Of a stretch of 64,000 nucleotides of DNA, positions 1 to 64,000 are shown piece by piece. The notes below the pieces were generated by a model. It did not search any database. It saw only the letters and a program-made list of their open reading frames with translations, and was not told the origin of the DNA. Source of the stretch: an uncultured Carboxylicivirga sp. (lineage in GTDB: Bacteria; Bacteroidota; Bacteroidia; Bacteroidales; Marinilabiliaceae); contig CANNEA010000009.1 of assembly GCA_947503525.1 (NCBI GenBank), positions 124,001 to 188,000 on the forward strand. Direction: 5' to 3'. Within the stretch, counting starts at the first letter, position 1; each line of letters opens with the position of its first letter. The position numbers and the translations under genes are program-made.

Positions 1-926
1 TCAAGATTGTTAAAAGAACCATCACCACGAGGCCCCATTAACTGCACTACAAAATTAGATTCTGCAGTACCATCCCATGGTCCACCCCAGTCATGTGAAT
101 TTTGGCTGGAATATAATACTTCAAAAATAGATTCAGAACCAGCTCTTTCAGCTTTCATCCATATTGTTCCAAAATCTTCAACTAAACTATATTGATCATC
201 TATTACCTCTTGAAGAGCAGCATGAGCTTCAGCATATTCTCCTTTGTACAAATGCATTTTACCTAACAAAGCCCAAGCAGCTCCTTTTGAAATCCGGAAT
301 TGAAATCCAGCTCCTAAATCTTCCTTAAGCGGCAATTGACTAATCGCTTCTGTCAAATCTTTTTTAATTTGATTATAAATAGTAGTCTTATCCGTACGTG
401 GCCAATCAACCGAAAGAGATGACGGATTAGCTGTATAGAATGGAACCTCACCCCACATAGTAACCAACTCAAAATAAGCATAGGCTCTAAAGAATTTGGC
501 TTCACCTGAAACCTGATCACTATTTGCCAAATCAGGAGATATTACAGCCAATATCGCATTTGAAGAGTTTACAATCCTATAAAACGAATGCCACACATCC
601 ATTAATGCAGGATTGTCATATTCATATGTAAAATCATTTAACTGTTGTAATTTAGGTTGATCGGTTGATGAACCTCCACCAGTATTTACATCATCACCTG
701 GCAATACTTTAGCAAAAAAGATACTTGACCAATCTCCATAGTTATTATAACCTACCTGAAGAAAATCATATACTCCAATAATGGCAGATTCAGCCTCTTC
801 TTCTGTTGTTAAATAGTCATCACTTGAAAATTTACCAACAGGATCTTTGTCTAATACCGAATCAGAACATGCAGCACCAATCAGTATTAGAAACAACACA
901 TATATGTTATATTTTAAATTTTTCAT
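1..926 (-). CDS. SusD/RagB-family glycan-binding lipoprotein (partial, C-terminus outside window)
   Basis: Outer-membrane surface lipoprotein that pairs with the SusC transporter encoded just upstream to capture oligosaccharide. About 308 codons are visible; the gene runs off the left edge. It starts with MKNLKYNIYVLF and has a lipobox ending LIGAAC-S, followed by the SusD N-terminal pattern 'DKDPVG...YLTTEEEAESAI' and the TPR-like stretch 'GEAKFFRAYAYFELV', then 'WALLGKMHLYKGEYAEAHAAL'. The 17-bp gap to susC shows co-transcription. Judged from the upstream GH9 and GH94 genes, the ligand is probably a beta-glucan or cello-oligosaccharide; this is inference. Family assignment is very secure. 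Confidence 0.95.
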   Translation of the reverse strand, partial: MKNLKYNIYVLFLILIGAACSDSVLDKDPVGKFSSDDYLTTEEEAESAIIGVYDFLQVGYNNYGDWSSIFFAKVLPGDDVNTGGGSSTDQPKLQQLNDFTYEYDNPALMDVWHSFYRIVNSSNAILAVISPDLANSDQVSGEAKFFRAYAYFELVTMWGEVPFYTANPSSLSVDWPRTDKTTIYNQIKKDLTEAISQLPLKEDLGAGFQFRISKGAAWALLGKMHLYKGEYAEAHAALQEVIDDQYSLVEDFGTIWMKAERAGSESIFEVLYSSQNSHDWGGPWDGTAESNFVVQLMGPRGDGSFNNL

Positions 927-943
927 TGTTCTCTGATTTTGAA

Positions 944-3900
944 TTAGAAATTAACAGACAAACCAAACATAAATTTCTTGGTAGTTGGATACAAACCTTT
1001 GTCAATACCTTGGCGGTTATCTTCACCCGAACCGGCCTCTGGATCCATTCCCTTGTATTTTGTGAACGTAAAATAGTCATCCAATGAAACGAAAGCACGA
1101 ACACGACTTAATCCTATTGAAGACACAACATTCGTAGGAATAGTGTAACCTAATTGTAGTTGCTTAATTCTCATATAAGAGGCATCCTGAACGACTAAAT
1201 CACTTCGGTACAGATAATCACTTCCATTATCAGGCTTAGGCATTGAAGCATTCGTATTAGTTGGAGTCCAACGGTCTTCAAAGAAAAACTTAGGTTTGTT
1301 CGTCATTTTTCGATCGGTACGGAACCACGCCATAAACACATCGTTACCCGACATTCCCTGCATGAATAAACTGAAATCAAAATTCTTATATTCTAAGTTG
1401 ATCGTAGCACCATACAATAGATCTGGATGAGGATCACCAATATAAGTCTGGTCAGCTGCTGTAATTTCGCCATCACCACTTACATCAACAACATTTGGAG
1501 CACCGGTTTCCGGATCAATACCATTTGTTTTATATCCTTTAAAATACCAGATAGGCTGTCCTTGTTCAAACCAAGTCATATCATAACCACGAACATTAGC
1601 ACCTGGTTGTGGTGTATTATCAAGCACTTCCGTTACTTCATTTTTAAGTGTACTTAAATTAAGATTAACAGAATATTTTAAACCAAATGATGTTGTATTA
1701 CGCCATCCAGCTTCAAATTCAAATCCTGAATTTTCAACTGTACCAAGGTTTGAAGATGGGCTATTATAGTTACCATAACTTCCCGGTAGAGTTAGTGTCT
1801 TAATTAATCCTTCAGTACGTTTTTTATAATAGTCCATTGAGAAACTAAAACGGCTGCTAAAGGCACGCATATCTACACCAACGTTAGTTTGATCTGACTT
1901 TTCCCATAACAAATCAGGGTTAGTTGGACTATCTACTCTTGAACCTTGTCCCAATACCTCATCTTCGTTTGGATACATAATGCCTTCAGATGTCCAGAAT
2001 TCGCGATCAGCGAATGGAATAACGTTAGCTATACTTCCGTTTTCTCCCCAACTGGCTCTTAGCTTCAAATAATCAATTGCGTCCACTCCCCAGAAATCTT
2101 CCTGTGAAATTACCCATCCACCGGATACAGCAGCAAATGAATTCCACCTGTTTTGCTTAGGTAAAACACTGGCTCCATCTCTTCTTAAAGAAGCTTCCAA
2201 CATGTACTTCGCTTTGTAGTTATAGCTTAAACGACCGAAATAAGATACTAAAGAAGATTCCTCTAAAGTTCCTCCTACTCTGTTGGTATTCTTCTCTACC
2301 GAGAAATCATGGTAAGCATATTGAGGTCCTTCCTTAGGCATTTGAGACTTCAAATAATAATTAGGATGAGTATAATCCTCATAAGACATACCTAATAATA
2401 AAGTGAAATCATGATCTTTAAACTTCTTATTATAGGAAGCAAAGTTTTCCCATAAAGCTTTATAATACTTATCAGACCAATCCTGAACAATGTTTACATC
2501 ATTTGAACGCTCAGAAGAGAAATAATACTTAGGAGACCATTCCTTACGTGTAACATAGGTAAGTTCAAGACCAATACGTGATGTAAAAGTCAATCCTTCC
2601 AAAGGTTTTAAAGTACCGTAAAAAGAAGCCAATAACTTATCTGTTATTTCTGTATTATGAGTATTTTCCATGAAAGCAACCGGGTTAGCAGTTTCTCCTG
2701 TAACAAAACGATTTAAACCATAATACTGACCATTTCCATTTTGCAAAGGCGTTTTACCATCAGCATAAATAGCATCAATACGACTCATATCCGATTCAAT
2801 TACCGGAGTATATGGGTCCATTAATAAAGCACTGTTTACGATTGAACGGTATTCATCATCCTCTGGTAAAACATTACGCTTAGCATGTGAGAAGTTTAAG
2901 TTATTACCAACTTCTAACCATGGTTTCATTTCATTTTTTGTATTTATACGGAAAGTGTAACGTTGAAAACGTGCATCTTCACCTCCAATGGCACCATCTT
3001 GTGACAAATAAGATCCCGAAAGCAAGTAAGTTGATTTTTCCGAACCACCTGAAAAACTTAAACTATGACGTTGCATTGGCGCAGAATCACTGATTGCATC
3101 TAACCAATCTGTATCATAATTTTCTCCCGCTGGAGGGCTTACTGTTTCACCGGCTTCAGACATGAACTGCGAATATTCTGCAGCATTCATCATCTCAGCA
3201 TTGGTTGAAAGATTCTGGATTCCATACTGGAAATTATAACTGACTTGGGTTTTACCTTTTTTACCGCTTTTGGTCGTAATCATTACTACACCATTTGCAC
3301 CTTCTGTACCATAAATTGCAGCAGAAGCCGCATCTTTAAGCACTTCCATTGATTCAATATCATTTGGATCAAGGTCATCGATGCTTCCTGTTTTCATTCC
3401 ATCAACGATATACAATGGATTACTGCTTCCGTTAGAACCGGTACCACGAATACGGATTTTAACACCAGCACCTGGAGCGCCAGAAGTTGGCATTACTGCT
3501 ACCCCGGCAGTGCGTCCTTGCAATGCACTTTCTACACGCCCATTGGATACTTTCTGTAATTCTTCTCCTTTAACCGAAGAAATAGCAGCGGTTACAACAC
3601 TTTTGCGCTGTACACCATAACCAACTACCACTACCTCATCCATATCAATGGCATCTTCTGCAAGAGAAACATTAATGATCGTTTGATTACCAACGACTAT
3701 TTCCTGAGTATTATAACCCACAAAACTATACACAAGAATATCGCTTGCCGCAGCATCCAGGTTATAGTTACCGTCCACATCTGTAATGGTTCCTTGAGTA
3801 GTTCCTTTAATAGCAATGGTTACACCAGGTAACGAAATACCCGTTGCATCCGTAACAGTACCAGTGATTGTTTTGGTTTGAGCCATCACTAGTGAGAAGT

Positions 3901-4009
3901 TAAAAAACGCCAGCAATAAAAAAACTGCTGATTTAAACAGCCAATGGCTGTTAGTCTTTTTTTCGCGCGCACCTGATAAATGCTGCGTCTTAAGTCTAGA
4001 CTTTTTCAT
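944..4009 (-). CDS. SusC/RagA-family TonB-dependent oligosaccharide transporter
   Basis: Outer-membrane barrel that imports oligosaccharide using TonB energy. The 1021-residue protein has an N-terminal signal segment (about residues 24-44), a carboxypeptidase-regulatory-like domain (about 47-120, 'GTVTDATGISLPGVTIAI'), the SusC signature 'DEVVVVGYGVQRKSVV' and 'NPLYIVDGMK', a plug domain, and a long beta-barrel ending in aromatic F ('FGLSVNF'), as expected for insertion by the Bam complex. No STN domain is present, so it is not an obvious sigma/anti-sigma signalling receptor. It lies between the GH9 gene (upstream, 640-bp gap) and susD. Its leader and first three codons are duplicated at 4536-4645. 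Confidence 0.97.
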   Translation of the reverse strand: MKKSRLKTQHLSGAREKKTNSHWLFKSAVFLLLAFFNFSLVMAQTKTITGTVTDATGISLPGVTIAIKGTTQGTITDVDGNYNLDAAASDILVYSFVGYNTQEIVVGNQTIINVSLAEDAIDMDEVVVVGYGVQRKSVVTAAISSVKGEELQKVSNGRVESALQGRTAGVAVMPTSGAPGAGVKIRIRGTGSNGSSNPLYIVDGMKTGSIDDLDPNDIESMEVLKDAASAAIYGTEGANGVVMITTKSGKKGKTQVSYNFQYGIQNLSTNAEMMNAAEYSQFMSEAGETVSPPAGENYDTDWLDAISDSAPMQRHSLSFSGGSEKSTYLLSGSYLSQDGAIGGEDARFQRYTFRINTKNEMKPWLEVGNNLNFSHAKRNVLPEDDEYRSIVNSALLMDPYTPVIESDMSRIDAIYADGKTPLQNGNGQYYGLNRFVTGETANPVAFMENTHNTEITDKLLASFYGTLKPLEGLTFTSRIGLELTYVTRKEWSPKYYFSSERSNDVNIVQDWSDKYYKALWENFASYNKKFKDHDFTLLLGMSYEDYTHPNYYLKSQMPKEGPQYAYHDFSVEKNTNRVGGTLEESSLVSYFGRLSYNYKAKYMLEASLRRDGASVLPKQNRWNSFAAVSGGWVISQEDFWGVDAIDYLKLRASWGENGSIANVIPFADREFWTSEGIMYPNEDEVLGQGSRVDSPTNPDLLWEKSDQTNVGVDMRAFSSRFSFSMDYYKKRTEGLIKTLTLPGSYGNYNSPSSNLGTVENSGFEFEAGWRNTTSFGLKYSVNLNLSTLKNEVTEVLDNTPQPGANVRGYDMTWFEQGQPIWYFKGYKTNGIDPETGAPNVVDVSGDGEITAADQTYIGDPHPDLLYGATINLEYKNFDFSLFMQGMSGNDVFMAWFRTDRKMTNKPKFFFEDRWTPTNTNASMPKPDNGSDYLYRSDLVVQDASYMRIKQLQLGYTIPTNVVSSIGLSRVRAFVSLDDYFTFTKYKGMDPEAGSGEDNRQGIDKGLYPTTKKFMFGLSVNF

Positions 4010-4108
4010 AAATTTGCAAACTTTAATTGATTCAATTCCATTTATTTATTGGTGTTGAGTTGTCGGGTCTGGAAGAATAGAGTCCAATCAGTCTTCCAGG
4101 CTCCTTTT
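4000..4108 (-). repeat. Copy A of duplicated susC leader (hairpin plus start region)
   Basis: An approximately 106-bp segment covering the first codons and 5' leader of susC, repeated at 4536-4645 with about eight differences (about 92% identity by eye). Read on the minus strand it holds a 12-bp hairpin (arms 4065-4076 and 4092-4103, 15-nt loop) and a 13-bp palindrome AATTGATTCAATT at 4025-4037, 15 nt before the susC ATG. Both copies point the same way. The two stem differences between copies keep the base pairing. Confidence 0.85.
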
Positions 4109-4648
4109 TTTGCTTTTTAAATTATATCATAACAATAATGTATTTTAAATTAGTATTTCGTTTAAGCTAAATTCGGTTCCTCGATTTATTTATATTTTTT
4201 TTTGGTTTTCGACTTTCATCCTCAACTTATTTTAGTTCCAATAACTGTAATAAAGACCAACATTTTATTTAAGTTTTTATCTTCTTGTTAGCCATTTTAG
4301 AGATATTAACAAATGAACATTATTTTTCACAAATGAAATATCTCTGGTAATCAAAAAGTGGACTGCTGAGAACGAACCTTCTCCATACTTCACTAATAAA
4401 CATCTACTTATAATCATTTCGCCTTCTCAAAAAAGTAGATCCATTAAGTTGAATAAGCACACTTAAATCCATCCTGAACATCAACAATTGATTAAAGAAT
4501 AAAGCAGGACACTATTTGTCAGCTAACAAGAATTAACTTTTTCATAAATTTGTAAAACTTTAATTGATTCAATTCCATTTATTTGTTGGTGTTGAGTCGT
4601 TGGGCCTGGGAGATTAGAGTCCAATCAGTCTTCCAGGCTCCTTTTATT
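4010..4648. other. Intergenic region between GH9 gene and susC
   Basis: 639 bp without a convincing gene. It contains both copies of the leader repeat (4000-4108 and 4536-4645), separated by about 430 bp of AT-rich sequence in which I see no ORF, no clear TAnnTTTG promoter and no strong terminator. Confidence 0.8.
4536..4645 (-). repeat. Copy B of duplicated susC leader, with vestigial start codon
   Basis: Near-copy of the susC leader lying directly behind the GH9 stop codon. On the minus strand it has the same hairpin (arms 4602-4613 and 4629-4640), the same palindrome (4562-4574) and an ATG at 4545-4543 that opens only an eight-residue frame, MKKLILVS-stop (ending 4519). It may be a remnant of a lost susC-like gene or a second copy of a cis-regulatory leader. 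Confidence 0.85.
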
Positions 4649-6367
4649 TTAATCTTTCATATCATAGGCATCACATATTGTAGTTAAAAGAACTAATGGT
4701 GCGTTCCAATTAATGGCAATTTCATTTGTTGAAAAACTGCACTCGGCATCAATATAAGACTTGGCCGGAAAGCTGGACCGACCTGAGTCAGATCCGCAAT
4801 CGTCCATTACAACGGTATTAGGTCCACCAATCAGAAATCCTGGAACAGGTTCAACAACATCATCCGTTGCTGAAGGTCTGTGGTGAATATTCATTGGCGA
4901 CTTATCACCAAATCCGGTTACAAAACAATATCCTGTAGCATTTCTTCCAAACAAATAATCCAAATCATTCTGAATTGAAATCTTGTATTTATCAGCTTCG
5001 CTTAACTTGTATGCAATAACCTTAAGCAATCCGGCATTGGCAATATCAGAATTACTTCCCCATGCCATTGTATCAATACAAGTATGATAGGCAGATTTAG
5101 CCTCTATCTCCAGAAGTTTATCAACGTAGTTTAAATAATCAAATTGATAACTTTCAAATTCCGAACTTTTCGAAGAACTAAGCAAAGAAATCACACCTAG
5201 TGTGCCTACTTTCTTCCAGGTTGGAACTTCAGGCGTGCTGTAAAAGCTATTTAATGATTTTAAAAAACCTAAATCACCTGTTGACAGGTACATTTCGCTA
5301 GCAGCCCAAAACCACTCATCTTTCAAATTTACATCATCATAAGCCCCTGTGTGAATATCAGAAGGCTGTTCGTATAAAATATCCGGATGTTGCTTAGCCC
5401 AGGTCCAGGCCTTATGAGCTGCATCCAGACAGGTACGTGAAAGCTCAGTTGTTTCAGAGTTCAAGCCTCCCAAAACTCGTGATGCATATGACATAGTAGC
5501 TGCAAAATCCAATGCTGCTGCGGTACTTTTCTGCACAACAAATCGCTTTTTCGATGCCTGATGAGGCATTATAAAATCATCAAATCGCTTAGTTGTTAAC
5601 TTATGATATACACCACCATCGTTAGGATCCTGCATGGTCATCATCCACCTCAAATTATATAAGGCTTCGTTGATGATATCCGGAATTCCATTTCCTGTTT
5701 CTGGTATGGCGATAGTAAAATTATCAGCATATGATTGATTAATTTGATAAGCTAACAACAAGGTATAGGTAGTAATACTGCTATTTACAATGTATTTATT
5801 GTAATCCCCCGCATCATACCATCCTCCCTGTGAAGAGATAACAGTTCCCTCAGGCCGGTTTTGATCGGCTGCTGAGGCATGAACATATACCTCATTATCC
5901 GGGTGTCCTGCCGGACGCGACCACTTACCTCCAAACGCAGGCTCAATAGGCATTGCCGTTCGATTAAAATAAAAGGATTTCAACGCTGCCTTAGCTAATT
6001 CCTCAAGAGGTCTATCTGAGATAGTAAAGGCATAACTTTGTTTTGAACCTTCTAATTGCAAAGAATAGTTCCCAGCTTTATTTAATTCGCTGAAGTCAAT
6101 GCTTCGCACTGAATCACCTGATTCTTCCCATGTTTGCCACTCTGACGGTTTACCTTCGAGCACTTTATTACCATCGGAATCGAGCACCTTAAAAAAACCA
6201 GAATTGGTTCGAATCAATGCTTTTTTAGCCGCATGTGGGGTATAGCCTACTTGATTAAATAGTAATTCATCTTCCATTACCTGATTCTCAACTTTCCCGT
6301 CTGAAGAACAGGCCGAGATGAAAATCAGGATTAGTAAGTAGGCAATATGTATTAGATTTTTTTTCAT
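4649..6367 (-). CDS. Glycoside hydrolase family 9 endoglucanase, lipoprotein
   Basis: Beta-1,4-glucanase expected to cut cellulose or mixed-linkage glucan by inversion. The 572-residue protein has a type II signal peptide ('LIFISAC'), a CelD-N immunoglobulin-like domain (about 35-115, 'FNQVGYTPHAAKKALIRT'), then the GH9 (alpha/alpha)6 barrel. The catalytic landmarks are visible: 'GGWYDAGDYNKY' with Asp185/Asp188, 'FGRNATGYCFVTGFG' followed by 'HHRPS', and 'NEIAINWNAPLV' with the general acid near Glu549. It is 21 bp downstream of the cellobiose phosphorylase gene. Lipidation suggests attachment to a membrane, probably outer or periplasmic, so that the product cellobiose stays close to the cell. 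Confidence 0.95.
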   Translation of the reverse strand: MKKNLIHIAYLLILIFISACSSDGKVENQVMEDELLFNQVGYTPHAAKKALIRTNSGFFKVLDSDGNKVLEGKPSEWQTWEESGDSVRSIDFSELNKAGNYSLQLEGSKQSYAFTISDRPLEELAKAALKSFYFNRTAMPIEPAFGGKWSRPAGHPDNEVYVHASAADQNRPEGTVISSQGGWYDAGDYNKYIVNSSITTYTLLLAYQINQSYADNFTIAIPETGNGIPDIINEALYNLRWMMTMQDPNDGGVYHKLTTKRFDDFIMPHQASKKRFVVQKSTAAALDFAATMSYASRVLGGLNSETTELSRTCLDAAHKAWTWAKQHPDILYEQPSDIHTGAYDDVNLKDEWFWAASEMYLSTGDLGFLKSLNSFYSTPEVPTWKKVGTLGVISLLSSSKSSEFESYQFDYLNYVDKLLEIEAKSAYHTCIDTMAWGSNSDIANAGLLKVIAYKLSEADKYKISIQNDLDYLFGRNATGYCFVTGFGDKSPMNIHHRPSATDDVVEPVPGFLIGGPNTVVMDDCGSDSGRSSFPAKSYIDAECSFSTNEIAINWNAPLVLLTTICDAYDMKD

Positions 6368-6388
6368 TGACTTAAGGGCTGATTTTTT

Positions 6389-8818
6389 TTACATTTCTAC
6401 TATAACTTTATAATTCCCAGACTCATAAATTGGCACCACATTTCCATCAAGAACAGATCCATTAACAGAAATTTTACTTACACCTTTATTTCTACCATTC
6501 TTGTTCATCACTTCTATTTCATATTCTGCCCCTCTAAACTTTCGCTTTACTTTATAGTTTTTCCAATCAGAAGGTATACAAGGATCAATTAATAATCCAT
6601 CATAATGCGGTTGTATTCCAAGTATGTATTGGGTCACTGTGTAAAAATTCCAGGATGCGGTTCCAGTCAACCAACTATTTTTACCTTCTCCGGGCTTATA
6701 AGCGTCTTTACCGGCAATCATCTGGCAATACACGTATGGTTCAACTTTATGTAATTCGCTTATATCTTCCAGATAAGCAGGGCAAATTTTTCTAAAATAA
6801 TCCCAAGCCTGATCACCACGTCCCAGAATAGTTTCGCCAATGACTACCCAAGGATTGTTATGACAGAATATCCCGGCATTTTCTTTATATCCGGCAGGAT
6901 AGGTTGAAATCTCACCATATTCGATATGGTACTTGGTAAAAGCAGGATTATTAAGTACGATTCCATATGGGGTATCCAATCTTTCTTTAACACTGTCAAG
7001 GGCTTTTTCCACCATTCCTTCTTCAAGTCCAATCTTCGCCATTGAACACCATCCCTGCGATTCGATAAATATTTTTCCTTCCTCTTGCTCATCACTACCA
7101 ACCTTATTGCCATAGTAATCATAAGCTCTTAAATACCATTCTCCATCCCAGCCATGTTCCTTAATAACATCAACCATTTTGTTGACTTCTATTTCTGCAG
7201 CACTAGCTTCCTGACCTTTATCAATACGATTACATAGCTCAACAAAGTCGCGACCGTAAACCACGAACAAACCTGCTATCATCAATGACTCAGCTGTTTT
7301 GCCTTTCTTATTCCCTGTTGTTTGGAACGATTCATTAGGATCAGTTGAAAAACAATTCAGATTTAAGCAATCATTCCAATCAGCACGACCAATTAATGGT
7401 AATCCATGGGGCCCAAGATTATTGACAACATGATAGAAGGAAACCTTTAAGTGTTCAAATAAAGACTTAGCCTTGCTCTCATCATTATCAAAAGGGACCT
7501 GCTCATCAAGAATACTAAAATCACCTGTTTCTTTGATATAAGTAGTCACTGATAAAATCAACCATAGTGGATCGTCGTTAAAATCACCTCCTAAAGCATG
7601 ATTTCCTTTCTTAGTTAAAGGTTGATATTGATGATAACAACCTCCATCATCAAACTGTGTAGCTGCTATATCCAGAATTCGTTCACGAGCCTTCTCCGGC
7701 ACCTGATGTACAAAACCTATTAAATCCTGGTTTGAATCGCGGAATCCCATTCCACGTCCAATTCCACTTTCAAAGAAACTCGCACTTCGCGACATATTGA
7801 AGGTTACCATACATTGGTATTGATTCCAGATGTTAACCATTCTATTTAATGGCTCTTCAGCACTCTCCAAATTGAAACTATCTAATAGGCCATTCCAATA
7901 AGTACTTAAGGCATTAAATGCTTGCTCAACTTTATCACTTGTATCGAATTGAGCAATCATATCATAAGCCTGAGTTTTGTTGATTACTGATTTGGAAGCC
8001 CATTTGTCATCTTCAGCATTCTCAACATAACCCAAGTTAAACACAAGCGATACTTCCTCGCCAGGCTTTAATTCTAATTCTAAATGGTGCGATGCGATAG
8101 GCGACCATCCATGGGCCTCGCTATTATTGGCTTTCCCAGCCAAGACAGCTTTTGGATTATTAAACCCATTATGCATTCCAATAAATGATTCTCTATCCGT
8201 ATCGAATCCATCTATAGAACGATTTACTGAAAAGAATGCGAAATGATTACGTCTCTCTTTATATTCTGTTTTGTGATAAATAACTGAATCTTCAATCTCA
8301 ACTTCTCCGGTAGAAAGATTACGCTGAAAATTGGCCATATCATCTTCGGCGTTCCAGAGACACCATTCCATAAATGAGAACAGTTGGACCTGTTTTACTT
8401 CACTGCTTTCGTTTTTCAATTTTAACTGATGAATCTCGCCCCAATAATCCAATGGCACAAAACACAAAAGATCAGAACTTAATCCATTCTTCTTACTGAC
8501 GAATCGGCTATAACCCAAACCATGACGACATTCGTAACTATCCAATGACGTTTGAGTTGGTTTATATCCCGGATTCCAAACTGTACCGTTGTCATTGATA
8601 TAATAATAGCGCCCTCCGGTATCAATTGGCACATTATTATAGCGATAACGTGTCAAGCGTCTAAACTTAGCATCTTTATAAAAGCTATACCCTCCAGCAG
8701 TATTTGACACCAAACCAAAAAAGTCTTTATTCCCCAAGTAGTTAATCCAGGGAAACGGAGTTTCCGGTGTGGTAATCACATACTCTTTCGCAACATCATC
8801 AAAAAATCCAAACTTCAT
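6389..8818 (-). CDS. cbp: Cellobiose phosphorylase (GH94)
   Basis: Cytoplasmic enzyme that splits cellobiose with phosphate into glucose 1-phosphate and glucose, saving one ATP. No signal peptide. The 809-residue length is normal for the family. N-terminal '[16 protein letters not shown]' and 'PFPWINYLG', then '[10 protein letters not shown]', '[12 protein letters not shown]', '[15 protein letters not shown]', and the catalytic segment '[12 protein letters not shown]' with the acid near Asp483, plus '[14 protein letters not shown]' and '[12 protein letters not shown]' for phosphate and sugar binding. From memory the sequence is strikingly close to clostridial cellobiose phosphorylases, so transfer in the past is possible but untested. 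It sits between the symporter and the GH9 gene. Confidence 0.95.
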
Positions 8819-8883
8819 AACTAAATTTTATTTTCTTTCTTACCTATTATTATATAACCCCTTATAATCTATTACTACCTATG

Positions 8884-10488
8884 TCATTCTGCCGCTCTAC
8901 GAGCGTACAGCTCTTTAGTGATATCATCCAGTTTAGACTGAGTCAATGGATAAATAGTCATTAAGATTGCAGCTAACAATGCAACTAAAGCAGGCAACCA
9001 GCTCATCAACATTTTAATTGCAGGAATAGCACCCTGAATAGTACTTGAATCCATTCCATCATAGTGGTAAGCCGCCAAAACAGCTCCAATAATAGCTGCT
9101 GCTAGTCCGCCACCAAATTTTGTTACAAATGAGCCAGCTGAATATATAAGCCCAGTGGCACGTCGTCCATTTTTATACTCTGAATAATCAGCAGCATCAC
9201 CAAGCATGGCAAAAAATAAAGTTGGAAAAATAGCTGCGCCAAATTCAGAAATTATACCAATTGTAAAAATCGCCCCTACATCCTGCGGTCCGCAAAACAG
9301 AAATAAAGCATTAACTCCACCCGAAAATAAAAGGGCATATATAAAGAGCTTACGCTTACCAAACTTCTTACCTAAAGGTGCCGTAGCCATTGCCCCTAAA
9401 ATAGAAGTTATCATTAAAGCAATGAGATAGGATGCCGCCAACAACTGATTATTAAGATAGGCCGTAAAATAATACATAACCATACCTTGTTTGATTGAAT
9501 TGTAGATAGTCCATAAGAGACCTACACCCAATAACACCAACCATGGCTTATTATTGATTAAATCCGATAAATCACGCTTAAGATTTGATTTTTGAGATTT
9601 AGGCGGCAACACACGTTCCTTTGTACTGGCAAAGGTGATAAACATGAATAAAGCCAAAAACACCGACATTAAATAAATCGAATGGCTATAGCCTTTCTTC
9701 TGATTAATCAAACTTATTTTTTCAGCATTCAATTCTGCTTCCCCATCAACAATAAAATGGTATTGCTGATCAGGATTCATTGAAAAACTAACGTAAGGAG
9801 CAGGCTCTTTACCTTCCTCTGTTAGTGCATCTTTCCAGATAAATGTGGCAATTCCATCTTTAGTTTTAATATTGGCATTCTCCACAAATTGTGGTGATGA
9901 TACATTTACTTGATATCTTGAATTGTTTATTTGATTGACTTCAATTGTTGGATTGACGTTACCAAAATAGGCAACTAGAAACAATAAAGCACCTTGAACA
10001 ATCATTCCCCCGGCAAATGCACCTACCATTCTAAAGGAACCCAAACTGGTACGTTCCTTATTATCACCTGTCATTACCGCCATTAAGGCCCCATAAGGTA
10101 TGTTATTTGCGGTATAGATTAAAGTGAACAGAATATAAGTGGTATAGGCATAAATTATTTTACCCGTCATACCTATATTAGGACTGGTAAATAATAAAGA
10201 AAGTATACCAGCTAAGGGTATAGCAGTCCATAATATCCATGGTCGGAATTTACCATATTTAGACTTGGTGCGATCTCCAATTATGCCCATGGCCACATCG
10301 CTAATACCATCACTAAAACGAGCCACCAGTAACAATACTCCTGCAGCAGCAGCGGTAATCCCAAACACATCTGTATAAAAGAAAAGTAAGAAGGTCGACA
10401 CGCCGCGCCAGGCAATATTGGCAGCGCCATCTCCTAGTCCATAACCTATTTTCTCCCAAAGAGATATTTTCACATTTTCTTTACTCAT
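8884..10488 (-). CDS. GPH-family (MFS) glycoside:cation symporter with periplasmic insertion
   Basis: Inner-membrane sugar symporter of the glycoside-pentoside-hexuronide family, most likely for cellobiose given its neighbours. It begins 'WEKIGYGLGDGAANIAWRGVSTFLLFFYTDVFGI', typical for GPH proteins, and has about 12 membrane segments with the 'GDRTKSKYGKFRPW' loop after TM2. At 534 residues it is longer than usual because about 90 residues (176-268), predicted mostly beta and hydrophilic, are inserted between TM5 and TM6, a periplasmic loop. The start lies 7 bp after the regulator's stop codon and 65 bp before the phosphorylase, so it belongs to the same transcript. Confidence 0.92.
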   Translation of the reverse strand: MSKENVKISLWEKIGYGLGDGAANIAWRGVSTFLLFFYTDVFGITAAAAGVLLLVARFSDGISDVAMGIIGDRTKSKYGKFRPWILWTAIPLAGILSLLFTSPNIGMTGKIIYAYTTYILFTLIYTANNIPYGALMAVMTGDNKERTSLGSFRMVGAFAGGMIVQGALLFLVAYFGNVNPTIEVNQINNSRYQVNVSSPQFVENANIKTKDGIATFIWKDALTEEGKEPAPYVSFSMNPDQQYHFIVDGEAELNAEKISLINQKKGYSHSIYLMSVFLALFMFITFASTKERVLPPKSQKSNLKRDLSDLINNKPWLVLLGVGLLWTIYNSIKQGMVMYYFTAYLNNQLLAASYLIALMITSILGAMATAPLGKKFGKRKLFIYALLFSGGVNALFLFCGPQDVGAIFTIGIISEFGAAIFPTLFFAMLGDAADYSEYKNGRRATGLIYSAGSFVTKFGGGLAAAIIGAVLAAYHYDGMDSSTIQGAIPAIKMLMSWLPALVALLAAILMTIYPLTQSKLDDITKELYARRAAE

Positions 10489-10495
10489 ATATTCT

Positions 10496-11227
10496 TTACA
10501 CTATAAAATTCAATATCTCTTTTTTTGTATTCTCGTATACTTCTCGACTAAACATATATAAACGGGCCGGTTTATGAGCTACCCCCTTTTGCTTCTCATC
10601 CAAAGGCATTAAGTAACTCATTCGAGAAACTTTTTTTCTGAAGTTTCGCTTATCAAAACCGGTATCCAATATAATTTCATATACCTTCTGCAATTGTGAA
10701 AGAGTAAACTTCGTTGGCAGCAATTCAAAACCAATGGGCTCATGCAGAATCGTACTTCGCATAGCTTTCAGAGCTTCGCTTAATATTAAATTATGGTCAA
10801 AAGCTAATTCTCCAACTTCATCAACTGGCACCCATTTTACATTCCGCCCCTTCCATTCTAATGTGACTTTTTGAGTAGATAACAAGGCAAAATAGCCGAT
10901 AGATACAATTCGTTTATCGGGATCCCTATTGTCGTGCAACAACCATTTTCTATCATTTTCCTTATTCAATCTATCAGGATGAGCAAAAGTCCTAAATTGT
11001 TCCAAGTAAATATTTTTAAGTCCGGTTAGATCAAAAAGAATACGGTCAGCAGCGGCTTGAATGGTTTCACCCTCATAAATATGATTACCGGTAAGTGTCA
11101 TATCCGTAAATAGTTCATTGCCCTTGGCGTCACTTAGTGTCCTATCTACAAGCAATACATTCAGCTTCTCAAAATCAAAACCAAATATCACACAATCAAC
11201 TGATATATAATCACTATATTTTACCAT
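10496..11227 (-). CDS. Nudix-domain transcriptional regulator (NrtR/AraR-type)
   Basis: Predicted sugar-responsive regulator of the cello-oligosaccharide operon. The first 145 residues form a Nudix fold ('YISVDCVIFGFDFEKLNVLLVDR'); the C-terminal ~80 residues form the winged helix typical of NrtR-like proteins ('FTLSQLQKVYEIILDTGFDKRNFRKKV'). The Nudix box (about 47-70, 'GNHIYEGET...DRILFDLTGL') lacks the REUXEE catalytic glutamates, so it is probably a ligand sensor and not a hydrolase. In Bacteroides, regulators of this type are known for arabinose use, and others control NAD metabolism; the cellobiose role here is inferred from being first gene of the operon. Confidence 0.88.
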   Translation of the reverse strand: MVKYSDYISVDCVIFGFDFEKLNVLLVDRTLSDAKGNELFTDMTLTGNHIYEGETIQAAADRILFDLTGLKNIYLEQFRTFAHPDRLNKENDRKWLLHDNRDPDKRIVSIGYFALLSTQKVTLEWKGRNVKWVPVDEVGELAFDHNLILSEALKAMRSTILHEPIGFELLPTKFTLSQLQKVYEIILDTGFDKRNFRKKVSRMSYLMPLDEKQKGVAHKPARLYMFSREVYENTKKEILNFIV

Positions 11228-11857
11228 AACGTATAAACACTATCCAAATACAAGCCATTTTTGACAAAATCATTCAATACTTTGTGTTGTTTTTACACTT
11301 TCATTGACAGCGCTAATATATATGAATAATTAACTTTTGACAATACAATTACCCGGAAATGTTAACAAACACTAATTTGTAATTGTACTTACAACACTTA
11401 CTATTTGCTCAAACGCCAATTTACATGCAGCTTCCGTGATTTATTTAGACGCATTCTAAATTAAATAAAGGAGATAAATTATATTTTAATTTATTGATAA
11501 TATCCCTCAATTACTGATAAGGAGAAACTATTAATTAAGGTAAAAAGGAACAGTGGCTCATAACATTTACTAATATCAGATCATGAAAATAAAACCCTCA
11601 AGAAAGGTTAAAACTTATTCATTGTTTTTGAAGCTTACACTTCATAAGAAACTGATATTGAACAATGCCAATACTAAGTTGTTTAAAGCACAATAAAGCG
11701 GTAAAATCTAAAATAATGTTAAACATTAAGGAAAAAAATCAGTAATGTAGATTAATTTCTAATTTTACCGACCCGTGCGTCAGATAAGCATATTTGATGA
11801 CATGCTTAATAAAGAACATATTTAGAATATATAATACACTAAAAAATACAAATCATT
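11228..11857. other. Divergent intergenic region between regulator gene and mdh
   Basis: 630 bp with no convincing gene. Near the regulator it holds an 11-bp palindrome TTTTGACAAAA (11259-11269) and a related TTTTGACAAT (11335-11344), possible operator sites. A weak -7 match TGTATTTG with an upstream TTG 22 bp away lies on the minus strand just before the regulator. On the plus strand, CATATTTG at 11789-11796 is a seven-of-eight -7 match for mdh without a clear -33 element. The middle part shows nothing recognisable. Confidence 0.55.
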
Positions 11858-12787
11858 ATGAAAGTAACTGTTGTAGGAGCTGGTAATGTAGGCGCCACAT
11901 GTGCAGATGTTTTAGCTTATAGAGAAATTGCCAATGAGGTAATTCTAGTGGATATCAAAGAAGGCGTAGCTGAAGGCAAAGCACTAGATATTTGGCAAAA
12001 AGCACCAATCAACTTATATGACACCAGAACTGTAGGTGTTACAAATGATTATACTAAAACTGCTAATTCAGATGTAGTTGTTATAACTTCTGGCTTACCA
12101 CGTAAACCAGGCATGACTCGTGATGACTTAATTGAAACAAACGCTGGAATTGTCAAGATGGTAACTGAATCAGTTATTAAACATTCTCCTGATGCGATTA
12201 TCATTATTGTATCCAATCCCTTAGATGTAATGACTTATCAGGCTCATTTAACTTCTAAGTTGCCACGAACTAAGGTCATGGGTATGGCCGGTATTTTGGA
12301 TACAGCGCGTTACCGTGCGTTCTTAGCTGAAGAACTTAATGTATCTCCAAAAGATATTCAGGCCGTATTAATGGGAGGTCATGGTGACACTATGGTTCCA
12401 CTACCTCGCTACACTACTGTAGGTGGAATACCAGTTACAGAACTTATTGATGCTGAGAAATTAGATGCTATAATTGAGCGTACTAAATTTGGTGGTGGAG
12501 AGTTAGTAAAACTAATGGGTACATCTGCGTGGTATGCGCCGGGGTCGGCTGCAGCACAAATGGTGGAAGCAATTATTAGAGACCAAAAACGTGTTTTCCC
12601 GGTATGTATTAAGCTTGAAGGTGAATACGGAATTGACGATTGTTACCTAGGTGTTCCAGTAATATTAGGTAAAAATGGTATTGAAAAAGTTATAGAGCTT
12701 AACCTTAACGAGGATGAAAAGGCTTTATTACAAAGCAGTAGAAAGCATGTACTCGAAGTAATGGAGGTATTGGAGAAACTAAAGTAA
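11858..12787 (+). CDS. mdh: Malate dehydrogenase
   Basis: NAD-dependent oxidation of malate to oxaloacetate in the cytoplasm, central to the TCA cycle or fumarate respiration. The 309-residue protein has the N-terminal Rossmann motif 'VVGAGNVGAT', the substrate-specific loop 'GLPRKPGMTRDDL' whose Arg marks malate and not lactate specificity, 'SNPLDVMTY', the catalytic pair near 'ILDTARYR' and 'GGHGDTMVPL', and the C-terminal 'GVPVILGKNGIEKV'. It belongs to the LDH-like short MDH group. It is a single-gene unit, bounded downstream by a strong hairpin terminator. Confidence 0.97.
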   Translation: MKVTVVGAGNVGATCADVLAYREIANEVILVDIKEGVAEGKALDIWQKAPINLYDTRTVGVTNDYTKTANSDVVVITSGLPRKPGMTRDDLIETNAGIVKMVTESVIKHSPDAIIIIVSNPLDVMTYQAHLTSKLPRTKVMGMAGILDTARYRAFLAEELNVSPKDIQAVLMGGHGDTMVPLPRYTTVGGIPVTELIDAEKLDAIIERTKFGGGELVKLMGTSAWYAPGSAAAQMVEAIIRDQKRVFPVCIKLEGEYGIDDCYLGVPVILGKNGIEKVIELNLNEDEKALLQSSRKHVLEVMEVLEKLK

Positions 12788-12807
12788 GTTAGTTAAAATA
12801 GCATTTA

Positions 12808-12837
12808 AAGCTCACCCTTAAGGTGGGCTTTTTTTAT
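12808..12837 (+). terminator. Rho-independent terminator of mdh
   Basis: Nine-bp stem AAGCTCACC/GGTGGGCTT (one G-U pair) with a short loop, followed by a run of T. Confidence 0.9.
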
Positions 12838-12978
12838 GTCCGAAATTGAACAGCGAATTGTGTAATATCGTTCAGTTCTTAATGTCCTACTTTACACTCA
12901 TCACACTCTATACTCTTGAATTAATGTCACTTACAGATTGTGGCATAAAGTCTGATATACAACAGACAACAAATCAAT

Positions 12979-12994
12979 GGAGGAAATAGTCATG
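12979..12994 (+). promoter_or_regulatory. Strong Shine-Dalgarno before the ESWM-repeat gene
   Basis: GGAGGAAA begins 13 bases before the ATG at 12992, with eight bases between GGAGG and the ATG. It overlaps an upstream in-frame ATG at 12977, so it favours the 12992 start. Such complete Shine-Dalgarno sequences are uncommon in Bacteroidota. Confidence 0.65.
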
Positions 12995-13732
12995 AAAACA
13001 GAACTTAGCCATACGCAAAAAAACTCAACCGCAAACTACATCTTTTTTGGCATTACACTTAGTGTATTCTTATTGAGTTTATTCTTCTCAATTGTTCAAA
13101 ATAAAACTGATCTTTATAGCAATGCAAGTGTTTCAGCATTACTATCGCATAAAATGGTTCAGCCAGTCGTTTCACCTTTAACAGAAGTTCAACCAATAGA
13201 CTTGAAAAAACTATTAGTAGAAGTTACTGAAGAACCAATAGTAATTCAAAACTGGATGACCCAAAGCGAATGGACATCAGTTGGAAATATAAACCTAAGT
13301 AGTTTTATCAATACAGAAGTAGTTGAAGAAGCAATTCCTTTGGAAAGCTGGATGATGTCAACATCATCATGGTCTTTAATTAATAGTAGCGATATTGTTG
13401 AAGAAAGTATCCCTTTAGAAAGTTGGATGTTAAGCACTGATAACTGGGAAGTACTTCAAGCTAATTACTTCAGCGAGGCTTCAGTTCAGGAAGAAGCCAT
13501 TCCCTTAGAATCATGGATGTTAAACATTAGTTCATGGAACCTTGCAACAAGCGAAGATTATACGGAAGCTAATATCCCAATTGAAAGCTGGATGTTATCC
13601 TCAGAATCATGGATCTCAACGGAAGCTCTGAATTCAATTGCTGTTGAAGAAGAAGATATCCCTTTAGAAAGCTGGATGCTTAGTGTCGCAACCTGGGAAG
13701 TTATTAAGACTACAGACTTAGCAAGTAAATAA
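12992..13732 (+). CDS. Membrane-anchored protein with six ESWM repeats, function unknown
   Basis: 246 residues from the ATG with the good ribosome site (an in-frame ATG at 12977 would add five). One hydrophobic segment near the N-terminus ('YIFFGITLSVFLLSLFFSIV') is followed by an acidic, soluble region probably outside the cytoplasm. That region has six copies of a motif with consensus EE-x-IPLESWMLS-xxx-W, spaced 25-32 residues apart: the first is divergent ('IVIQNWMTQSEW'), the next five nearly invariant ('IPLESWM' or 'IPIESWM'). The DNA of the copies differs at many synonymous sites (Ser as AGC, AGT or TCA), so the peptide pattern is under selection. No enzyme or known domain is recognised. 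It is a single-gene unit between two terminators. Confidence 0.85.
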   Translation: MKTELSHTQKNSTANYIFFGITLSVFLLSLFFSIVQNKTDLYSNASVSALLSHKMVQPVVSPLTEVQPIDLKKLLVEVTEEPIVIQNWMTQSEWTSVGNINLSSFINTEVVEEAIPLESWMMSTSSWSLINSSDIVEESIPLESWMLSTDNWEVLQANYFSEASVQEEAIPLESWMLNISSWNLATSEDYTEANIPIESWMLSSESWISTEALNSIAVEEEDIPLESWMLSVATWEVIKTTDLASK

Positions 13733-13756
13733 AAAACAAAACTATTTACTCCATTT

Positions 13757-13790
13757 AAAAAAAAACGAAGCCATAGGCTTCGTTTTTTTT
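13757..13790. terminator. Bidirectional terminator between convergent genes
   Basis: Perfect 8-bp stem ACGAAGCC/GGCTTCGT with loop ATA, flanked by a run of A on the left and of T on the right, so it can stop transcription from both the ESWM-repeat gene and the permease gene, whose stop codon it touches. Confidence 0.92.
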
Positions 13791-14925
13791 ATTCCATATT
13801 TTCATCACCACCAGGCTTATATTCCTCCGCTTCTTTATGTATAGATTCATGATTTAATCCAAAGCGTTTGTAATAAGACATAATTAAAGCCGTTAGTGGC
13901 AATGCCAATAACATGCCCATCAATCCCATTAAACTTCCCCATATCGAAAGTGATAATAATACAATAGCTGGATTCATTCCATAAGCCTTACCCAAAATTC
14001 GTGGTGTTAATATCGTTTCCTGAATAATTTGAACAATGGCCAAAACCAGGATTACCATTAGTGCAACATTCCAGAAACTCTGCTGTGTCTCCATGGCCTT
14101 AAGTAAGGCCAATAACATAGCCGGAATGATTCCCAAAATCTGCAAGTAAGGTATAATATTGAGAGCACCAATAAACAGCCCCATCAGAATGGCCATAGGC
14201 AATCCAATTATCTTAAATCCAATAGCCAACAAAACACCAACAATTAAAGCTATTAGTCCTTGCGACCTGAAATACAAATCCATTGCCCCAGCCAAATCAT
14301 CAACAACCAGAGTAACAATATCCTTATATCTTTCAGGTACCAGGTCTAACCAGAACTCTCCCAACTTTTGGAAATCCAATAAAATAAAAATAGTATAAAG
14401 TAAAATAACCAGTAAACCTATAAAGCCTGCCAATATTTGCAACGAACCAGAGAATAAATTCCAGAAACCCGGAAGAATTTTTTTAATAGCCTCCGTAATG
14501 TTATCAATACTCAAGTACGAGATCAGATCAACTTCCCTTAATAATTCTTTCAAACTACTTTCTATTTCAGCTGGTAATACTCCTTGTGAACTAACTGACT
14601 GAATATATTGCCTAATTAAAACTACCATTTTATTCATTTCCTGAATAAAGGTGGGAACCAAATACACTAGAATAATTGTAATTATAGATACAACAATAGT
14701 TATGGCTAATATAACTGAAACACCACGGTTTTTAACTCTTACTTTGTTTTGAATAAAACCAACAAATGGATCTAATAAATAAGCAATAAACATGGCAATA
14801 ACAAAGGGCCCCAACACATGCCTTAAGTAATTAATTGCATATAATATACCTATAAAAACAATTGCCCCCATAACCATTCGAACTACTCTGTCGAAGGTGT
14901 AAGGTCGATGCGTATTTGGCTGCAT
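13789..14925 (-). CDS. AI-2E family (PF01594) permease
   Basis: Integral inner-membrane protein of 378 residues with about eight hydrophobic segments, in the AI-2E exporter/PerM/YhhQ-like superfamily. Typical stretches are 'LRHVLGPFVIAMFIAYLLDPFVGFIQ', 'LVPERYKDIV', and the C-terminal 'ILTPRILGKAYGMNPAIVLLSLSIWGSLMGLMGMLLALPLTALI'. Members have been linked to autoinducer export, sodium/proton exchange or other roles, so the substrate cannot be stated. It is transcribed alone toward the shared terminator. Confidence 0.92.
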   Translation of the reverse strand: MQPNTHRPYTFDRVVRMVMGAIVFIGILYAINYLRHVLGPFVIAMFIAYLLDPFVGFIQNKVRVKNRGVSVILAITIVVSIITIILVYLVPTFIQEMNKMVVLIRQYIQSVSSQGVLPAEIESSLKELLREVDLISYLSIDNITEAIKKILPGFWNLFSGSLQILAGFIGLLVILLYTIFILLDFQKLGEFWLDLVPERYKDIVTLVVDDLAGAMDLYFRSQGLIALIVGVLLAIGFKIIGLPMAILMGLFIGALNIIPYLQILGIIPAMLLALLKAMETQQSFWNVALMVILVLAIVQIIQETILTPRILGKAYGMNPAIVLLSLSIWGSLMGLMGMLLALPLTALIMSYYKRFGLNHESIHKEAEEYKPGGDENME

Positions 14926-14998
14926 AGATTAGAATTTTGCGCAAACTAATTTGAAGTGTTGCTCTTATTTAATAATTACTGAAATAATTAATTGATAA

Positions 14999-15040
14999 AT
15001 ACGTTCATAAAGATGAATCTTTTTGAATAAATGAACGTAT
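14999..15040. repeat. Perfect 10-bp inverted repeat with nested hairpin
   Basis: Arms ATACGTTCAT (14999-15008) and ATGAACGTAT (15031-15040) are separated by 22 bp that themselves contain AAAGA...TCTTT (15009-15022). It may be an operator or structured element; no T-run follows, so it is not a typical terminator. Confidence 0.7.
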
Positions 15041-15143
15041 CATTGCACTGTTAATAAATGTGAAAATAATTTACAGAAATGTGAAAATATGTATTGTTAT
15101 TCTGGTCATATTTTCTTATTTTGCAAGTATAATGGCTGAGACC

Positions 15144-15172
15144 TTGTAAATTGAAACCATTTTCTATTTTTG
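15144..15172 (+). promoter_or_regulatory. Bacteroidetes-type promoter for the beta-helix lipoprotein gene
   Basis: TTG at 15144-15146, 18 bases, then TATTTTTG at 15165-15172, a full match to TAnnTTTG. The predicted start of transcription is about 80 bp before the ATG at 15259. Confidence 0.75.
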
Positions 15173-15258
15173 CACATTAATATGTAAATGACGAATTCCA
15201 TCTATTAATTATAGCCAATGGTTATTTTAATAGAAATGATAGAAACAACTTTTACCAA

Positions 15259-16686
15259 ATGAAACAAATTTTAACCGGCATAATATTTATAGTAGGCTTA
15301 TTAAGCTTTATGTCGTGTGAGCGCGAATTTGTTTATCGAGGAGGCGAAGAAGGCTTGACTTTCTCATTGGATACGGTAATGTTTGATACCATATTCACAT
15401 CCATTGGTTCAACAACCCAGAATTTTAAAGTTTACAACCCTTATAACGAAGATTTAATAATTTCAAAAATAAGTCTTGCCGGAGGTGACAATAGTGGTTT
15501 TCGAATTAATGTAAACGGATACTCGGAAAGTGATATCGATGACATTAGAATTGCTTCGAAAGATAGTTTGTTCGTTTTCGTTGAAGTTACAATTGATCCG
15601 GTTGGAAGTGACAAACCGTTTGTAGTAGCAGATTCAATTGTTTTTCAAACAAGCGAAAGAATTCAGTCTGTCAAGCTTGTGGCTTATGGACAGGACATAG
15701 TGCTTATGCGGCAAGAATGGCTTGACACCCAACACTTAACAAAAGACAAGCCATATCTTATTTACGATTTTGTTGTAGTTGATTCTTCGCAAACCGTGAC
15801 AATTGATCCCGGTGCCCGATTATACTTCTACAAAGATGCCAGCTTACTGGTATTAGGCACATTAGAAGTAAAAGGCACAAAGGAAGAGCCAGTGTTGTTT
15901 GCCAGTCATCGTTTAGAAGATTGGTATTATGACAAACCCGGCCAGTGGGGATACATTCATTTATTACCGGGATCAGGCCCGAGCACATTTAACAATGCCA
16001 TAATAAGAAATGGCTTAATGGGCATTCTAGCTGATTCGGTAGGTACTGAAGAAGTACCCATTGAAATTCATAACACTAAATTAGAACACATAAGTACTTT
16101 TGGTTTATTGGCTCAAACATCCGCACTAAATGTAAGTAATAGTGTTTTCGGAAACTGTGGGAATAATTCTGTGGCCTTAACTGTTGGCGGTAGTTATGAT
16201 TTCTCGCATTGTACAATGGCAACTACTAATTATATATTTGGCAGATCAGGACCATCCATCTTTCTGAATAACTATTATTTCGATACCAATGATAACGCAC
16301 AGATTGTAAAACTTAGTAAAGCTAATTTTAACAATTGTATCGTATTTGGAACGATGGCCAATGAATTAAGTTTTGATTTCAAATATAAGGATGAAGATAT
16401 TCCGAGAGCAGATGCCAATTTCAAATTTGATCATTGTCTTGTTCGCCTTTCAGATGCTTTTGACACTTCTGACACCGATTACTTTATCAATATAATAAAG
16501 GATGAAAATCCTAGTTTCGTGAACGATCAGGAGTATAACTATCAACTAGATACCCTCTCTGTAGCTAAGGATGTTGGAAAAAGAACTATTGCCGAGCAAT
16601 TTCCTTTTGATATTCTTAACTTTAATCGTTTAGATGATAATGGACCTGATCTTGGGGCCTATGAAAGACAAGAAGAAAAGAAATAG
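15259..16686 (+). CDS. Parallel beta-helix lipoprotein, conserved in Bacteroidota
   Basis: 475-residue predicted lipoprotein (lipobox 'LSFMSC') with no assigned activity. Residues about 30-140 resemble an immunoglobulin-like or choice-of-anchor domain ('FDTIFTSIGSTTQNFKVYNP'). Residues about 165-440 form a right-handed parallel beta-helix: 'VTIDPGARLYFYKDASLLVLGTLEVKGTKEEPVLFAS' is the usual first rungs. The end 'DDNGPDLGAYER' is the common closing motif of these helices. Its last 26 bp overlap the start of the endonuclease/phosphatase gene, so the two are probably translated together. Cell-surface binding is plausible but unproven. Confidence 0.85.
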   Translation: MKQILTGIIFIVGLLSFMSCEREFVYRGGEEGLTFSLDTVMFDTIFTSIGSTTQNFKVYNPYNEDLIISKISLAGGDNSGFRINVNGYSESDIDDIRIASKDSLFVFVEVTIDPVGSDKPFVVADSIVFQTSERIQSVKLVAYGQDIVLMRQEWLDTQHLTKDKPYLIYDFVVVDSSQTVTIDPGARLYFYKDASLLVLGTLEVKGTKEEPVLFASHRLEDWYYDKPGQWGYIHLLPGSGPSTFNNAIIRNGLMGILADSVGTEEVPIEIHNTKLEHISTFGLLAQTSALNVSNSVFGNCGNNSVALTVGGSYDFSHCTMATTNYIFGRSGPSIFLNNYYFDTNDNAQIVKLSKANFNNCIVFGTMANELSFDFKYKDEDIPRADANFKFDHCLVRLSDAFDTSDTDYFINIIKDENPSFVNDQEYNYQLDTLSVAKDVGKRTIAEQFPFDILNFNRLDDNGPDLGAYERQEEKK

Positions 16687-17671
16687 ATACAGGCTACTAT
16701 TTATACTACTCTCTATTCCCTTATTAAGCTTTTCTCAATCGGACACGCACTCCTATTCAATTTTGTTTTACAATGTCGAAAACTTATTCGACTGCAAAAA
16801 CGACAGCCTTACAAATGATGATGATTTTACTCCAGAAGGTAAAAATCATTGGACATACAATAGACTTAACACCAAACTAAATGGCTTAAGCAAAACTATG
16901 TTGGCAATTAACGAATGGAATTGCCCTGATTTGATCGGTTTATGCGAGGTTGAAAATCAATATGTACTTAATCAACTTATTTATAATACCGGCTTAAATC
17001 ATCTTGCTTATAAATCCATTCACTACGATTCAAAGGATCGCAGAGGGATTGATGTTGCCTTGCTATACAGATCTGATAAGGTTGAGATACTCGAAAGTCA
17101 TCCTATAAGTTGTTCTGATCCGAAGAATAATTTTTTCACAAGAGATGCCTTATACACTAAAGGCGTTATTCTTGATCAGGATACTTTACATTTAATAATA
17201 AATCATTGGCCGTCGAAAAGAGGAGGCGCTTTGGCATCGGAGGACAAACGATTATTTGTAGCTGAGCAAATAAAATCAGTTACGGATTCCATTCTTAATT
17301 CGAATGCAGAATCAAACATTATACTTCTAGGTGATTTTAATGCGGATTTGCAAAGCGAATCCTTAAAACAATTCATTAGTAATGGACATTTCACTTCGGT
17401 GCTTGAGCCAGACGAACTAATAACTCATAAGGTAGGTGGTTCGCACAAATACCAAGGCCATTGGAGTGTGATTGATCACATTCTAATTTCTCGTGCTATT
17501 GCAACATCTGAAAAAATAAGCCTAAACCATTCCATTGGACAACTAGCTTTTTTATTGGAAAACGATCTTACTTATAGTGGGCTCAAACCCAAACGGACAT
17601 ATGCCGGCCCAAGGTATATTGGAGGTATAAGCGACCATCTACCGGTAATTCTTACTATAAGTAAAAAGTGA
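16661..17671 (+). CDS. Secreted endonuclease/exonuclease/phosphatase-family protein
   Basis: Metal-dependent phosphodiesterase or nuclease fold, 336 residues. I chose the ATG at 16661 because it gives a basic N-terminus and a signal peptide ('YRLLFILLSIPLLSFSQ'); an earlier in-frame ATG at 16634 would spoil this. The catalytic motifs are all present: 'FYNVENLFD' (Asn), 'GLCEVEN' (Glu), 'INHWPSKRGG' (His), 'LLGDFNAD' (Asp, Asn) and 'ISDHLPV' (Asp-His). The substrate could be DNA, RNA or phospholipid head groups. The 26-bp overlap with the beta-helix lipoprotein gene points to joint expression; the stop lies 8 bp from the convergent methyltransferase gene. Confidence 0.92.
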   Translation: MKDKKKRNRYRLLFILLSIPLLSFSQSDTHSYSILFYNVENLFDCKNDSLTNDDDFTPEGKNHWTYNRLNTKLNGLSKTMLAINEWNCPDLIGLCEVENQYVLNQLIYNTGLNHLAYKSIHYDSKDRRGIDVALLYRSDKVEILESHPISCSDPKNNFFTRDALYTKGVILDQDTLHLIINHWPSKRGGALASEDKRLFVAEQIKSVTDSILNSNAESNIILLGDFNADLQSESLKQFISNGHFTSVLEPDELITHKVGGSHKYQGHWSVIDHILISRAIATSEKISLNHSIGQLAFLLENDLTYSGLKPKRTYAGPRYIGGISDHLPVILTISKK

Positions 17672-17679
17672 GGCCTAAG

Positions 17680-18186
17680 TTAAATTTGCTGTCGATACCA
17701 CTCAAACAGGCAAACTGAAGCCGCATGCGATACATTCATGGATTTAATTTTACCCGGCATTGGAACATATCTGCTTTGCTGGCATTGTTCTATGACTTCT
17801 GAACTCATTCCAAATTTTTCATTGCCTAATACCAAGGCAATCTTTTCTGGCAAATTATCTTTATAAAGACTAATAGCGCCTTCTGAAGTCTCAATGGCAA
17901 TTAAACTGTAATCTTCCGGAATGAATTGCGAGAGTCGTGGCACATCAGTATACTTCACCTCTACCTGCTCATATGATGCACCTGCGGTCTTTTTAATTTT
18001 ACTTTTCCGCAAATGCTCACCATTTAGTACAATAACCCTTTTAGCACCAATATTGGCAGCTAATCGAATAATACTTCCAACATTTGATGGTGTAGAAAAA
18101 GAGTCTGTAATAATAATTGGTCGTATATCCTCCGGAATTTCCTTGGTTGGATGATCGGCAAAAAAATATTTCGAATGGGTCTCCAT
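17680..18186 (-). CDS. SpoU/TrmH-family RNA 2'-O-methyltransferase
   Basis: SPOUT-fold enzyme that methylates ribose in tRNA or rRNA with SAM. It is short (168 residues), lacking the N-terminal L30e-like domain of larger members, as in tRNA (Gm18)-like enzymes. Motif 1 'SNVGSIIRLAANIGAKRVIVL', motif 2 'ALVLGNEKFGMS' and motif 3 'VPMPGKIKSMNVSHAASVCLFEW' are clear. The start is taken as the ATG at 18186; a GTG at 18192 is also in frame and overlaps the cca stop codon by one base. The tight spacing shows it is co-transcribed behind cca, a fitting tRNA-maturation partner. The exact target nucleotide cannot be read from sequence. Confidence 0.93.
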   Translation of the reverse strand: METHSKYFFADHPTKEIPEDIRPIIITDSFSTPSNVGSIIRLAANIGAKRVIVLNGEHLRKSKIKKTAGASYEQVEVKYTDVPRLSQFIPEDYSLIAIETSEGAISLYKDNLPEKIALVLGNEKFGMSSEVIEQCQQSRYVPMPGKIKSMNVSHAASVCLFEWYRQQI

Positions 18187-18191
18187 AAACA

Positions 18192-19622
18192 CTATTTCAC
18201 AGGTTCATATCCCATCTCTTTGCCTTTCTTCAACATCAATTCAAAAGCGGCATCATGCTCATTTGCAATCTCCCCATCCAGAATTGCCTCTTTTATAAAG
18301 GACTTTAAATCTCCAATGGCTTTGCATGGTTCAAGACCAAACACCTCCATAATCTCTTCGCCTGTTACCGGCGGCTGAAAATTACGAACGTTATCTTTTT
18401 CTTCAATTTCTTTAAGTTTACGTCTGACAACTTTAAAGTTTCGCATATAGCGCTTTACCTTCTCCGCATTTTTAGACGTAATGTCCGCTTCACACAAGGT
18501 CATTAAATCATCTATATCATCACCGGCTTCAAAGAGCAAACGTCTTACCGCCGAATCTGATACTTCATCTTCGCTGAGCACAATAGGTCGCATATGTAAA
18601 CCAACCATTTTCTGAACAAACTTCATCTTTTCGTTCAATGGCAGTTTTATGCGTTTAAATATTTTTGGCACCATCTTAGTTCCAATGAAGTTATGATTAT
18701 GAAAAGTCCAACCTAAGTTCTTATCATAGCGCTTAGTTACAGGCTTTGCAATATCATGCAGAAGAGCTGACCAACGCAACCATAAGTTATCCGTATTTGG
18801 TACAATTCGATCTAATACCTCCAGAGTATGATAGAAATTATCTTTATGAGCTCGCCCATCTACTTTATCCACACCTTTTAATGCCTGAAATTCAGGAAAG
18901 ATAATTTCCAACAAACCTGATAATTCCAAAAGCTTAAAACCTATTGATGGCCGATCGGCCATTACAATCTTATTCAACTCATCCGAAATTCGTTCAGACG
19001 ACACAATCTCAATTCTGTCCTTATTATCCTTAATACCTTGAAATGTCGATTCCTCTATTTTGAAATCCAATTGAGTGGCAAACCTAATAGCACGCATCAT
19101 CCTTAGCGGATCATCTGAAAAAGTAATATTAGGCTCCTGCGGGGTACGGATAATACCTTTTTCCATATCCTGAATACCATTAAAAGGATCCAGCAAATCG
19201 CCATAGTTACTTTTGTTCAAACTAAGTGCTAATGCATTAATCGAAAAATCCCTCCTATTCTGATCATCCTCTAAAGTGCCGTCTTCAACTATTGGTTTGC
19301 GCGAATTGCGTTGATACGATTCTTTTCGAGCCCCAACGAACTCAACTTCCAAATCGCGATACTTAAGCATGGCTGTTCCAAAGTTCTTAAAAACAGACAA
19401 GCGTAACTTACCGAGTTTCAAAGCCACCTTTTCAGCTAATTCTATACCACTACCAATAACAACTACATCTATATCCTTTGATGGACGTTCTAAAAAGATA
19501 TCACGAACAAATCCACCAATAACAAAGGACTCCACGCCCATTTCCTCACTTATATCTCTAATGGTATGAAAAACCGGGCTCTTTAACAGTTTCTCAATAC
19601 CATTTCTGCCAATTCCTGTCAT
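18192..19622 (-). CDS. cca: CCA tRNA nucleotidyltransferase with HD domain
   Basis: Adds or repairs the 3' CCA of tRNA. The 476-residue protein begins '[13 protein letters not shown]' at 19622; an upstream in-frame ATG at 19688 is less likely, as the extra 22 residues are unlike the family. The nucleotidyltransferase head has '[24 protein letters not shown]' (GG...RD and DxD metal ligands), '[11 protein letters not shown]', and the nucleotide-choosing arm '[18 protein letters not shown]'. The C-terminal half carries an HD domain ('[14 protein letters not shown]') common in bacterial class II enzymes. A TAATTTTG box on the minus strand (19631-19638) lies just before the start. Confidence 0.95.
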
Positions 19623-19746
19623 AATGATGACAAAATTACAACTTTTTGTGGCATTTTGGCGTTTATTTAATGATTGATGGTTTGGCACAATACTTGATAT
19701 CTACATATCAACATTTTTAGATATTTTAATTTATAATTTAAAGGCT

Positions 19747-20106
19747 ATGTTAGAAAAGTTAAGTAACGATACATTCAAATCAAAAGTATTTAATTACTCA
19801 GATAACAAGGAATGGAAATTCGAAGGTGATAAACCATGTGTAATTGATTTTTATGCTGACTGGTGCGGACCATGTAAAGCAGTTACTCCAATTCTTGAAG
19901 AATTAGCTACTGAGTATGATGGTAAAATCGACATTTATAAAGTGGATACAGAAGTGGAGCGTGAATTAGCCGGTGCCTTTGGGATTCAAAGTATTCCTTC
20001 ATTATTGTTTATTCCTAAAGACGGACAGCCGCAAATGGCCCAAGGAGCACTTCCAAAAGACACCTTTGAAAAAGCATTCAAAGATGTACTTAAAGTTGAA
20101 AAATAA
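19747..20106 (+). CDS. trxA: Cytoplasmic thioredoxin
   Basis: 119-residue thioredoxin with the active site 'YADWCGPCKAV', the cis-proline loop 'IQSIPSLLFI', and no signal sequence. It has a family-specific N-terminal stretch 'DTFKSKVFNYSDNKEWKFEG' that the next gene shares, so the pair arose by duplication. It reduces protein disulfides, presumably recharged by the thioredoxin reductase at 57350-58351. It is 23 bp upstream of the second thioredoxin gene. Confidence 0.95.
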   Translation: MLEKLSNDTFKSKVFNYSDNKEWKFEGDKPCVIDFYADWCGPCKAVTPILEELATEYDGKIDIYKVDTEVERELAGAFGIQSIPSLLFIPKDGQPQMAQGALPKDTFEKAFKDVLKVEK

Positions 20107-20129
20107 TTAAACCAATAAAATTCATTCCA

Positions 20130-20621
20130 ATGCGAAAATATAAATATCCTTTAATTGTCGGAGCTCTTTTGATTTCGGCAGTAGCTGTTGCCTTTAGCAA
20201 TTCAGGCAAAAATTCAGAACTTACTCAGCCGGAAATGGCTCTTGAAACTAGTGATGGTGAAGGAGTGATATACCTGGACAAAGCAAGCTTTAAAGAAAAA
20301 GTTTTTAATTACGAAGCCAACCAAACCTGGAAATACGAAGGTGAAGTTCCAGCTATTTTGGATTTTTACGCAGATTGGTGTGGACCTTGTAAACAGTTAT
20401 CACCAGTTCTTACTGAATTGCAAAAGGAGTATGGCGATAAAATTCAAATTTACAAGATCAACACTGACAAGGAAAAAGAATTAGCTGCAACATTTGGCAT
20501 TCGCAGTCTTCCTACAATTGTATTTGTTCCCCTTGATGGCGAACCTCAGGCTGCAATGGGTTTTCGCCCAAAAGCCGATTTAGAAAATATGGTAAAAGAA
20601 ATACTTAAGGTGGAAAAATAA
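20130..20621 (+). CDS. Exported or membrane-anchored thioredoxin
   Basis: 163 residues: a hydrophobic N-terminal segment ('YPLIVGALLISAVAVAFS') for export or anchoring, a linker, then a thioredoxin domain with 'YADWCGPCKQL' and cis-Pro in 'RSLPTIVFV'. The domain closely matches the preceding cytoplasmic thioredoxin, including 'FKEKVFNYEANQTWKYEG' and the end 'EILKVEK', which shows tandem duplication followed by gain of a signal. A periplasmic disulfide-reducing or -transferring role is likely. The operon ends in the hairpin at 20647-20677. Confidence 0.93.
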   Translation: MRKYKYPLIVGALLISAVAVAFSNSGKNSELTQPEMALETSDGEGVIYLDKASFKEKVFNYEANQTWKYEGEVPAILDFYADWCGPCKQLSPVLTELQKEYGDKIQIYKINTDKEKELAATFGIRSLPTIVFVPLDGEPQAAMGFRPKADLENMVKEILKVEK

Positions 20622-20646
20622 TCACCTTATAATCAATCTATTTAAG

Positions 20647-20677
20647 AAGCCGAAGAAATTATTCTTCGGCTTTTTTA
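20647..20677 (+). terminator. Rho-independent terminator of the thioredoxin pair
   Basis: Perfect 11-bp stem AAGCCGAAGAA/TTCTTCGGCTT with a 4-nt loop, followed by six T. It directly precedes the thi promoter. Confidence 0.93.
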
Positions 20678-20706
20678 TTGTTGGCTTTCAATTTCCATTA
20701 CCTTTG
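20678..20706 (+). promoter_or_regulatory. Bacteroidetes-type promoter of the thi operon
   Basis: TTG at 20678-20680, 18 bases, then TACCTTTG at 20699-20706, a full TAnnTTTG match. It is immediately upstream of the TPP riboswitch. Confidence 0.75.
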
Positions 20707-20711
20707 AATGC

Positions 20712-20794
20712 GAATTAAAGGGGTGCCTTAAATGACAGGCTGAGATTAAACCCATTGAACCTGATGCAGGTAATGCTGACGCAGGGATATGACT
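20712..20794 (+). promoter_or_regulatory. TPP riboswitch (THI element) controlling thiS-thiC operon
   Basis: The conserved THI-box core is complete: GGGGTGCC, then GGCTGAGA, ACCC, GAACCTGAT, GGTAATGCTGACGCAGGGA. It sits between a promoter and the thiS start 34 bases downstream. Binding of thiamin pyrophosphate would lower expression. I see no terminator hairpin with T-run behind it, so translational control is more likely. Confidence 0.97.
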
Positions 20795-20827
20795 TTCTTT
20801 AGGGCTCCTCCATTATATTACAGACAA

Positions 20828-22865
<2,038 letters not shown>

Positions 22866-22905
22866 TCTTTTCCACTATTTTTGTGGCAGATTAAAACTAA
22901 ACTTT

Positions 22906-23511
22906 ATGAAGCCAGTAGTAATTTGTTATCCTACGAACCTAAAAAACGAAACTGAAGCCATTACGGCATTGTTCGAAAATGGACTTGAGATTCTTCATGT
23001 TCGCAAGCCTGCATTTTCAGAAAAGGAGATGCAGGACTGGATTGAATCTATAGATTCAAAATACCACAAGCAAATGACTATTCATAGTCACTTGACTTTG
23101 GTTGAAAGTATGGGACTTAGAGGTGTACATTTCACATCGTATAACCGCCATTTGATTGATGATTACAGTTTCAGTGCAAGTCCGAAAAGCATTTCAGTTC
23201 ATGCAATGAGCGAATTAATCAACTTGAGCGATGCATTTAATTATGCACTTTTGAGTCCGGTTTTTGAAAGTATCACTAAAGAGGGATATGGCCCTGCCAT
23301 AAGTCATGAAGTACTGAAAGAGTATTTGTCAAGAAATCATGAAGTACCAGTTTTGGCTTTAGGCGGTATTGAATCAACAAATGTTGTAGTAGCAAAAGAA
23401 TTAGGCTTCGATGGTGTTGTATTGCACGGACACCTGTGGGCTGAATTTGAAAAAGATGGTGATGTGAATGCTTTAATTGAGCGATTCAAGGAAGTCACCG
23501 CTAAATGGTAA
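22906..23511 (+). CDS. tenI: TenI-like thiazole tautomerase / ThiE paralogue
   Basis: 201-residue (beta/alpha)8 protein of the ThiE/TenI superfamily. It has 'EILHVRKPAFSEKEM', 'LRGVHFTSYN', 'LALGGIEST' and 'GFDGVVLHGHLW'. The segment 'SISVHAMSEL' carries His99 where TenI tautomerases have their catalytic His ('GVSVH'), while true ThiE has Thr-His; the ThiE phosphate and HMP-binding 'T-x-TK' segment is altered ('ITKEGYG'). Because a second, more canonical ThiE follows at 24340, this one is best read as a thiazole tautomerase. The distinction rests on motif reading only. Confidence 0.75.
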   Translation: MKPVVICYPTNLKNETEAITALFENGLEILHVRKPAFSEKEMQDWIESIDSKYHKQMTIHSHLTLVESMGLRGVHFTSYNRHLIDDYSFSASPKSISVHAMSELINLSDAFNYALLSPVFESITKEGYGPAISHEVLKEYLSRNHEVPVLALGGIESTNVVVAKELGFDGVVLHGHLWAEFEKDGDVNALIERFKEVTAKW

Positions 23512-23582
23512 TTAGCGGCCTGTAGTTCAGAACCAAAAGGTTCCGATTAATAATACTTAGGGTCGCTTAACAAATATGTAAA

Positions 23583-24347
23583 ATGAAACGACCTTATGTA
23601 CTTAGTATCGCCGGCTTTGATCCCAGCAGCGGAGCAGGCATCACTAGTGACATCAAAACCTTTGAGCAACATAAGGCTTATGGTCTGTCTGCAGTTACTG
23701 CAATCACATTTCAGAATGAAAGTGAATTTATTAATATCAAGTGGCTTTCGTTCAACGACATTAAACAACAATTACAAGCATTAGCAAGGAAATACGAACC
23801 TTCTTACGTAAAAATAGGTTTAATTCAATCAGCTGATAGCTTAGTTAATGTATTACACTTCTTAAAAGAAACATGGCCTGAAGCTTTTATTATATGGGAT
23901 CCCATATTAAAAGCATCGGCCGGATTTTCTTTCCACACTGATCTCGATTCTCAAATTGAGAACTTAGTTAGTGATAAGATAAAGCTTATCACTCCTAACA
24001 TTCCTGAATACCAACAGCTATTTGGAGATCAGGATCCTCAAGTCATTGCTGATAATCTGAATTGCAATTTACTACTTAAAGGCGGACATACCGCGAACTC
24101 TTCTGTCTGCGATGAACTCTATCAAGCCAAGAAAAAAGTGGTGAAAATCATCTCTGAGAAAGTTAAAGGGGATCTGCAAAAACATGGAACCGGTTGCGTA
24201 TTATCTTCTGCCATAACCGCTGAATTAGCAAGAGGTGAGTCTTTAAAAAATGCTTGCCTCAATGCCCACTTCTATGTTAAATCATTTATTGCCAGTAATG
24301 AGTCATTACTGGGATATCACGTTTCTAAAACAATTGATCATGAATAA
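23583..24347 (+). CDS. thiD: Hydroxymethylpyrimidine/phosphomethylpyrimidine kinase ThiD
   Basis: Phosphorylates HMP and HMP-P to HMP-PP. Ribokinase-like fold of 254 residues with 'LSIAGFDPSSGAGITSDIKTF' at the N-terminus, 'YVKIGLIQSADSL', 'IIWDPILKASAGF', 'LITPNIPEYQQLFG', 'LLLKGGHT' and the anion-hole 'KHGTGCVLSSAITAELARG' with the catalytic region. Its last codons overlap the thiE start by 8 bp, so translation is coupled. It sits between the TenI-like gene and thiE. Confidence 0.95.
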   Translation: MKRPYVLSIAGFDPSSGAGITSDIKTFEQHKAYGLSAVTAITFQNESEFINIKWLSFNDIKQQLQALARKYEPSYVKIGLIQSADSLVNVLHFLKETWPEAFIIWDPILKASAGFSFHTDLDSQIENLVSDKIKLITPNIPEYQQLFGDQDPQVIADNLNCNLLLKGGHTANSSVCDELYQAKKKVVKIISEKVKGDLQKHGTGCVLSSAITAELARGESLKNACLNAHFYVKSFIASNESLLGYHVSKTIDHE

Positions 24348-25002
24348 AAATATATCCCGACTTCATTTTATTACATCACCATCAGAACAACACAGTACGA
24401 TGGAACAAATTAAACAAATTGTTTTAGGTGGATGTAATTGGGTACAGTTAAGAATGAAGGAAGCAGACAGCTCCGAATTTGAGAAAACGGCTATACAAGC
24501 GCTAAGTTTTTGTATGAATAACGACGCTAAGCTTATTATTAATGATAATGTAACATTGGCAGCTAAAATTGGAGCCGATGGTGTTCATTTAGGTAAGGAC
24601 GACATGTCGCCTGCCGAAGCCGGAAGTATATTAGGTGATCAGATCATAATTGGAGGTACGGCTAATACTTTTCAAGATATCCAAAAACTAGTGGATCAAG
24701 GCGTAGATTATATTGGTTTAGGCCCCTATCGATTTACCGAAACCAAAAAGAAACTGAGTCCTGTTCTCGGCCTTGAAGGATATAAAACCATTCTCAAGCA
24801 ATGTAAAGAAAATAAAATAGACATACCTGTTATTGCCATAGGTGGTTTGGAGCCGGAAGACCTAAAAGAACTTTTTGATGCCGGAGTGCATGGAATTGCA
24901 GTTTCATCCTACCTAACAAAACAAAATCAACCAGGTGCGCAAACTTTGGAACTTCTGACCAACATTGGTAAGTACAGTTCTGCCAATTGGATGAAAAAAT
25001 AA
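24340..25002 (+). CDS. thiE: Thiamine phosphate synthase ThiE
   Basis: Joins HMP-PP and thiazole phosphate to thiamin phosphate. The 220-residue frame starts 'MNKNISRLHFITSP' at 24340, overlapping thiD by 8 bp; the open frame continues upstream to 24250 but only inside thiD. Family motifs: 'WVQLRMKEAD', 'LIINDNVTLAAKIGADGVHLGKDDMS', 'IIGGTANTFQDI', 'VDYIGLGPYRFTETKKK' (phosphate and pyrimidine site) and 'VIAIGGLEPEDL'. It keeps the features the preceding paralogue lacks, so it is the working ThiE. Confidence 0.94.
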   Translation: MNKNISRLHFITSPSEQHSTMEQIKQIVLGGCNWVQLRMKEADSSEFEKTAIQALSFCMNNDAKLIINDNVTLAAKIGADGVHLGKDDMSPAEAGSILGDQIIIGGTANTFQDIQKLVDQGVDYIGLGPYRFTETKKKLSPVLGLEGYKTILKQCKENKIDIPVIAIGGLEPEDLKELFDAGVHGIAVSSYLTKQNQPGAQTLELLTNIGKYSSANWMKK

Positions 25003-25033
25003 AATAATCAGACTGAACGACTAAATCTATAAT

Positions 25034-25801
25034 ATGTCTCAACTAAAAGTAGGTGAATATACATTCCAATCCAGACTATTCACCGGAACCGGCAAGTTTG
25101 CCTCTAACACTTTAATGGAGGAAGCTATCAATATAAGCGAATCTGAATTGGTAACCGTTGCTTTACGTCGGGTTGAACTCAATAATGAATCAGATGATAT
25201 TCTTCGACATTTAAAGCATCCACGCATTAATCTTCTACCTAACACTTCTGGAGTAAGAACAGCCAAAGAGGCAGTATTTGCGGCTCAACTGGCCAGAGAA
25301 GCTTTAGACACCAACTTACTAAAGTTAGAAATCCACCCTGATCCCAAATACCTTCTGCCCGATCCTATTGAAACACTGCAGGCAGCTGAAGAACTGGTTA
25401 AACTTGGATTTGTGGTTTTACCTTACGTTCAGGCCGATCCGGTTTTATGTAAGCGACTTGAAGAAGTAGGGACTGCAGCTGTAATGCCTTTAGGGGCTCC
25501 AATAGGTTCAAATCAAGGTTTGCAAACCAAGGAAATGCTTCGAATTATAATTGAGCAAAGCAAGGTACCTGTGGTTGTTGATGCTGGCATTGGTGCACCT
25601 TCACATGCAGCTGATGCAATGGAAATGGGTGCAGATGCGGTATTGGTAAATACGGCTGTCGCTGTTTCGCCCAACCCGGTGCAAATGGCAAAGGCATTTA
25701 AAATGGCAGTAGAGGCCGGCCGCATGGCTTACGAAGCTCAACTGGCGCAAAAGAACTACGGTGCCGAAGCCTCAAGTCCCTTGACTGCATTTTTGGATTA
25801 A
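25034..25801 (+). CDS. thiG: Thiazole synthase ThiG
   Basis: Forms the thiazole phosphate ring from deoxyxylulose 5-phosphate, dehydroglycine and ThiS thiocarboxylate. 255 residues, TIM barrel, with '[13 protein letters not shown]', '[10 protein letters not shown]', '[14 protein letters not shown]', the Schiff-base lysine region '[10 protein letters not shown]', '[14 protein letters not shown]' and '[30 protein letters not shown]'. Directly followed by thiH, its functional partner. Confidence 0.96.
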
Positions 25802-25844
25802 AATAGAATAAGAAAAACACCTCAGGAATATCAATTTGCAAACT

Positions 25845-26966
25845 ATGACTACCAGCTCTTTCGATCAGGAACATGCTTCATATAACTGGGAAGATATTAG
25901 GCAATCAATTTATGCCAAGACCAATGAAGATGTTGAAAAGGCTCTTATTGCTAACAAACCGGATTTAGAAGATTTTAAGGCTCTGCTTTCTCCGGCAGCT
26001 GAAGACCATCTGGAAGGCATGGCAGCAAAGAGCAGAAGCATCACTCAACAACGCTTTGGTAAAACCATTCAAATGTACATACCCTTGTACCTATCAAATG
26101 CCTGCGCCAATGCCTGTGTATATTGTGGTTTTAGTCATGACAATGACATAAAACGCATTACCCTCACCAAGAAACAAGTACTTGAAGAGGTAAAGGTGAT
26201 TAAGGATATGGGCTTTGAACATTTACTATTGGTTACCGGTGAGCATCCGGCAGCTTGTGGCTTTGATTACCTTAAAGAAATAATTGAGGTTATTAAGCCC
26301 AACTTTTCTTTGATCTCCATTGAAGTTCAACCCATGCTTCAGAAAGAATATGAGCAGCTTATTGATTTGGGACTTCATACCGTTTACGTTTACCAGGAAA
26401 CCTATAACAGGGAACAATATAAGAGCTATCATCCAAGAGGAAAGAAATCTGATTTTTCGTATCGCCTTGAAACCGGTGAGCGTTTGGGGCGAGCTGGCAT
26501 TCATAAAATTGGAATAGGCTGTTTATTGGGATTGGAAGATTGGCGTACGGATTCCTTTTTCACTGCACTTCACCTCGATTACCTTGAAAAAACCTATTGG
26601 CGAACCAAGTACAGCATCTCTTTCCCAAGGCTGCGTCCACATGCCGGGGCCTTCCAGCCTAATCATGAAGTGAACGATCGTCAGTTGGCTCAGTTAATTA
26701 TGGCCTATCGCATCTTTAACCCTGATGTGGACCTTTCTCTATCAACACGAGAGAGTAAAGTATTTAGAGATAACATGTTGCAGCTAGGTGTAACCGCCAT
26801 GAGCGCCGGTTCAAAAACCGAACCTGGTGGTTATGCTGTTTACAATCAAGCTCTGGAGCAATTTTCAGTAGCGGATGATCGCAGCCCTGATGAAATTAAT
26901 CAGATGATAAGATCAAAAGGCTATGAAACCATATGGAAAGATTGGGATAGCGGGATGATGGGGTAA
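25845..26966 (+). CDS. thiH: 2-iminoacetate synthase ThiH
   Basis: Radical-SAM tyrosine lyase giving dehydroglycine for ThiG, used by organisms with an anaerobic or facultative thiamin route. The 373-residue protein starts at the ATG 25845 (a TTG three codons earlier is also open). The cluster motif 'CANACVYCGF' is CxxxCxxC as required; other landmarks are 'YIPLYLSNACAN', 'LLVTGEHP', 'VQPMLQKEYEQL', 'YQETYNREQYKSYHPRGKKSDF' and 'SAGSKTEPGGY'. Choice of ThiH over the oxidase ThiO fits an anaerobic or microaerobic lifestyle. It is the last gene of the operon; no thiF follows. Confidence 0.96.
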   Translation: MTTSSFDQEHASYNWEDIRQSIYAKTNEDVEKALIANKPDLEDFKALLSPAAEDHLEGMAAKSRSITQQRFGKTIQMYIPLYLSNACANACVYCGFSHDNDIKRITLTKKQVLEEVKVIKDMGFEHLLLVTGEHPAACGFDYLKEIIEVIKPNFSLISIEVQPMLQKEYEQLIDLGLHTVYVYQETYNREQYKSYHPRGKKSDFSYRLETGERLGRAGIHKIGIGCLLGLEDWRTDSFFTALHLDYLEKTYWRTKYSISFPRLRPHAGAFQPNHEVNDRQLAQLIMAYRIFNPDVDLSLSTRESKVFRDNMLQLGVTAMSAGSKTEPGGYAVYNQALEQFSVADDRSPDEINQMIRSKGYETIWKDWDSGMMG

Positions 26967-27059
26967 TTAATAGTGTAGTTGTTAATGATTAATTGATTCA
27001 AGGATGATAGATTAAGGAGTATTTCATTTACTCAGATTCTACTATTGAATACAAATAGA

Positions 27060-27099
27060 AATTGCCTGACAATTCATCAAAATGAACCATCAGGCAATT
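27060..27099. terminator. Possible bidirectional terminator between thiH and a lipoprotein gene
   Basis: Perfect 10-bp inverted repeat AATTGCCTGA (27060-27069) and TCAGGCAATT (27090-27099) with a 20-nt loop between convergent genes. The T-run is weak on both sides, so the call is tentative. Confidence 0.45.
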
Positions 27100-27121
27100 A
27101 TATCAGTAGTGTGTTAAAACT

Positions 27122-28015
27122 TTATCTTGAAGCTGTTCCCATAGGGAAGCTGTCGTCCACCTTATTCATAAAATCGTATGTGTAGTGATCCTTTGCATTG
27201 GCCTCGACCATGCCCACTAAAGGTTTGAACATAAATGGTGCCGGACTATTATCGGGGCTCGGTTCAATAGAAATCACTAGAGTAGAACCTGAAAGGTCTA
27301 AAGGAAAATCTAAACCAGAGGGTGCATTTTTTACGTAATCCTCACCCGGGAAGGGAGGTCCTAAAGTTACTATATCACTATACGGTGCTGCATCATCAGC
27401 CATATCAACAGAAGTAAATGTTCCTGAGGTCACAGGCATACCATCAATAACTGCCCATCCTTCGTAGGCCCAACCAGCAGGTAATTCAGGCAGATCCAAA
27501 CCTGCGGCAGGCATACCCGTGCTCAGGTCAAGAAACCAAATACCGCTTAATTCATCCTCGGTGGTTGGAGTAGTTGGTGTTGCCAGTATATATTTACCGC
27601 TTGCACTTGAGAAGCTTGCGCCCAAAGCTGCGCCATGCTGTACACTAACATCGGCTGATGCACCGGAGAAACTTCCCCCCAATATTTTGATTGCGCTGGG
27701 AGAAGGGCTATCATCCGGAATGGGTTCGATGGACAAAACAAAATCAGTAGCATTTTCTAATTTATCCGCATCCACCATAAAATCAGTTTTTGATAGCTGA
27801 CCGTTTGCATTTACGGTAAATGTGCCGGTACTAACAGGTGCACCATCAACAATAATCCATCCTTCGTATTGTTCGGCATCACCTAAATCAGCCAAATTAC
27901 TTAGGTTTAGTTTCAGACTCTTTTGAGTCATGGTGTTTTCTTCATCATCCTTGTTACACGAAATAACTATCAGTGACAAGGTCATAATCATCAGAGCAAA
28001 TCCTAATCGTTTCAT
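27122..28015 (-). CDS. Lipoprotein with two RskA-C-like repeats
   Basis: 297-residue predicted lipoprotein ('SLIVISCNKDD'). It has two internal copies of one domain: about residues 50-130 ('YEGWIIVDGAPVSTGTF' ... 'FVLSIEPIPDDSPSPSAIKILGG') and about 184-285 ('YEGWAVIDGMPVTSGTF' ... 'LVISIEPSPDNSPAPFMFKPLVG'). The pattern Y-x-x-W-x-V-x-G-x-P-V-S-x-G-x-F followed by V-x-x-S-x-E-P recalls the periplasmic C-terminal domain of anti-sigma-K factors, but there is no cytoplasmic sigma-binding part. It lies next to the two-component genes and shares an 11-bp direct-repeat site with the regulator gene, so it may be a target. Function unknown. Confidence 0.8.
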   Translation of the reverse strand: MKRLGFALMIMTLSLIVISCNKDDEENTMTQKSLKLNLSNLADLGDAEQYEGWIIVDGAPVSTGTFTVNANGQLSKTDFMVDADKLENATDFVLSIEPIPDDSPSPSAIKILGGSFSGASADVSVQHGAALGASFSSASGKYILATPTTPTTEDELSGIWFLDLSTGMPAAGLDLPELPAGWAYEGWAVIDGMPVTSGTFTSVDMADDAAPYSDIVTLGPPFPGEDYVKNAPSGLDFPLDLSGSTLVISIEPSPDNSPAPFMFKPLVGMVEANAKDHYTYDFMNKVDDSFPMGTASR

Positions 28016-28063
28016 ATGAGTTTATTTATTTGATTATTTAATAATTCAAATGTCCCGAATAAG

Positions 28064-28085
28064 TATCACGAAATTCTCACGAAAA
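28064..28085 (-). promoter_or_regulatory. Direct-repeat site upstream of lipoprotein gene (putative response-regulator box)
   Basis: Two 11-bp units, TATCACGAAAT and TCTCACGAAAA (9 of 11 identical), head to tail, ending 49 bp before the lipoprotein ATG. Matches the site at 30485-30506 in sequence, spacing and position. Confidence 0.65.
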
Positions 28086-28151
28086 TATCAACGTTTTATG
28101 TTATTGATTTATTTACTCATTTTTCAATGATAATGAGGAGATTATTTTAAT

Positions 28152-28191
28152 AAAAAATCCACCAATAGATAGCATTCTATCTATTGGTGGA
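28152..28191 (-). terminator. Rho-independent terminator of the two-component operon
   Basis: Perfect 15-bp stem TCCACCAATAGATAG/CTATCTATTGGTGGA (28158-28172 and 28177-28191) with a 4-nt loop. Read on the minus strand it is followed by six T, so it ends the regulator-kinase transcript. Confidence 0.93.
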
Positions 28192-28249
28192 CTGATTTAT
28201 AACTTTTAGGGTACGTTTTATATCTCTGTAATTTGAATAGAAATATTAC

Positions 28250-29728
28250 TTATGCGCTATATGCCTGCAGATTGAAATAAAAACTGGTTAGCTCATTAGG
28301 AACACTCTTAACACTAATATTTGAATCATGTACCTCCAGTATATTTTTCACAATGGCTAATCCCAAACCAGTGCCTTCAATACCTTCCTTCTCTTTATCT
28401 ACCTTATAATAACGGTTAAATACATTTGGTAAATCTTTCTCGGGAATACCTTCACCGGTATTGTCAACTTTTACTTCTACAGCCTCATTATTTTTATTTA
28501 CTCGCAAAATGACCTTACCATTCTGAGGTGTATATTTAATGGCATTATCCAACAAGTTTTGTATTACTCGATCAATCATGGCAATATCGCCATACACCAT
28601 AGGCAAACCATCCTCAATAGCCGACTGAATCTCAATGTTTTTATTGGCACTTGTAAGTTTATGCTTTAAACAAGCATCACCGATTAACTCTTGAATAAAG
28701 AATGGTTCCTTCTTTAATTTCACCTGTCGTGCTTCCAGTTTCGACAATTCAAATAATTCAGCCACCAGGCGAGTTAGTTTCTCACTACTTTGGTGAATAA
28801 TCTTCATGTATTTTTCCGAATCCTCCTTACTCAAAGATTCTGACTTCATCAGTAAAGTTTCAATATAGCCCTGAATAATAGCCAAAGGATTACGCAAATC
28901 ATGCGAGACATTGGCAATCAGTTCTCGCCTGAGTTGATCCACCTGCTTTAACTCATCAATATTATTAACAATGGTATCAGCCATTGAATTAAAAGTATGG
29001 GATAAATTGGTGAGCTCCCCTCCTCTTTTTCCTTTCACAGGAATACGAGCCTTTAAGTTACCTTCTTCAAATTGCTTCACCGTTTGTATAATCACTCTAA
29101 GGTTTCGGGTTAATAACCATAGCAATACCAAGCCAATGCTAAAGGCGGCAACCAAGGTGAGTAAGAAGGAGTTCAAACCCAAACGCAACCAATAACTATT
29201 GGCCATTAATGCAGATACATTCTCATATTTCTCGCTGGCCAGAACAATATATACGTATCCTAAAAACTGTCCGTCCTGATAAACTTCGGTGGCCGAAAAA
29301 ATAGTTTCGCCTCCAGGATGACGCGGATCATCACCCAAGACATACTTTTCCCCTTTCTGTGAAATAAAATCTTTGATTGGTGCAATATCTACCCGACTTA
29401 ACTTCACCTTTTTATCCAATACCACAAAGGATAATATTTCGCCATCCGGACTAATCAGGTAAACCTCGATGCCCGGATTAACAGCCATCATGGAATGCAT
29501 AATTACCCCTAAGGACTCCTTATCGACCTTGCCATCTTTAAAAGGTGGCGATTCTTTAATTAAATAATCCGCCACATCAGCATTCAGCCTTTGGGTAGTT
29601 TCGTTGTAATATTTATTGGAGGCAAATGTGGCAATAATGATATACGCTACAGCCAACAACAACAGTACAAACAAAAATGAAAGGGACAAGCGCCAATACA
29701 TGCTTTTTCTTAAATTGATAGATCCCAT
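28250..29728 (-). CDS. Sensor histidine kinase (EnvZ/PhoR type)
   Basis: 492-residue inner-membrane kinase. Two membrane segments (about 12-34 and 183-208) frame a periplasmic sensor of about 150 residues that is PAS-like ('VYLISPDGEILSFVVLD'). A HAMP domain follows ('LRVIIQTVKQFEEGNLKARIP'), then HisKA with phosphoacceptor His in 'LIANVSHDLRNPLAIIQGY', and the ATPase with 'NLLDNAIKYTPQNGKV', 'VDNTGEGIPEKDL' and 'GTGLGLAIV'. It starts 6 bp after the response-regulator gene, and the unit ends in a strong terminator. The stimulus is unknown. Confidence 0.95.
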   Translation of the reverse strand: MGSINLRKSMYWRLSLSFLFVLLLLAVAYIIIATFASNKYYNETTQRLNADVADYLIKESPPFKDGKVDKESLGVIMHSMMAVNPGIEVYLISPDGEILSFVVLDKKVKLSRVDIAPIKDFISQKGEKYVLGDDPRHPGGETIFSATEVYQDGQFLGYVYIVLASEKYENVSALMANSYWLRLGLNSFLLTLVAAFSIGLVLLWLLTRNLRVIIQTVKQFEEGNLKARIPVKGKRGGELTNLSHTFNSMADTIVNNIDELKQVDQLRRELIANVSHDLRNPLAIIQGYIETLLMKSESLSKEDSEKYMKIIHQSSEKLTRLVAELFELSKLEARQVKLKKEPFFIQELIGDACLKHKLTSANKNIEIQSAIEDGLPMVYGDIAMIDRVIQNLLDNAIKYTPQNGKVILRVNKNNEAVEVKVDNTGEGIPEKDLPNVFNRYYKVDKEKEGIEGTGLGLAIVKNILEVHDSNISVKSVPNELTSFYFNLQAYSA

Positions 29729-29734
29729 AATCTT

Positions 29735-30439
29735 TTATATATCATCGTTAAACCTGTACCCAACACCCCAAGTAGTTAATATGTATTTCGGATTGGCAAT
29801 ATCAGGTTCTATCTTTGCTCTTAATCGATTAATATGTGAATTAACGGTATGCTCATAACCATTAAATTCATAGCCCCAAACCGTTTTTAGTAATTGGTCA
29901 CGATCAAAACTCCTGCCTGGCGTTTTTGATAATAATACCAGCAGATCAAACTCCTTTGGGGTTAATTCAATACGCTCTCCATTTAAAGTCACACGGTGCT
30001 TCAGCTTATCAATTTCCAAACCTTCAAAGCTATACTTCATCTTTTCATCGTCCGATTCAATGGCTTGCTTATTCTGTTCCTGACGACGCAGAATGGACTT
30101 CACCCGAGCTATAAATTCACGAATGCCAAATGGCTTGGTCAGATAATCATCGGCACCGGACTCCAAACCGAGCACCAGGTCAATCTCTTCCGACTTAGCA
30201 GTGAGCATTAGTATTGGCGTATGATTCTCAAGCGCCCTTAACTTCTGGCACACGGTAACCCCATTCATACCCGGAAGCATCACATCCAGAACAATTAAAT
30301 CATAGGCTTGCTCCATGGCTTTATTAAAACCCAATTGCCCATCGTTGGCAATCTCAGTTTGACATTCCAGATCGGTTAGGTGAATCGTTAGTAAATCCGT
30401 TATATTCGGATCATCTTCTATAAGCAATACTTTTGTCAT
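29735..30439 (-). CDS. OmpR/PhoB-family response regulator
   Basis: 234 residues: receiver domain 1-120 with 'LLIEDDPNI', phospho-acceptor Asp in 'LIVLDVMLPGMNG', 'LMLTAKS' and 'GADDYLTKPFGIREF'; then a winged-helix DNA-binding domain (about 140-232, 'LTPKEFDLLVLLSKTPGRSFDRDQLL', 'VNSHINRLRAKIEPD'). Members bind direct repeats about 11 bp apart. Just such a repeat (30485-30506) overlaps the -33 element of its own promoter, so it probably controls itself. Paired with the adjacent kinase. Confidence 0.96.
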   Translation of the reverse strand: MTKVLLIEDDPNITDLLTIHLTDLECQTEIANDGQLGFNKAMEQAYDLIVLDVMLPGMNGVTVCQKLRALENHTPILMLTAKSEEIDLVLGLESGADDYLTKPFGIREFIARVKSILRRQEQNKQAIESDDEKMKYSFEGLEIDKLKHRVTLNGERIELTPKEFDLLVLLSKTPGRSFDRDQLLKTVWGYEFNGYEHTVNSHINRLRAKIEPDIANPKYILTTWGVGYRFNDDI

Positions 30440-30461
30440 AGCGGTCTTATAATATGAATCT

Positions 30462-30493
30462 TAAATGTAAAGTTAAATTTAAAGTATCACAAA
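30462..30493 (-). promoter_or_regulatory. Promoter of the two-component operon
   Basis: On the minus strand TTTG (30493-30490), 20 bases, TACATTTA (30469-30462), seven of eight to TAnnTTTG. The -33 TTTG lies within the first half of the direct repeat at 30485-30506. Confidence 0.6.
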
Positions 30494-30506
30494 GTTATCA
30501 CGAAAG
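30485..30506 (-). promoter_or_regulatory. Direct-repeat site upstream of response-regulator gene (putative autoregulatory box)
   Basis: Two head-to-tail 11-bp units TATCACAAAGT and TATCACGAAAG, ending 46 bp before the regulator ATG and overlapping its -33 element. The same arrangement is found at 28064-28085. Confidence 0.65.
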
Positions 30507-30633
30507 CATTGCTCTTTAAATTCCTGATTCATCAATAAAGCGCATTACTGATAACACAATTTGCATGCTCCACTCATTTTCAGTAAATTGACATGATACT
30601 TATCACGTATCAGACAAAAAGATCTTAAATATA

Positions 30634-30664
30634 TTTGTTAATTCAATTGGGCGTGCTACATTTG
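30634..30664 (+). promoter_or_regulatory. Consensus Bacteroidetes promoter before second TPP riboswitch
   Basis: TTTG at 30634-30637, exactly 19 bases, then TACATTTG at 30657-30664. It is the best promoter match in the window. Confidence 0.85.
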
Positions 30665-30675
30665 CGCCGATTTAA

Positions 30676-30755
30676 ACAATGGGGTGCCTTAATAAAACGG
30701 GCTGAGATCATACCCTTCGAACCTGGTCGGGTAATGCCGACAAGGAAAGATATTA
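30676..30755 (+). promoter_or_regulatory. TPP riboswitch (THI element) upstream of TonB receptor gene
   Basis: Complete conserved core: GGGGTGCC, GGGCTGAGATCATACCC, GAACCTG, GGTAATGCCGACAAGGAAAG. It begins 11 bases after the -7 box and ends about 50 bases before the receptor ATG. It ties this receptor to thiamin supply. Confidence 0.97.
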
Positions 30756-30807
30756 TCTCCTTTTTATCCTCATTGCGGTATATGTTTTAAACTTAAACTG
30801 CTTATTA

Positions 30808-33243
30808 ATGAAGAATTATCTATTGCTATTACTGATTGGCTTAATTACAATTCAAGCCTCAGCTCAATCCAATTATGACGGAACTGTTATTGATGAAAAC
30901 GGCGAACCAATGGTTGGTGTCAACATTGTTTTAAAAGACACATATCTGGGAACCATAAGTGATACGGATGGAGCATTCAAAATCAACACAAGAAACAGTA
31001 ACAATACTAATTTGATCTTCACCTTTGTTGGATACGAAACTAAGGAAGTTGAAGCAGGCAACAACATGCAAGTTAGTCTAACACCATCAGCCATAATGGC
31101 GAGTGAAGTGGTTGTTTCTGCGGTTAGAGCCAACAAAGAAGCTCCTGTTGCTTATTCTGAAATGACTCAGGAAGAATTGGAAAAAATTAATTTTGGACAA
31201 GACTTACCTTTTCTATTGAACCAAATGCCAAGTGTGGTAACCAACTCGGATGCCGGTGCCGGAGTTGGTTATACCAACTTTCGTATTCGTGGTACGGATA
31301 TGAGTCGAATTAATGTTACGGTTAATGGAATACCTTTAAATGATGGAGAATCGCAAGGTGTATTCTGGGTAAATATGCCTGACTTTGCAGCTTCCGTTGA
31401 CAAACTTCAGGTGCAACGCGGTATTGGAACCTCAACCAATGGGGCTGCCTCTTTTGGTGCTTCTGTTAACTTAAGTACGCTCAACTCCGCTTCAAAGGCC
31501 AGTGCCTTTCTGGACAATAGCTATGGTTCATTCAACACCTGGAAAAACTCAGTTTCGGCTTCAACTGGATTATTAGCCAACAAATTGGCATTTGATGTTC
31601 GCTTGTCACGCATTAGCTCCGATGGATTTATCGACAGAGGATGGTCCGACCTTAAATCCTATTATTTTTCAGGAGGATATTATGGAGAAAAAACAACCGT
31701 TAAATTTATCAATTTCTCAGGACAAGAGCACACTTATCAGGCCTGGAATGGCGTTCCAAAAGTAAAATTGGAAAATGATATAGCGGGTATGGAGAAACTG
31801 ATTGCACATGATGGTTGGACCGATGAAGAAGCGGCCAACCTTTATGCTTCAGATGCCAGAACTTTTAACCGTTACTTATATGAAAACCAAACGGACAATT
31901 ACCAGCAGGATCATTACCAATTGCATTTTACACATGAAGTTAATGATCAATTTAACCTGACTGCGGCAGGGCATTACACGCGAGGTAAGGGGTATTACGA
32001 ATCGTATAAATATGATCGCAAATTCGAAGATTACAATGTTGGATTTGACGAAGTTGTTGTGAACGGCGAAACAATGGACCGAACAGATCTTATTCAGCGA
32101 AAATGGCTGGACAACCACTTTTATGGCATCACTTTTTCAGGCAACTATCAAACTGAACGTACTCACTTGATAGTAGGTGGAGCATATAATGAATACGATG
32201 GTGATCATTATGGGAATGTGATTTGGGCTGAAGTGAACAATGGTATCGACCATAACCACGAATGGTATCGAAATAACGGTTTGAAAAAGGACTTTAACAT
32301 GTTTGCCAAGCTAAACTATAATATCACTGATGCGATTAGTTTATATGGAGATTTACAGTATCGAAATGTACGTTATAACATGAGTGGAATACATGATGAC
32401 TTTGCCGATTTGACACAATCCTACAATTTCGATTTCTTTAATCCTAAGTTTGGCTTTAATTATAACATCAAGGATGGGCATCGTTTATTTGCATCTTTTG
32501 CAACAACTAAACGCGAACCAACCCGTAGCGATTTTCGCGATGCTCCTGCCGATCGCAAACCAAGGCCGGAGAGTTTGATTGATTATGAAGTGGGTTATGA
32601 ATTAAGTAATAAAAGTTCATTTCTTAATCTGACCTTCTACTATATGGATTACAAAGATCAGTTAGTATTAACCGGTCAGATTAATGATGTAGGCGCACCT
32701 ATTACTGTGAATGTTCCGGAGAGTTATAGAACAGGATTAGAAGTAAGTGGTGGTGTAGTTATCTTCAGCAATTTCAATTGGCTTGCCAATTTCACAGTAT
32801 CAAGTAATAAGATTAAGAACTTTACTGAATACGTTGACAATTGGGATACCTGGGGGCAAGAATCGAAAGAACTTGGTGAAACCGACATTGCTTTTTCCCC
32901 TGAGCTAACTGTAGGCAGTCAGTTTAACTACATACCCGTTAATGGCTTGACTGTATCATTAATCAGTAAGTACGTGAGTGATCAGTTTATCGACAACACA
33001 TCAAGTAATGAACGTAAATTAGATGCCTGGTTTGTAAATGACTTATTAATTAATTACGATTTCAATGTTGCTAAGGTAGGAGACTTTAATATCGGCATGA
33101 AAGTGAATAACCTCTTTAATGAAGAGTATGAATCAAATGCCTGGGTTTATCGTTATTACCTAAGTGATGAACACAATGTATTGGATGGATATTATCCTCA
33201 GGCCGGCACCAACTTTATGCTACGCCTTGGAATGAAATTTTAA
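30808..33243 (+). CDS. TonB-dependent receptor, predicted thiamin (or precursor) uptake
   Basis: 811-residue outer-membrane receptor: signal peptide ('LLLLLIGLITIQASAQ'), carboxypeptidase-regulatory-like domain (about 23-100), TonB-box region, plug ('YTNFRIRGTDMSRINVTVNGIPLNDGESQGVFWVNMPDFA'), and a 22-strand-type barrel ending 'FMLRLGMKF'. It lacks the SusC signature and has no SusD partner. The TPP riboswitch in its leader, and the published prediction of riboswitch-linked outer-membrane receptors for thiamin in the Bacteroidetes group, support thiamin or thiamin-phosphate import. No inner-membrane thiamin transporter is next to it. Confidence 0.93.
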   Translation: MKNYLLLLLIGLITIQASAQSNYDGTVIDENGEPMVGVNIVLKDTYLGTISDTDGAFKINTRNSNNTNLIFTFVGYETKEVEAGNNMQVSLTPSAIMASEVVVSAVRANKEAPVAYSEMTQEELEKINFGQDLPFLLNQMPSVVTNSDAGAGVGYTNFRIRGTDMSRINVTVNGIPLNDGESQGVFWVNMPDFAASVDKLQVQRGIGTSTNGAASFGASVNLSTLNSASKASAFLDNSYGSFNTWKNSVSASTGLLANKLAFDVRLSRISSDGFIDRGWSDLKSYYFSGGYYGEKTTVKFINFSGQEHTYQAWNGVPKVKLENDIAGMEKLIAHDGWTDEEAANLYASDARTFNRYLYENQTDNYQQDHYQLHFTHEVNDQFNLTAAGHYTRGKGYYESYKYDRKFEDYNVGFDEVVVNGETMDRTDLIQRKWLDNHFYGITFSGNYQTERTHLIVGGAYNEYDGDHYGNVIWAEVNNGIDHNHEWYRNNGLKKDFNMFAKLNYNITDAISLYGDLQYRNVRYNMSGIHDDFADLTQSYNFDFFNPKFGFNYNIKDGHRLFASFATTKREPTRSDFRDAPADRKPRPESLIDYEVGYELSNKSSFLNLTFYYMDYKDQLVLTGQINDVGAPITVNVPESYRTGLEVSGGVVIFSNFNWLANFTVSSNKIKNFTEYVDNWDTWGQESKELGETDIAFSPELTVGSQFNYIPVNGLTVSLISKYVSDQFIDNTSSNERKLDAWFVNDLLINYDFNVAKVGDFNIGMKVNNLFNEEYESNAWVYRYYLSDEHNVLDGYYPQAGTNFMLRLGMKF

Positions 33244-33264
33244 ATATTACCTATCCCGAATATG

Positions 33265-33300
33265 ATGGCAGTCTTCACCACTGGGAGGCTGCTATTTTTA
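33265..33300 (+). terminator. Rho-independent terminator of the receptor gene
   Basis: Stem of at least nine pairs (GCAGTCTTC with GGGAGGCTGC, including G-U pairs) with short loop, then TATTTTTATT. Confidence 0.65.
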
Positions 33301-33371
33301 TTGTAAACCATCGATGTAAGATGATGATCTGTGGAAACTGTCCTTTCAAATATATGATTACACCAATAACA

Positions 33372-36300
33372 TTACTTTAAATAAGTATCCAGCATCAACA
33401 ACAAATCTTCTTTTTTAATCGGTTTTGCCAGATAATCATCAAAGTTCTCATCATGAAATTCAGACCTTTCTTCAGGTCTGGCATATGCTGTTTGAGCAAT
33501 TATTATCTGCGATGGCTTATGCGCTTTAATTTCTTGAGCAGCCTCATATCCATTTAATGCAGGCATTTTAATATCCATCAAAATCAGGTCAATATTTGAA
33601 TTTAAAACCACCTGCTCAACAGCTTCTTTGCCATTCTTAGCCCAAAGGGTATTAATATTAGTTTTACGCAATGCTTTTTTCAGATAGAGGTAATTAGCTT
33701 CTACATCTTCAGCAATCAATATGGTTTTCCCTTCCCATGAGCGAAGTATAGGATGCTCAATTTCCTCCACCTCAACACCTTCATTTGTGAGTATCTTTTT
33801 TAAAGGTAAGGCAAAAGTGAAAGTTGAACCTTCACCCCAGTTTGTTTTAAGCTCAATTTTTCCACCAAGGGCATCGGCTATTTTCTGTGAAATGGCCAAA
33901 CCTAAACCTAATCCATCTTTCCATTCAGAATTTTCATCTTCCAATTTAGTAAACTGCATAAATATTTTATCAACACTTTTTGATGGAATACCAATGCCAG
34001 TATCTTCAACATAGATATTTAGGTTGTCGTCGTCACAATTGACTCCCAATTCAATATGGCCTTCCATGGTAAACTTGCTTGCATTATCCATAAGATTGGT
34101 AATGACTTGCTTGATCCTTAATTCATCCGTATTAATGACTAAATGTCGATTGTGTAAAGTGTTGTTTTTACGGATAGAAACATTGGCTCTGGTGTTACTC
34201 AGGGAATAATAAGAGTAGAGATGATCTATTATGATATTTAAATTTAAGTTTTGCTTTTTTAATTTTAGTTGTTTCGATTCTATCAAACTAAGGTCAATAA
34301 TCTCATCAATTAATCGCAAAAGAACTTTTGAATTCGACTGTATTACATTAACGTAACCAGCTCGCTCATCATTTGTAAGATCCTCATCAATTAATAAATC
34401 GGAGAAACCAATTACAGCATTCATCGGGGTTCGAATTTCATGCGACATATTGGCAATAAAGGCCGACTTTAACTCATCCGATTCTTTAGCTTTTTTAAGT
34501 GCTATCTCCAGTTTTGAGGTTCTGTCATTAACCAGTGATTCTAATTGATTCCTATGCGCTTCAAGTTCTTCATTTTGACTGATAATCTCTTCTTGCTTCT
34601 CTACGAGTTGGCAATTGGCCGACTCAAGCAAATTGGTGCGTGAGGCCACCATTTTTTCTAAGGCCCATTTCTGTCGATTAATGGTTTGCAGACGGAAATA
34701 ATAAATGCTTATAATAACTAGCATCACGAGTACAATAACTAAAATTCTAAACCACCAGGTTTCCCACCATGGCGGATGTATCCGAATAATCAGCGTAACA
34801 ACTTCATCACTCCAATGACCATCATTATTTGCAGCTTTTACTTTAAATATATAATCACCTGCATCGAGGTTGGTATAGAAAGCTTCATTCTTATTACCAA
34901 TATAATTCCAGTCCTTGTCAAAGCCTTCCATCATGTAGGCAAATTGATTTTTTTCAGGGGAGGCGTAACTTAAAGCTGCAAAACTAATTGATATAACAGA
35001 TTGCCTATGCGTTAAATTAATTTCTTCGGTTTGAGATATATTGGTCGTAAGTATTCTTGATTCATCATTAACATGAACTTGTTTGTTAAAGAGTTTTAAT
35101 CCTGTTATGACCACTTTAGGAACGTTTGGATTATCCTTAATGTCGTTAGGATTAAAAATGTTAAACCCTTTGATCCCACCAAACATCAACTCTCCCTCCC
35201 TGGTTTTGTAGCAGGAGTGACGAATAAACTCATCGCTTTGTAAACCATCCGACTCCGTGTAATGTCGAACATGTAATAATTCTTCATTGTCCTTATTCTC
35301 AACTCGAATTTTCAAAAGGCCTTTATTTGTGGAAAGCCATAAATTTTTTGAATCATCCTGTAGTATGCCATTTACAACATTATCAGGCAGGCCATTATGC
35401 TCATTATACCGAATAAAAGATTGCGTCTCCGGATTAAACTTATTTAAACCGTTATATGTACCCACCCAAAGATTTCCTTCGTCATCATTATTTATTGAGA
35501 TCACATAATCGTTACTGAGGGTCTTGGAATCGGTAGCTGAATTTTGGAATCTTATAAAATTATCTTTCTGTCTATTATAAAGATGCAGGCCACGTTTCGT
35601 ACCAAACCATATATCATTATTTCTATCCTTGTAGAGCACATTGATGTTATTATCGGCCAAACTGATAGTGTCATCATCCTCCCTATGGTAGGTGTTATAT
35701 ATTTTATCTTTAGGATTATACTTTATCAATCCTGAAGATGTACCTATCCATAGTTCATTGGTCTCGCCTGGCTGAATGGAATTTACGGTATACTCATCAA
35801 AGAACGACTCAGTGCTTCCATCATCACAGTTATAACGCGTTAGGCCATCAAATAAACCTATCCACAAAATATTATTAGAATCTGAATACAACGCTCTTAC
35901 CTCATTGCTTTTTATTATTCCCGGATTTTCATCAACTGTAATATGTCGTAAAAACTTATTGTTTTTTCGATCAAACAGGCTTAAGCCACCTCCTTCAGTT
36001 CCAACCCAAATACCATGGTCATTTTCAGTAAAGGTGTTCACATTGTCATGTCGCAAGCCATAGGATTGGTTTTTATTGAAATGGAAGCTATCAAATTTTT
36101 TACTCTGAATATTTAAATAATTGACTCCTTTACTCCATGTTCCAATCCAAAAGTTTCCCCATAAATCTTCATAGAAAGAAAAAAGAATATCATGACTGAT
36201 ACTTTTTTCTTTAAGTGGATCATTAATATGATGAATAAATCTGGGGTTTTCTTTAGCGGATTCAGCACTTGTAAGTTGATTCAGGCCCATTGATGTACAT

Positions 36301-37178
36301 ATCCATATCGTGCCCTTTTTGTCCTCAGAAATGGCTCTGATTATATTGTTGCTTATGCTGTGTTTATTTGAGTTATCGTTTACAATATGAGTAAACACTC
36401 CATCGGCTATACTTTCTAAACGATTTAAACCATTCTTTCTGGTTCCTACCCAAAGAATACCATTGCTATCATATAGCAAGGACATAATGGTATTACTACT
36501 AATGCTGCCTGTATCATTTTTATCGTGCTGAAAGCGCTTTATGATTTTACGATTGTTGGTATCAAATAAATAAAGACCTGATTTACCACCGAAACAAAGA
36601 AGACTATCTTGCACCAGACACATTGCCGCAATGCCATAGGTTTCTTGTTCTACACTATTGTAATTCCGAATAAACACATCACTTTCTTCGTCATACAAGC
36701 ACAATCCTCCAAGGGTTGAAACCCATATTCGGCCTTTATAATCTTCTACAATATTGGTTATAGTGCGTAAATTGCGTTGCTTAGTGAGTATTTCCTTATT
36801 AAGATATCCGTAAAAACGTTCTGTGTTATAATCAAACCGATTAATCCCATCGTTGCGCGTACCCATCCACATGCGCCCTTTACTATCTTCAAAAACACAT
36901 AAAATCTCGTTCCCACTTATACTATACGGGTTGTCTTGATTATTTTTATATACTTTAAAAGTGTTCCCATCAAACTTATTAACCCCTCCTGTGCGCGTAC
37001 CAAACCACATAAAACCTCTGCTATCCTGAGTAATAGAAAAAACAGTACTTTGAGATAGTCCTTGCTTTACAGATATATGTTCAAAGCTCAACTGATTATC
37101 CTGTGCAAGAAGAAAAACGAACAGATTAAGCTGAGTAAATATTAAAAGCAATATTTTTTGAAGAAATCCTCTAAGCAT
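33372..37178 (-). CDS. ReguProp hybrid two-component sensor kinase without C-terminal HTH
   Basis: 1268 residues in the plan of Bacteroidetes hybrid systems: signal peptide; two seven-blade beta-propellers made of repeats such as 'DSRGFMWFGTRTGGVNKFDG' and 'DSKGRMWMGTRNDGINRFDY' (about 30-700); a Y_Y_Y domain (about 720-800, 'YMMEGFDKDWNYIG'); one membrane helix ('WFRILVIVLVMLVIISIYYF'); a coiled coil; HisKA with His in 'FIANMSHEIRTPMNAVIGF'; ATPase with 'NLMDNASKF', 'DTGIGIP', 'GLGLGLAIS'; and a receiver domain (about 1149-1268, Asp near 1202 in 'LILMDIKMP'). The usual AraC-type HTH is missing and the frame ends naturally after the receiver, so the output must pass to another protein. No obvious SusCD target adjoins it. 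Confidence 0.94.
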   Translation of the reverse strand: MLRGFLQKILLLIFTQLNLFVFLLAQDNQLSFEHISVKQGLSQSTVFSITQDSRGFMWFGTRTGGVNKFDGNTFKVYKNNQDNPYSISGNEILCVFEDSKGRMWMGTRNDGINRFDYNTERFYGYLNKEILTKQRNLRTITNIVEDYKGRIWVSTLGGLCLYDEESDVFIRNYNSVEQETYGIAAMCLVQDSLLCFGGKSGLYLFDTNNRKIIKRFQHDKNDTGSISSNTIMSLLYDSNGILWVGTRKNGLNRLESIADGVFTHIVNDNSNKHSISNNIIRAISEDKKGTIWICTSMGLNQLTSAESAKENPRFIHHINDPLKEKSISHDILFSFYEDLWGNFWIGTWSKGVNYLNIQSKKFDSFHFNKNQSYGLRHDNVNTFTENDHGIWVGTEGGGLSLFDRKNNKFLRHITVDENPGIIKSNEVRALYSDSNNILWIGLFDGLTRYNCDDGSTESFFDEYTVNSIQPGETNELWIGTSSGLIKYNPKDKIYNTYHREDDDTISLADNNINVLYKDRNNDIWFGTKRGLHLYNRQKDNFIRFQNSATDSKTLSNDYVISINNDDEGNLWVGTYNGLNKFNPETQSFIRYNEHNGLPDNVVNGILQDDSKNLWLSTNKGLLKIRVENKDNEELLHVRHYTESDGLQSDEFIRHSCYKTREGELMFGGIKGFNIFNPNDIKDNPNVPKVVITGLKLFNKQVHVNDESRILTTNISQTEEINLTHRQSVISISFAALSYASPEKNQFAYMMEGFDKDWNYIGNKNEAFYTNLDAGDYIFKVKAANNDGHWSDEVVTLIIRIHPPWWETWWFRILVIVLVMLVIISIYYFRLQTINRQKWALEKMVASRTNLLESANCQLVEKQEEIISQNEELEAHRNQLESLVNDRTSKLEIALKKAKESDELKSAFIANMSHEIRTPMNAVIGFSDLLIDEDLTNDERAGYVNVIQSNSKVLLRLIDEIIDLSLIESKQLKLKKQNLNLNIIIDHLYSYYSLSNTRANVSIRKNNTLHNRHLVINTDELRIKQVITNLMDNASKFTMEGHIELGVNCDDDNLNIYVEDTGIGIPSKSVDKIFMQFTKLEDENSEWKDGLGLGLAISQKIADALGGKIELKTNWGEGSTFTFALPLKKILTNEGVEVEEIEHPILRSWEGKTILIAEDVEANYLYLKKALRKTNINTLWAKNGKEAVEQVVLNSNIDLILMDIKMPALNGYEAAQEIKAHKPSQIIIAQTAYARPEERSEFHDENFDDYLAKPIKKEDLLLMLDTYLK

Positions 37179-37588
37179 TATGAATTAATTTATTGACAAA
37201 ACGCAACATTAAACAACAAGGTTTCAGAATTGATTATCTTAAGGCAACTATTAGCCACAAAATAATTGTAACTGTTAGTTATAGATTATTGAGGTGGATG
37301 TGTCGACTTCAAGTAGCTGAAGTCCATTTAAGCAACTACATAAAGTCACTCATCACAAGACTTATAATAACCTACCTTCCAAGACCTACAGGCACAGGTA
37401 ATAACTTATGCTTTCATCAAATTTTCTTAGGAGCAACCAAATTTATAATAATTTATCACAGTAAAAAATAATGAAACAACTACATATATCTTCTTAGTGC
37501 TCATGCTGTATTTGATACAAAGGAAAATACACAAAAGGATCACAAAAAGCAGCCTTTATAAGGCTGCTATTCTAGGTCATAGCCGAAA
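37179..37588. other. Intergenic region upstream of hybrid kinase gene
   Basis: 410 bp. The right end holds the terminator of the SYLF gene (37543-37568). A short inverted repeat ACTTCA/TGAAGT is at about 37307-37324. A 92-codon plus-strand frame (37193-37471) has no coding character. No consensus promoter was seen. Confidence 0.6.
37543..37568 (-). terminator. Rho-independent terminator of the SYLF-domain gene
   Basis: Nine-bp perfect stem AGCAGCCTT/AAGGCTGCT (37548-37556 and 37560-37568), loop of three; on the minus strand followed by TTTTT. Confidence 0.8.
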
Positions 37589-38116
37589 CTATAAGTTTTT
37601 AAACTTAAATTTCTGACCTGCAACTGAAGCTTCATACATCAATCCGCCTTTGGCCATGGTGAAAATAGCCACACCTTCAACATATTTAGCATTAGCCGAA
37701 GCACCGGCTGCCGCTGCAACTGCAGAAACCTGAGCAGTAAATTCTATCTTGTTTTCCGTAAACCGATCAAATTCTTTCTTTGTCTCAAAAAAGATAACTT
37801 CACGAAAAGCCTGTCCGCCGGCCTGAAAACCAATACTCACTTGAGTCAGTTTAGCCATTCCTACCAAACTGCCTTGTCTGTATGCCGTTCCATTGCCAGC
37901 TGCACCTCCTACGCCTAAGCCACCTTTACCCACATTAGGAAACATCACATAACCATACGATCCATTAAAGAATTTGGACATTCCATCATCTTTCTTTAAA
38001 AAGGCAGCCTTAGCTTCTTTGCTGTCCTCAATAATTTCTTTCTGCTTTTCTTTGGATTGAGCAGATAAAGCAATGGAAAACATAAAAAAAAGACAAATAC
38101 CTGTTAGTAATCTCAT
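37589..38116 (-). CDS. SYLF (YSC84-like) lipid-binding domain protein
   Basis: 175-residue exported protein: signal peptide ('LLTGICLFFMFSIALSAQ'), a short charged helix, then the SYLF/Ysc84 domain ('GYVMFPNVGKGGLGVGGAAGNGTAYRQG', 'VSIGFQAGGQAFREVIFF', 'SANAKYVEGVAIFTMAKGGLMYEASVAGQKF'). Eukaryotic relatives bind phosphoinositides; bacterial ones are periplasmic or outer-membrane associated with little known about their role. It is a single-gene unit with its own terminator. Confidence 0.9.
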   Translation of the reverse strand: MRLLTGICLFFMFSIALSAQSKEKQKEIIEDSKEAKAAFLKKDDGMSKFFNGSYGYVMFPNVGKGGLGVGGAAGNGTAYRQGSLVGMAKLTQVSIGFQAGGQAFREVIFFETKKEFDRFTENKIEFTAQVSAVAAAAGASANAKYVEGVAIFTMAKGGLMYEASVAGQKFKFKNL

Positions 38117-38927
38117 TTTGTAATCATTTTAAGTTAAACAATTATTGCAGGGTTTATGCAACTCATTCAAGTTAAGTCATTCTTATCAAGAATAAAAATT
38201 GAATTGTTCTTGCCTGGTATAAAGAGCTTTTAGAGCTATGATTTTTAAAAGCAAGCAACAAAAGCAATACTCAAAGCATACATTAACCTTAGTAAATTAC
38301 TTACTTTAGTTAAATGTACTTGCACCTGACGTTCCCAGTCATGTACTTCTCTTCTCCAAATCAGTACTTGAGCTTCACTAGTAAGTACTTACTATATTTG
38401 AGCAACTATTTACCTAGCTTCAGCTTGTACTTGAGGCTCTCGAGCTTGTACTTAATGCTCCCGAGTACGTACTTAAGCTTCCCGACCATGCACTAGAGCT
38501 TCCCGAGTGGAATATTACACTAAACTTGTCATTTGTGGAAAACATAGCTCATTCCAAGCCAATAATGAATGATTATTAAATGCGATTTTAGTTCAAATAA
38601 TTAAGTATTGTTAAATATTTTTTAAGCGAGCACTTGAAATAAAAGAAATATTGCTTTAATTTTAATAAGCAATCTAAAAGCAATGTTATTCAAGTTCAAT
38701 AATCTCAGATAAAATCATTGTTAAACCAAACTCCTATGACCACTCCACCATCGCACTTAATATCATCGCCTTACAAATAAAACTATTGTAGCGATCAACA
38801 ACTGACCTTTTTTTACCATCACTGGATCTCTGGCATCCCAGGATGCTAGCTTAATGAAAAAATACATCTGAAAAACAACTGTTTTTTTCATCCTGATTAA
38901 ATTTTGCAACTATAAATTCAATTTATT
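38117..38927. other. Long intergenic region with 21-nt tandem repeat
   Basis: 811 bp. The main structure is a degenerate 21-nt-period repeat at 38314-38511. The remaining 420 bp before the next gene are AT-rich and show only a small hairpin (GCATCC/GGATGC, about 38837-38850). No consensus promoter or coding frame is seen. Confidence 0.8.
38314..38511. repeat. Degenerate tandem repeat, 21-nt period, GTACTT core
   Basis: Copies of (G)TACTT start at 38317, 38344, 38365, 38386, 38407 (TATTT), 38428, 38449, 38470 and 38491 (CACTA): after the first 27-nt step every interval is exactly 21. The rest of each unit tends to AGCTTCCCGAG. Because 21 is a multiple of three, it keeps one frame open on the plus strand (60 codons with a 7-residue period, pattern x-Y-L-x-x-x-S), and part of the minus strand is also open. 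It could be a minisatellite, a protein-binding array or a decayed coding repeat. Confidence 0.85.
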
Positions 38928-39563
38928 ATGAGAAACACATTTGAAAATGAAATGGAAAGAAGTCGTTTGTTATTATACGGTGTTGATGGAAGCACAAGTA
39001 TTAAAGAAAACATCAAAGCTTTGTTTCCTGAAGAACTTCTGGCGAAAGCCATTGAAGTTTATCAATTGCTTAAAAAGGCGGCTGAACAGCAGTCAATCGA
39101 AGCCATTGAAAGTAAAAATGCTAGCAATGAATTTAATGCGATCAAAGAAGAGCTACATCAAACGTTGGTTAAAACACGGAAAGGCATCCGTTATTTCTAT
39201 AAGAATGACTTAAAAACACAGGAAAGCCTCAATATGGATAAGAATATCCCTGATAATTATCCTGAGTGGAGAAGATTGCTAGAGGATACTTTTTCGGCCA
39301 TACAACGCAATGAAGATGCTATATCTAAGCTAAGTTTAATAAACATTGATACGGAAAACGTTATACAAAAGCTAAGCAACTTAGATGAAATAAAAAGTAA
39401 AGCCGAAAAAGAAGATGGTGAAGCCCAACAGGCAACGGTACGAAAAACTGAATTGTTTACCGAATTAAGAAACTATTGTTCTCAGTTAAAACAATGCCTG
39501 AATCTAATATACGAAGGTAACGAGCGTCAAAAACTGGAAGAACTCGGCATCACTGTTAAATAA
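38928..39563 (+). CDS. Helical protein of unknown function
   Basis: 211 residues, no signal peptide or membrane segment, rich in Lys, Glu and Leu, and predicted almost entirely alpha-helical with several coiled-coil-like stretches (for example 'LAKAIEVYQLLKKAAEQQSIEAIESK' region and 'ENVIQKLSNLDEIKSKAEKEDGEAQQATVRKTELFTELRNYCSQL' region). Two Cys lie near the end. I do not recognise the family. It is followed after 13 bp by a hairpin and after 66 bp by another unassigned gene, so the two may be functionally linked. Confidence 0.75.
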   Translation: MRNTFENEMERSRLLLYGVDGSTSIKENIKALFPEELLAKAIEVYQLLKKAAEQQSIEAIESKNASNEFNAIKEELHQTLVKTRKGIRYFYKNDLKTQESLNMDKNIPDNYPEWRRLLEDTFSAIQRNEDAISKLSLINIDTENVIQKLSNLDEIKSKAEKEDGEAQQATVRKTELFTELRNYCSQLKQCLNLIYEGNERQKLEELGITVK

Positions 39564-39576
39564 TACAACAGCCTGG

Positions 39577-39609
39577 CATAGGAAGTACCTGCTACTTCCT
39601 ATGTCTTTT
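39577..39609 (+). terminator. Hairpin between two unassigned genes, possible terminator
   Basis: Perfect 11-bp stem CATAGGAAGTA/TACTTCCTATG (39577-39587 and 39593-39603), 5-nt loop, then TCTTTTCTG. The T-run is interrupted, so it may only attenuate read-through into the next gene 20 bases on. Confidence 0.55.
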
Positions 39610-39629
39610 CTGATTTCACCTAAATATCA

Positions 39630-40895
39630 ATGCGAATGGCCAAAAACAAGAAACGCAAAAAGAAACCCTGCGTTAATGCTCGTTTGGATCGTAAGCAATA
39701 CAATAATGAGCTTAAACGTAAGATAAAAGCCTTTGCTGAGGAGGCAAACATACTGGATGCTTATAACTTAATTCCACCCATTCAAATTGAAGTGTGTTTG
39801 GCAATGGGCATAAAACCAGTTAACCTTATAGATAAAAACGAAGAGCACATTCCTGTTGTGTTAATGAGGATGTTTAAACAAGTGGTTCATAAATGCCTGA
39901 AAAGAATACCTCTTGACTGTGGTACAGGTAAAAATACCATATCATTATATGATTTTTTTGCAGTGGGTGAGCCTTTAACATATTTGCTCCGGACTAAAGG
40001 AATATCATTTAAGAATAAGGAAAAAGCGGAACTGGCGGCTAAGCATTATATGGATGCCATTGAATCAGGAGGACAAGCTACTGACAAGGCAATTGACTTA
40101 GCTTATTATTTAACCCACAACTTCTTTTCTCCTACTTTTGGTTTCGTACTTTTTAAATTCGGTTTTGATCAATCACATACCAAGGCCATTGCACCAATTG
40201 CCACTTACTATATTACATTAATTGAAGCAGAACAAAAAAAAGTGAATATTAACGGTCACAGACGAACCGTCTACAGGCTTGGTTGTCCTTCAGATTGCGA
40301 AAAAGTGGAGTGGGCCTCCTGCGAGGCTAATCAAATAGCAGATCTTAGCTCTTTTACAGGTTTGAAAATTGATATTTATATCCAGAACCATGCTCTAAAC
40401 CGCTTATACGAGCGCTTGGATTGCATCGACAAACCTTTAATTTATTCCATGTTAATGGGAAGCCTAATGAAGTTTAATACTACAACTAACAGAAAAGGCC
40501 AGCATTTGATAACTTTAAACATTGGTGATCATACAATTGGATATATGCCGTATCAATACATCGAAGGCATCGTGGTTATTACAACCTTCCTATTGAAAAC
40601 CAGCAACAATACACCTGAAGGGGATAGATTACAGGATTTATTGGGTATCGATAAGTTGGATAAGCAATATCTTGGCATAGATAGACTCAGTACATTCGTC
40701 TACTCTGATTTAAAAGATAATGATTACACATTTAGTCTTTTTGCTCAAGTCAATTGCGACGATTTATTTAATTTACCAATACAAGGTGTTATAAAACATG
40801 AAAAAGAAGAAGGAATAAGTGATCAATTCTTTAAGTATTTGGAACTGGATGAGGCTTTCGTTAGTAGCCATTCCGCAGAGTCTACCATCACATAA
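39630..40895 (+). CDS. Basic-N-terminus protein of unknown function
   Basis: 421 residues without signal peptide. The first 15 residues are strongly basic ('MAKNKKRKKKPCV'), suggesting contact with nucleic acid. The middle is helical. The segment at about 252-330 ('IYIQNHALNRLYERLD' ... 'LITLNIGDHTIGYMPYQYIEGIVVITTFLLK' region) has the order of a DUF4258/BrnT-like toxin-fold strand-helix pattern (H-A-x-x-R-x-x-E-R, then a beta-meander), but this similarity is weak and by eye only. Cys pairs occur at about 224-236. An alternative start two codons later (ATG 39636) is equally good. Function cannot be assigned. Confidence 0.75.
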   Translation: MRMAKNKKRKKKPCVNARLDRKQYNNELKRKIKAFAEEANILDAYNLIPPIQIEVCLAMGIKPVNLIDKNEEHIPVVLMRMFKQVVHKCLKRIPLDCGTGKNTISLYDFFAVGEPLTYLLRTKGISFKNKEKAELAAKHYMDAIESGGQATDKAIDLAYYLTHNFFSPTFGFVLFKFGFDQSHTKAIAPIATYYITLIEAEQKKVNINGHRRTVYRLGCPSDCEKVEWASCEANQIADLSSFTGLKIDIYIQNHALNRLYERLDCIDKPLIYSMLMGSLMKFNTTTNRKGQHLITLNIGDHTIGYMPYQYIEGIVVITTFLLKTSNNTPEGDRLQDLLGIDKLDKQYLGIDRLSTFVYSDLKDNDYTFSLFAQVNCDDLFNLPIQGVIKHEKEEGISDQFFKYLELDEAFVSSHSAESTIT

Positions 40896-40974
40896 GCCAG
40901 CAACTACTTTCCATTAGCAAACATTTACAGCAGAGACCTGTTTAATTAAATATCTAAACGCAAAGCTTTTAATC

Positions 40975-43900
40975 ATGAAACCAAAACTAAGTATCTTAAT
41001 ACTATTAATTATTGCCTCCTGCACTAATTCTGAAGCTCAACGCCCCGAACAATATGATGCCCTAACATGGCGCTTTATTGGCCCAATAGTCGGCAATAGA
41101 GGATCTGTTGTAATTGGCCACCCAACAGAGCCTAATACCTTTTTCCATGGTGCCAGTAATGGTTTGTGGAAAACTGAAGATGCAGGCACTTATTGGGAAC
41201 CGGTTGGCGACAAAGATTTCAATTATGGCAGTATCGGTGCCATGGAATTCTCAGAGTCAGATCCTAATATTGCCTACATAGGACTTGGAGAACCTCAAAT
41301 GCGCAACAATGTAAGTTGGGGCGATGGTGTCTATAAATCAACTGATGGTGGCGATAACTACACCCATGTAGGTCTTAGTACGGTAAAGCATATATCACAG
41401 ATACGTGTACACCCAAGCAACCCTGATATAGTTTATGTCGGTGCCTTTGGCGATGCTTTTGGACCCAATGATGATAGAGGTGTTTATCGCACCAAAGATG
41501 GGGGTAACACCTGGGAAAAAGTGCTATATAAAAGTGATAAAGCCGGTTGTATTGACCTTGTACTTAATCCTTCTAAGCCTGATGAACTATTTGCTGTTAT
41601 CTGGGAATTCGAACGCAAAGCCTGGGGGCCAAAAACAGGTGGCCCGGAGTCCGGAATGTACAAATCAACAGACGGTGGCGATACATGGACAGAAATAACT
41701 TACGCCAATGGTTTGCCGAAAAGAGGCCGCGGAAGAACAGGTATTACAATGTCGGCAGCCGATGCCAAAAAAGTATATGCATTAATCGACTCTGAAACCA
41801 AACCGGGTTTATATGCTTCAAGCGATTTAGGTGAGAACTGGGAGTTTGTGTCCGACTATTTCCAGATTATTGGTCGTCCGTTTTACTACAGCCATATTAT
41901 TGCCAGCCCTCATGATGCTAACGATTTATGGTCGCCAAACAATCGAAATTTTAATTCAAAAGATGGCGGTAAAACATGGGTACTTGACCCGGGTATTAAG
42001 GACGATTTCCATGATATGTGGGTTTGCCCCAAGGATCCCAATCGAATGATTGGCTCAAACGATGGGGGTTGTCAGGTAAGTATGACCGGAGGTAAGACAT
42101 GGAGTAGCCAGCATACCCAACGTAACTCGCAATTCTATCGGGTAAATGTGGATAATGATTTTCCGTACAATGTATATGGTAGTGGTCAGGATATATTGGC
42201 TTATAAAGTTCCGAGTGCCTCACGTTGGGGTGGCATCTCAGGCTATGAAACTACCATTATTGGTAATGGAGAAACTAGTAGTGTTATACCTAAACCAGAC
42301 GACCTTAACATCGTGTACAATATTTCTGGAGGTGCGCCTATGGGCAGTGGGGCTCCATTTACAGTAAACAATATTGCAACTGGACAAAATGAAGTACGTT
42401 CGGTTTGGCCTGTTCCCTTATTCGGTTTAAATGGCTACGATTTAAAATACCGGTTCAATTGGGATTTAGCCTACTTCCTATCTCCACACGATGGCAAAAC
42501 CATTTATCTGGGGGGTAATGTTGTATTTAAATCAAGCGATGAAGGTTTAAACTGGGAAGTAATTAGTCCCGACCTCACCAACGATTTAAAAGAGCGCCAG
42601 AAAATTACCGGTACTCCATGGTTATCGGAATATTTTGGTCAGGAGATATATAGTACCATTAAGCGTTTAGACGAGTCGCCGGTACAACAAGGCCTTATCT
42701 GGACTGGCTCTGATGACGGTAAGATTTTCATTACCAGAGACGGTGGTGAAAACTGGACAGATATTTCAATTAAAGACAAAAACTTACCTGAATACTCTCA
42801 GGTATACGAAATTGAACCATCACCTCACGATGCAGCAACAGCCTATGTTGTATTCTCCAATTTCAATACCTATAACGACTATAAGCCATATATATTCAAA
42901 ACAACCAATTATGGTAAGTCGTGGGAGAATTTATCAGATAAGTTTCCTCAAACAGAAATAACACGCACCATTCGCGAAGATAAAGTACGTAAGGGATTAT
43001 TATTTGTTGGTACCGAAACGGGTGCTTACTATTCGGTAAACGATGGCCAAAGTTGGGATAAATTAAAAGCAAACCTTCCCGCAGTACCTGTGGTTGACAT
43101 GAAAATTAAAGACAACGACCTGGTAATTGCTACCAATGGTCGTGGGTTCTGGATAATGGACGATATTACTCCACTCCGTGAAATAGGAACAGCGTCTGAT
43201 GATAAACTTACGCATTTATATCCGATTCAAGATCATACGCGCTTTGGTTATAACTGGTGGTTAGATTATGTGCCAGGTGGCGATCCTGGTATGAAGAAGA
43301 ATTACTTCATTCAAAACATGCGCCCTGGTTTAACTTATTATGAGGAAAGCTTTAAAAAAGTAAATGGAGAACGTAAACGTAAGTTTATCGATGCTGGCGA
43401 CCCAAAACCTCTAGGTGCGGTATTCTATTTTAAACTAGAAAACGAACCAATAGAAATAGTTGTCGAGGTTTTAGACAAAGAGGGTAATTTGCTGCGTAAT
43501 TACAGTAAAGAGCAAATGATGTTGAATGTTGGTAAGAACGGGAACTTTAATACTGGACTCAACAAGTTTGTTTGGGATATGCGTATTAATCCGGTTACCT
43601 CTGTGCCTAAAAGACCGGGTACTACAGTAATTCCAATTGTTCCTCCAGGAGAATACACAATCCAGCTAACTGTCGATGGTGTGGTTGAAACTCAAGATTT
43701 TGAAATATTCATGAGTCCAAAGGAGAACTACACGCAGGAACAGGCCGATGCAAAATTTGCTTTCTGGATGGAAATGTATAATGCAGCTGAAAGTTCAACA
43801 CAAAATGTAATTGCAGCCTTAAAACTTAAAGAAGAAGTGAACTTAAAACTTGAAACTTATAAAAATAGTGGAGCAAGCGACGCTGATATTAATGAAGCTG

Positions 43901-44175
43901 AAGAACAAGCTGCTATAATAACTTCAACGGTTGATGCTTATGAAGGCACATATGTTTCAACAGGACGCACTTTAGCTGAGGTAGTTAATTTGCCTGCTAC
44001 TTTGCTATTCAAACTGTCCTTTATGAGTGGAATTCTTGACCATTCCGAAGGTCCTGTAACACAAAGCATGAAAGTCGAATTTCAGGGCGTTGTTGAAGAT
44101 GCTAAAAAAGCGGATGAAGCTTATAATTCAAAAATTAAAAAGGAGTTGGTCAAGTTTGATAAATTGATAAAATAA
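40975..44175 (+). CDS. Sortilin/Vps10-like Asp-box beta-propeller protein, exported
   Basis: 1066 residues, signal peptide with a possible lipobox ('LLIIASCTNS'). About ten Asp-box motifs (S/T-x-D-x-G-x-x-W), for example 'STDGGDTWTE', 'TKDGGNTWEK', 'SKDGGKTWVL', 'SSDEGLNWEV' and 'TRDGGENWTD', make two or more beta-propellers over residues 30-720. Then follows a beta-domain (about 780-900) and a helical C-terminal part. Such proteins are widespread in Bacteroidetes and are often labelled glycosyl hydrolase, though no hydrolase site is evident here; binding or peptidase-related roles are possible. The next gene, a porin-like protein, begins 48 bp downstream. Confidence 0.9.
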   Translation: MKPKLSILILLIIASCTNSEAQRPEQYDALTWRFIGPIVGNRGSVVIGHPTEPNTFFHGASNGLWKTEDAGTYWEPVGDKDFNYGSIGAMEFSESDPNIAYIGLGEPQMRNNVSWGDGVYKSTDGGDNYTHVGLSTVKHISQIRVHPSNPDIVYVGAFGDAFGPNDDRGVYRTKDGGNTWEKVLYKSDKAGCIDLVLNPSKPDELFAVIWEFERKAWGPKTGGPESGMYKSTDGGDTWTEITYANGLPKRGRGRTGITMSAADAKKVYALIDSETKPGLYASSDLGENWEFVSDYFQIIGRPFYYSHIIASPHDANDLWSPNNRNFNSKDGGKTWVLDPGIKDDFHDMWVCPKDPNRMIGSNDGGCQVSMTGGKTWSSQHTQRNSQFYRVNVDNDFPYNVYGSGQDILAYKVPSASRWGGISGYETTIIGNGETSSVIPKPDDLNIVYNISGGAPMGSGAPFTVNNIATGQNEVRSVWPVPLFGLNGYDLKYRFNWDLAYFLSPHDGKTIYLGGNVVFKSSDEGLNWEVISPDLTNDLKERQKITGTPWLSEYFGQEIYSTIKRLDESPVQQGLIWTGSDDGKIFITRDGGENWTDISIKDKNLPEYSQVYEIEPSPHDAATAYVVFSNFNTYNDYKPYIFKTTNYGKSWENLSDKFPQTEITRTIREDKVRKGLLFVGTETGAYYSVNDGQSWDKLKANLPAVPVVDMKIKDNDLVIATNGRGFWIMDDITPLREIGTASDDKLTHLYPIQDHTRFGYNWWLDYVPGGDPGMKKNYFIQNMRPGLTYYEESFKKVNGERKRKFIDAGDPKPLGAVFYFKLENEPIEIVVEVLDKEGNLLRNYSKEQMMLNVGKNGNFNTGLNKFVWDMRINPVTSVPKRPGTTVIPIVPPGEYTIQLTVDGVVETQDFEIFMSPKENYTQEQADAKFAFWMEMYNAAESSTQNVIAALKLKEEVNLKLETYKNSGASDADINEAEEQAAIITSTVDAYEGTYVSTGRTLAEVVNLPATLLFKLSFMSGILDHSEGPVTQSMKVEFQGVVEDAKKADEAYNSKIKKELVKFDKLIK

Positions 44176-44223
44176 TTAGGAAATATTATACTCCTTTTAT
44201 TGCACTAGCTCAATTTAATGTAG

Positions 44224-45471
44224 ATGAAAAAGAAGATATTAATAATGCTAATTGGTGGAGTAATTTTATGCTCCACCAATTTTCTATACGCTCAGCAGGA
44301 AGATACTAAAGGCGGTTTTGGAAGTCCCGATCAGGTAGAGCGTCAATTAGATGATGATAACCAGAAGAAACAACCCTTCTTCGAGCTGGGTTTTATGCAG
44401 CCTTATTTCGATTTTAAGGCTAATTTAAAGCAAAATAAAGGCTTTAGCTATGGATTGGATTATTCATCAGCCTATTTTAGTGCCAACCAAAGTTTAGGAG
44501 AAAAATCAGCCGGTGGCGGAATGGTTCGTTTCTACGGCTCGTGGGATCTTATTGGTAAAGGAGCAAAAAATACAGGTGCCTTTATTTTTAAAGTAGAACA
44601 CCGCCATAAGTATGGTCCCATTTCCATTAAAAATCTTGGATTTGAAATGGGCTATGTAGGTTTAGAGTTGCCTCCCTTCAGCAATGATGAGTTTAGAATG
44701 ACTAACTTCTATTGGCGACAACGTTTCGCTCAAGGACGAATATCGATGGCAGTTGGCTTATTAGATGCCACCGATTATTTAGATGTATATGGACTTGCCA
44801 GCCCCTGGATGCACTTTATGAATTTTCAATTTTCCACTGGAGCAGAAACGATGTTTCTTCCCAACGATGTGAACCTGGGAATAGCGATTGCCGGCTATAT
44901 CACCAATAATGTATATGCCATTGCTGGTTTAAACGACACTAATTCCGACCCAACTAAACCTTTTAATAGTTTCGAGACCTTCTTTTCAAAAAATCAATAT
45001 TTTAAAAGTATTGAGGTAGGTTGGGTGAAGTCGCGCGACCGGCATTTCTTCGATAACATTCACTTGCTATACTGGCATTCTGATGGCAGTGAGTTTCAAG
45101 CTTCTTCTTCTGGTTGGGGATTGAACTTTTCAGGCACCTGGTTTGTGCAGGATAAGTTCATGCCATTCTTACGAGGTGGATATGCCAAGGATGGTGGCTC
45201 ACTACTTCAAAAGTCGCTGGTTGGTGGATTTGGCTGGTATCAGTCATCAAACAGCCATTTACTAGGTGGAGCCATTGGCTGGGGCGAAGTTAATGAATCA
45301 ACCTGGGGACCTGACTTAAACGATCAAATAAGCATGGAAATATTCTACCGAATGCAGCTATCAAGTAAGTTCGCCATAACTCCCGATTTACAGTATCTCA
45401 TAAACCCGGCATTGAATACGACTGTTAATTCCATTTTCCTGTGGGGAATTCGAGCAAGGTTGGTGCTATAG
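44224..45471 (+). CDS. OprB-like carbohydrate-selective porin family protein
   Basis: 415-residue outer-membrane beta-barrel: signal peptide ('ILIMLIGGVILCSTNFLYAQ'), a short acidic linker, then alternating amphipathic strands ('SAGGGMVRFYGSWDLIGKG', 'FFDNIHLLYWHSDGS', 'SSSGWGLNFSGTWFVQDKFMPFLRGGYAKDG', 'WGPDLNDQISMEIFYRMQLSSKFAITPDLQYLINPALN'). The last of these and the end 'GIRARLVL' are typical of the OprB family. It would let small solutes through the outer membrane. It lies 48 bp behind the Asp-box protein gene and may share its transcript. Confidence 0.82.
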   Translation: MKKKILIMLIGGVILCSTNFLYAQQEDTKGGFGSPDQVERQLDDDNQKKQPFFELGFMQPYFDFKANLKQNKGFSYGLDYSSAYFSANQSLGEKSAGGGMVRFYGSWDLIGKGAKNTGAFIFKVEHRHKYGPISIKNLGFEMGYVGLELPPFSNDEFRMTNFYWRQRFAQGRISMAVGLLDATDYLDVYGLASPWMHFMNFQFSTGAETMFLPNDVNLGIAIAGYITNNVYAIAGLNDTNSDPTKPFNSFETFFSKNQYFKSIEVGWVKSRDRHFFDNIHLLYWHSDGSEFQASSSGWGLNFSGTWFVQDKFMPFLRGGYAKDGGSLLQKSLVGGFGWYQSSNSHLLGGAIGWGEVNESTWGPDLNDQISMEIFYRMQLSSKFAITPDLQYLINPALNTTVNSIFLWGIRARLVL

Positions 45472-45537
45472 AAAAAATGAAAGTCCTATAAATGATCTAA
45501 GTATTTAATAAATAATAAAACAATTCGACATAATTTA

Positions 45538-47040
45538 TCACTCAAACACTACCGGATTCGATTCCTGATTTGTGATACTTAAGGAACTTATAACATAAGT
45601 ATGTTTGGAAGGATCTGTTTCTTTTGAAATATCCAGCAGAAGTTCTTTTTCGCCAGTGACAGCTATTATTTTTCGTACATCATTTAACTTTAAAGCTTTA
45701 CCCTTTTTTAGTTTATAAATTACAAAAGCTTTGCTCGTTTCATCGGCTTCCCATTCCAGCTTAATCTGATCATTCAATAAGGAGAGACTTGTATTAACCG
45801 GCTTTTGAGCATCCAGCTGTGCAATTCGTTTGTTAGTTGGAGGCAAAGCCAAGTAGCGATACTGCTTTTTTTGTATTTGCTCTTTCAAACCAAGTGGATT
45901 CGTGCGCATAAACTTGGCACTAAAAAACATACTCCCCCCAACAGATTCCAGTTTCCGGTTAAGTTTTATTTGCTTCTCTATCTCCTTGGCACTTTGCCAT
46001 TCCTTATAATTCGAATCGGCCTTAAGGCGATAAAAGGCATGGCCAATATACAACGGACAATCAAAGGCATTTGCATTCCACCATTGGGCAATGATCTTAT
46101 AATCGGCTACTTCTTTTCCAATATGCCAGTAAATCTGTGGGCACACATAATCAACCCAGCCTTTTTCCTGCCACATCAGCACATCAGCATATAAATCGTC
46201 GTAATTGGTTTGTCCGGCTTTGGTGGCAGAGCCTCTTGGATCTTTACTGGCATTGCGCCAAACGCCGAAGGGAGATATGCCAAATTCAACATGTGGTGCT
46301 ATGGACTTAATGGTGTCGTGCAATTGCTTGATGATTAAGTCCACATTATCCCTTCGCCAATCTTCTTTTTCCTTAGCCTGATATGAACGTGGATATAATT
46401 CGAATGCGTCTTGATCAGGAAATTCTTTGCCAGCAATTCGGTAAGGATAAAAGTAATCATCAAAATGAACAGCATCCACATCATAACGCCGAATAACATC
46501 GGCTACAATAGATGATACATGAGCCCGGGTTTCAGGCAGGCCAGGATTGAAATAAGCCGTCTTACCATATTTAACAAACCATTCAGGGTGGTTTTTGATA
46601 GGATGATCATCCGAAACCGAAGATCGGGCGGTATCAAAAACAGCACGATAAGGATTCATCCACACATGAATATCCAAACCTCTCTTTCGACATTCATCAA
46701 TGGTGAATTGAAGCGGATCGTAAAAGGGATCAGGTGCTTTCCCTTGTTCCCCATTAAGCCATTGCGACCAGGGCTCCAATCGCGACCAATACATCGCATC
46801 TGTTGCCGGGCGAATTTGAAACACCACAGTATTCATGTGATAAGCTTTGGCAAGATCTAAAAGCTCAATCATTTCCTCCTGCTGCATATCCACAGCCAGG
46901 CCGGCGCGACTTGGCCAATCGATATTGGCCACTGAAGCAATCCATACGGCACGCATCTCACGTTTGGGGTATTTAGCTGCAAAGGCATTAATAAACATTA
47001 AAACAAGGGCCAGAGTAAGAAGGGTAGATTTGATATTCAT
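45538..47040 (-). CDS. GHL10/DUF187 family glycosyl hydrolase-like protein (DigH/YngK type)
   Basis: 500 residues with signal peptide ('LLTLALVLMFINAFA'), then a TIM-barrel GHL10 domain from 'REMRAVWIASVANIDWPS', with 'MNTVVFQIRPATDAMYWS', 'HVWMNPYRAVFD', 'GIVADV'-type strand 'DVIRRYDVDAVHFDDYFYPY', 'GISPFGVWRN' and 'WVDYVCPQIYWHIG'. Family members such as E. coli DigH cleave denuded peptidoglycan glycan strands. A C-terminal fibronectin-like domain is likely. It lies 8 bp behind the AmpG-like permease gene in a peptidoglycan-salvage cluster, which supports the same substrate here. Confidence 0.9.
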   Translation of the reverse strand: MNIKSTLLTLALVLMFINAFAAKYPKREMRAVWIASVANIDWPSRAGLAVDMQQEEMIELLDLAKAYHMNTVVFQIRPATDAMYWSRLEPWSQWLNGEQGKAPDPFYDPLQFTIDECRKRGLDIHVWMNPYRAVFDTARSSVSDDHPIKNHPEWFVKYGKTAYFNPGLPETRAHVSSIVADVIRRYDVDAVHFDDYFYPYRIAGKEFPDQDAFELYPRSYQAKEKEDWRRDNVDLIIKQLHDTIKSIAPHVEFGISPFGVWRNASKDPRGSATKAGQTNYDDLYADVLMWQEKGWVDYVCPQIYWHIGKEVADYKIIAQWWNANAFDCPLYIGHAFYRLKADSNYKEWQSAKEIEKQIKLNRKLESVGGSMFFSAKFMRTNPLGLKEQIQKKQYRYLALPPTNKRIAQLDAQKPVNTSLSLLNDQIKLEWEADETSKAFVIYKLKKGKALKLNDVRKIIAVTGEKELLLDISKETDPSKHTYVISSLSITNQESNPVVFE

Positions 47041-47048
47041 TTTGTGTC

Positions 47049-48881
47049 TTATTTCTTTTTAATACCGAATGAGGGATTAATGTTTAAAAATCGAATAATT
47101 AGAAAACCTGGAAGTGTGCAAAGCATCACCCAAATAAAAAAGTTTTGATAGCCTACAATTTCTTGCAACCAACCGGAAAACATACCGGGAATCATCATAC
47201 CCAAAGCCATAAATCCGGTACAAATGGCATAATGAGCCGTCTTACTTTTGCCTTCAGAAAAATAAATCAGGTAGAGCATAAATGCCGTGAATCCAAAACC
47301 ATAGCCAAATTGTTCCACTGCTACACTTGCTGCCACCAGCCACATATTTTCGGGTGTAAAGTATGACAAATACACATAGGTAAGGTTAGGTAGGTTCATG
47401 GCTAATGCCATTGGCCAAATCCAATATTTTAATCCTCGTTTCGAAGCCAACCAACCTCCAATAATTCCTCCCAAAGTCAAAAACAAAATTCCAATTGTTC
47501 CATATATTAAGCCAACATCTCCAGCCGTTAAACCTAGGCCACCAGCCTGACGCGTATCCAGTAAAAACAATGAGGCTATTTTCACCAGCTGACTCTCACC
47601 CAATCGAAAAACTAAAATAAAGGTAATGGCAAGACCAATGTTTTTCTTTTGAAAGAAGGAAATAAAGGTACTTGCAAATTCTTTCAAGGCATTTCCATGT
47701 TCAACCAAAGCTTTATCAGCAAGCGGTTTGGGCAAATAAAAGCGATGATAAACAGTGAATACAATAAATAGAAAAGCTAAAACAATAAAGGTACTCATCC
47801 AGGCCAAAGGAATATTACCCGAGAGCCCCCTAAAAGAGGCACTAACCTCCTTATCGAGTTTATCATCAGCCTGCACCAAAACATATGCATTTCGATTCCA
47901 ATTGTTAGAATTAAAAGCTAAACGTTGCCCCTCAATTAACTTTAAATCTTTGGCACCTTTCAATCTATCCAGATTCAAAATAATTTCTTCATCAGGCATT
48001 GCAGATAGATGAATACCCACAACCGCAATGTTACCAGCCATAGCACCATTATCTGACACATTCTCTTCCTGATTAAAATACTTTTTTAATTCCTCCTTTA
48101 AAGGCGATGAAATATTAAGCGACCACCATGACTGATCGTGCTTTTCATCTGACTCTTGACCAACAAAACCAAAGTTAATATTTGATTGACTAGCCCATGC
48201 TTTAACACCCTTGGCTTTATCGTTTTCAATACCATCAGTTCCAAGTACAAAATAATTGGATGACAAAATGAATTGTAATTCATCATTAGGTCTTTCCACC
48301 TCATCTCCTGCAGTCCAAACCCATTCACTGGCACCTTGCCGTGTTGACACATTAAATTGCACCGGTTCCAAGCCGGTTTTCATTTCAATAAAGCCAGCCA
48401 AAATAATAAGTAAACCCTGACCCGTAATCATGGCCAGACGGTAAAAAGTACTTCTGATTCCGATAAAATAGGCTTGTTCATGTTCGTCCAGTCCCAGCAT
48501 ATAAAACCCATCTGCAGCAATATCATGAGTAGCTGAGCTAAAGGCCAAAAGCCAAAAAAATAATAAAGTATATTGAAAGTAATTTGGAACAGGTATTGTA
48601 AGCGCTACTCCGCCTAAGCCAACACCGATGATCAATTGCATAACAATTATCCACCATCGTTTAGTCTTAAGTAAATCAACAAGAGGACTCCAGAAGGGTT
48701 TGATTACCCAGGGCAAATACAACCAACTTGTGTAAAGGGCAATATCAGAATTAGAGATCCCCAGCCTCTGATACATGATCACAGACAATGTCATCACAAC
48801 CACATACGGGATTCCTTCGGCAAAATATAAACTTGGGACCCATGCCCAAGCTGATCTTGCGGTTTTGTTTAGTCCACTCAT
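47049..48881 (-). CDS. ampG: AmpG-like muropeptide permease with large periplasmic insertion
   Basis: 610-residue MFS transporter. It begins 'WVPSLYFAEGIPYVVVMTLSVIMYQRLG' and has 'YTSWLYLPWVIKPFWSPLVDLL', 'SSATHDIAADGFYM' and 'GLTAGDVGLIYGTIGI', typical of AmpG permeases that import GlcNAc-anhydroMurNAc peptides or disaccharides. Residues about 168-355 are an added hydrophilic, beta-rich domain in the TM5-TM6 periplasmic loop ('STRQGASEWVWTAGDE', 'SWWSLNISSP', 'MPDEEIILNLDRLKG'). It lies between the SpoIID-like and GHL10 genes. The role in wall-fragment import follows from family and context. Confidence 0.88.
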   Translation of the reverse strand: MSGLNKTARSAWAWVPSLYFAEGIPYVVVMTLSVIMYQRLGISNSDIALYTSWLYLPWVIKPFWSPLVDLLKTKRWWIIVMQLIIGVGLGGVALTIPVPNYFQYTLLFFWLLAFSSATHDIAADGFYMLGLDEHEQAYFIGIRSTFYRLAMITGQGLLIILAGFIEMKTGLEPVQFNVSTRQGASEWVWTAGDEVERPNDELQFILSSNYFVLGTDGIENDKAKGVKAWASQSNINFGFVGQESDEKHDQSWWSLNISSPLKEELKKYFNQEENVSDNGAMAGNIAVVGIHLSAMPDEEIILNLDRLKGAKDLKLIEGQRLAFNSNNWNRNAYVLVQADDKLDKEVSASFRGLSGNIPLAWMSTFIVLAFLFIVFTVYHRFYLPKPLADKALVEHGNALKEFASTFISFFQKKNIGLAITFILVFRLGESQLVKIASLFLLDTRQAGGLGLTAGDVGLIYGTIGILFLTLGGIIGGWLASKRGLKYWIWPMALAMNLPNLTYVYLSYFTPENMWLVAASVAVEQFGYGFGFTAFMLYLIYFSEGKSKTAHYAICTGFMALGMMIPGMFSGWLQEIVGYQNFFIWVMLCTLPGFLIIRFLNINPSFGIKKK

Positions 48882-48930
48882 TTATCGTTTCCTTTTTTAC
48901 TTCCTAATATCTTCCCTTCAAGCATTTTCC

Positions 48931-50262
48931 CTAATACCTTTTATTTAATCCGGCACCTCTAAAGTAGTGCTTTAGTATCTCATGATACTTATAGCCCTTA
49001 GCACCCATAACAGAAGCTCCTATCTGGCAAAGTCCAACGCCATGCCCCCAACCGGCACCTTTAAGTTCAAAGATGACACCATCACCATCTTCGTTTTTAT
49101 TCACAACAAAAGCTGAACTATATAAATGAGATTCTGACAATACCTTTCGAATCTCAAGTTCCTTTCCTATTATCATTGTCTTGTTAGCACCAACTATCTT
49201 AAGCTTTATTAAACGTCCGGAATCTCCTCTTTCAAGCGGAATAAGATCACAGATCGATCCAAAATCAACACCTGTTTTTCGATTAATTAATTCACTTATT
49301 TCTTCCTGGGTATAAATAACTGTCCAACGGAAGAAATCATTGGTTTCCTGATCGTAATCGTTCAGCACCTGACTCAGAATAGTTTTATCAGATGTATTGC
49401 AAAATACATCAGGCTCTCCCAGAATCCATGCTGAGGCCTTAAGTTCAGTTCTTAAATCCGTTTTGGCATCGTTTATATCTGAATCTTCAAAACTCTGCAG
49501 GTATGGATGATTGATAGGTTCCCAAACATTTTCAAATACCTCAACCTTTCCTCCGCAGCACTTTGAAAAACGCGCATCACAAATTTGACCTTCAAACTCC
49601 AGCACTTCACCCCAGGTAGACTTAACCGCTTCCTCAACAAATTTTGTAGTTGAGCGGGTAATGCCCTGATAGCGTTGACAATGGTCATCAGCACACACAT
49701 CAAAATAAGTATGATCTTCGCGGTCGTACCATTTGATCAATTCGATATCCGTTTGAAAAGTTGATTGGTATTTCTTGCCCTCGAGTTGGAGGCCTTCGTT
49801 TTTATAGATCTGTGCTAACAACCACGAGCGGGAAATAACAGCATGTGCTTTCAGTAATTCCAAGGATGAAGTTGCACTCATTTCGGATGATATAACACTC
49901 ATCAAATAATATTCAAGCGGCAATACATTTATGGCCCTAAGCTTTCCATTTTCAATGATCAACTTTAGTGATCCTTTGAATGCCTGGTCTTCATCACGTT
50001 GCCAATGAAACCCTATTCCAATGGTTACCGCATGAAGGATAAATTGCTCTTCATTTTCATTGAGTGGTGAAATCAGAATTTCATTCTCAAATGATAAATT
50101 TTCTTTGCCATTAGAAAGACAAATTACATTCTTATCCCAGCTAGCCTTCCATGATCCAGAGATATTTATCTCATGTATGCGGTATTTTCCCTTTAAGGTG
50201 AACTCAATGCTGTTCTTAACTTGTATACCAACTGATATTTCGGGAATCTTATCCTTTTTCAT
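48931..50262 (-). CDS. SpoIID/LytB-domain peptidoglycan glycan-cleaving enzyme, no signal peptide
   Basis: 443 residues. The SpoIID domain shows 'LPLEYYLMSVISSEMSATSSLELLKAHAVISRSWLLAQ' region with the catalytic Glu in 'SSEMS', a metal-site-like 'DVCADDHCQRYQG', and the end 'AGWGHGVGLCQIGASVMGAKGYKYHEILKHYF' region. SpoIID is a lytic transglycosylase that acts on glycan strands without stem peptides. The N-terminus 'MKKDKIPEISVGIQVKN' has no signal or membrane segment, so it appears cytoplasmic, unlike the sporulation protein. It overlaps the DUF4922 gene by 4 bp. It may cleave imported disaccharides or oligosaccharides. Confidence 0.9.
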   Translation of the reverse strand: MKKDKIPEISVGIQVKNSIEFTLKGKYRIHEINISGSWKASWDKNVICLSNGKENLSFENEILISPLNENEEQFILHAVTIGIGFHWQRDEDQAFKGSLKLIIENGKLRAINVLPLEYYLMSVISSEMSATSSLELLKAHAVISRSWLLAQIYKNEGLQLEGKKYQSTFQTDIELIKWYDREDHTYFDVCADDHCQRYQGITRSTTKFVEEAVKSTWGEVLEFEGQICDARFSKCCGGKVEVFENVWEPINHPYLQSFEDSDINDAKTDLRTELKASAWILGEPDVFCNTSDKTILSQVLNDYDQETNDFFRWTVIYTQEEISELINRKTGVDFGSICDLIPLERGDSGRLIKLKIVGANKTMIIGKELEIRKVLSESHLYSSAFVVNKNEDGDGVIFELKGAGWGHGVGLCQIGASVMGAKGYKYHEILKHYFRGAGLNKRY

Positions 50263-51203
50263 TTTTGATGTATTAAGGCATTAACCACTTCATCAACATC
50301 TTTTTCCGACAAACACACTTGCCTGAGAATGGATTCAATATCCGAGGCATTTAATTGGTTGAAATCCTTTTCCCTAGGAGTAATAAAAACACCTCCGAGA
50401 TCAACTGATGCCGGACTTAGTAAAATCTGCTTTTCCCCTTCTTCAAAATAACAGGATGGACGGTGAAGAATACGAGGAAAGACATGTAATAGCCACTCAT
50501 TATTTTCGTAATAGCACAACATATTCAGCATAGGCTCCACCTCGCCATCTTGTCTTTCAGCCAATAGAGCATATAGCTTTTTGAAAGAAGAAATTAATTC
50601 AGACCTGGATTTACTTTGTAAGGATACTATTCCACGATGATATTTTTTCCAGGTGTATATTTTTAATCTTTCTTCAGATTTCAACTCAGTATAATTCCCA
50701 AATTTGAAATCTTCTTCTATTGGTAAAAATCCTTTATTACCCGCTTGAAAATGAAAATGATCTGGTGCAGATGCACCGCATTTAGGCCCATTATAGAACA
50801 GAGTAAAATCCGACAATTCCTTTGCTAAATCTAACAAGATGGAAAAATGAGGCAGAATAAGTTGATCCTGATGACTTTCTATCGGTATTGTTAAGTGTTG
50901 TTTAAAGATTGGAAAAGGATTAATCAATAGACTATAGTCACCATAAGTGATAGCTTTTTGCTCCTGAGGTCGGTTAGCTTCACATAAAAAACAAGCCCGG
51001 GCTTCAATGGATTTGACATCTACCTTAGCTGCAGATGATCGGATTCGTTCAGGGTTAAATTGCACAAGTACTTCACTTCCTTCAGGCAATAATACCTTTC
51101 GTGACTTAACACTTTCCAAGCCACGATAATTACTTTTAGCTAAAGGCCAATTTTTAAGTTGCTCCTGGATAAGACGCTCAACTGTAGTATTTAAATTATC
51201 CAT
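50259..51203 (-). CDS. DUF4922 HIT/GalT-like protein
   Basis: 314-residue cytoplasmic protein of a Bacteroidetes family. 'ARACFLCEANRPQEQK' near residue 90, 'LLINPFPIFKQHLTIP' and 'GPKCGASAPDHFHFQAGNKG' (H-F-H-F-Q, a His-triad-like motif) match the HIT superfamily, which includes ATP adenylyltransferases and galactose-1-phosphate uridylyltransferase. This suggests nucleotidyl transfer to or from a sugar phosphate, which would suit amino-sugar salvage, but no activity is proven. It overlaps the SpoIID-like gene by 4 bp and the glycosyltransferase gene by 8 bp, so its translation is coupled to both. Confidence 0.88.
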   Translation of the reverse strand: MDNLNTTVERLIQEQLKNWPLAKSNYRGLESVKSRKVLLPEGSEVLVQFNPERIRSSAAKVDVKSIEARACFLCEANRPQEQKAITYGDYSLLINPFPIFKQHLTIPIESHQDQLILPHFSILLDLAKELSDFTLFYNGPKCGASAPDHFHFQAGNKGFLPIEEDFKFGNYTELKSEERLKIYTWKKYHRGIVSLQSKSRSELISSFKKLYALLAERQDGEVEPMLNMLCYYENNEWLLHVFPRILHRPSCYFEEGEKQILLSPASVDLGGVFITPREKDFNQLNASDIESILRQVCLSEKDVDEVVNALIHQK

Positions 51204-52674
51204 TGGACAGACTGGTTTTATTCAATTGCTGTCGTGCTTTAAGTTCAATGGTTCTGATTTTATCCTTATAGCGATTATGTGCATTCATCTTCTGCACATC
51301 TAATGATGCATCCGAATTATCTTCCCACCGCCTGCATAAATATAAAGGATCGTATATACGCCCTATTTGATAATGTCGACTTATATTTAATCCTAAGGCA
51401 TAATCCTCGCCATAACTTGTATTCGGCACCTTTACATCTCGAAGCACAGGCGTGTAAAAAGCTCTGGGCGCACCCAAACCATTAATGCGTAAGGCATTGT
51501 TTCTTCCATTATCCGGCGTCCACTCTTTATGATCAATCAAGCCGGGAGGTATTTCTTCCAAATTAAAATTTACCATTTGATAACTGCCCACTACCATGGC
51601 GCAATTTTGCTCATAAAAGGCCTTCACAATTTGCTCAATCACATTTTCATCGATATATAAATCGTCACTATCCAATTGAATGGCAAACTTACCGCAATAC
51701 TCACTAGCTAAACCATGATTCCAACAACCTCCAATTCCCAGATCGCTTCGTTCGGGTTTGAGATGCACCAACTGTTTATTAACGGCAAAAGATTGAATAA
51801 TATCTGAAGTTTTATCTGTTGAATGATTATCTATGATAATCAAATTGAAATCGAAACTTGTTTTTTGTTTGAGAACTGACTCTATGGCATCTGCTATTGT
51901 CTTTTCGCGATTACGTACCGGGATTATAACCGAGGCTTCAACCGGGTATTGATCTGTATTAAACTCAATACTCTTAAAAGTAGGTTTAAGATAGCCACCA
52001 ATCTCCTTCAGATGCGATGTGCACACCAACTCCATTTCTATTTGACGATCCCGATTACGAGGATCAACATAATCAAATAGTTTCTCACCCGATAGGCGTG
52101 TATCCAATTCAATCTCGGTATATAATGGTTCGGGTAAATGAAAGAGCTCCTTCTTTTGTGACACCTTTAGTCTTAGCTCATACAATGCTGCATGCATATA
52201 ATTCTCTGCCATCTCTGCAATGGCGGAAGTCAAAGTATCTGATTGAAAAAACAATATTGAGCCAAAATTAAAATCATCTCTCAGGCTACCTGCCTGATAG
52301 TCGATTAAAGGTAATAAAGACAACAGTCCTTCTTTCTCTTCATAATAGTCGGAATAAACCATTCCGGCATCAGTATCCTCACAAGCTTTCTGCAAACGTT
52401 GAATGGCATATTGTCCTAATTTCAAAGCCATAGTTTTGGAATACACCAAAGTATACGGCGAAGAAATGTGATTTGCAATTGATTTCCATGTGGAAGTAGC
52501 ATAAAAACCTTCATTCGATTTTAAATATTCTATTCCATCTATGGCTTTTTCATTGTTGCCAACAACAAGTATCTTCTGTACATCTTCAAAAGCCTGCAAT
52601 GAATTAATGGTTGAACTTAATTGTTCTTTATCTGTATCAGGTAATATAACGGTGACTTTATTATTCATTTCCAT
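51196..52674 (-). CDS. Glycosyltransferase family 2 protein with two GT-A-like domains
   Basis: 492 residues, no membrane segment. The C-terminal half (about 248-480) is a normal GT2 domain: 'EASVIIPVRNREKTIADAIESVLKQ', 'LIIIDNHSTDKTSDII', 'GIGGCWNHGLA' and the DxD motif in 'AIQLDSDDLY', then 'SYGEDYALGLNISR'. The N-terminal half ('VTVILPDTDKEQLSSTINSL', 'AGMVYSDYYEEKEG') looks like a degenerate second GT-A fold. Why a transferase is in a salvage operon is unclear. It overlaps the amidase gene by 14 bp and DUF4922 by 8 bp. Confidence 0.9.
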   Translation of the reverse strand: MEMNNKVTVILPDTDKEQLSSTINSLQAFEDVQKILVVGNNEKAIDGIEYLKSNEGFYATSTWKSIANHISSPYTLVYSKTMALKLGQYAIQRLQKACEDTDAGMVYSDYYEEKEGLLSLLPLIDYQAGSLRDDFNFGSILFFQSDTLTSAIAEMAENYMHAALYELRLKVSQKKELFHLPEPLYTEIELDTRLSGEKLFDYVDPRNRDRQIEMELVCTSHLKEIGGYLKPTFKSIEFNTDQYPVEASVIIPVRNREKTIADAIESVLKQKTSFDFNLIIIDNHSTDKTSDIIQSFAVNKQLVHLKPERSDLGIGGCWNHGLASEYCGKFAIQLDSDDLYIDENVIEQIVKAFYEQNCAMVVGSYQMVNFNLEEIPPGLIDHKEWTPDNGRNNALRINGLGAPRAFYTPVLRDVKVPNTSYGEDYALGLNISRHYQIGRIYDPLYLCRRWEDNSDASLDVQKMNAHNRYKDKIRTIELKARQQLNKTSLSNG

Positions 52675-55624
52675 CCTTTCTTTCCTCCGTGAACGCTTTC
52701 AATATTTCTTTCATGAATCTATTTCTCTGATCCCTATCAATTATCGTTTCAAACGGAAATCCCATTATTAATATTTTACTTTCCATATTGTATACTATTG
52801 CACTCGCATTATTTTCTGAATATCGATACGCCGTAATGGCTTTACCACTTGGTTCAATTGCATCTGGTGCTTCTACTTTATATATACTTGGATGATAAGC
52901 CGTATTAAATTCAAGTTCTGTTTGAAAAAAGGCTTTCCCTTCATCAGTTGAATTGACTCCTCCCGTTTTAGTGGCATAGTTTGTTCTCCACTTAAACCCT
53001 AACTCTTGTTCCGCAAATTCAATCGCTATTGTATCATTCAGGTCTAGCATATCACTAGCCACGTATGCTCCACTTAATAAGATAGGTATTTGATTTGATT
53101 TAAGGTCTTGCAATTTCGTAATAAAGGAAGTTGTGAATATTCTATAGTCTTTTCCTTGATGATTAGGTATGTTCGCTTTTTCTTCACCTAAAATTACATC
53201 AATCGCCGCATAAGCTTCAAGCGATGTCTCCGCATTAATAAAAACCTCATCGCTCATTGAAATAAAAGAGTAGCCCGCATTTATAATAGCTTCTCCATGA
53301 ATATAAGGATTATCAAAACTATTTCCGGGCGCCATATTACCTTCTTCATTACCGTAACTAGCTCCCCATCCCGGGCTATCATCATCCAGCCATGGTGATT
53401 GCCGATTATAATCGTATTGCCTTCCAACGTAACTGTAATCAAAACGATCCGCAACTCCCTCATCCTTCCACCATGCAATTCCGGCAAAATTATTCTCGTC
53501 AATAAATGCCGGTGCTGAAACACGATCAAAGGCATTTACTACCAGTACCATTTCTTTTGACTGCCCTGTCCCATGTGAAAGAATCTCAGAAGGCATACTT
53601 TCGCCCCCTTCATTAATGGCTGTTACTTTATAACTATGTATTTCTCCTTCTGCTGGAGCCTTAACTTCCAAACTATTTGATTCAATTACGGTCCCATTAT
53701 CAAAACCCGAGTTCCCCACTCTTTTATACACTTTGTATTTTGTTGGAACAGCTGTTTCTTCAAGTGGATCTGCCACAGCCTGCCAACTCAACTCAAATTG
53801 TTCTCCTTTGGGCTGAATAGCCAAATGATCAACAGGGAGTGGCTGAACTATATATTCTCTTCTTTCCTGATAAGCTAAATATTTTAAGATGGCCTTATAA
53901 ATACTTCTACTCACATTAAAGCGAAAATTCGGATCCAAAGCCAATTGCATATCTGCCAGATTCTGATGAGACAACAACTCCAATAGCATTGTTGGTACAT
54001 TTGGTCGCCAAGCCTCGGAATATTGTTTGTCCCACATGGCTCGTCTGGTCCATTTTACATCATATAGTTTGCTGACATCATCGACCAATTGACTTTGAAT
54101 AATATCAGTCAAATCGCGGCTGGACAGTTTGGATCGACCGTTCGGAAAAACACCTTCATCTCGAAGCGAACTATAAATTCCTAATGTCCCTATAACTGAA
54201 TCATTAATGGTCGTGCCGGCATCAGTATGAAAAGCAAATGCTAAATCTATAGGAATATTTAAACCAACATTTTTATTTGCTTGCGGTCCATAAGGAGATC
54301 CAATCAAGTAATTAACCCATTCACCCCTTGACATATAGTCATCCTTGTAATCTTTCTGCTCATCATTAAGACTAAAGACCAAGCTATCAGGAATACCGGC
54401 GTATTGCATATAATAACGTGCTGCCTCCATGTAACGTGGCTTTCCGGACAATTTCCATATCGATTCTGAAGTGTTTCTTCGGGCAACATTTCCCATACCT
54501 CCGCCAAAACGAACAGCATCCAACGAAATAGTACCCTGCCCACTTACTTCAACCGATCCAATTGAATCATCTTTACCTTGCTTAAAATGAAAACGTCCCA
54601 AATAAACCCAGATTCCTCCACCTCTGCTTTGATCAACAAGATATGTGCTTGCTCCTCCGGAATGATTTACATTATATTTTACTTTGGTACTGCTTTCTGC
54701 GCTGTGATAATAACTCACATAAACAGCATATTCACCATCTTCGGGAATATCGGGTACATAGGAAGCTATTTTATCTAAATTGTCAGAATTAACCCTTAAT
54801 GAGGATCCTAATTCAAAGGGATTATCTCCGGGAAACAGTGTATCCTTTATGGCAAATCCTTTCTCCTTTATCACCTCAACTTTTTCATTAAGTATGAATT
54901 CGGATAAAGAACTCATTCTATCATTATCAACAACTACTTCGTTAATCTGAAAATCGCGTTCACGGGGCATCATCACATAAGCCCCTGCATTCTCCAACAT
55001 TGGAGTTAAATAAGGAATTACAAAAGACATGGGCAGAATATCTTCAACGGTCGAAAACAATCGTGCTCGCTGCCATTCCCAACGATCCAATGTATTCTCG
55101 TAATAATAACCATGACTGTGCCACAAAGCTATATGTTTATGACTTAAGCCGCTATTATATTCCTTTTGATGGATATTTTGTACAAATGCAGACGATGAAT
55201 TGGTTTCAGAAATGAATCGTTCATTATCAATGGCCAGGTTTTCTCTAAACGCATTCGGAACTAGTTCTGTGAACAGATAGCCTCCGGTATAAATGGACAA
55301 TTGATAGGATTTATACTTTCTTTTTAATGCCTTATAAATCGATTGATTCAACTCTTCAACCTCTCTCTCTCGTACCGGCATGTACGATAATTCATTGGAG
55401 CAAAAGATTTCCAATTGATTTGTTTCTTCCAGCACGTTAACTGAATCTACAGATATAGCTCCAAGATGCTGCCATTCCTCAAAAAAGACACCAACATTGT
55501 TTAAACGTTTTAGTGCTTTTTGTGAATGTTTCTCCGAACGTTTATCTTGTGCATGTATTGTTACCAACAAGCTTAATAAGAAAATCGGAATTATCGCTAT
55601 TCGATGAGTGTTTTGTGATTTCAT
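52661..55624 (-). CDS. N-acetylmuramoyl-L-alanine amidase-like protein with inserted golvesin domain
   Basis: 987 residues, signal peptide ('IIPIFLLSLLVTIHAQ'). The Amidase_3-type zinc site is spread over a long stretch: His169/His171 in 'IALWHSHGYYY', a Glu soon after, His466 in 'LAFAFHTDAGT', and catalytic Glu549 in 'TMLLELLSHQN'. Between them, about 250-380, lies a golvesin-C-like beta domain ('YAVYVSYYHSAESSTKVKYNVNHSGG' region, 'SLDAVRFGGGMG'). A fibronectin III domain (about 600-690) and an alpha/beta C-terminal domain follow. It likely strips stem peptides from glycan in the periplasm or outside. Sometimes labelled xanthan lyase in databases. First gene of a six-gene operon. Confidence 0.87.
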   Translation of the reverse strand: MKSQNTHRIAIIPIFLLSLLVTIHAQDKRSEKHSQKALKRLNNVGVFFEEWQHLGAISVDSVNVLEETNQLEIFCSNELSYMPVREREVEELNQSIYKALKRKYKSYQLSIYTGGYLFTELVPNAFRENLAIDNERFISETNSSSAFVQNIHQKEYNSGLSHKHIALWHSHGYYYENTLDRWEWQRARLFSTVEDILPMSFVIPYLTPMLENAGAYVMMPRERDFQINEVVVDNDRMSSLSEFILNEKVEVIKEKGFAIKDTLFPGDNPFELGSSLRVNSDNLDKIASYVPDIPEDGEYAVYVSYYHSAESSTKVKYNVNHSGGASTYLVDQSRGGGIWVYLGRFHFKQGKDDSIGSVEVSGQGTISLDAVRFGGGMGNVARRNTSESIWKLSGKPRYMEAARYYMQYAGIPDSLVFSLNDEQKDYKDDYMSRGEWVNYLIGSPYGPQANKNVGLNIPIDLAFAFHTDAGTTINDSVIGTLGIYSSLRDEGVFPNGRSKLSSRDLTDIIQSQLVDDVSKLYDVKWTRRAMWDKQYSEAWRPNVPTMLLELLSHQNLADMQLALDPNFRFNVSRSIYKAILKYLAYQERREYIVQPLPVDHLAIQPKGEQFELSWQAVADPLEETAVPTKYKVYKRVGNSGFDNGTVIESNSLEVKAPAEGEIHSYKVTAINEGGESMPSEILSHGTGQSKEMVLVVNAFDRVSAPAFIDENNFAGIAWWKDEGVADRFDYSYVGRQYDYNRQSPWLDDDSPGWGASYGNEEGNMAPGNSFDNPYIHGEAIINAGYSFISMSDEVFINAETSLEAYAAIDVILGEEKANIPNHQGKDYRIFTTSFITKLQDLKSNQIPILLSGAYVASDMLDLNDTIAIEFAEQELGFKWRTNYATKTGGVNSTDEGKAFFQTELEFNTAYHPSIYKVEAPDAIEPSGKAITAYRYSENNASAIVYNMESKILIMGFPFETIIDRDQRNRFMKEILKAFTEERKDGNE

Positions 55625-55640
55625 AGAACCATTAATAATT

Positions 55641-55648
55641 CAAAAATA
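55641..55648 (-). promoter_or_regulatory. Candidate -7 element of the salvage operon
   Basis: TATTTTTG on the minus strand, a full TAnnTTTG match, 17 bp before the amidase ATG in a 31-bp divergent gap. No TTG is found at the right distance, so the match is partial. Confidence 0.4.
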
Positions 55649-55655
55649 ACATTTT

Positions 55656-56486
55656 ATGCAATTAATTGCCGACAGTGGATCAACGAAAACAGAATGGGTA
55701 ATAATTAATGGCTCTTCAAAACAATCCATTATTACTAGCGGAATTAATCCGTTTTATGAAAATTCGAATGAAATACTGGATAAACTAACATTAGAATGGT
55801 CCATCGAAAGGATTATCCCTAAGGAAATTAATTTTTATGGAGCAGGCTGTGCCAATGCTGAAAAGAATAACATTGTTGCACTTGCTTTGGAGAAGTTTTT
55901 TAATACGAAAAACATCCAAATAAATAGTGATTTATTGGGAGCTGCTCGATCTTTATGCCAGGATAAAGAAGGAATAACCTGCATACTTGGTACCGGATCA
56001 AATTCTTGTTATTACGATGGGCATTCCATTGTCCATAATGTTTCGCCCTTGGGTTTTATAATTGGAGACGAAGGAAGTGGAGCGGTGATGGGAAAATTGC
56101 TAATTGCTGATATTCTGAAAAAACAATTACCACCTTCCATTATTGAGCTCTTTTTCGAAGAACATGAAATGAATGCTCCTGAAATAGTAGATCGTATTTA
56201 CAAAAAGCCATTTCCTAACAGATATCTGGCCCAATTTACGAAATTTATTAAGTCACATATTGATATCCCAGAGTTAGAAAACATTGTCCTTCATTCGTTT
56301 AATGACTTTGTTCAACGAAACCTAAGGCAATATGATAGAATAACGAAACTGCCAATTCATTTTACGGGTAGCATCGCCTATCATTTTAAAGATCAATTAA
56401 AAACAATTCTTAAGCAACATGGTCTTCAGCCAGGAACAATTAATCCAAAGCCGATGGAAGGATTAGAGTTATACCACACCAAGTAG
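55656..56486 (+). CDS. BadF/BadG-type N-acetylglucosamine (amino-sugar) kinase
   Basis: 276-residue cytoplasmic kinase of the ASKHA fold: 'LIADSGSTKTEWVI' (phosphate 1), 'FYGAGCANAEKN', 'DLLGAARSLCQDKEGITCILGTGSNSCYYDG' region (phosphate 2 and sugar site) and 'GFIIGDEGSGAVMGK'. Bacteroidetes members phosphorylate GlcNAc or MurNAc at C6. It is 7 bp upstream of murQ, which needs MurNAc 6-phosphate, so MurNAc phosphorylation is the most economical reading; GlcNAc remains possible. It starts only 31 bp from the divergent amidase gene. Confidence 0.9.
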   Translation: MQLIADSGSTKTEWVIINGSSKQSIITSGINPFYENSNEILDKLTLEWSIERIIPKEINFYGAGCANAEKNNIVALALEKFFNTKNIQINSDLLGAARSLCQDKEGITCILGTGSNSCYYDGHSIVHNVSPLGFIIGDEGSGAVMGKLLIADILKKQLPPSIIELFFEEHEMNAPEIVDRIYKKPFPNRYLAQFTKFIKSHIDIPELENIVLHSFNDFVQRNLRQYDRITKLPIHFTGSIAYHFKDQLKTILKQHGLQPGTINPKPMEGLELYHTK

Positions 56487-56493
56487 TATTCCG

Positions 56494-57318
56494 ATGAAAA
56501 AAGAAACAAGGATTACTGAAGCATCATCTGAATTTGATAATTTAGACCAGTTGCCACTCAATGAATTATTGGAGCACATCAATAACGAAGATGCCAAAGT
56601 TCATCTTGCAGTGCATTCGGCAATTCCACAAATTGAAAAACTTATTGTGGAAGTACTTTATAGAATGAAAAATGGTGGGCGATTATTTTACATTGGAGCA
56701 GGAACAAGTGGAAGACTTGGTGTATTGGATGCTTCAGAATTACCTCCAACCTTTGGTGTAAACTCAGACATGGTTATTGGCTTAATAGCAGGTGGTGACA
56801 TTGCATTGCGATCTGCAGTTGAAAATGCTGAAGATGACCCAAATAAAGCCTGGGAAGAGCTATTGGTCTATAACATTACTAATAATGACTCGCTTATTGG
56901 GATAGCCGCTTCCGGAACCACACCTTATGTGATTGGGGGTATTGAGCATGCGCGCAAAAATGGTGTTTTGACAGGATGTATTACCTGTAATCAAAATAGT
57001 CCTATTGCTCAAGCGGCTGAATTTCCAATTGAAGCCACTGTTGGTCCTGAAATAATTACCGGCAGTACACGTATGAAATCCGGCACAGCTCAAAAGATGA
57101 TTCTGAATATGATCACCACTAGCCTGATGGTTAAATTAGGAAGGATTGAAGGCAATAAAATGGTGAATATGCAGCTTACTAACCAAAAGCTTATTGATAG
57201 AGGAACACAAATGATTTGCGATGAATTAAAGATCGATTCTGAATCTGCCCGAAACCTGTTACTTAAATATGTATCGGTTAAAAAGACAATTGATGCATAC
57301 AAAAAAAGGGATAGCTAA
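56494..57318 (+). CDS. murQ: N-acetylmuramic acid 6-phosphate etherase MurQ
   Basis: Cleaves the lactyl ether of MurNAc 6-phosphate to GlcNAc 6-phosphate and lactate. 274 residues with the SIS fold: 'LFYIGAGTSGRLGVLDASELPPTFG' region with the active-site Glu in 'SELPP', 'ENAEDDPNKAWEEL', 'GIAASGTTPYVIGGIEHAR', and 'TGSTRMKSGTAQKMILNMITTSLMVKLG' region. It defines the surrounding cluster as wall-sugar salvage. Its last codons form part of the terminator of the convergent trxB gene. Confidence 0.97.
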   Translation: MKKETRITEASSEFDNLDQLPLNELLEHINNEDAKVHLAVHSAIPQIEKLIVEVLYRMKNGGRLFYIGAGTSGRLGVLDASELPPTFGVNSDMVIGLIAGGDIALRSAVENAEDDPNKAWEELLVYNITNNDSLIGIAASGTTPYVIGGIEHARKNGVLTGCITCNQNSPIAQAAEFPIEATVGPEIITGSTRMKSGTAQKMILNMITTSLMVKLGRIEGNKMVNMQLTNQKLIDRGTQMICDELKIDSESARNLLLKYVSVKKTIDAYKKRDS

Positions 57319-57328
57319 GCCATCCCTT
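57299..57328 (-). terminator. Terminator of trxB overlapping the murQ 3' end
   Basis: AAGGGAT (57306-57312) and ATCCCTT (57322-57328) form a 7-bp stem; on the minus strand it is followed by seven T that lie inside the murQ lysine codons. It spans the murQ stop codon. Confidence 0.65.
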
Positions 57329-57349
57329 CCAATATATTTCATCATCTAG

Positions 57350-58351
57350 TTATTCTTGTTCAGCTAAGAAACGCTCAGCGTCGATTGCAGCCATACATCC
57401 CGAACCAGCAGCAGTTACCGCCTGACGATATTGATCATCCTGAACATCTCCACAAGCAAATACGCCTGGCACATTTGTCTTAGAAGTTCCTGGTACAGTT
57501 TGAATATATCCAACCTCATCTGTATCAATATAATCCTTAAATATATCTGAATTCGGTTTGTGACCAATGCCCAAGAAAAATCCGTCTATAGCAATTTTCA
57601 CTTCCTCCTCTTCAGGTGTACCCATATTCTTAACTAAGGTAGCGCCTTCAACTACACCATCGCCGAATAAACCTTTGGTTTGATGTTTCCAAAGAATTTC
57701 AATATTCTCCTGCTTCATCGCTCTATCCTGCATTACTTTGGAAGCACGGAAAACATCACGACGAACAATTAAATATACTTTCTTACATAAGCCTGCTAAA
57801 TACAAGGCTTCTTCAAGTGCAGTATCACCTCCACCAACTACGGCAACATCTTTGCCTCTGTAGAAGAATCCATCACATGTTGCACAAGCTGATACACCTG
57901 AACCAGCATATTTGGTTTCATCAGGTATACCCAAATATTTAGCTGTAGCACCGGTAGCAATTATCAATGCCTCCGCTTCTATAACCTTATTATCGTCAAT
58001 TGTTACTTTATATGGTCGCTGAGATAAATCAGCGGCAGTAGCCATACCAAAACGAATATCAGTACCAAAACGCGCTGCCTGCTTCTTGATATCTTCCATC
58101 ATTTCCGGACCTGTTACACCGGATGGGTATCCAGGGTAGTTTTCAACCTCAGTGGTGGTTGTTAATTGACCACCTGGTTGCAATCCTTCATACATTACCG
58201 GACTAAGATTTGCACGTGCTGCATAAATAGCAGCAGTATATCCTGCAGGTCCTGAACCGACTATCAGCACCTTTACTTTTTCTACTTCACCCATATCTTT
58301 ATTTTGATTATCTGGAGCATTAAGATCCTCCATTTGTCCAAACAGAGCCAT
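57350..58351 (-). CDS. trxB: Thioredoxin reductase
   Basis: FAD- and NADPH-dependent enzyme that reduces thioredoxin. 333 residues: FAD-binding 'VLIVGSGPAGYTAAIYAARANL', redox-active 'CATCDGFFYRG' (CxxC), NADPH-binding 'VAVVGGGDTALEEALYLAG', and 'VPGVFACGDVQDDQYRQAVTAAGSGCMAAIDAERFL' region. The first 25 residues are an unconserved extension; the ATG at 58351 is kept because a clear promoter places the transcript start about 27 bases upstream, though 58294 ('MGEVEKVKVLIVG') is also possible. Partner thioredoxins are at 19747-20621. Confidence 0.96.
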   Translation of the reverse strand: MALFGQMEDLNAPDNQNKDMGEVEKVKVLIVGSGPAGYTAAIYAARANLSPVMYEGLQPGGQLTTTTEVENYPGYPSGVTGPEMMEDIKKQAARFGTDIRFGMATAADLSQRPYKVTIDDNKVIEAEALIIATGATAKYLGIPDETKYAGSGVSACATCDGFFYRGKDVAVVGGGDTALEEALYLAGLCKKVYLIVRRDVFRASKVMQDRAMKQENIEILWKHQTKGLFGDGVVEGATLVKNMGTPEEEEVKIAIDGFFLGIGHKPNSDIFKDYIDTDEVGYIQTVPGTSKTNVPGVFACGDVQDDQYRQAVTAAGSGCMAAIDAERFLAEQE

Positions 58352-58384
58352 AATATCTATATATTAATATTTATAAATAAGTTT

Positions 58385-58416
58385 CAAAACTACTAATTTT
58401 CACAGCATACATCAAA
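58385..58416 (-). promoter_or_regulatory. Bacteroidetes-type promoter of trxB
   Basis: On the minus strand TTTG (58416-58413), 20 bases, TAGTTTTG (58392-58385), matching both consensus elements. Confidence 0.8.
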
Positions 58417-58509
58417 ATTTATACCGTATATGAAAATATGATTTTCTTCAAGAATTCCCTGACATAAAATCCGCCTATCTGACAAATTAACATTAAAATT
58501 GATACAGAG

Positions 58510-59451
58510 CTATTTATGTAACACAATTGAATCTGAATCAAACGACATACCTGAAACCAAACCTAGTCCTCCCGACACATTATTATGGATACGGACCGGA
58601 TCGAATATTGGCAATCCCTCATAGAAACCATCGTAACCAGCTGATATTATTTTTGTTCTAAAATAAGAATAATAATCTTCGGTGTGATGATACAGATACA
58701 AGGATATTTTTATTTTGTTTTCGTAATAATCAAAATATAAATAATCGGCAGGGATATTAGCGGTAATGGTATATGAATATCCATTTATTAACTGATCGGA
58801 GAACAAGCCTTGAAAATCGAGTCCTTGTAGTAAGCTACCTCCCTGATCTTTTTGAAGAAATACAGGATCCTCTTTTTTATATTCGATTACTTCTCTCGTA
58901 TAATAAGGATCTCCGGCAAGTTGCCCCCAACCTTCCCTTACCAGAAAGAGTTGATAATAATTAGCTTCATCCGCCGGATCAGAAAATGTAATTCTGGCTT
59001 TAAGATACTGTTCTTTTACACCATCCGAAATATTCGCAAAAATACTGGATGTATCCGTATTGGTAATTGGAATAATATTCGGCAAGAAAGTCTCAACTTT
59101 GACAGTATCTCCATCACGCTCAAAAGCCTCAATAGAAATAGTGTCTCCGGCTCGGAAAACAAATTCTTTCCAATTACTCCATATGGTATCCGAAGGAAAA
59201 ATGTATGTACCCTGATTTAAACCATTAATCGACAACCTAAACCTTCCATTTTCAATTTGTTTGTAGTTAGGTACCGACAAAATACTTTGGCTCTTACTGA
59301 AATGGATATTAAGTGCACTATCCGGATACATAAAAGAATACAATACCAGTCGGTCAGGCTGTGTATTTAATTCAATCTCGATATCCTTTTCACAAGACGT
59401 AATAAGGATGACAAGCATCGAAATGAATAATATATACTTTAGCAGACTCAT
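58510..59451 (-). CDS. DUF4249 lipoprotein
   Basis: 313-residue predicted lipoprotein ('LVILITSCEKDIEIEL'), all-beta, of the DUF4249 family. The opening 'LNTQPDRLVLYSFMYPDSALNIHFSKSQSIL' region and the end 'IHNNVSGGLGLVSGMSFDSDSI' are typical. Members are always encoded just behind TonB receptors of this type, as here (13 bp), and probably cap or assist the receptor on the cell surface, by analogy with SusD. The substrate is unknown. Last gene of the sigma/FecR operon. Confidence 0.88.
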   Translation of the reverse strand: MSLLKYILFISMLVILITSCEKDIEIELNTQPDRLVLYSFMYPDSALNIHFSKSQSILSVPNYKQIENGRFRLSINGLNQGTYIFPSDTIWSNWKEFVFRAGDTISIEAFERDGDTVKVETFLPNIIPITNTDTSSIFANISDGVKEQYLKARITFSDPADEANYYQLFLVREGWGQLAGDPYYTREVIEYKKEDPVFLQKDQGGSLLQGLDFQGLFSDQLINGYSYTITANIPADYLYFDYYENKIKISLYLYHHTEDYYSYFRTKIISAGYDGFYEGLPIFDPVRIHNNVSGGLGLVSGMSFDSDSIVLHK

Positions 59452-59464
59452 ATTCTATTTTATA

Positions 59465-62116
59465 TTAAAACCTAATTGTAAAACGCGCATAAGGTATAGG
59501 AAAAGGAAACAAACTAAATTGCTTAAGCGAGCGTTGAACTTCACCTGTTTCTGTCTCCGTATCCGAAAAGTAGAGAAAGAATGGATTTTGCCTACCATAT
59601 GTATTCATAACTCCAAAACTCCACATTCTACTCCCATAATTGGTTTCTTTCTTAAAGTTAACACCTACATCCAAACGATGAAAATTAGGCATTCTATACC
59701 CATTTCTTTCGCTTATAAATTGATTATAATTCGAATTAAATGGTTTCTCAGCAGTTGGTAAATCGGGTGCGTAATACTTTGTTTCGGGTAAAGTAATAGG
59801 ATTTCCAGTTCCAAAGGTCCATGTTCCGCTTAAATCAACCCTATTGCTAATTTTGTATAGCGCATAAATAGATAAATCATGCGTTCGATCAAAATCAGCA
59901 GGAAATTCATTTCCATTGTTCAACTCATCGAATTGATTTACAGACTTGGAATAAGTATAGCCCATCCACCCTGAAAGATCACCAGTTTTTTTATGAAGCA
60001 AAATTTCAATCCCTTGCGAAACACCGTTACCACTGGTTAGTTTATCTTCCCAATTGGATGAGAAATCAAAATATCCGGCAGATTCTTTATACGACAATAT
60101 ATCTTTAAAGATTTTATAATATCCCTCTAAGGATAAACTAAAACCATTGGCAAATTCGTATTCAATTCCTAAAGCTGCCTGTTGCGCTCTCATGGGTTTA
60201 ATAGCATCAGATACGGGTAGCCATAGATCTGTTGGCATAGCCACTGAAGCTGTGCGAAGCAAATGCATATATTGTGTCATGTGACTATAGGCGGCCTTGA
60301 AGGATAAATTATCATCAACTAAAAACCTGGCAGATAATCGAGGCTCCGCTGACCAATAATGCTTACTTTCGGTTTGAAACAAAGAAAAATGCCCTCCAAT
60401 ATTCACTTTAATCTTATCAGATAAATTAAAGTCATCTTCAAGATACATTCGTAATTCTGGTCTATATAATTTATTACCTCCAAACGTTGTATCGATTGGC
60501 TCTCCACTAGATATTTCCTGAAACAAGACATCAATTCCAGGATAAAAAGAATGAGCTGTTAAGTTAGCTCCGAATCGCAAATAGTGATTAGGTGAGGGTA
60601 AATAATCAAAATCAATTTTAGCGCTATAATCTCTAATACCACTGTAATAATTCTGATTTCCAACACTCCACGCACCATCTGTTTGATAATTTAGTTTCTG
60701 CTGAATAAAAAAACGGTAGTCACTATAACTAAGTGTTAGATTGGAAAACATTTTATTTCCAAAAATATGATTCCAACGAGATGAAAAAACATAGTTTTTC
60801 CAACCCACTTCACTTTCATCAAAGGTTTTAAAACTCTGTGCTTGAGTTCCTACATCAGCTTGCCCTATTTCCACAACCTGCTCATTATACTGCAGTCCAT
60901 ATTGATCTTTACCCGCATAAGCACTAAAAAATAGTCGATCATTGTCAGACAGTCGAAAATTAAATTTTGAATTAAAATCATAAAAGTAGAATCGGCTTTT
61001 ATCAACTTCATCAAACTGCAACAAGCTTGTGAATAAATCTAAGTACGTTCTACGAAATGACATTGAGAAAGAAGATTTATCCTTGCTAATCGGTCCTTCA
61101 AAGGCTATTCGGCTGGATAGAATTCCAATACTGGCCACTCCTTTGTGTTTCTCCCTATTGCCGTCGTACATACGAATATCTACAACCGATGATAAGCGCC
61201 CCCCATAACGGGCGGGAAAACCACCTTTTACTACACTTACATGATTTACTGCATCGGCATTAAAAATGGAAAAAAAACCAAGAAGATGACCAACATTATA
61301 TACCGGCACATCATCCATTAGAACTAAATTCTGATCAGGTCCACCTCCTCTAACATACAATTCACTTAGGCCTTCACCCCCACTCTGAATACCCGGTAAT
61401 AATTGAATACTCTTAACAATATCCACTTCACCTAAAAAAACAGGCACATTTTTAATTTGCTCAATAGGCACATCAATTGTCCCGGTACGTGTGCTTTTAA
61501 CCTTATTCGGCACTTTAGAACGAACAACAGCCACTTCAGCAAGATCGGCAGATGATTTGAGATTAAAATGTATAACGGTATCTGATTGCAAGTTTATGAT
61601 GATATCCTGCGATTCATAACCCACATAAGAACAACTCAATTGTAAAAATCCAGATGGTAAGGAAATACTGTAAAATCCAAAGTTGTTACTTACAGTTCCT
61701 AATAATTGTTCGGGATCATAAACATTAGCTTGAATTAATGATTCTTTTGATTTCGAATCACGAATAAATCCTCGGACCACATACTTACCTGGAATACCAG
61801 TATATGGTTCAATTATAATTTTGTTCCCTCTTACCAGAAAATTTGATGGGCAGTTAATAAATAGTTCGTTTAAAATTTCGCGGACAGATGCAGACTGTTT
61901 GCTTAATGTAACTTCATCCTCAAAACATAATTTATTACTAAAACTAAAAATAATCCCTTTTTGATCTTCTATTTCTTTAAGAAAGGCCTCAGTGGAAGAT
62001 GTTTTAGATTCAAGTTCAACGAAATCATATAACACATTTTGCCCTTTCGTATGATTAGCCATCATAAGAAAGAGCAAAACAATTAAATTTCTAAATATTT
62101 TATTGAGTCGAGGCAT
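59465..62116 (-). CDS. TonB-dependent receptor with N-terminal STN signalling domain
   Basis: 883-residue outer-membrane receptor. After the signal peptide ('LIVLLFLMMANHTKGQ') come an STN domain (about 30-105, 'LKEIEDQKGIIFSFSNKLCFEDEVTLSKQSASVREIL' region), a carboxypeptidase-regulatory-like domain (about 112-195), the plug ('LPGIQSGGEGLSELYVRGGGPDQNLVLMDDVPVYN' region) and the barrel ending 'IPYARFTIRF'. The STN domain usually contacts a FecR-type anti-sigma factor, which is encoded 21 bp upstream; together they form a surface-signalling transporter. The cargo, by family, could be metal chelate, peptide or glycan; it cannot be told. Confidence 0.95.
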   Translation of the reverse strand: MPRLNKIFRNLIVLLFLMMANHTKGQNVLYDFVELESKTSSTEAFLKEIEDQKGIIFSFSNKLCFEDEVTLSKQSASVREILNELFINCPSNFLVRGNKIIIEPYTGIPGKYVVRGFIRDSKSKESLIQANVYDPEQLLGTVSNNFGFYSISLPSGFLQLSCSYVGYESQDIIINLQSDTVIHFNLKSSADLAEVAVVRSKVPNKVKSTRTGTIDVPIEQIKNVPVFLGEVDIVKSIQLLPGIQSGGEGLSELYVRGGGPDQNLVLMDDVPVYNVGHLLGFFSIFNADAVNHVSVVKGGFPARYGGRLSSVVDIRMYDGNREKHKGVASIGILSSRIAFEGPISKDKSSFSMSFRRTYLDLFTSLLQFDEVDKSRFYFYDFNSKFNFRLSDNDRLFFSAYAGKDQYGLQYNEQVVEIGQADVGTQAQSFKTFDESEVGWKNYVFSSRWNHIFGNKMFSNLTLSYSDYRFFIQQKLNYQTDGAWSVGNQNYYSGIRDYSAKIDFDYLPSPNHYLRFGANLTAHSFYPGIDVLFQEISSGEPIDTTFGGNKLYRPELRMYLEDDFNLSDKIKVNIGGHFSLFQTESKHYWSAEPRLSARFLVDDNLSFKAAYSHMTQYMHLLRTASVAMPTDLWLPVSDAIKPMRAQQAALGIEYEFANGFSLSLEGYYKIFKDILSYKESAGYFDFSSNWEDKLTSGNGVSQGIEILLHKKTGDLSGWMGYTYSKSVNQFDELNNGNEFPADFDRTHDLSIYALYKISNRVDLSGTWTFGTGNPITLPETKYYAPDLPTAEKPFNSNYNQFISERNGYRMPNFHRLDVGVNFKKETNYGSRMWSFGVMNTYGRQNPFFLYFSDTETETGEVQRSLKQFSLFPFPIPYARFTIRF

Positions 62117-62137
62117 TTTAATTAATCAACTCCGAAT

Positions 62138-63118
62138 TTAATCAGAGATGACCAATTTGTTACCATCAAGAGTGAAGTTTTTATCAAAATGAATTCGAAG
62201 TTCTACCAAAACCTCTTCCAGACTAGGAGAATTAAATTTAGTGGTGATCACGCGATCAACAACCTGCGTCTTATTATCTATCGATTCTATTTCCGTAAAA
62301 TGATCAAGTAATGTTTCCATTACTTCAGTCAAATTCGCCTTATCAAATTCAATTAAACCTGTGCGCCACGACATATTATTGCTTGGAAGTTTTTCCGACT
62401 TAACAATTACACCATTTCTATAAACAGCACTCTCATTTTTAATCAATTCAAGTTGTTGATTATCGGTTGAAAACAGAACTTTTCCTTCGGTAACAATCAA
62501 TGTGACTTCACCGTTACTTTTATCTTCTTCCAAATAAAATGCAGTTCCCAAAACTCTAACCTTAGTTTCGCCTACATTAACAACAAAAGGTTTATTAGGA
62601 TTTTTGGTCACCTTAAAATAGCCTTCCCCTTCAAGTGAAAGTGAGCGTTCCGCACCTTTAAAGTTTCGTTTATAAACCAATTCACTATTTGCATTCAGAT
62701 CTACAATTGAATGATCTGGCAAAGTAATTTTTTCAATAGTATTAGATGACTCATAAGCCACCCATTTACCAAAACCAGGTGTTGTTTGGTATAAAGTAAA
62801 AACAAGACTTATTGCCAAAAAAGGCAATAGAATTGCTGCAATATTTTTTAGACTGATGAAGCTCTTAGCTGATAATTGTCTTTCATTGATAAAACCTACT
62901 TTTTTTGCGAAAAGTTCGTAGTCCTCATCAACATTAACAGCATCAAATGCCATGAAATTTTCTGAGTTACCCCATATTTCACGTACTTGATTATAGTAAG
63001 TTTTATTGTCCTCCGAATCTTCAATCCACGCTTCTAACGTTTGCAAGTCAGATGCATTTAAAGATTCAGTAAGTTGCCTTACTATTAGTTCATCAATATT
63101 TTCTGAATTCTTATTCAT
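62138..63118 (-). CDS. FecR-family anti-sigma factor
   Basis: 326-residue single-pass inner-membrane protein. The cytoplasmic N-terminus (about 1-85, 'LIVRQLTESLNASDLQTLEAWIEDSEDN' region) would hold the sigma factor; the membrane helix is 'NIAAILLPFLAISLVFTLY'; the periplasmic FecR domain ('ITLPDHSIVDLNANSELVYKRNFKGAERSLSLEGEGYFKV' region) and the C-terminal DUF4974 domain ('LDHFTEIESIDNK' ... 'LDGNKLVIS') follow and would touch the receptor STN domain. It lies 6 bp behind a small ORF and 21 bp before the receptor gene. Confidence 0.95.
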   Translation of the reverse strand: MNKNSENIDELIVRQLTESLNASDLQTLEAWIEDSEDNKTYYNQVREIWGNSENFMAFDAVNVDEDYELFAKKVGFINERQLSAKSFISLKNIAAILLPFLAISLVFTLYQTTPGFGKWVAYESSNTIEKITLPDHSIVDLNANSELVYKRNFKGAERSLSLEGEGYFKVTKNPNKPFVVNVGETKVRVLGTAFYLEEDKSNGEVTLIVTEGKVLFSTDNQQLELIKNESAVYRNGVIVKSEKLPSNNMSWRTGLIEFDKANLTEVMETLLDHFTEIESIDNKTQVVDRVITTKFNSPSLEEVLVELRIHFDKNFTLDGNKLVISD

Positions 63119-63124
63119 ATATGC

Positions 63125-63298
63125 TTAATGAAATTCCATCATGCCAAATAAATTTGGCGCTTCTTCTTCTGTTTTCTTAGTTTGCACAGCAACTTCTTGC
63201 TTTTCTTCAACTTTCTTTATTTCATCAACCTGTGCTTTTGCCTGATCTTCATCAACAGGTGAAAATAATTCCGCTAAGATTTGAAAAATAAATTCCAT
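63125..63298 (-). CDS. Small acidic/charged protein between ECF sigma and FecR genes
   Basis: 57 residues from the ATG at 63298 (a longer frame from 63337 lacks a good start context). An amphipathic hydrophobic N-terminus ('MEFIFQILAELFSPV') is followed by a Lys/Glu-rich, probably helical middle and an unusual end 'APNLFGMMEFH'. It fills most of the gap between the sigma-factor and FecR genes on the same strand, 6 bp before FecR. I do not recognise it; the coding call rests on position, start and composition. Confidence 0.55.
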   Translation of the reverse strand: MEFIFQILAELFSPVDEDQAKAQVDEIKKVEEKQEVAVQTKKTEEEAPNLFGMMEFH

Positions 63299-63386
63299 AC
63301 TAGTTAGGTTTAATGTTCTACAATATGCCCAATGCACTTATTAGACAAACTAAAATAGGAACACACGTATTCCATTATTAAAAAAG

Positions 63387-63974
63387 TTAGTTTAGCCACA
63401 ATAAGTACATAAACCACATGATAGCATTATAATAACTTGCTAATTGTTTTCTTAAAACTTTTAGCGCTTTACTTATTTGTGTCTCTACAGTTCGTTTCGA
63501 CAAATTTAATTCATCAGCTATTTGCTGGTTTGGTGTTCCATCAAATCGACTCATCTCAAAAATCTTTCGACATTGGTCGGGCAAAGACTTAACCACGTCG
63601 TATATTTTATGCTCTAACTCTGTCTCCTGAAGTTTATCTTCAACATAACTTTCTTCATTCTTTTTATCAACAAAAATATTTGCATGATGATCACGTCTAA
63701 TCTGACTATGTTTTAATTGATTAAGACACCTGTTTCTTACCGACTGGTACATATGTGCCTTTAGCGATGTGTGAATATTAAGGGTCTTTCTTTTTTCGTA
63801 AAACCCAACAATTACATCTTGAACAAGGTCGCGGGCAAGATCATCATCAACAACAACTTTACGGGCAAATACAACTAATTGGGCGTAATAAACCTGAAAA
63901 AGAGCTTTAAAAGCGGATTCCTCTCCTTTTTTAATCCCTTCAATAATCCATTTATCGTCCAATTCTTTCGTCAT
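63387..63974 (-). CDS. ECF RNA polymerase sigma factor (FecI-like)
   Basis: 195 residues. Sigma region 2 (about 20-90: 'AFKALFQVYYAQLVVFARKVV', 'DLARDLVQDVIVGFYEKR', 'SLKAHMYQSVRNRCLNQLKH') and region 4 (about 125-180: 'LPDQCRKIFEMSRFDGTPNQQIADELNLSKRTVETQISKALKVL' region) are complete. It belongs to the Bacteroidetes FecI-like ECF group that works with a FecR anti-sigma factor and a STN-type TonB receptor, all encoded downstream in order. The tail 'YYNAIMWFMYLLWLN' is hydrophobic, a common feature of this group. Its promoter lies beyond or at the window edge. Confidence 0.96.
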   Translation of the reverse strand: MTKELDDKWIIEGIKKGEESAFKALFQVYYAQLVVFARKVVVDDDLARDLVQDVIVGFYEKRKTLNIHTSLKAHMYQSVRNRCLNQLKHSQIRRDHHANIFVDKKNEESYVEDKLQETELEHKIYDVVKSLPDQCRKIFEMSRFDGTPNQQIADELNLSKRTVETQISKALKVLRKQLASYYNAIMWFMYLLWLN

Positions 63975-64000
63975 GAATCTGTTTTATACCAATTGGAAGT

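Follow-up and report, generated by a model that had tools for sequence, protein, structure and literature searches.

The gene at positions 12992..13732 (+) of the window, the whole analysed stretch of 64,000 nt from an uncultured Carboxylicivirga sp., encodes a protein with six short motifs built around a Trp-Met pair (the WM-repeat protein), which by sequence comparison is a member of an undescribed family. A predicted sigma-54-dependent promoter with an upstream activator site precedes the gene and is well supported at the sequence level. This shared promoter with its tandem upstream sites is the strongest clue obtained and was absent from the initial annotation; because it gives much of the WM family a common switch, the candidate is a better one than that annotation had described. 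What is meant as categorically new is the protein family together with its WM motif, the sigma-54 control being of a known kind. The sequence data support predicted export or membrane anchoring, conserved motif cores, an acidic composition and the composite promoter; a partner and a protective role are what we infer beyond these. It is about an even call whether the protein serves as an anchored periplasmic effector in a sigma-54 envelope-stress regulon, with an acidic, probably disordered tether carrying docking or sticker motifs.

The protein has 246 aa, with the stop codon within the coordinates, and re-reading of the sequence agreed with the initial annotation on the ORF, the six motifs and their spacing of 25-32 residues. 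The likely start codon is 12992 (ATG AAA ACA), favoured because an in-frame ATG at 12977 overlaps the GGAGGA at 12979..12984 (+), a putative ribosome-binding site kept among A-type orthologues and absent from B-type ones. The position after mdh is occupied by the A-type gene in several genera, that beside ppiB and an ssb-like gene by the B-type gene (gene names by sequence reading); both look like vertical inheritance and not like a functional operon. From its N-terminus, the product comprises a short conserved tail, a single membrane helix (approximately residues 15-33; 13034..13090, +), a spacer of about 45 residues and the six motifs. The helix was read from sequence and alignment and appears as a low-confidence helix in the AlphaFold model. 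The motifs, likewise read from sequence and alignment, lie on the + strand at 13229..13276 (motif 1, EEPIVIQNWMTQSEW), 13325..13372 (motif 2), 13400..13447 (motif 3), 13490..13537 (motif 4), 13565..13612 (motif 5) and 13649..13696 (motif 6), the tryptophans of the WM pairs falling at residues 88, 120, 145, 175, 200 and 228 with spacings of 32, 25, 30, 25 and 28 residues. Copies 2-6 are near the consensus given by the initial annotation and copy 1 is divergent, and all six copies of [LI]-x-[ILV]-E-x-W-M-x-[SDN]-x3-[WF] sit in a strongly acidic region. The core common to WM copies is E-x2-[LI]-x-[ILV]-E-x-W-M-x-[SDN]-x3-[WF], within which codons vary and residues do so in part.

A survey of 152 copies in 27 proteins, members picked for at least three WM pairs, found Glu at -2 in 130, Glu at -8 in 126 and Trp or Phe at +7 in 117, with 124/125 inter-copy spacings between 19 and 39 residues and the remaining one being 7. 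The presence of WM in 353/354 repeats carries no weight, since WM guided the choice of proteins and WM copies went into building the profile. Substitution rates indicate that selection does act on the WM peptide, on the cores more than on the linkers, which bears out the proposal of the initial annotation that the peptide is selected as codons vary. Between G011 and G009, near species and the closest pair compared, dN and dS were 0.015 and 0.61 for the motif cores, 0.061 and 0.45 for the linkers, and 0 and 0.16 for the N-terminal part. Core dN was lower than linker dN in 10/10 pairs examined and the dN of the N-terminal anchor lower than that of the cores in 8/10, dS often being saturated across these ten pairs; low dN in cores and anchor and higher dN in linkers thus mark the former as conserved and the latter as less so.

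Conservation of the motif alongside linkers that vary in sequence and in length (19-39 residues), together with the number of copies per member (2 to 10 across 68 genes), favours a multivalent docking scaffold, a special form of the envelope-stress model. Each WM motif would bind the same folded domain of one envelope or periplasmic protein, so that several copies of it gather at the inner membrane, whether or not stress is involved; this is a serious possibility that we place somewhat short of even. A multivalent binding partner, as the initial annotation suggested, can reasonably be inferred. However, no candidate receptor was found, and a motif-profile search of the window's own genome returned no proteins beyond the WM proteins, hence no receptor-motif fusion that might serve as a clue. 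Single-motif proteins were discarded as clues as well, a pattern search of the genome giving the two WM proteins and ORFs that were otherwise unrelated by reading.

From 12 residues ahead of the first WM to the C-terminus (SWMLSVATWEVIKTTDLASK), the 171 residues of the window protein have a net charge of -29; Lys makes up 1.2% of them, and Arg, His and Cys are absent. Across 68 family proteins the mean net charge is -0.21 per residue. Regular short motifs on an acidic tether, as first annotated, are an apt description, and the repeat region is acidic yet Trp-rich. The AlphaFold model, computed from a 3-sequence alignment, has a mean pLDDT of 33.6 with scattered short low-confidence elements and reaches 50-70 only at about residues 12-32; this low confidence may reflect the shallow alignment rather than disorder, and a disordered tether is only suggested. 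On sequence reading, family members have either a membrane anchor or a signal peptide, G019 having the lipobox LLMGCS instead, and the WM motifs would accordingly lie outside the cytoplasm, in or at the periplasm.

Two further readings turn on composition and location. The regular short repeats with variable spacers, and upstream sites shared with M16 peptidases, would suit a precursor from which repeated signal or bioactive peptides are freed by proteolysis; nonetheless, the copies differ inside one protein, the repeat region has almost no Lys or Arg, and no repeated spacer site resembling a cleavage signal was seen. A precursor is accordingly a very improbable reading, and the processing signal entertained by the initial annotation becomes less likely on the same grounds of composition and mutual difference among copies. 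That an exported repeat protein has a sigma-54 promoter would also be in keeping with a surface-layer or biofilm-matrix protein, structural or adhesive in role, of a PEP-CTERM-like kind. We consider this improbable: no sorting domain was matched in NCBIfam, a PEP-CTERM tail is absent and the N-terminal membrane anchor is kept. The extracellular self-assembling matrix of the initial annotation loses ground with it, because the anchors, signal peptides and lipobox of relatives place them in or at the periplasm.

Within the genus, the window protein had a match in 13/13 further genomes searched, and two named relatives are Carboxylicivirga linearis and a Marinilabiliaceae bacterium. The window's genome encodes a second member (G000:C6) of 189 aa, which has five motifs behind what looks like a cleavable signal peptide, and tandem WM genes occur at G022:C87, G004:C50, G725:C1, G049:C263 and G013:C717. 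The repeat-profile search proposed in the initial annotation was carried out with a 21-residue motif profile (A2), which at E 0.001 matched 34/71 genomes of the taxonomic family and 21/295 of the order, own genome included in both. Among 395 genomes across the phylum the profile matched the own genome only, and among 395 across the class at E 0.3 it matched 33, with more than one match per protein in the own genome only; as the profile was built within the order, distant WM forms may escape at such sensitivity. The best match outside the order (G898, E 0.002) was rejected, being a single motif in a 111-aa ORF without repeats. The presence of similar stretches in other Bacteroidota, raised in the initial annotation, is borne out, within the genomes sampled only for the protein's own order. 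No established domain was matched: the best Pfam score of the window protein was 15.8 bits against a cut-off of 27, eight diverse WM relatives gave nothing above cut-off, NCBIfam gave zero matches for the window protein, the one sequence searched there, and PDB sequences gave zero matches to the WM protein. Plasmids and phages likewise gave zero matches at E 0.01, and a literature search, confined to titles and abstract openings and with subscription journals mostly and bioRxiv preprints outside its coverage, found no description of the WM repeat.

Reading of the upstream regions revealed TGGCAC-N5-(T/C)TG ahead of most WM members, corresponding to a sigma-54 -24/-12 element; in the window it is TGGCAT-AAAGT-CTGAT at 12941..12956 (+), scoring 7.5/9 in our own scheme. 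An element of at least 7/9 precedes 55/67 WM genes (54/67 in an earlier count with slightly different limits) versus 18/331 other genes of the same loci with at least 100 nt of upstream space, and shuffles average 1.68; L154, which has no upstream sequence, was excluded from the 68 WM genes. The A-type and B-type promoter alignments share a second conserved block, consisting of TGTTCG-N4-CGAACA, 5 nt, and TTGT with a second imperfect copy. In the window, putative upstream activating site 1 (TGTCCGAAATTGAACA, 12837..12852, +) fits the palindrome at 10/12, and putative site 2 (TTGTGTAATATCGTTCA, 12858..12874, +), kept in both alignments, begins 5 nt past it. The first palindrome alone is found at 10/12 before 51/67 WM genes versus 11/331 others, and the composite of palindrome and sigma-54 element in the right order and distance before 51/67 versus 0/331, with none in 50 rounds of shuffling. 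Start-to-start spacing from palindrome to element is 101-106 nt in 51/51 and 104 nt in 37, where a wide distance range was allowed and, if several pairs fitted, that nearest 104 was taken; among the same 51 promoters, distances to the ATG range between 37 and 67. Since the scoring scheme was set after the first sequences had been seen, the 67-gene count is partly descriptive; stronger tests are the 331 control genes without a composite, the constancy of the spacing and the genus scan described below.

The composite promoter is unevenly distributed. It precedes 43/45 genes in the window's family and 8/8 in five other families (f11, f86, f98, f111 and f116), these 51 genes spanning six families of the order, and 0/14 WM genes of six further families (f15, f23, f93, f110, f126 and f151). 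The composite switch is thus not universal in the WM family, having been lost or never gained in half of the sampled families. A sigma-54 element is still present in 4/16 non-composite genes (L111, L116, L145 and L157). WM genes at L143, L144, L149, L150 (G534, G725), L155, L158 and L159 (G592, G049, G687) have no composite although RpoN is present, and regulation at these seven loci seems, on their upstream sequence, to be different. RpoN itself was useless as a co-occurrence test, being present in 278/295 genomes of the order.

In the genus scan, the tandem pattern TGTNCRNNNNYGNACA-N5-TTGT gave 36 matches in 14 genomes versus 0 for the reversed control. Assignment by position (by reading for G013:C717) linked 26 of them to WM genes, and in the window's genome the pattern marks the two WM genes only. 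Another six fall in a divergent promoter flanked by an M16-peptidase pair on one side and a DUF6452/DUF6048 pair on the other (Pfam on one example), one, in G012, stands in the gap separating a MacB-type operon from a sigma-54 response regulator, and three lie elsewhere, namely inside an opposite-strand ORF (G010:C10) and at one place on both strands (G005:C125). The M16 side of the divergent promoter has, besides the tandem sites, a GG-N10-TTG element with a weak -24 box; divergent promoters of this kind with tandem sites were observed at L332, L333, L263, L278, L275, L270 and L290, making DUF6452 and DUF6048 possible members of this stress regulon.

The single palindrome is less discriminating: 17 matches at 10 places in the window's genome versus 11 for the control, little above background, so that not every such site is real. 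Two of these sites are flanked by a MacB operon and by a response regulator with Sigma54_activat and HTH_8 domains, similar to that of G012 and with a kinase gene after it; this operon carries TGGCACAAGAAGTG as well, at 81 nt from a perfect copy of the palindrome. One site stands ahead of an ABC-MacB-MacB-HlyD-OEP operon that has its own full sigma-54 element (TGGCACAAGGATTGAT), and others are before an ABC-2-type gene, within the M16/DUF6452 promoter, near an FtsX-like gene and in an apparent repeat sequence at C5 (names by reading). The stretch L297:7470-13687 (G000:C1 region) combines a MacB-type ABC operon with a sigma-54 response regulator (L297:10960-12336) and a kinase in divergent orientation, a layout repeated in L300; the kinase at L297 has, by reading, two close membrane helices, and the set-up resembles transporter-coupled sensing. 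Broad sigma-54 scans of the genome were set aside as noisy (20 matches versus 9 for the control; 87 versus 27). Separately, a strong sigma-54-like element (TTGGCACAATACTTGATAT) lies at 19682-19700 (+) of the window, 51 nt upstream of a thioredoxin-like gene, and L111 and L118 have elements like it ahead of their thioredoxin-like gene; no palindrome of at least 9/12 was found upstream of the window copy, which is perhaps under another activator. At L202 (G000:C5, site 203343, -), an exported-looking His-rich protein of 214 aa, possibly a metal-binding stress protein, is encoded 64 nt past a sigma-54-like site.

The WM gene itself looks monocistronic, because terminator-like hairpins with T runs follow both mdh, ahead of it, and the gene (13764..13790, +; read by eye). 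Neighbours, identified by Pfam on one example per kind and by BLAST clusters for the remainder, include an HlyD-OEP-MacB-HlyD cluster ahead of mdh in six loci of other genera, in five of which a DUF2807 gene comes after the WM gene, as it does in L117. At L147 and L156 the WM gene is the last of an operon-like series that begins with a gene for 95-99 aa and continues with those for an ABC ATPase and a MacB permease. The 95-99 aa protein (L147:10380-10680 and L156:3089-3377) has its own sigma-54 element and palindromes, and Pfam gave no match for the L147 copy. Over 63 loci, MacB lies within 5 kb of the WM gene in 2 and at 5-10 kb in 7, and is thus not concentrated near WM genes; the cluster before mdh is one syntenic arrangement and the ABC-MacB pair at L147 and L156 a second. 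No partner gene has a constant place beside WM genes, and neighbourhood is a weak functional clue.

An envelope-stress role is proposed because the upstream sites are shared with M16 peptidases and MacB exporters and because of the sigma-54 regulon of Flavobacterium psychrophilum. Conserved promoter sequence suggests that transcription would start from the sigma-54 promoter, with an enhancer-binding activator on the pair of neighbouring palindromes some 100 nt further upstream; that a regulator binds this tandem pair is likewise a prediction from sequence. The activator would be a response regulator like the one whose gene adjoins a MacB-type ABC operon of the window's genome and has the same palindromes just upstream. 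The product would be a largely disordered, strongly acidic tether anchored in the inner membrane, its paralogues being secreted or lipid-anchored, and the 2 to 10 WM motifs would act as repeated periplasmic docking or sticker sites with an alternating-hydrophobic stretch, a Trp-Met end and an aromatic anchor. Such motifs might bring together multiple copies of a single envelope partner, or else retain hydrophobic or cationic material that is exposed; misfolded proteins or peptides retained in this way could be passed to the co-regulated M16 peptidases and MacB exporters.

A second special form of the envelope-stress model is an acidic sponge, in which a membrane-tethered polyanion with Trp stickers captures cationic amphipathic antimicrobial peptides alongside co-regulated MacB exporters. 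MacB clusters are common in the phylum, which counts against it, and charge alone needs no conserved Trp-Met with Glu two residues earlier; the reading is rather unlikely, even with the strong net negative charge of window protein and family, the near lack of Lys and Arg, the same upstream site at MacB-type operons and the sigma-54 control of antimicrobial-peptide permeases predicted for Bacteroidia (PMC12316311). In its widest form, the preferred envelope-stress reading would have one enhancer-binding activator direct sigma-54, through tandem TGTTCG palindromes, to WM polyanions, periplasmic M16 peptidases and MacB-type exporters as an undescribed envelope-defence system of Bacteroidales. As a new short linear motif, WM would then serve to capture exposed hydrophobic or cationic material or to recruit many copies of one envelope receptor. 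We regard this wider proposal as tentative, with odds clearly below even.

For exported WM proteins that have no annotation, the simple motif and the sharp regulatory signature, present in half of the sampled families, make function testable, and the proposed regulon would show a role for sigma-54 in an order where RpoN is near-universal. Among known systems, ZraP, CpxP and Spy are small periplasmic proteins induced by envelope stress that contain a repeated short motif, ZraP being sigma-54-dependent, and they fold as helical dimers with LTxxQ motifs. Their Pfam families were unmatched by the window protein and eight relatives, and LTxxQ was absent from the window protein on reading. PEP-CTERM proteins of other phyla, under PrsR/sigma-54 control, resemble the WM family in that a short motif and a sigma-54 promoter define a set of exported proteins; the window protein, however, is without the C-terminal PEP-transmembrane-basic tail, and its motif is internal and repeated. 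A T9SS C-terminal sorting domain was matched in neither NCBIfam nor, above cut-off, Pfam for the window protein.

Sigma-54 control of chaperones, proteases and antimicrobial-peptide permeases has been predicted in Bacteroidota (PMC12316311), and for this order such predictions were all that was found, the mapped regulon found being that of another order (PMC9723704). According to PMC9723704, the F. psychrophilum regulon covers protein quality control, gliding, the response to envelope stress and exported proteins whose function is unknown. Although this regulon belongs to a different order and the accessible portion of PMC9723704 mentions neither the WM repeat nor the tandem TGTTCG palindrome, its genes (motif SM4) are like the WM genes in having -24/-12 promoters before exported proteins of unknown function, in the company of chaperone, protease and envelope genes.
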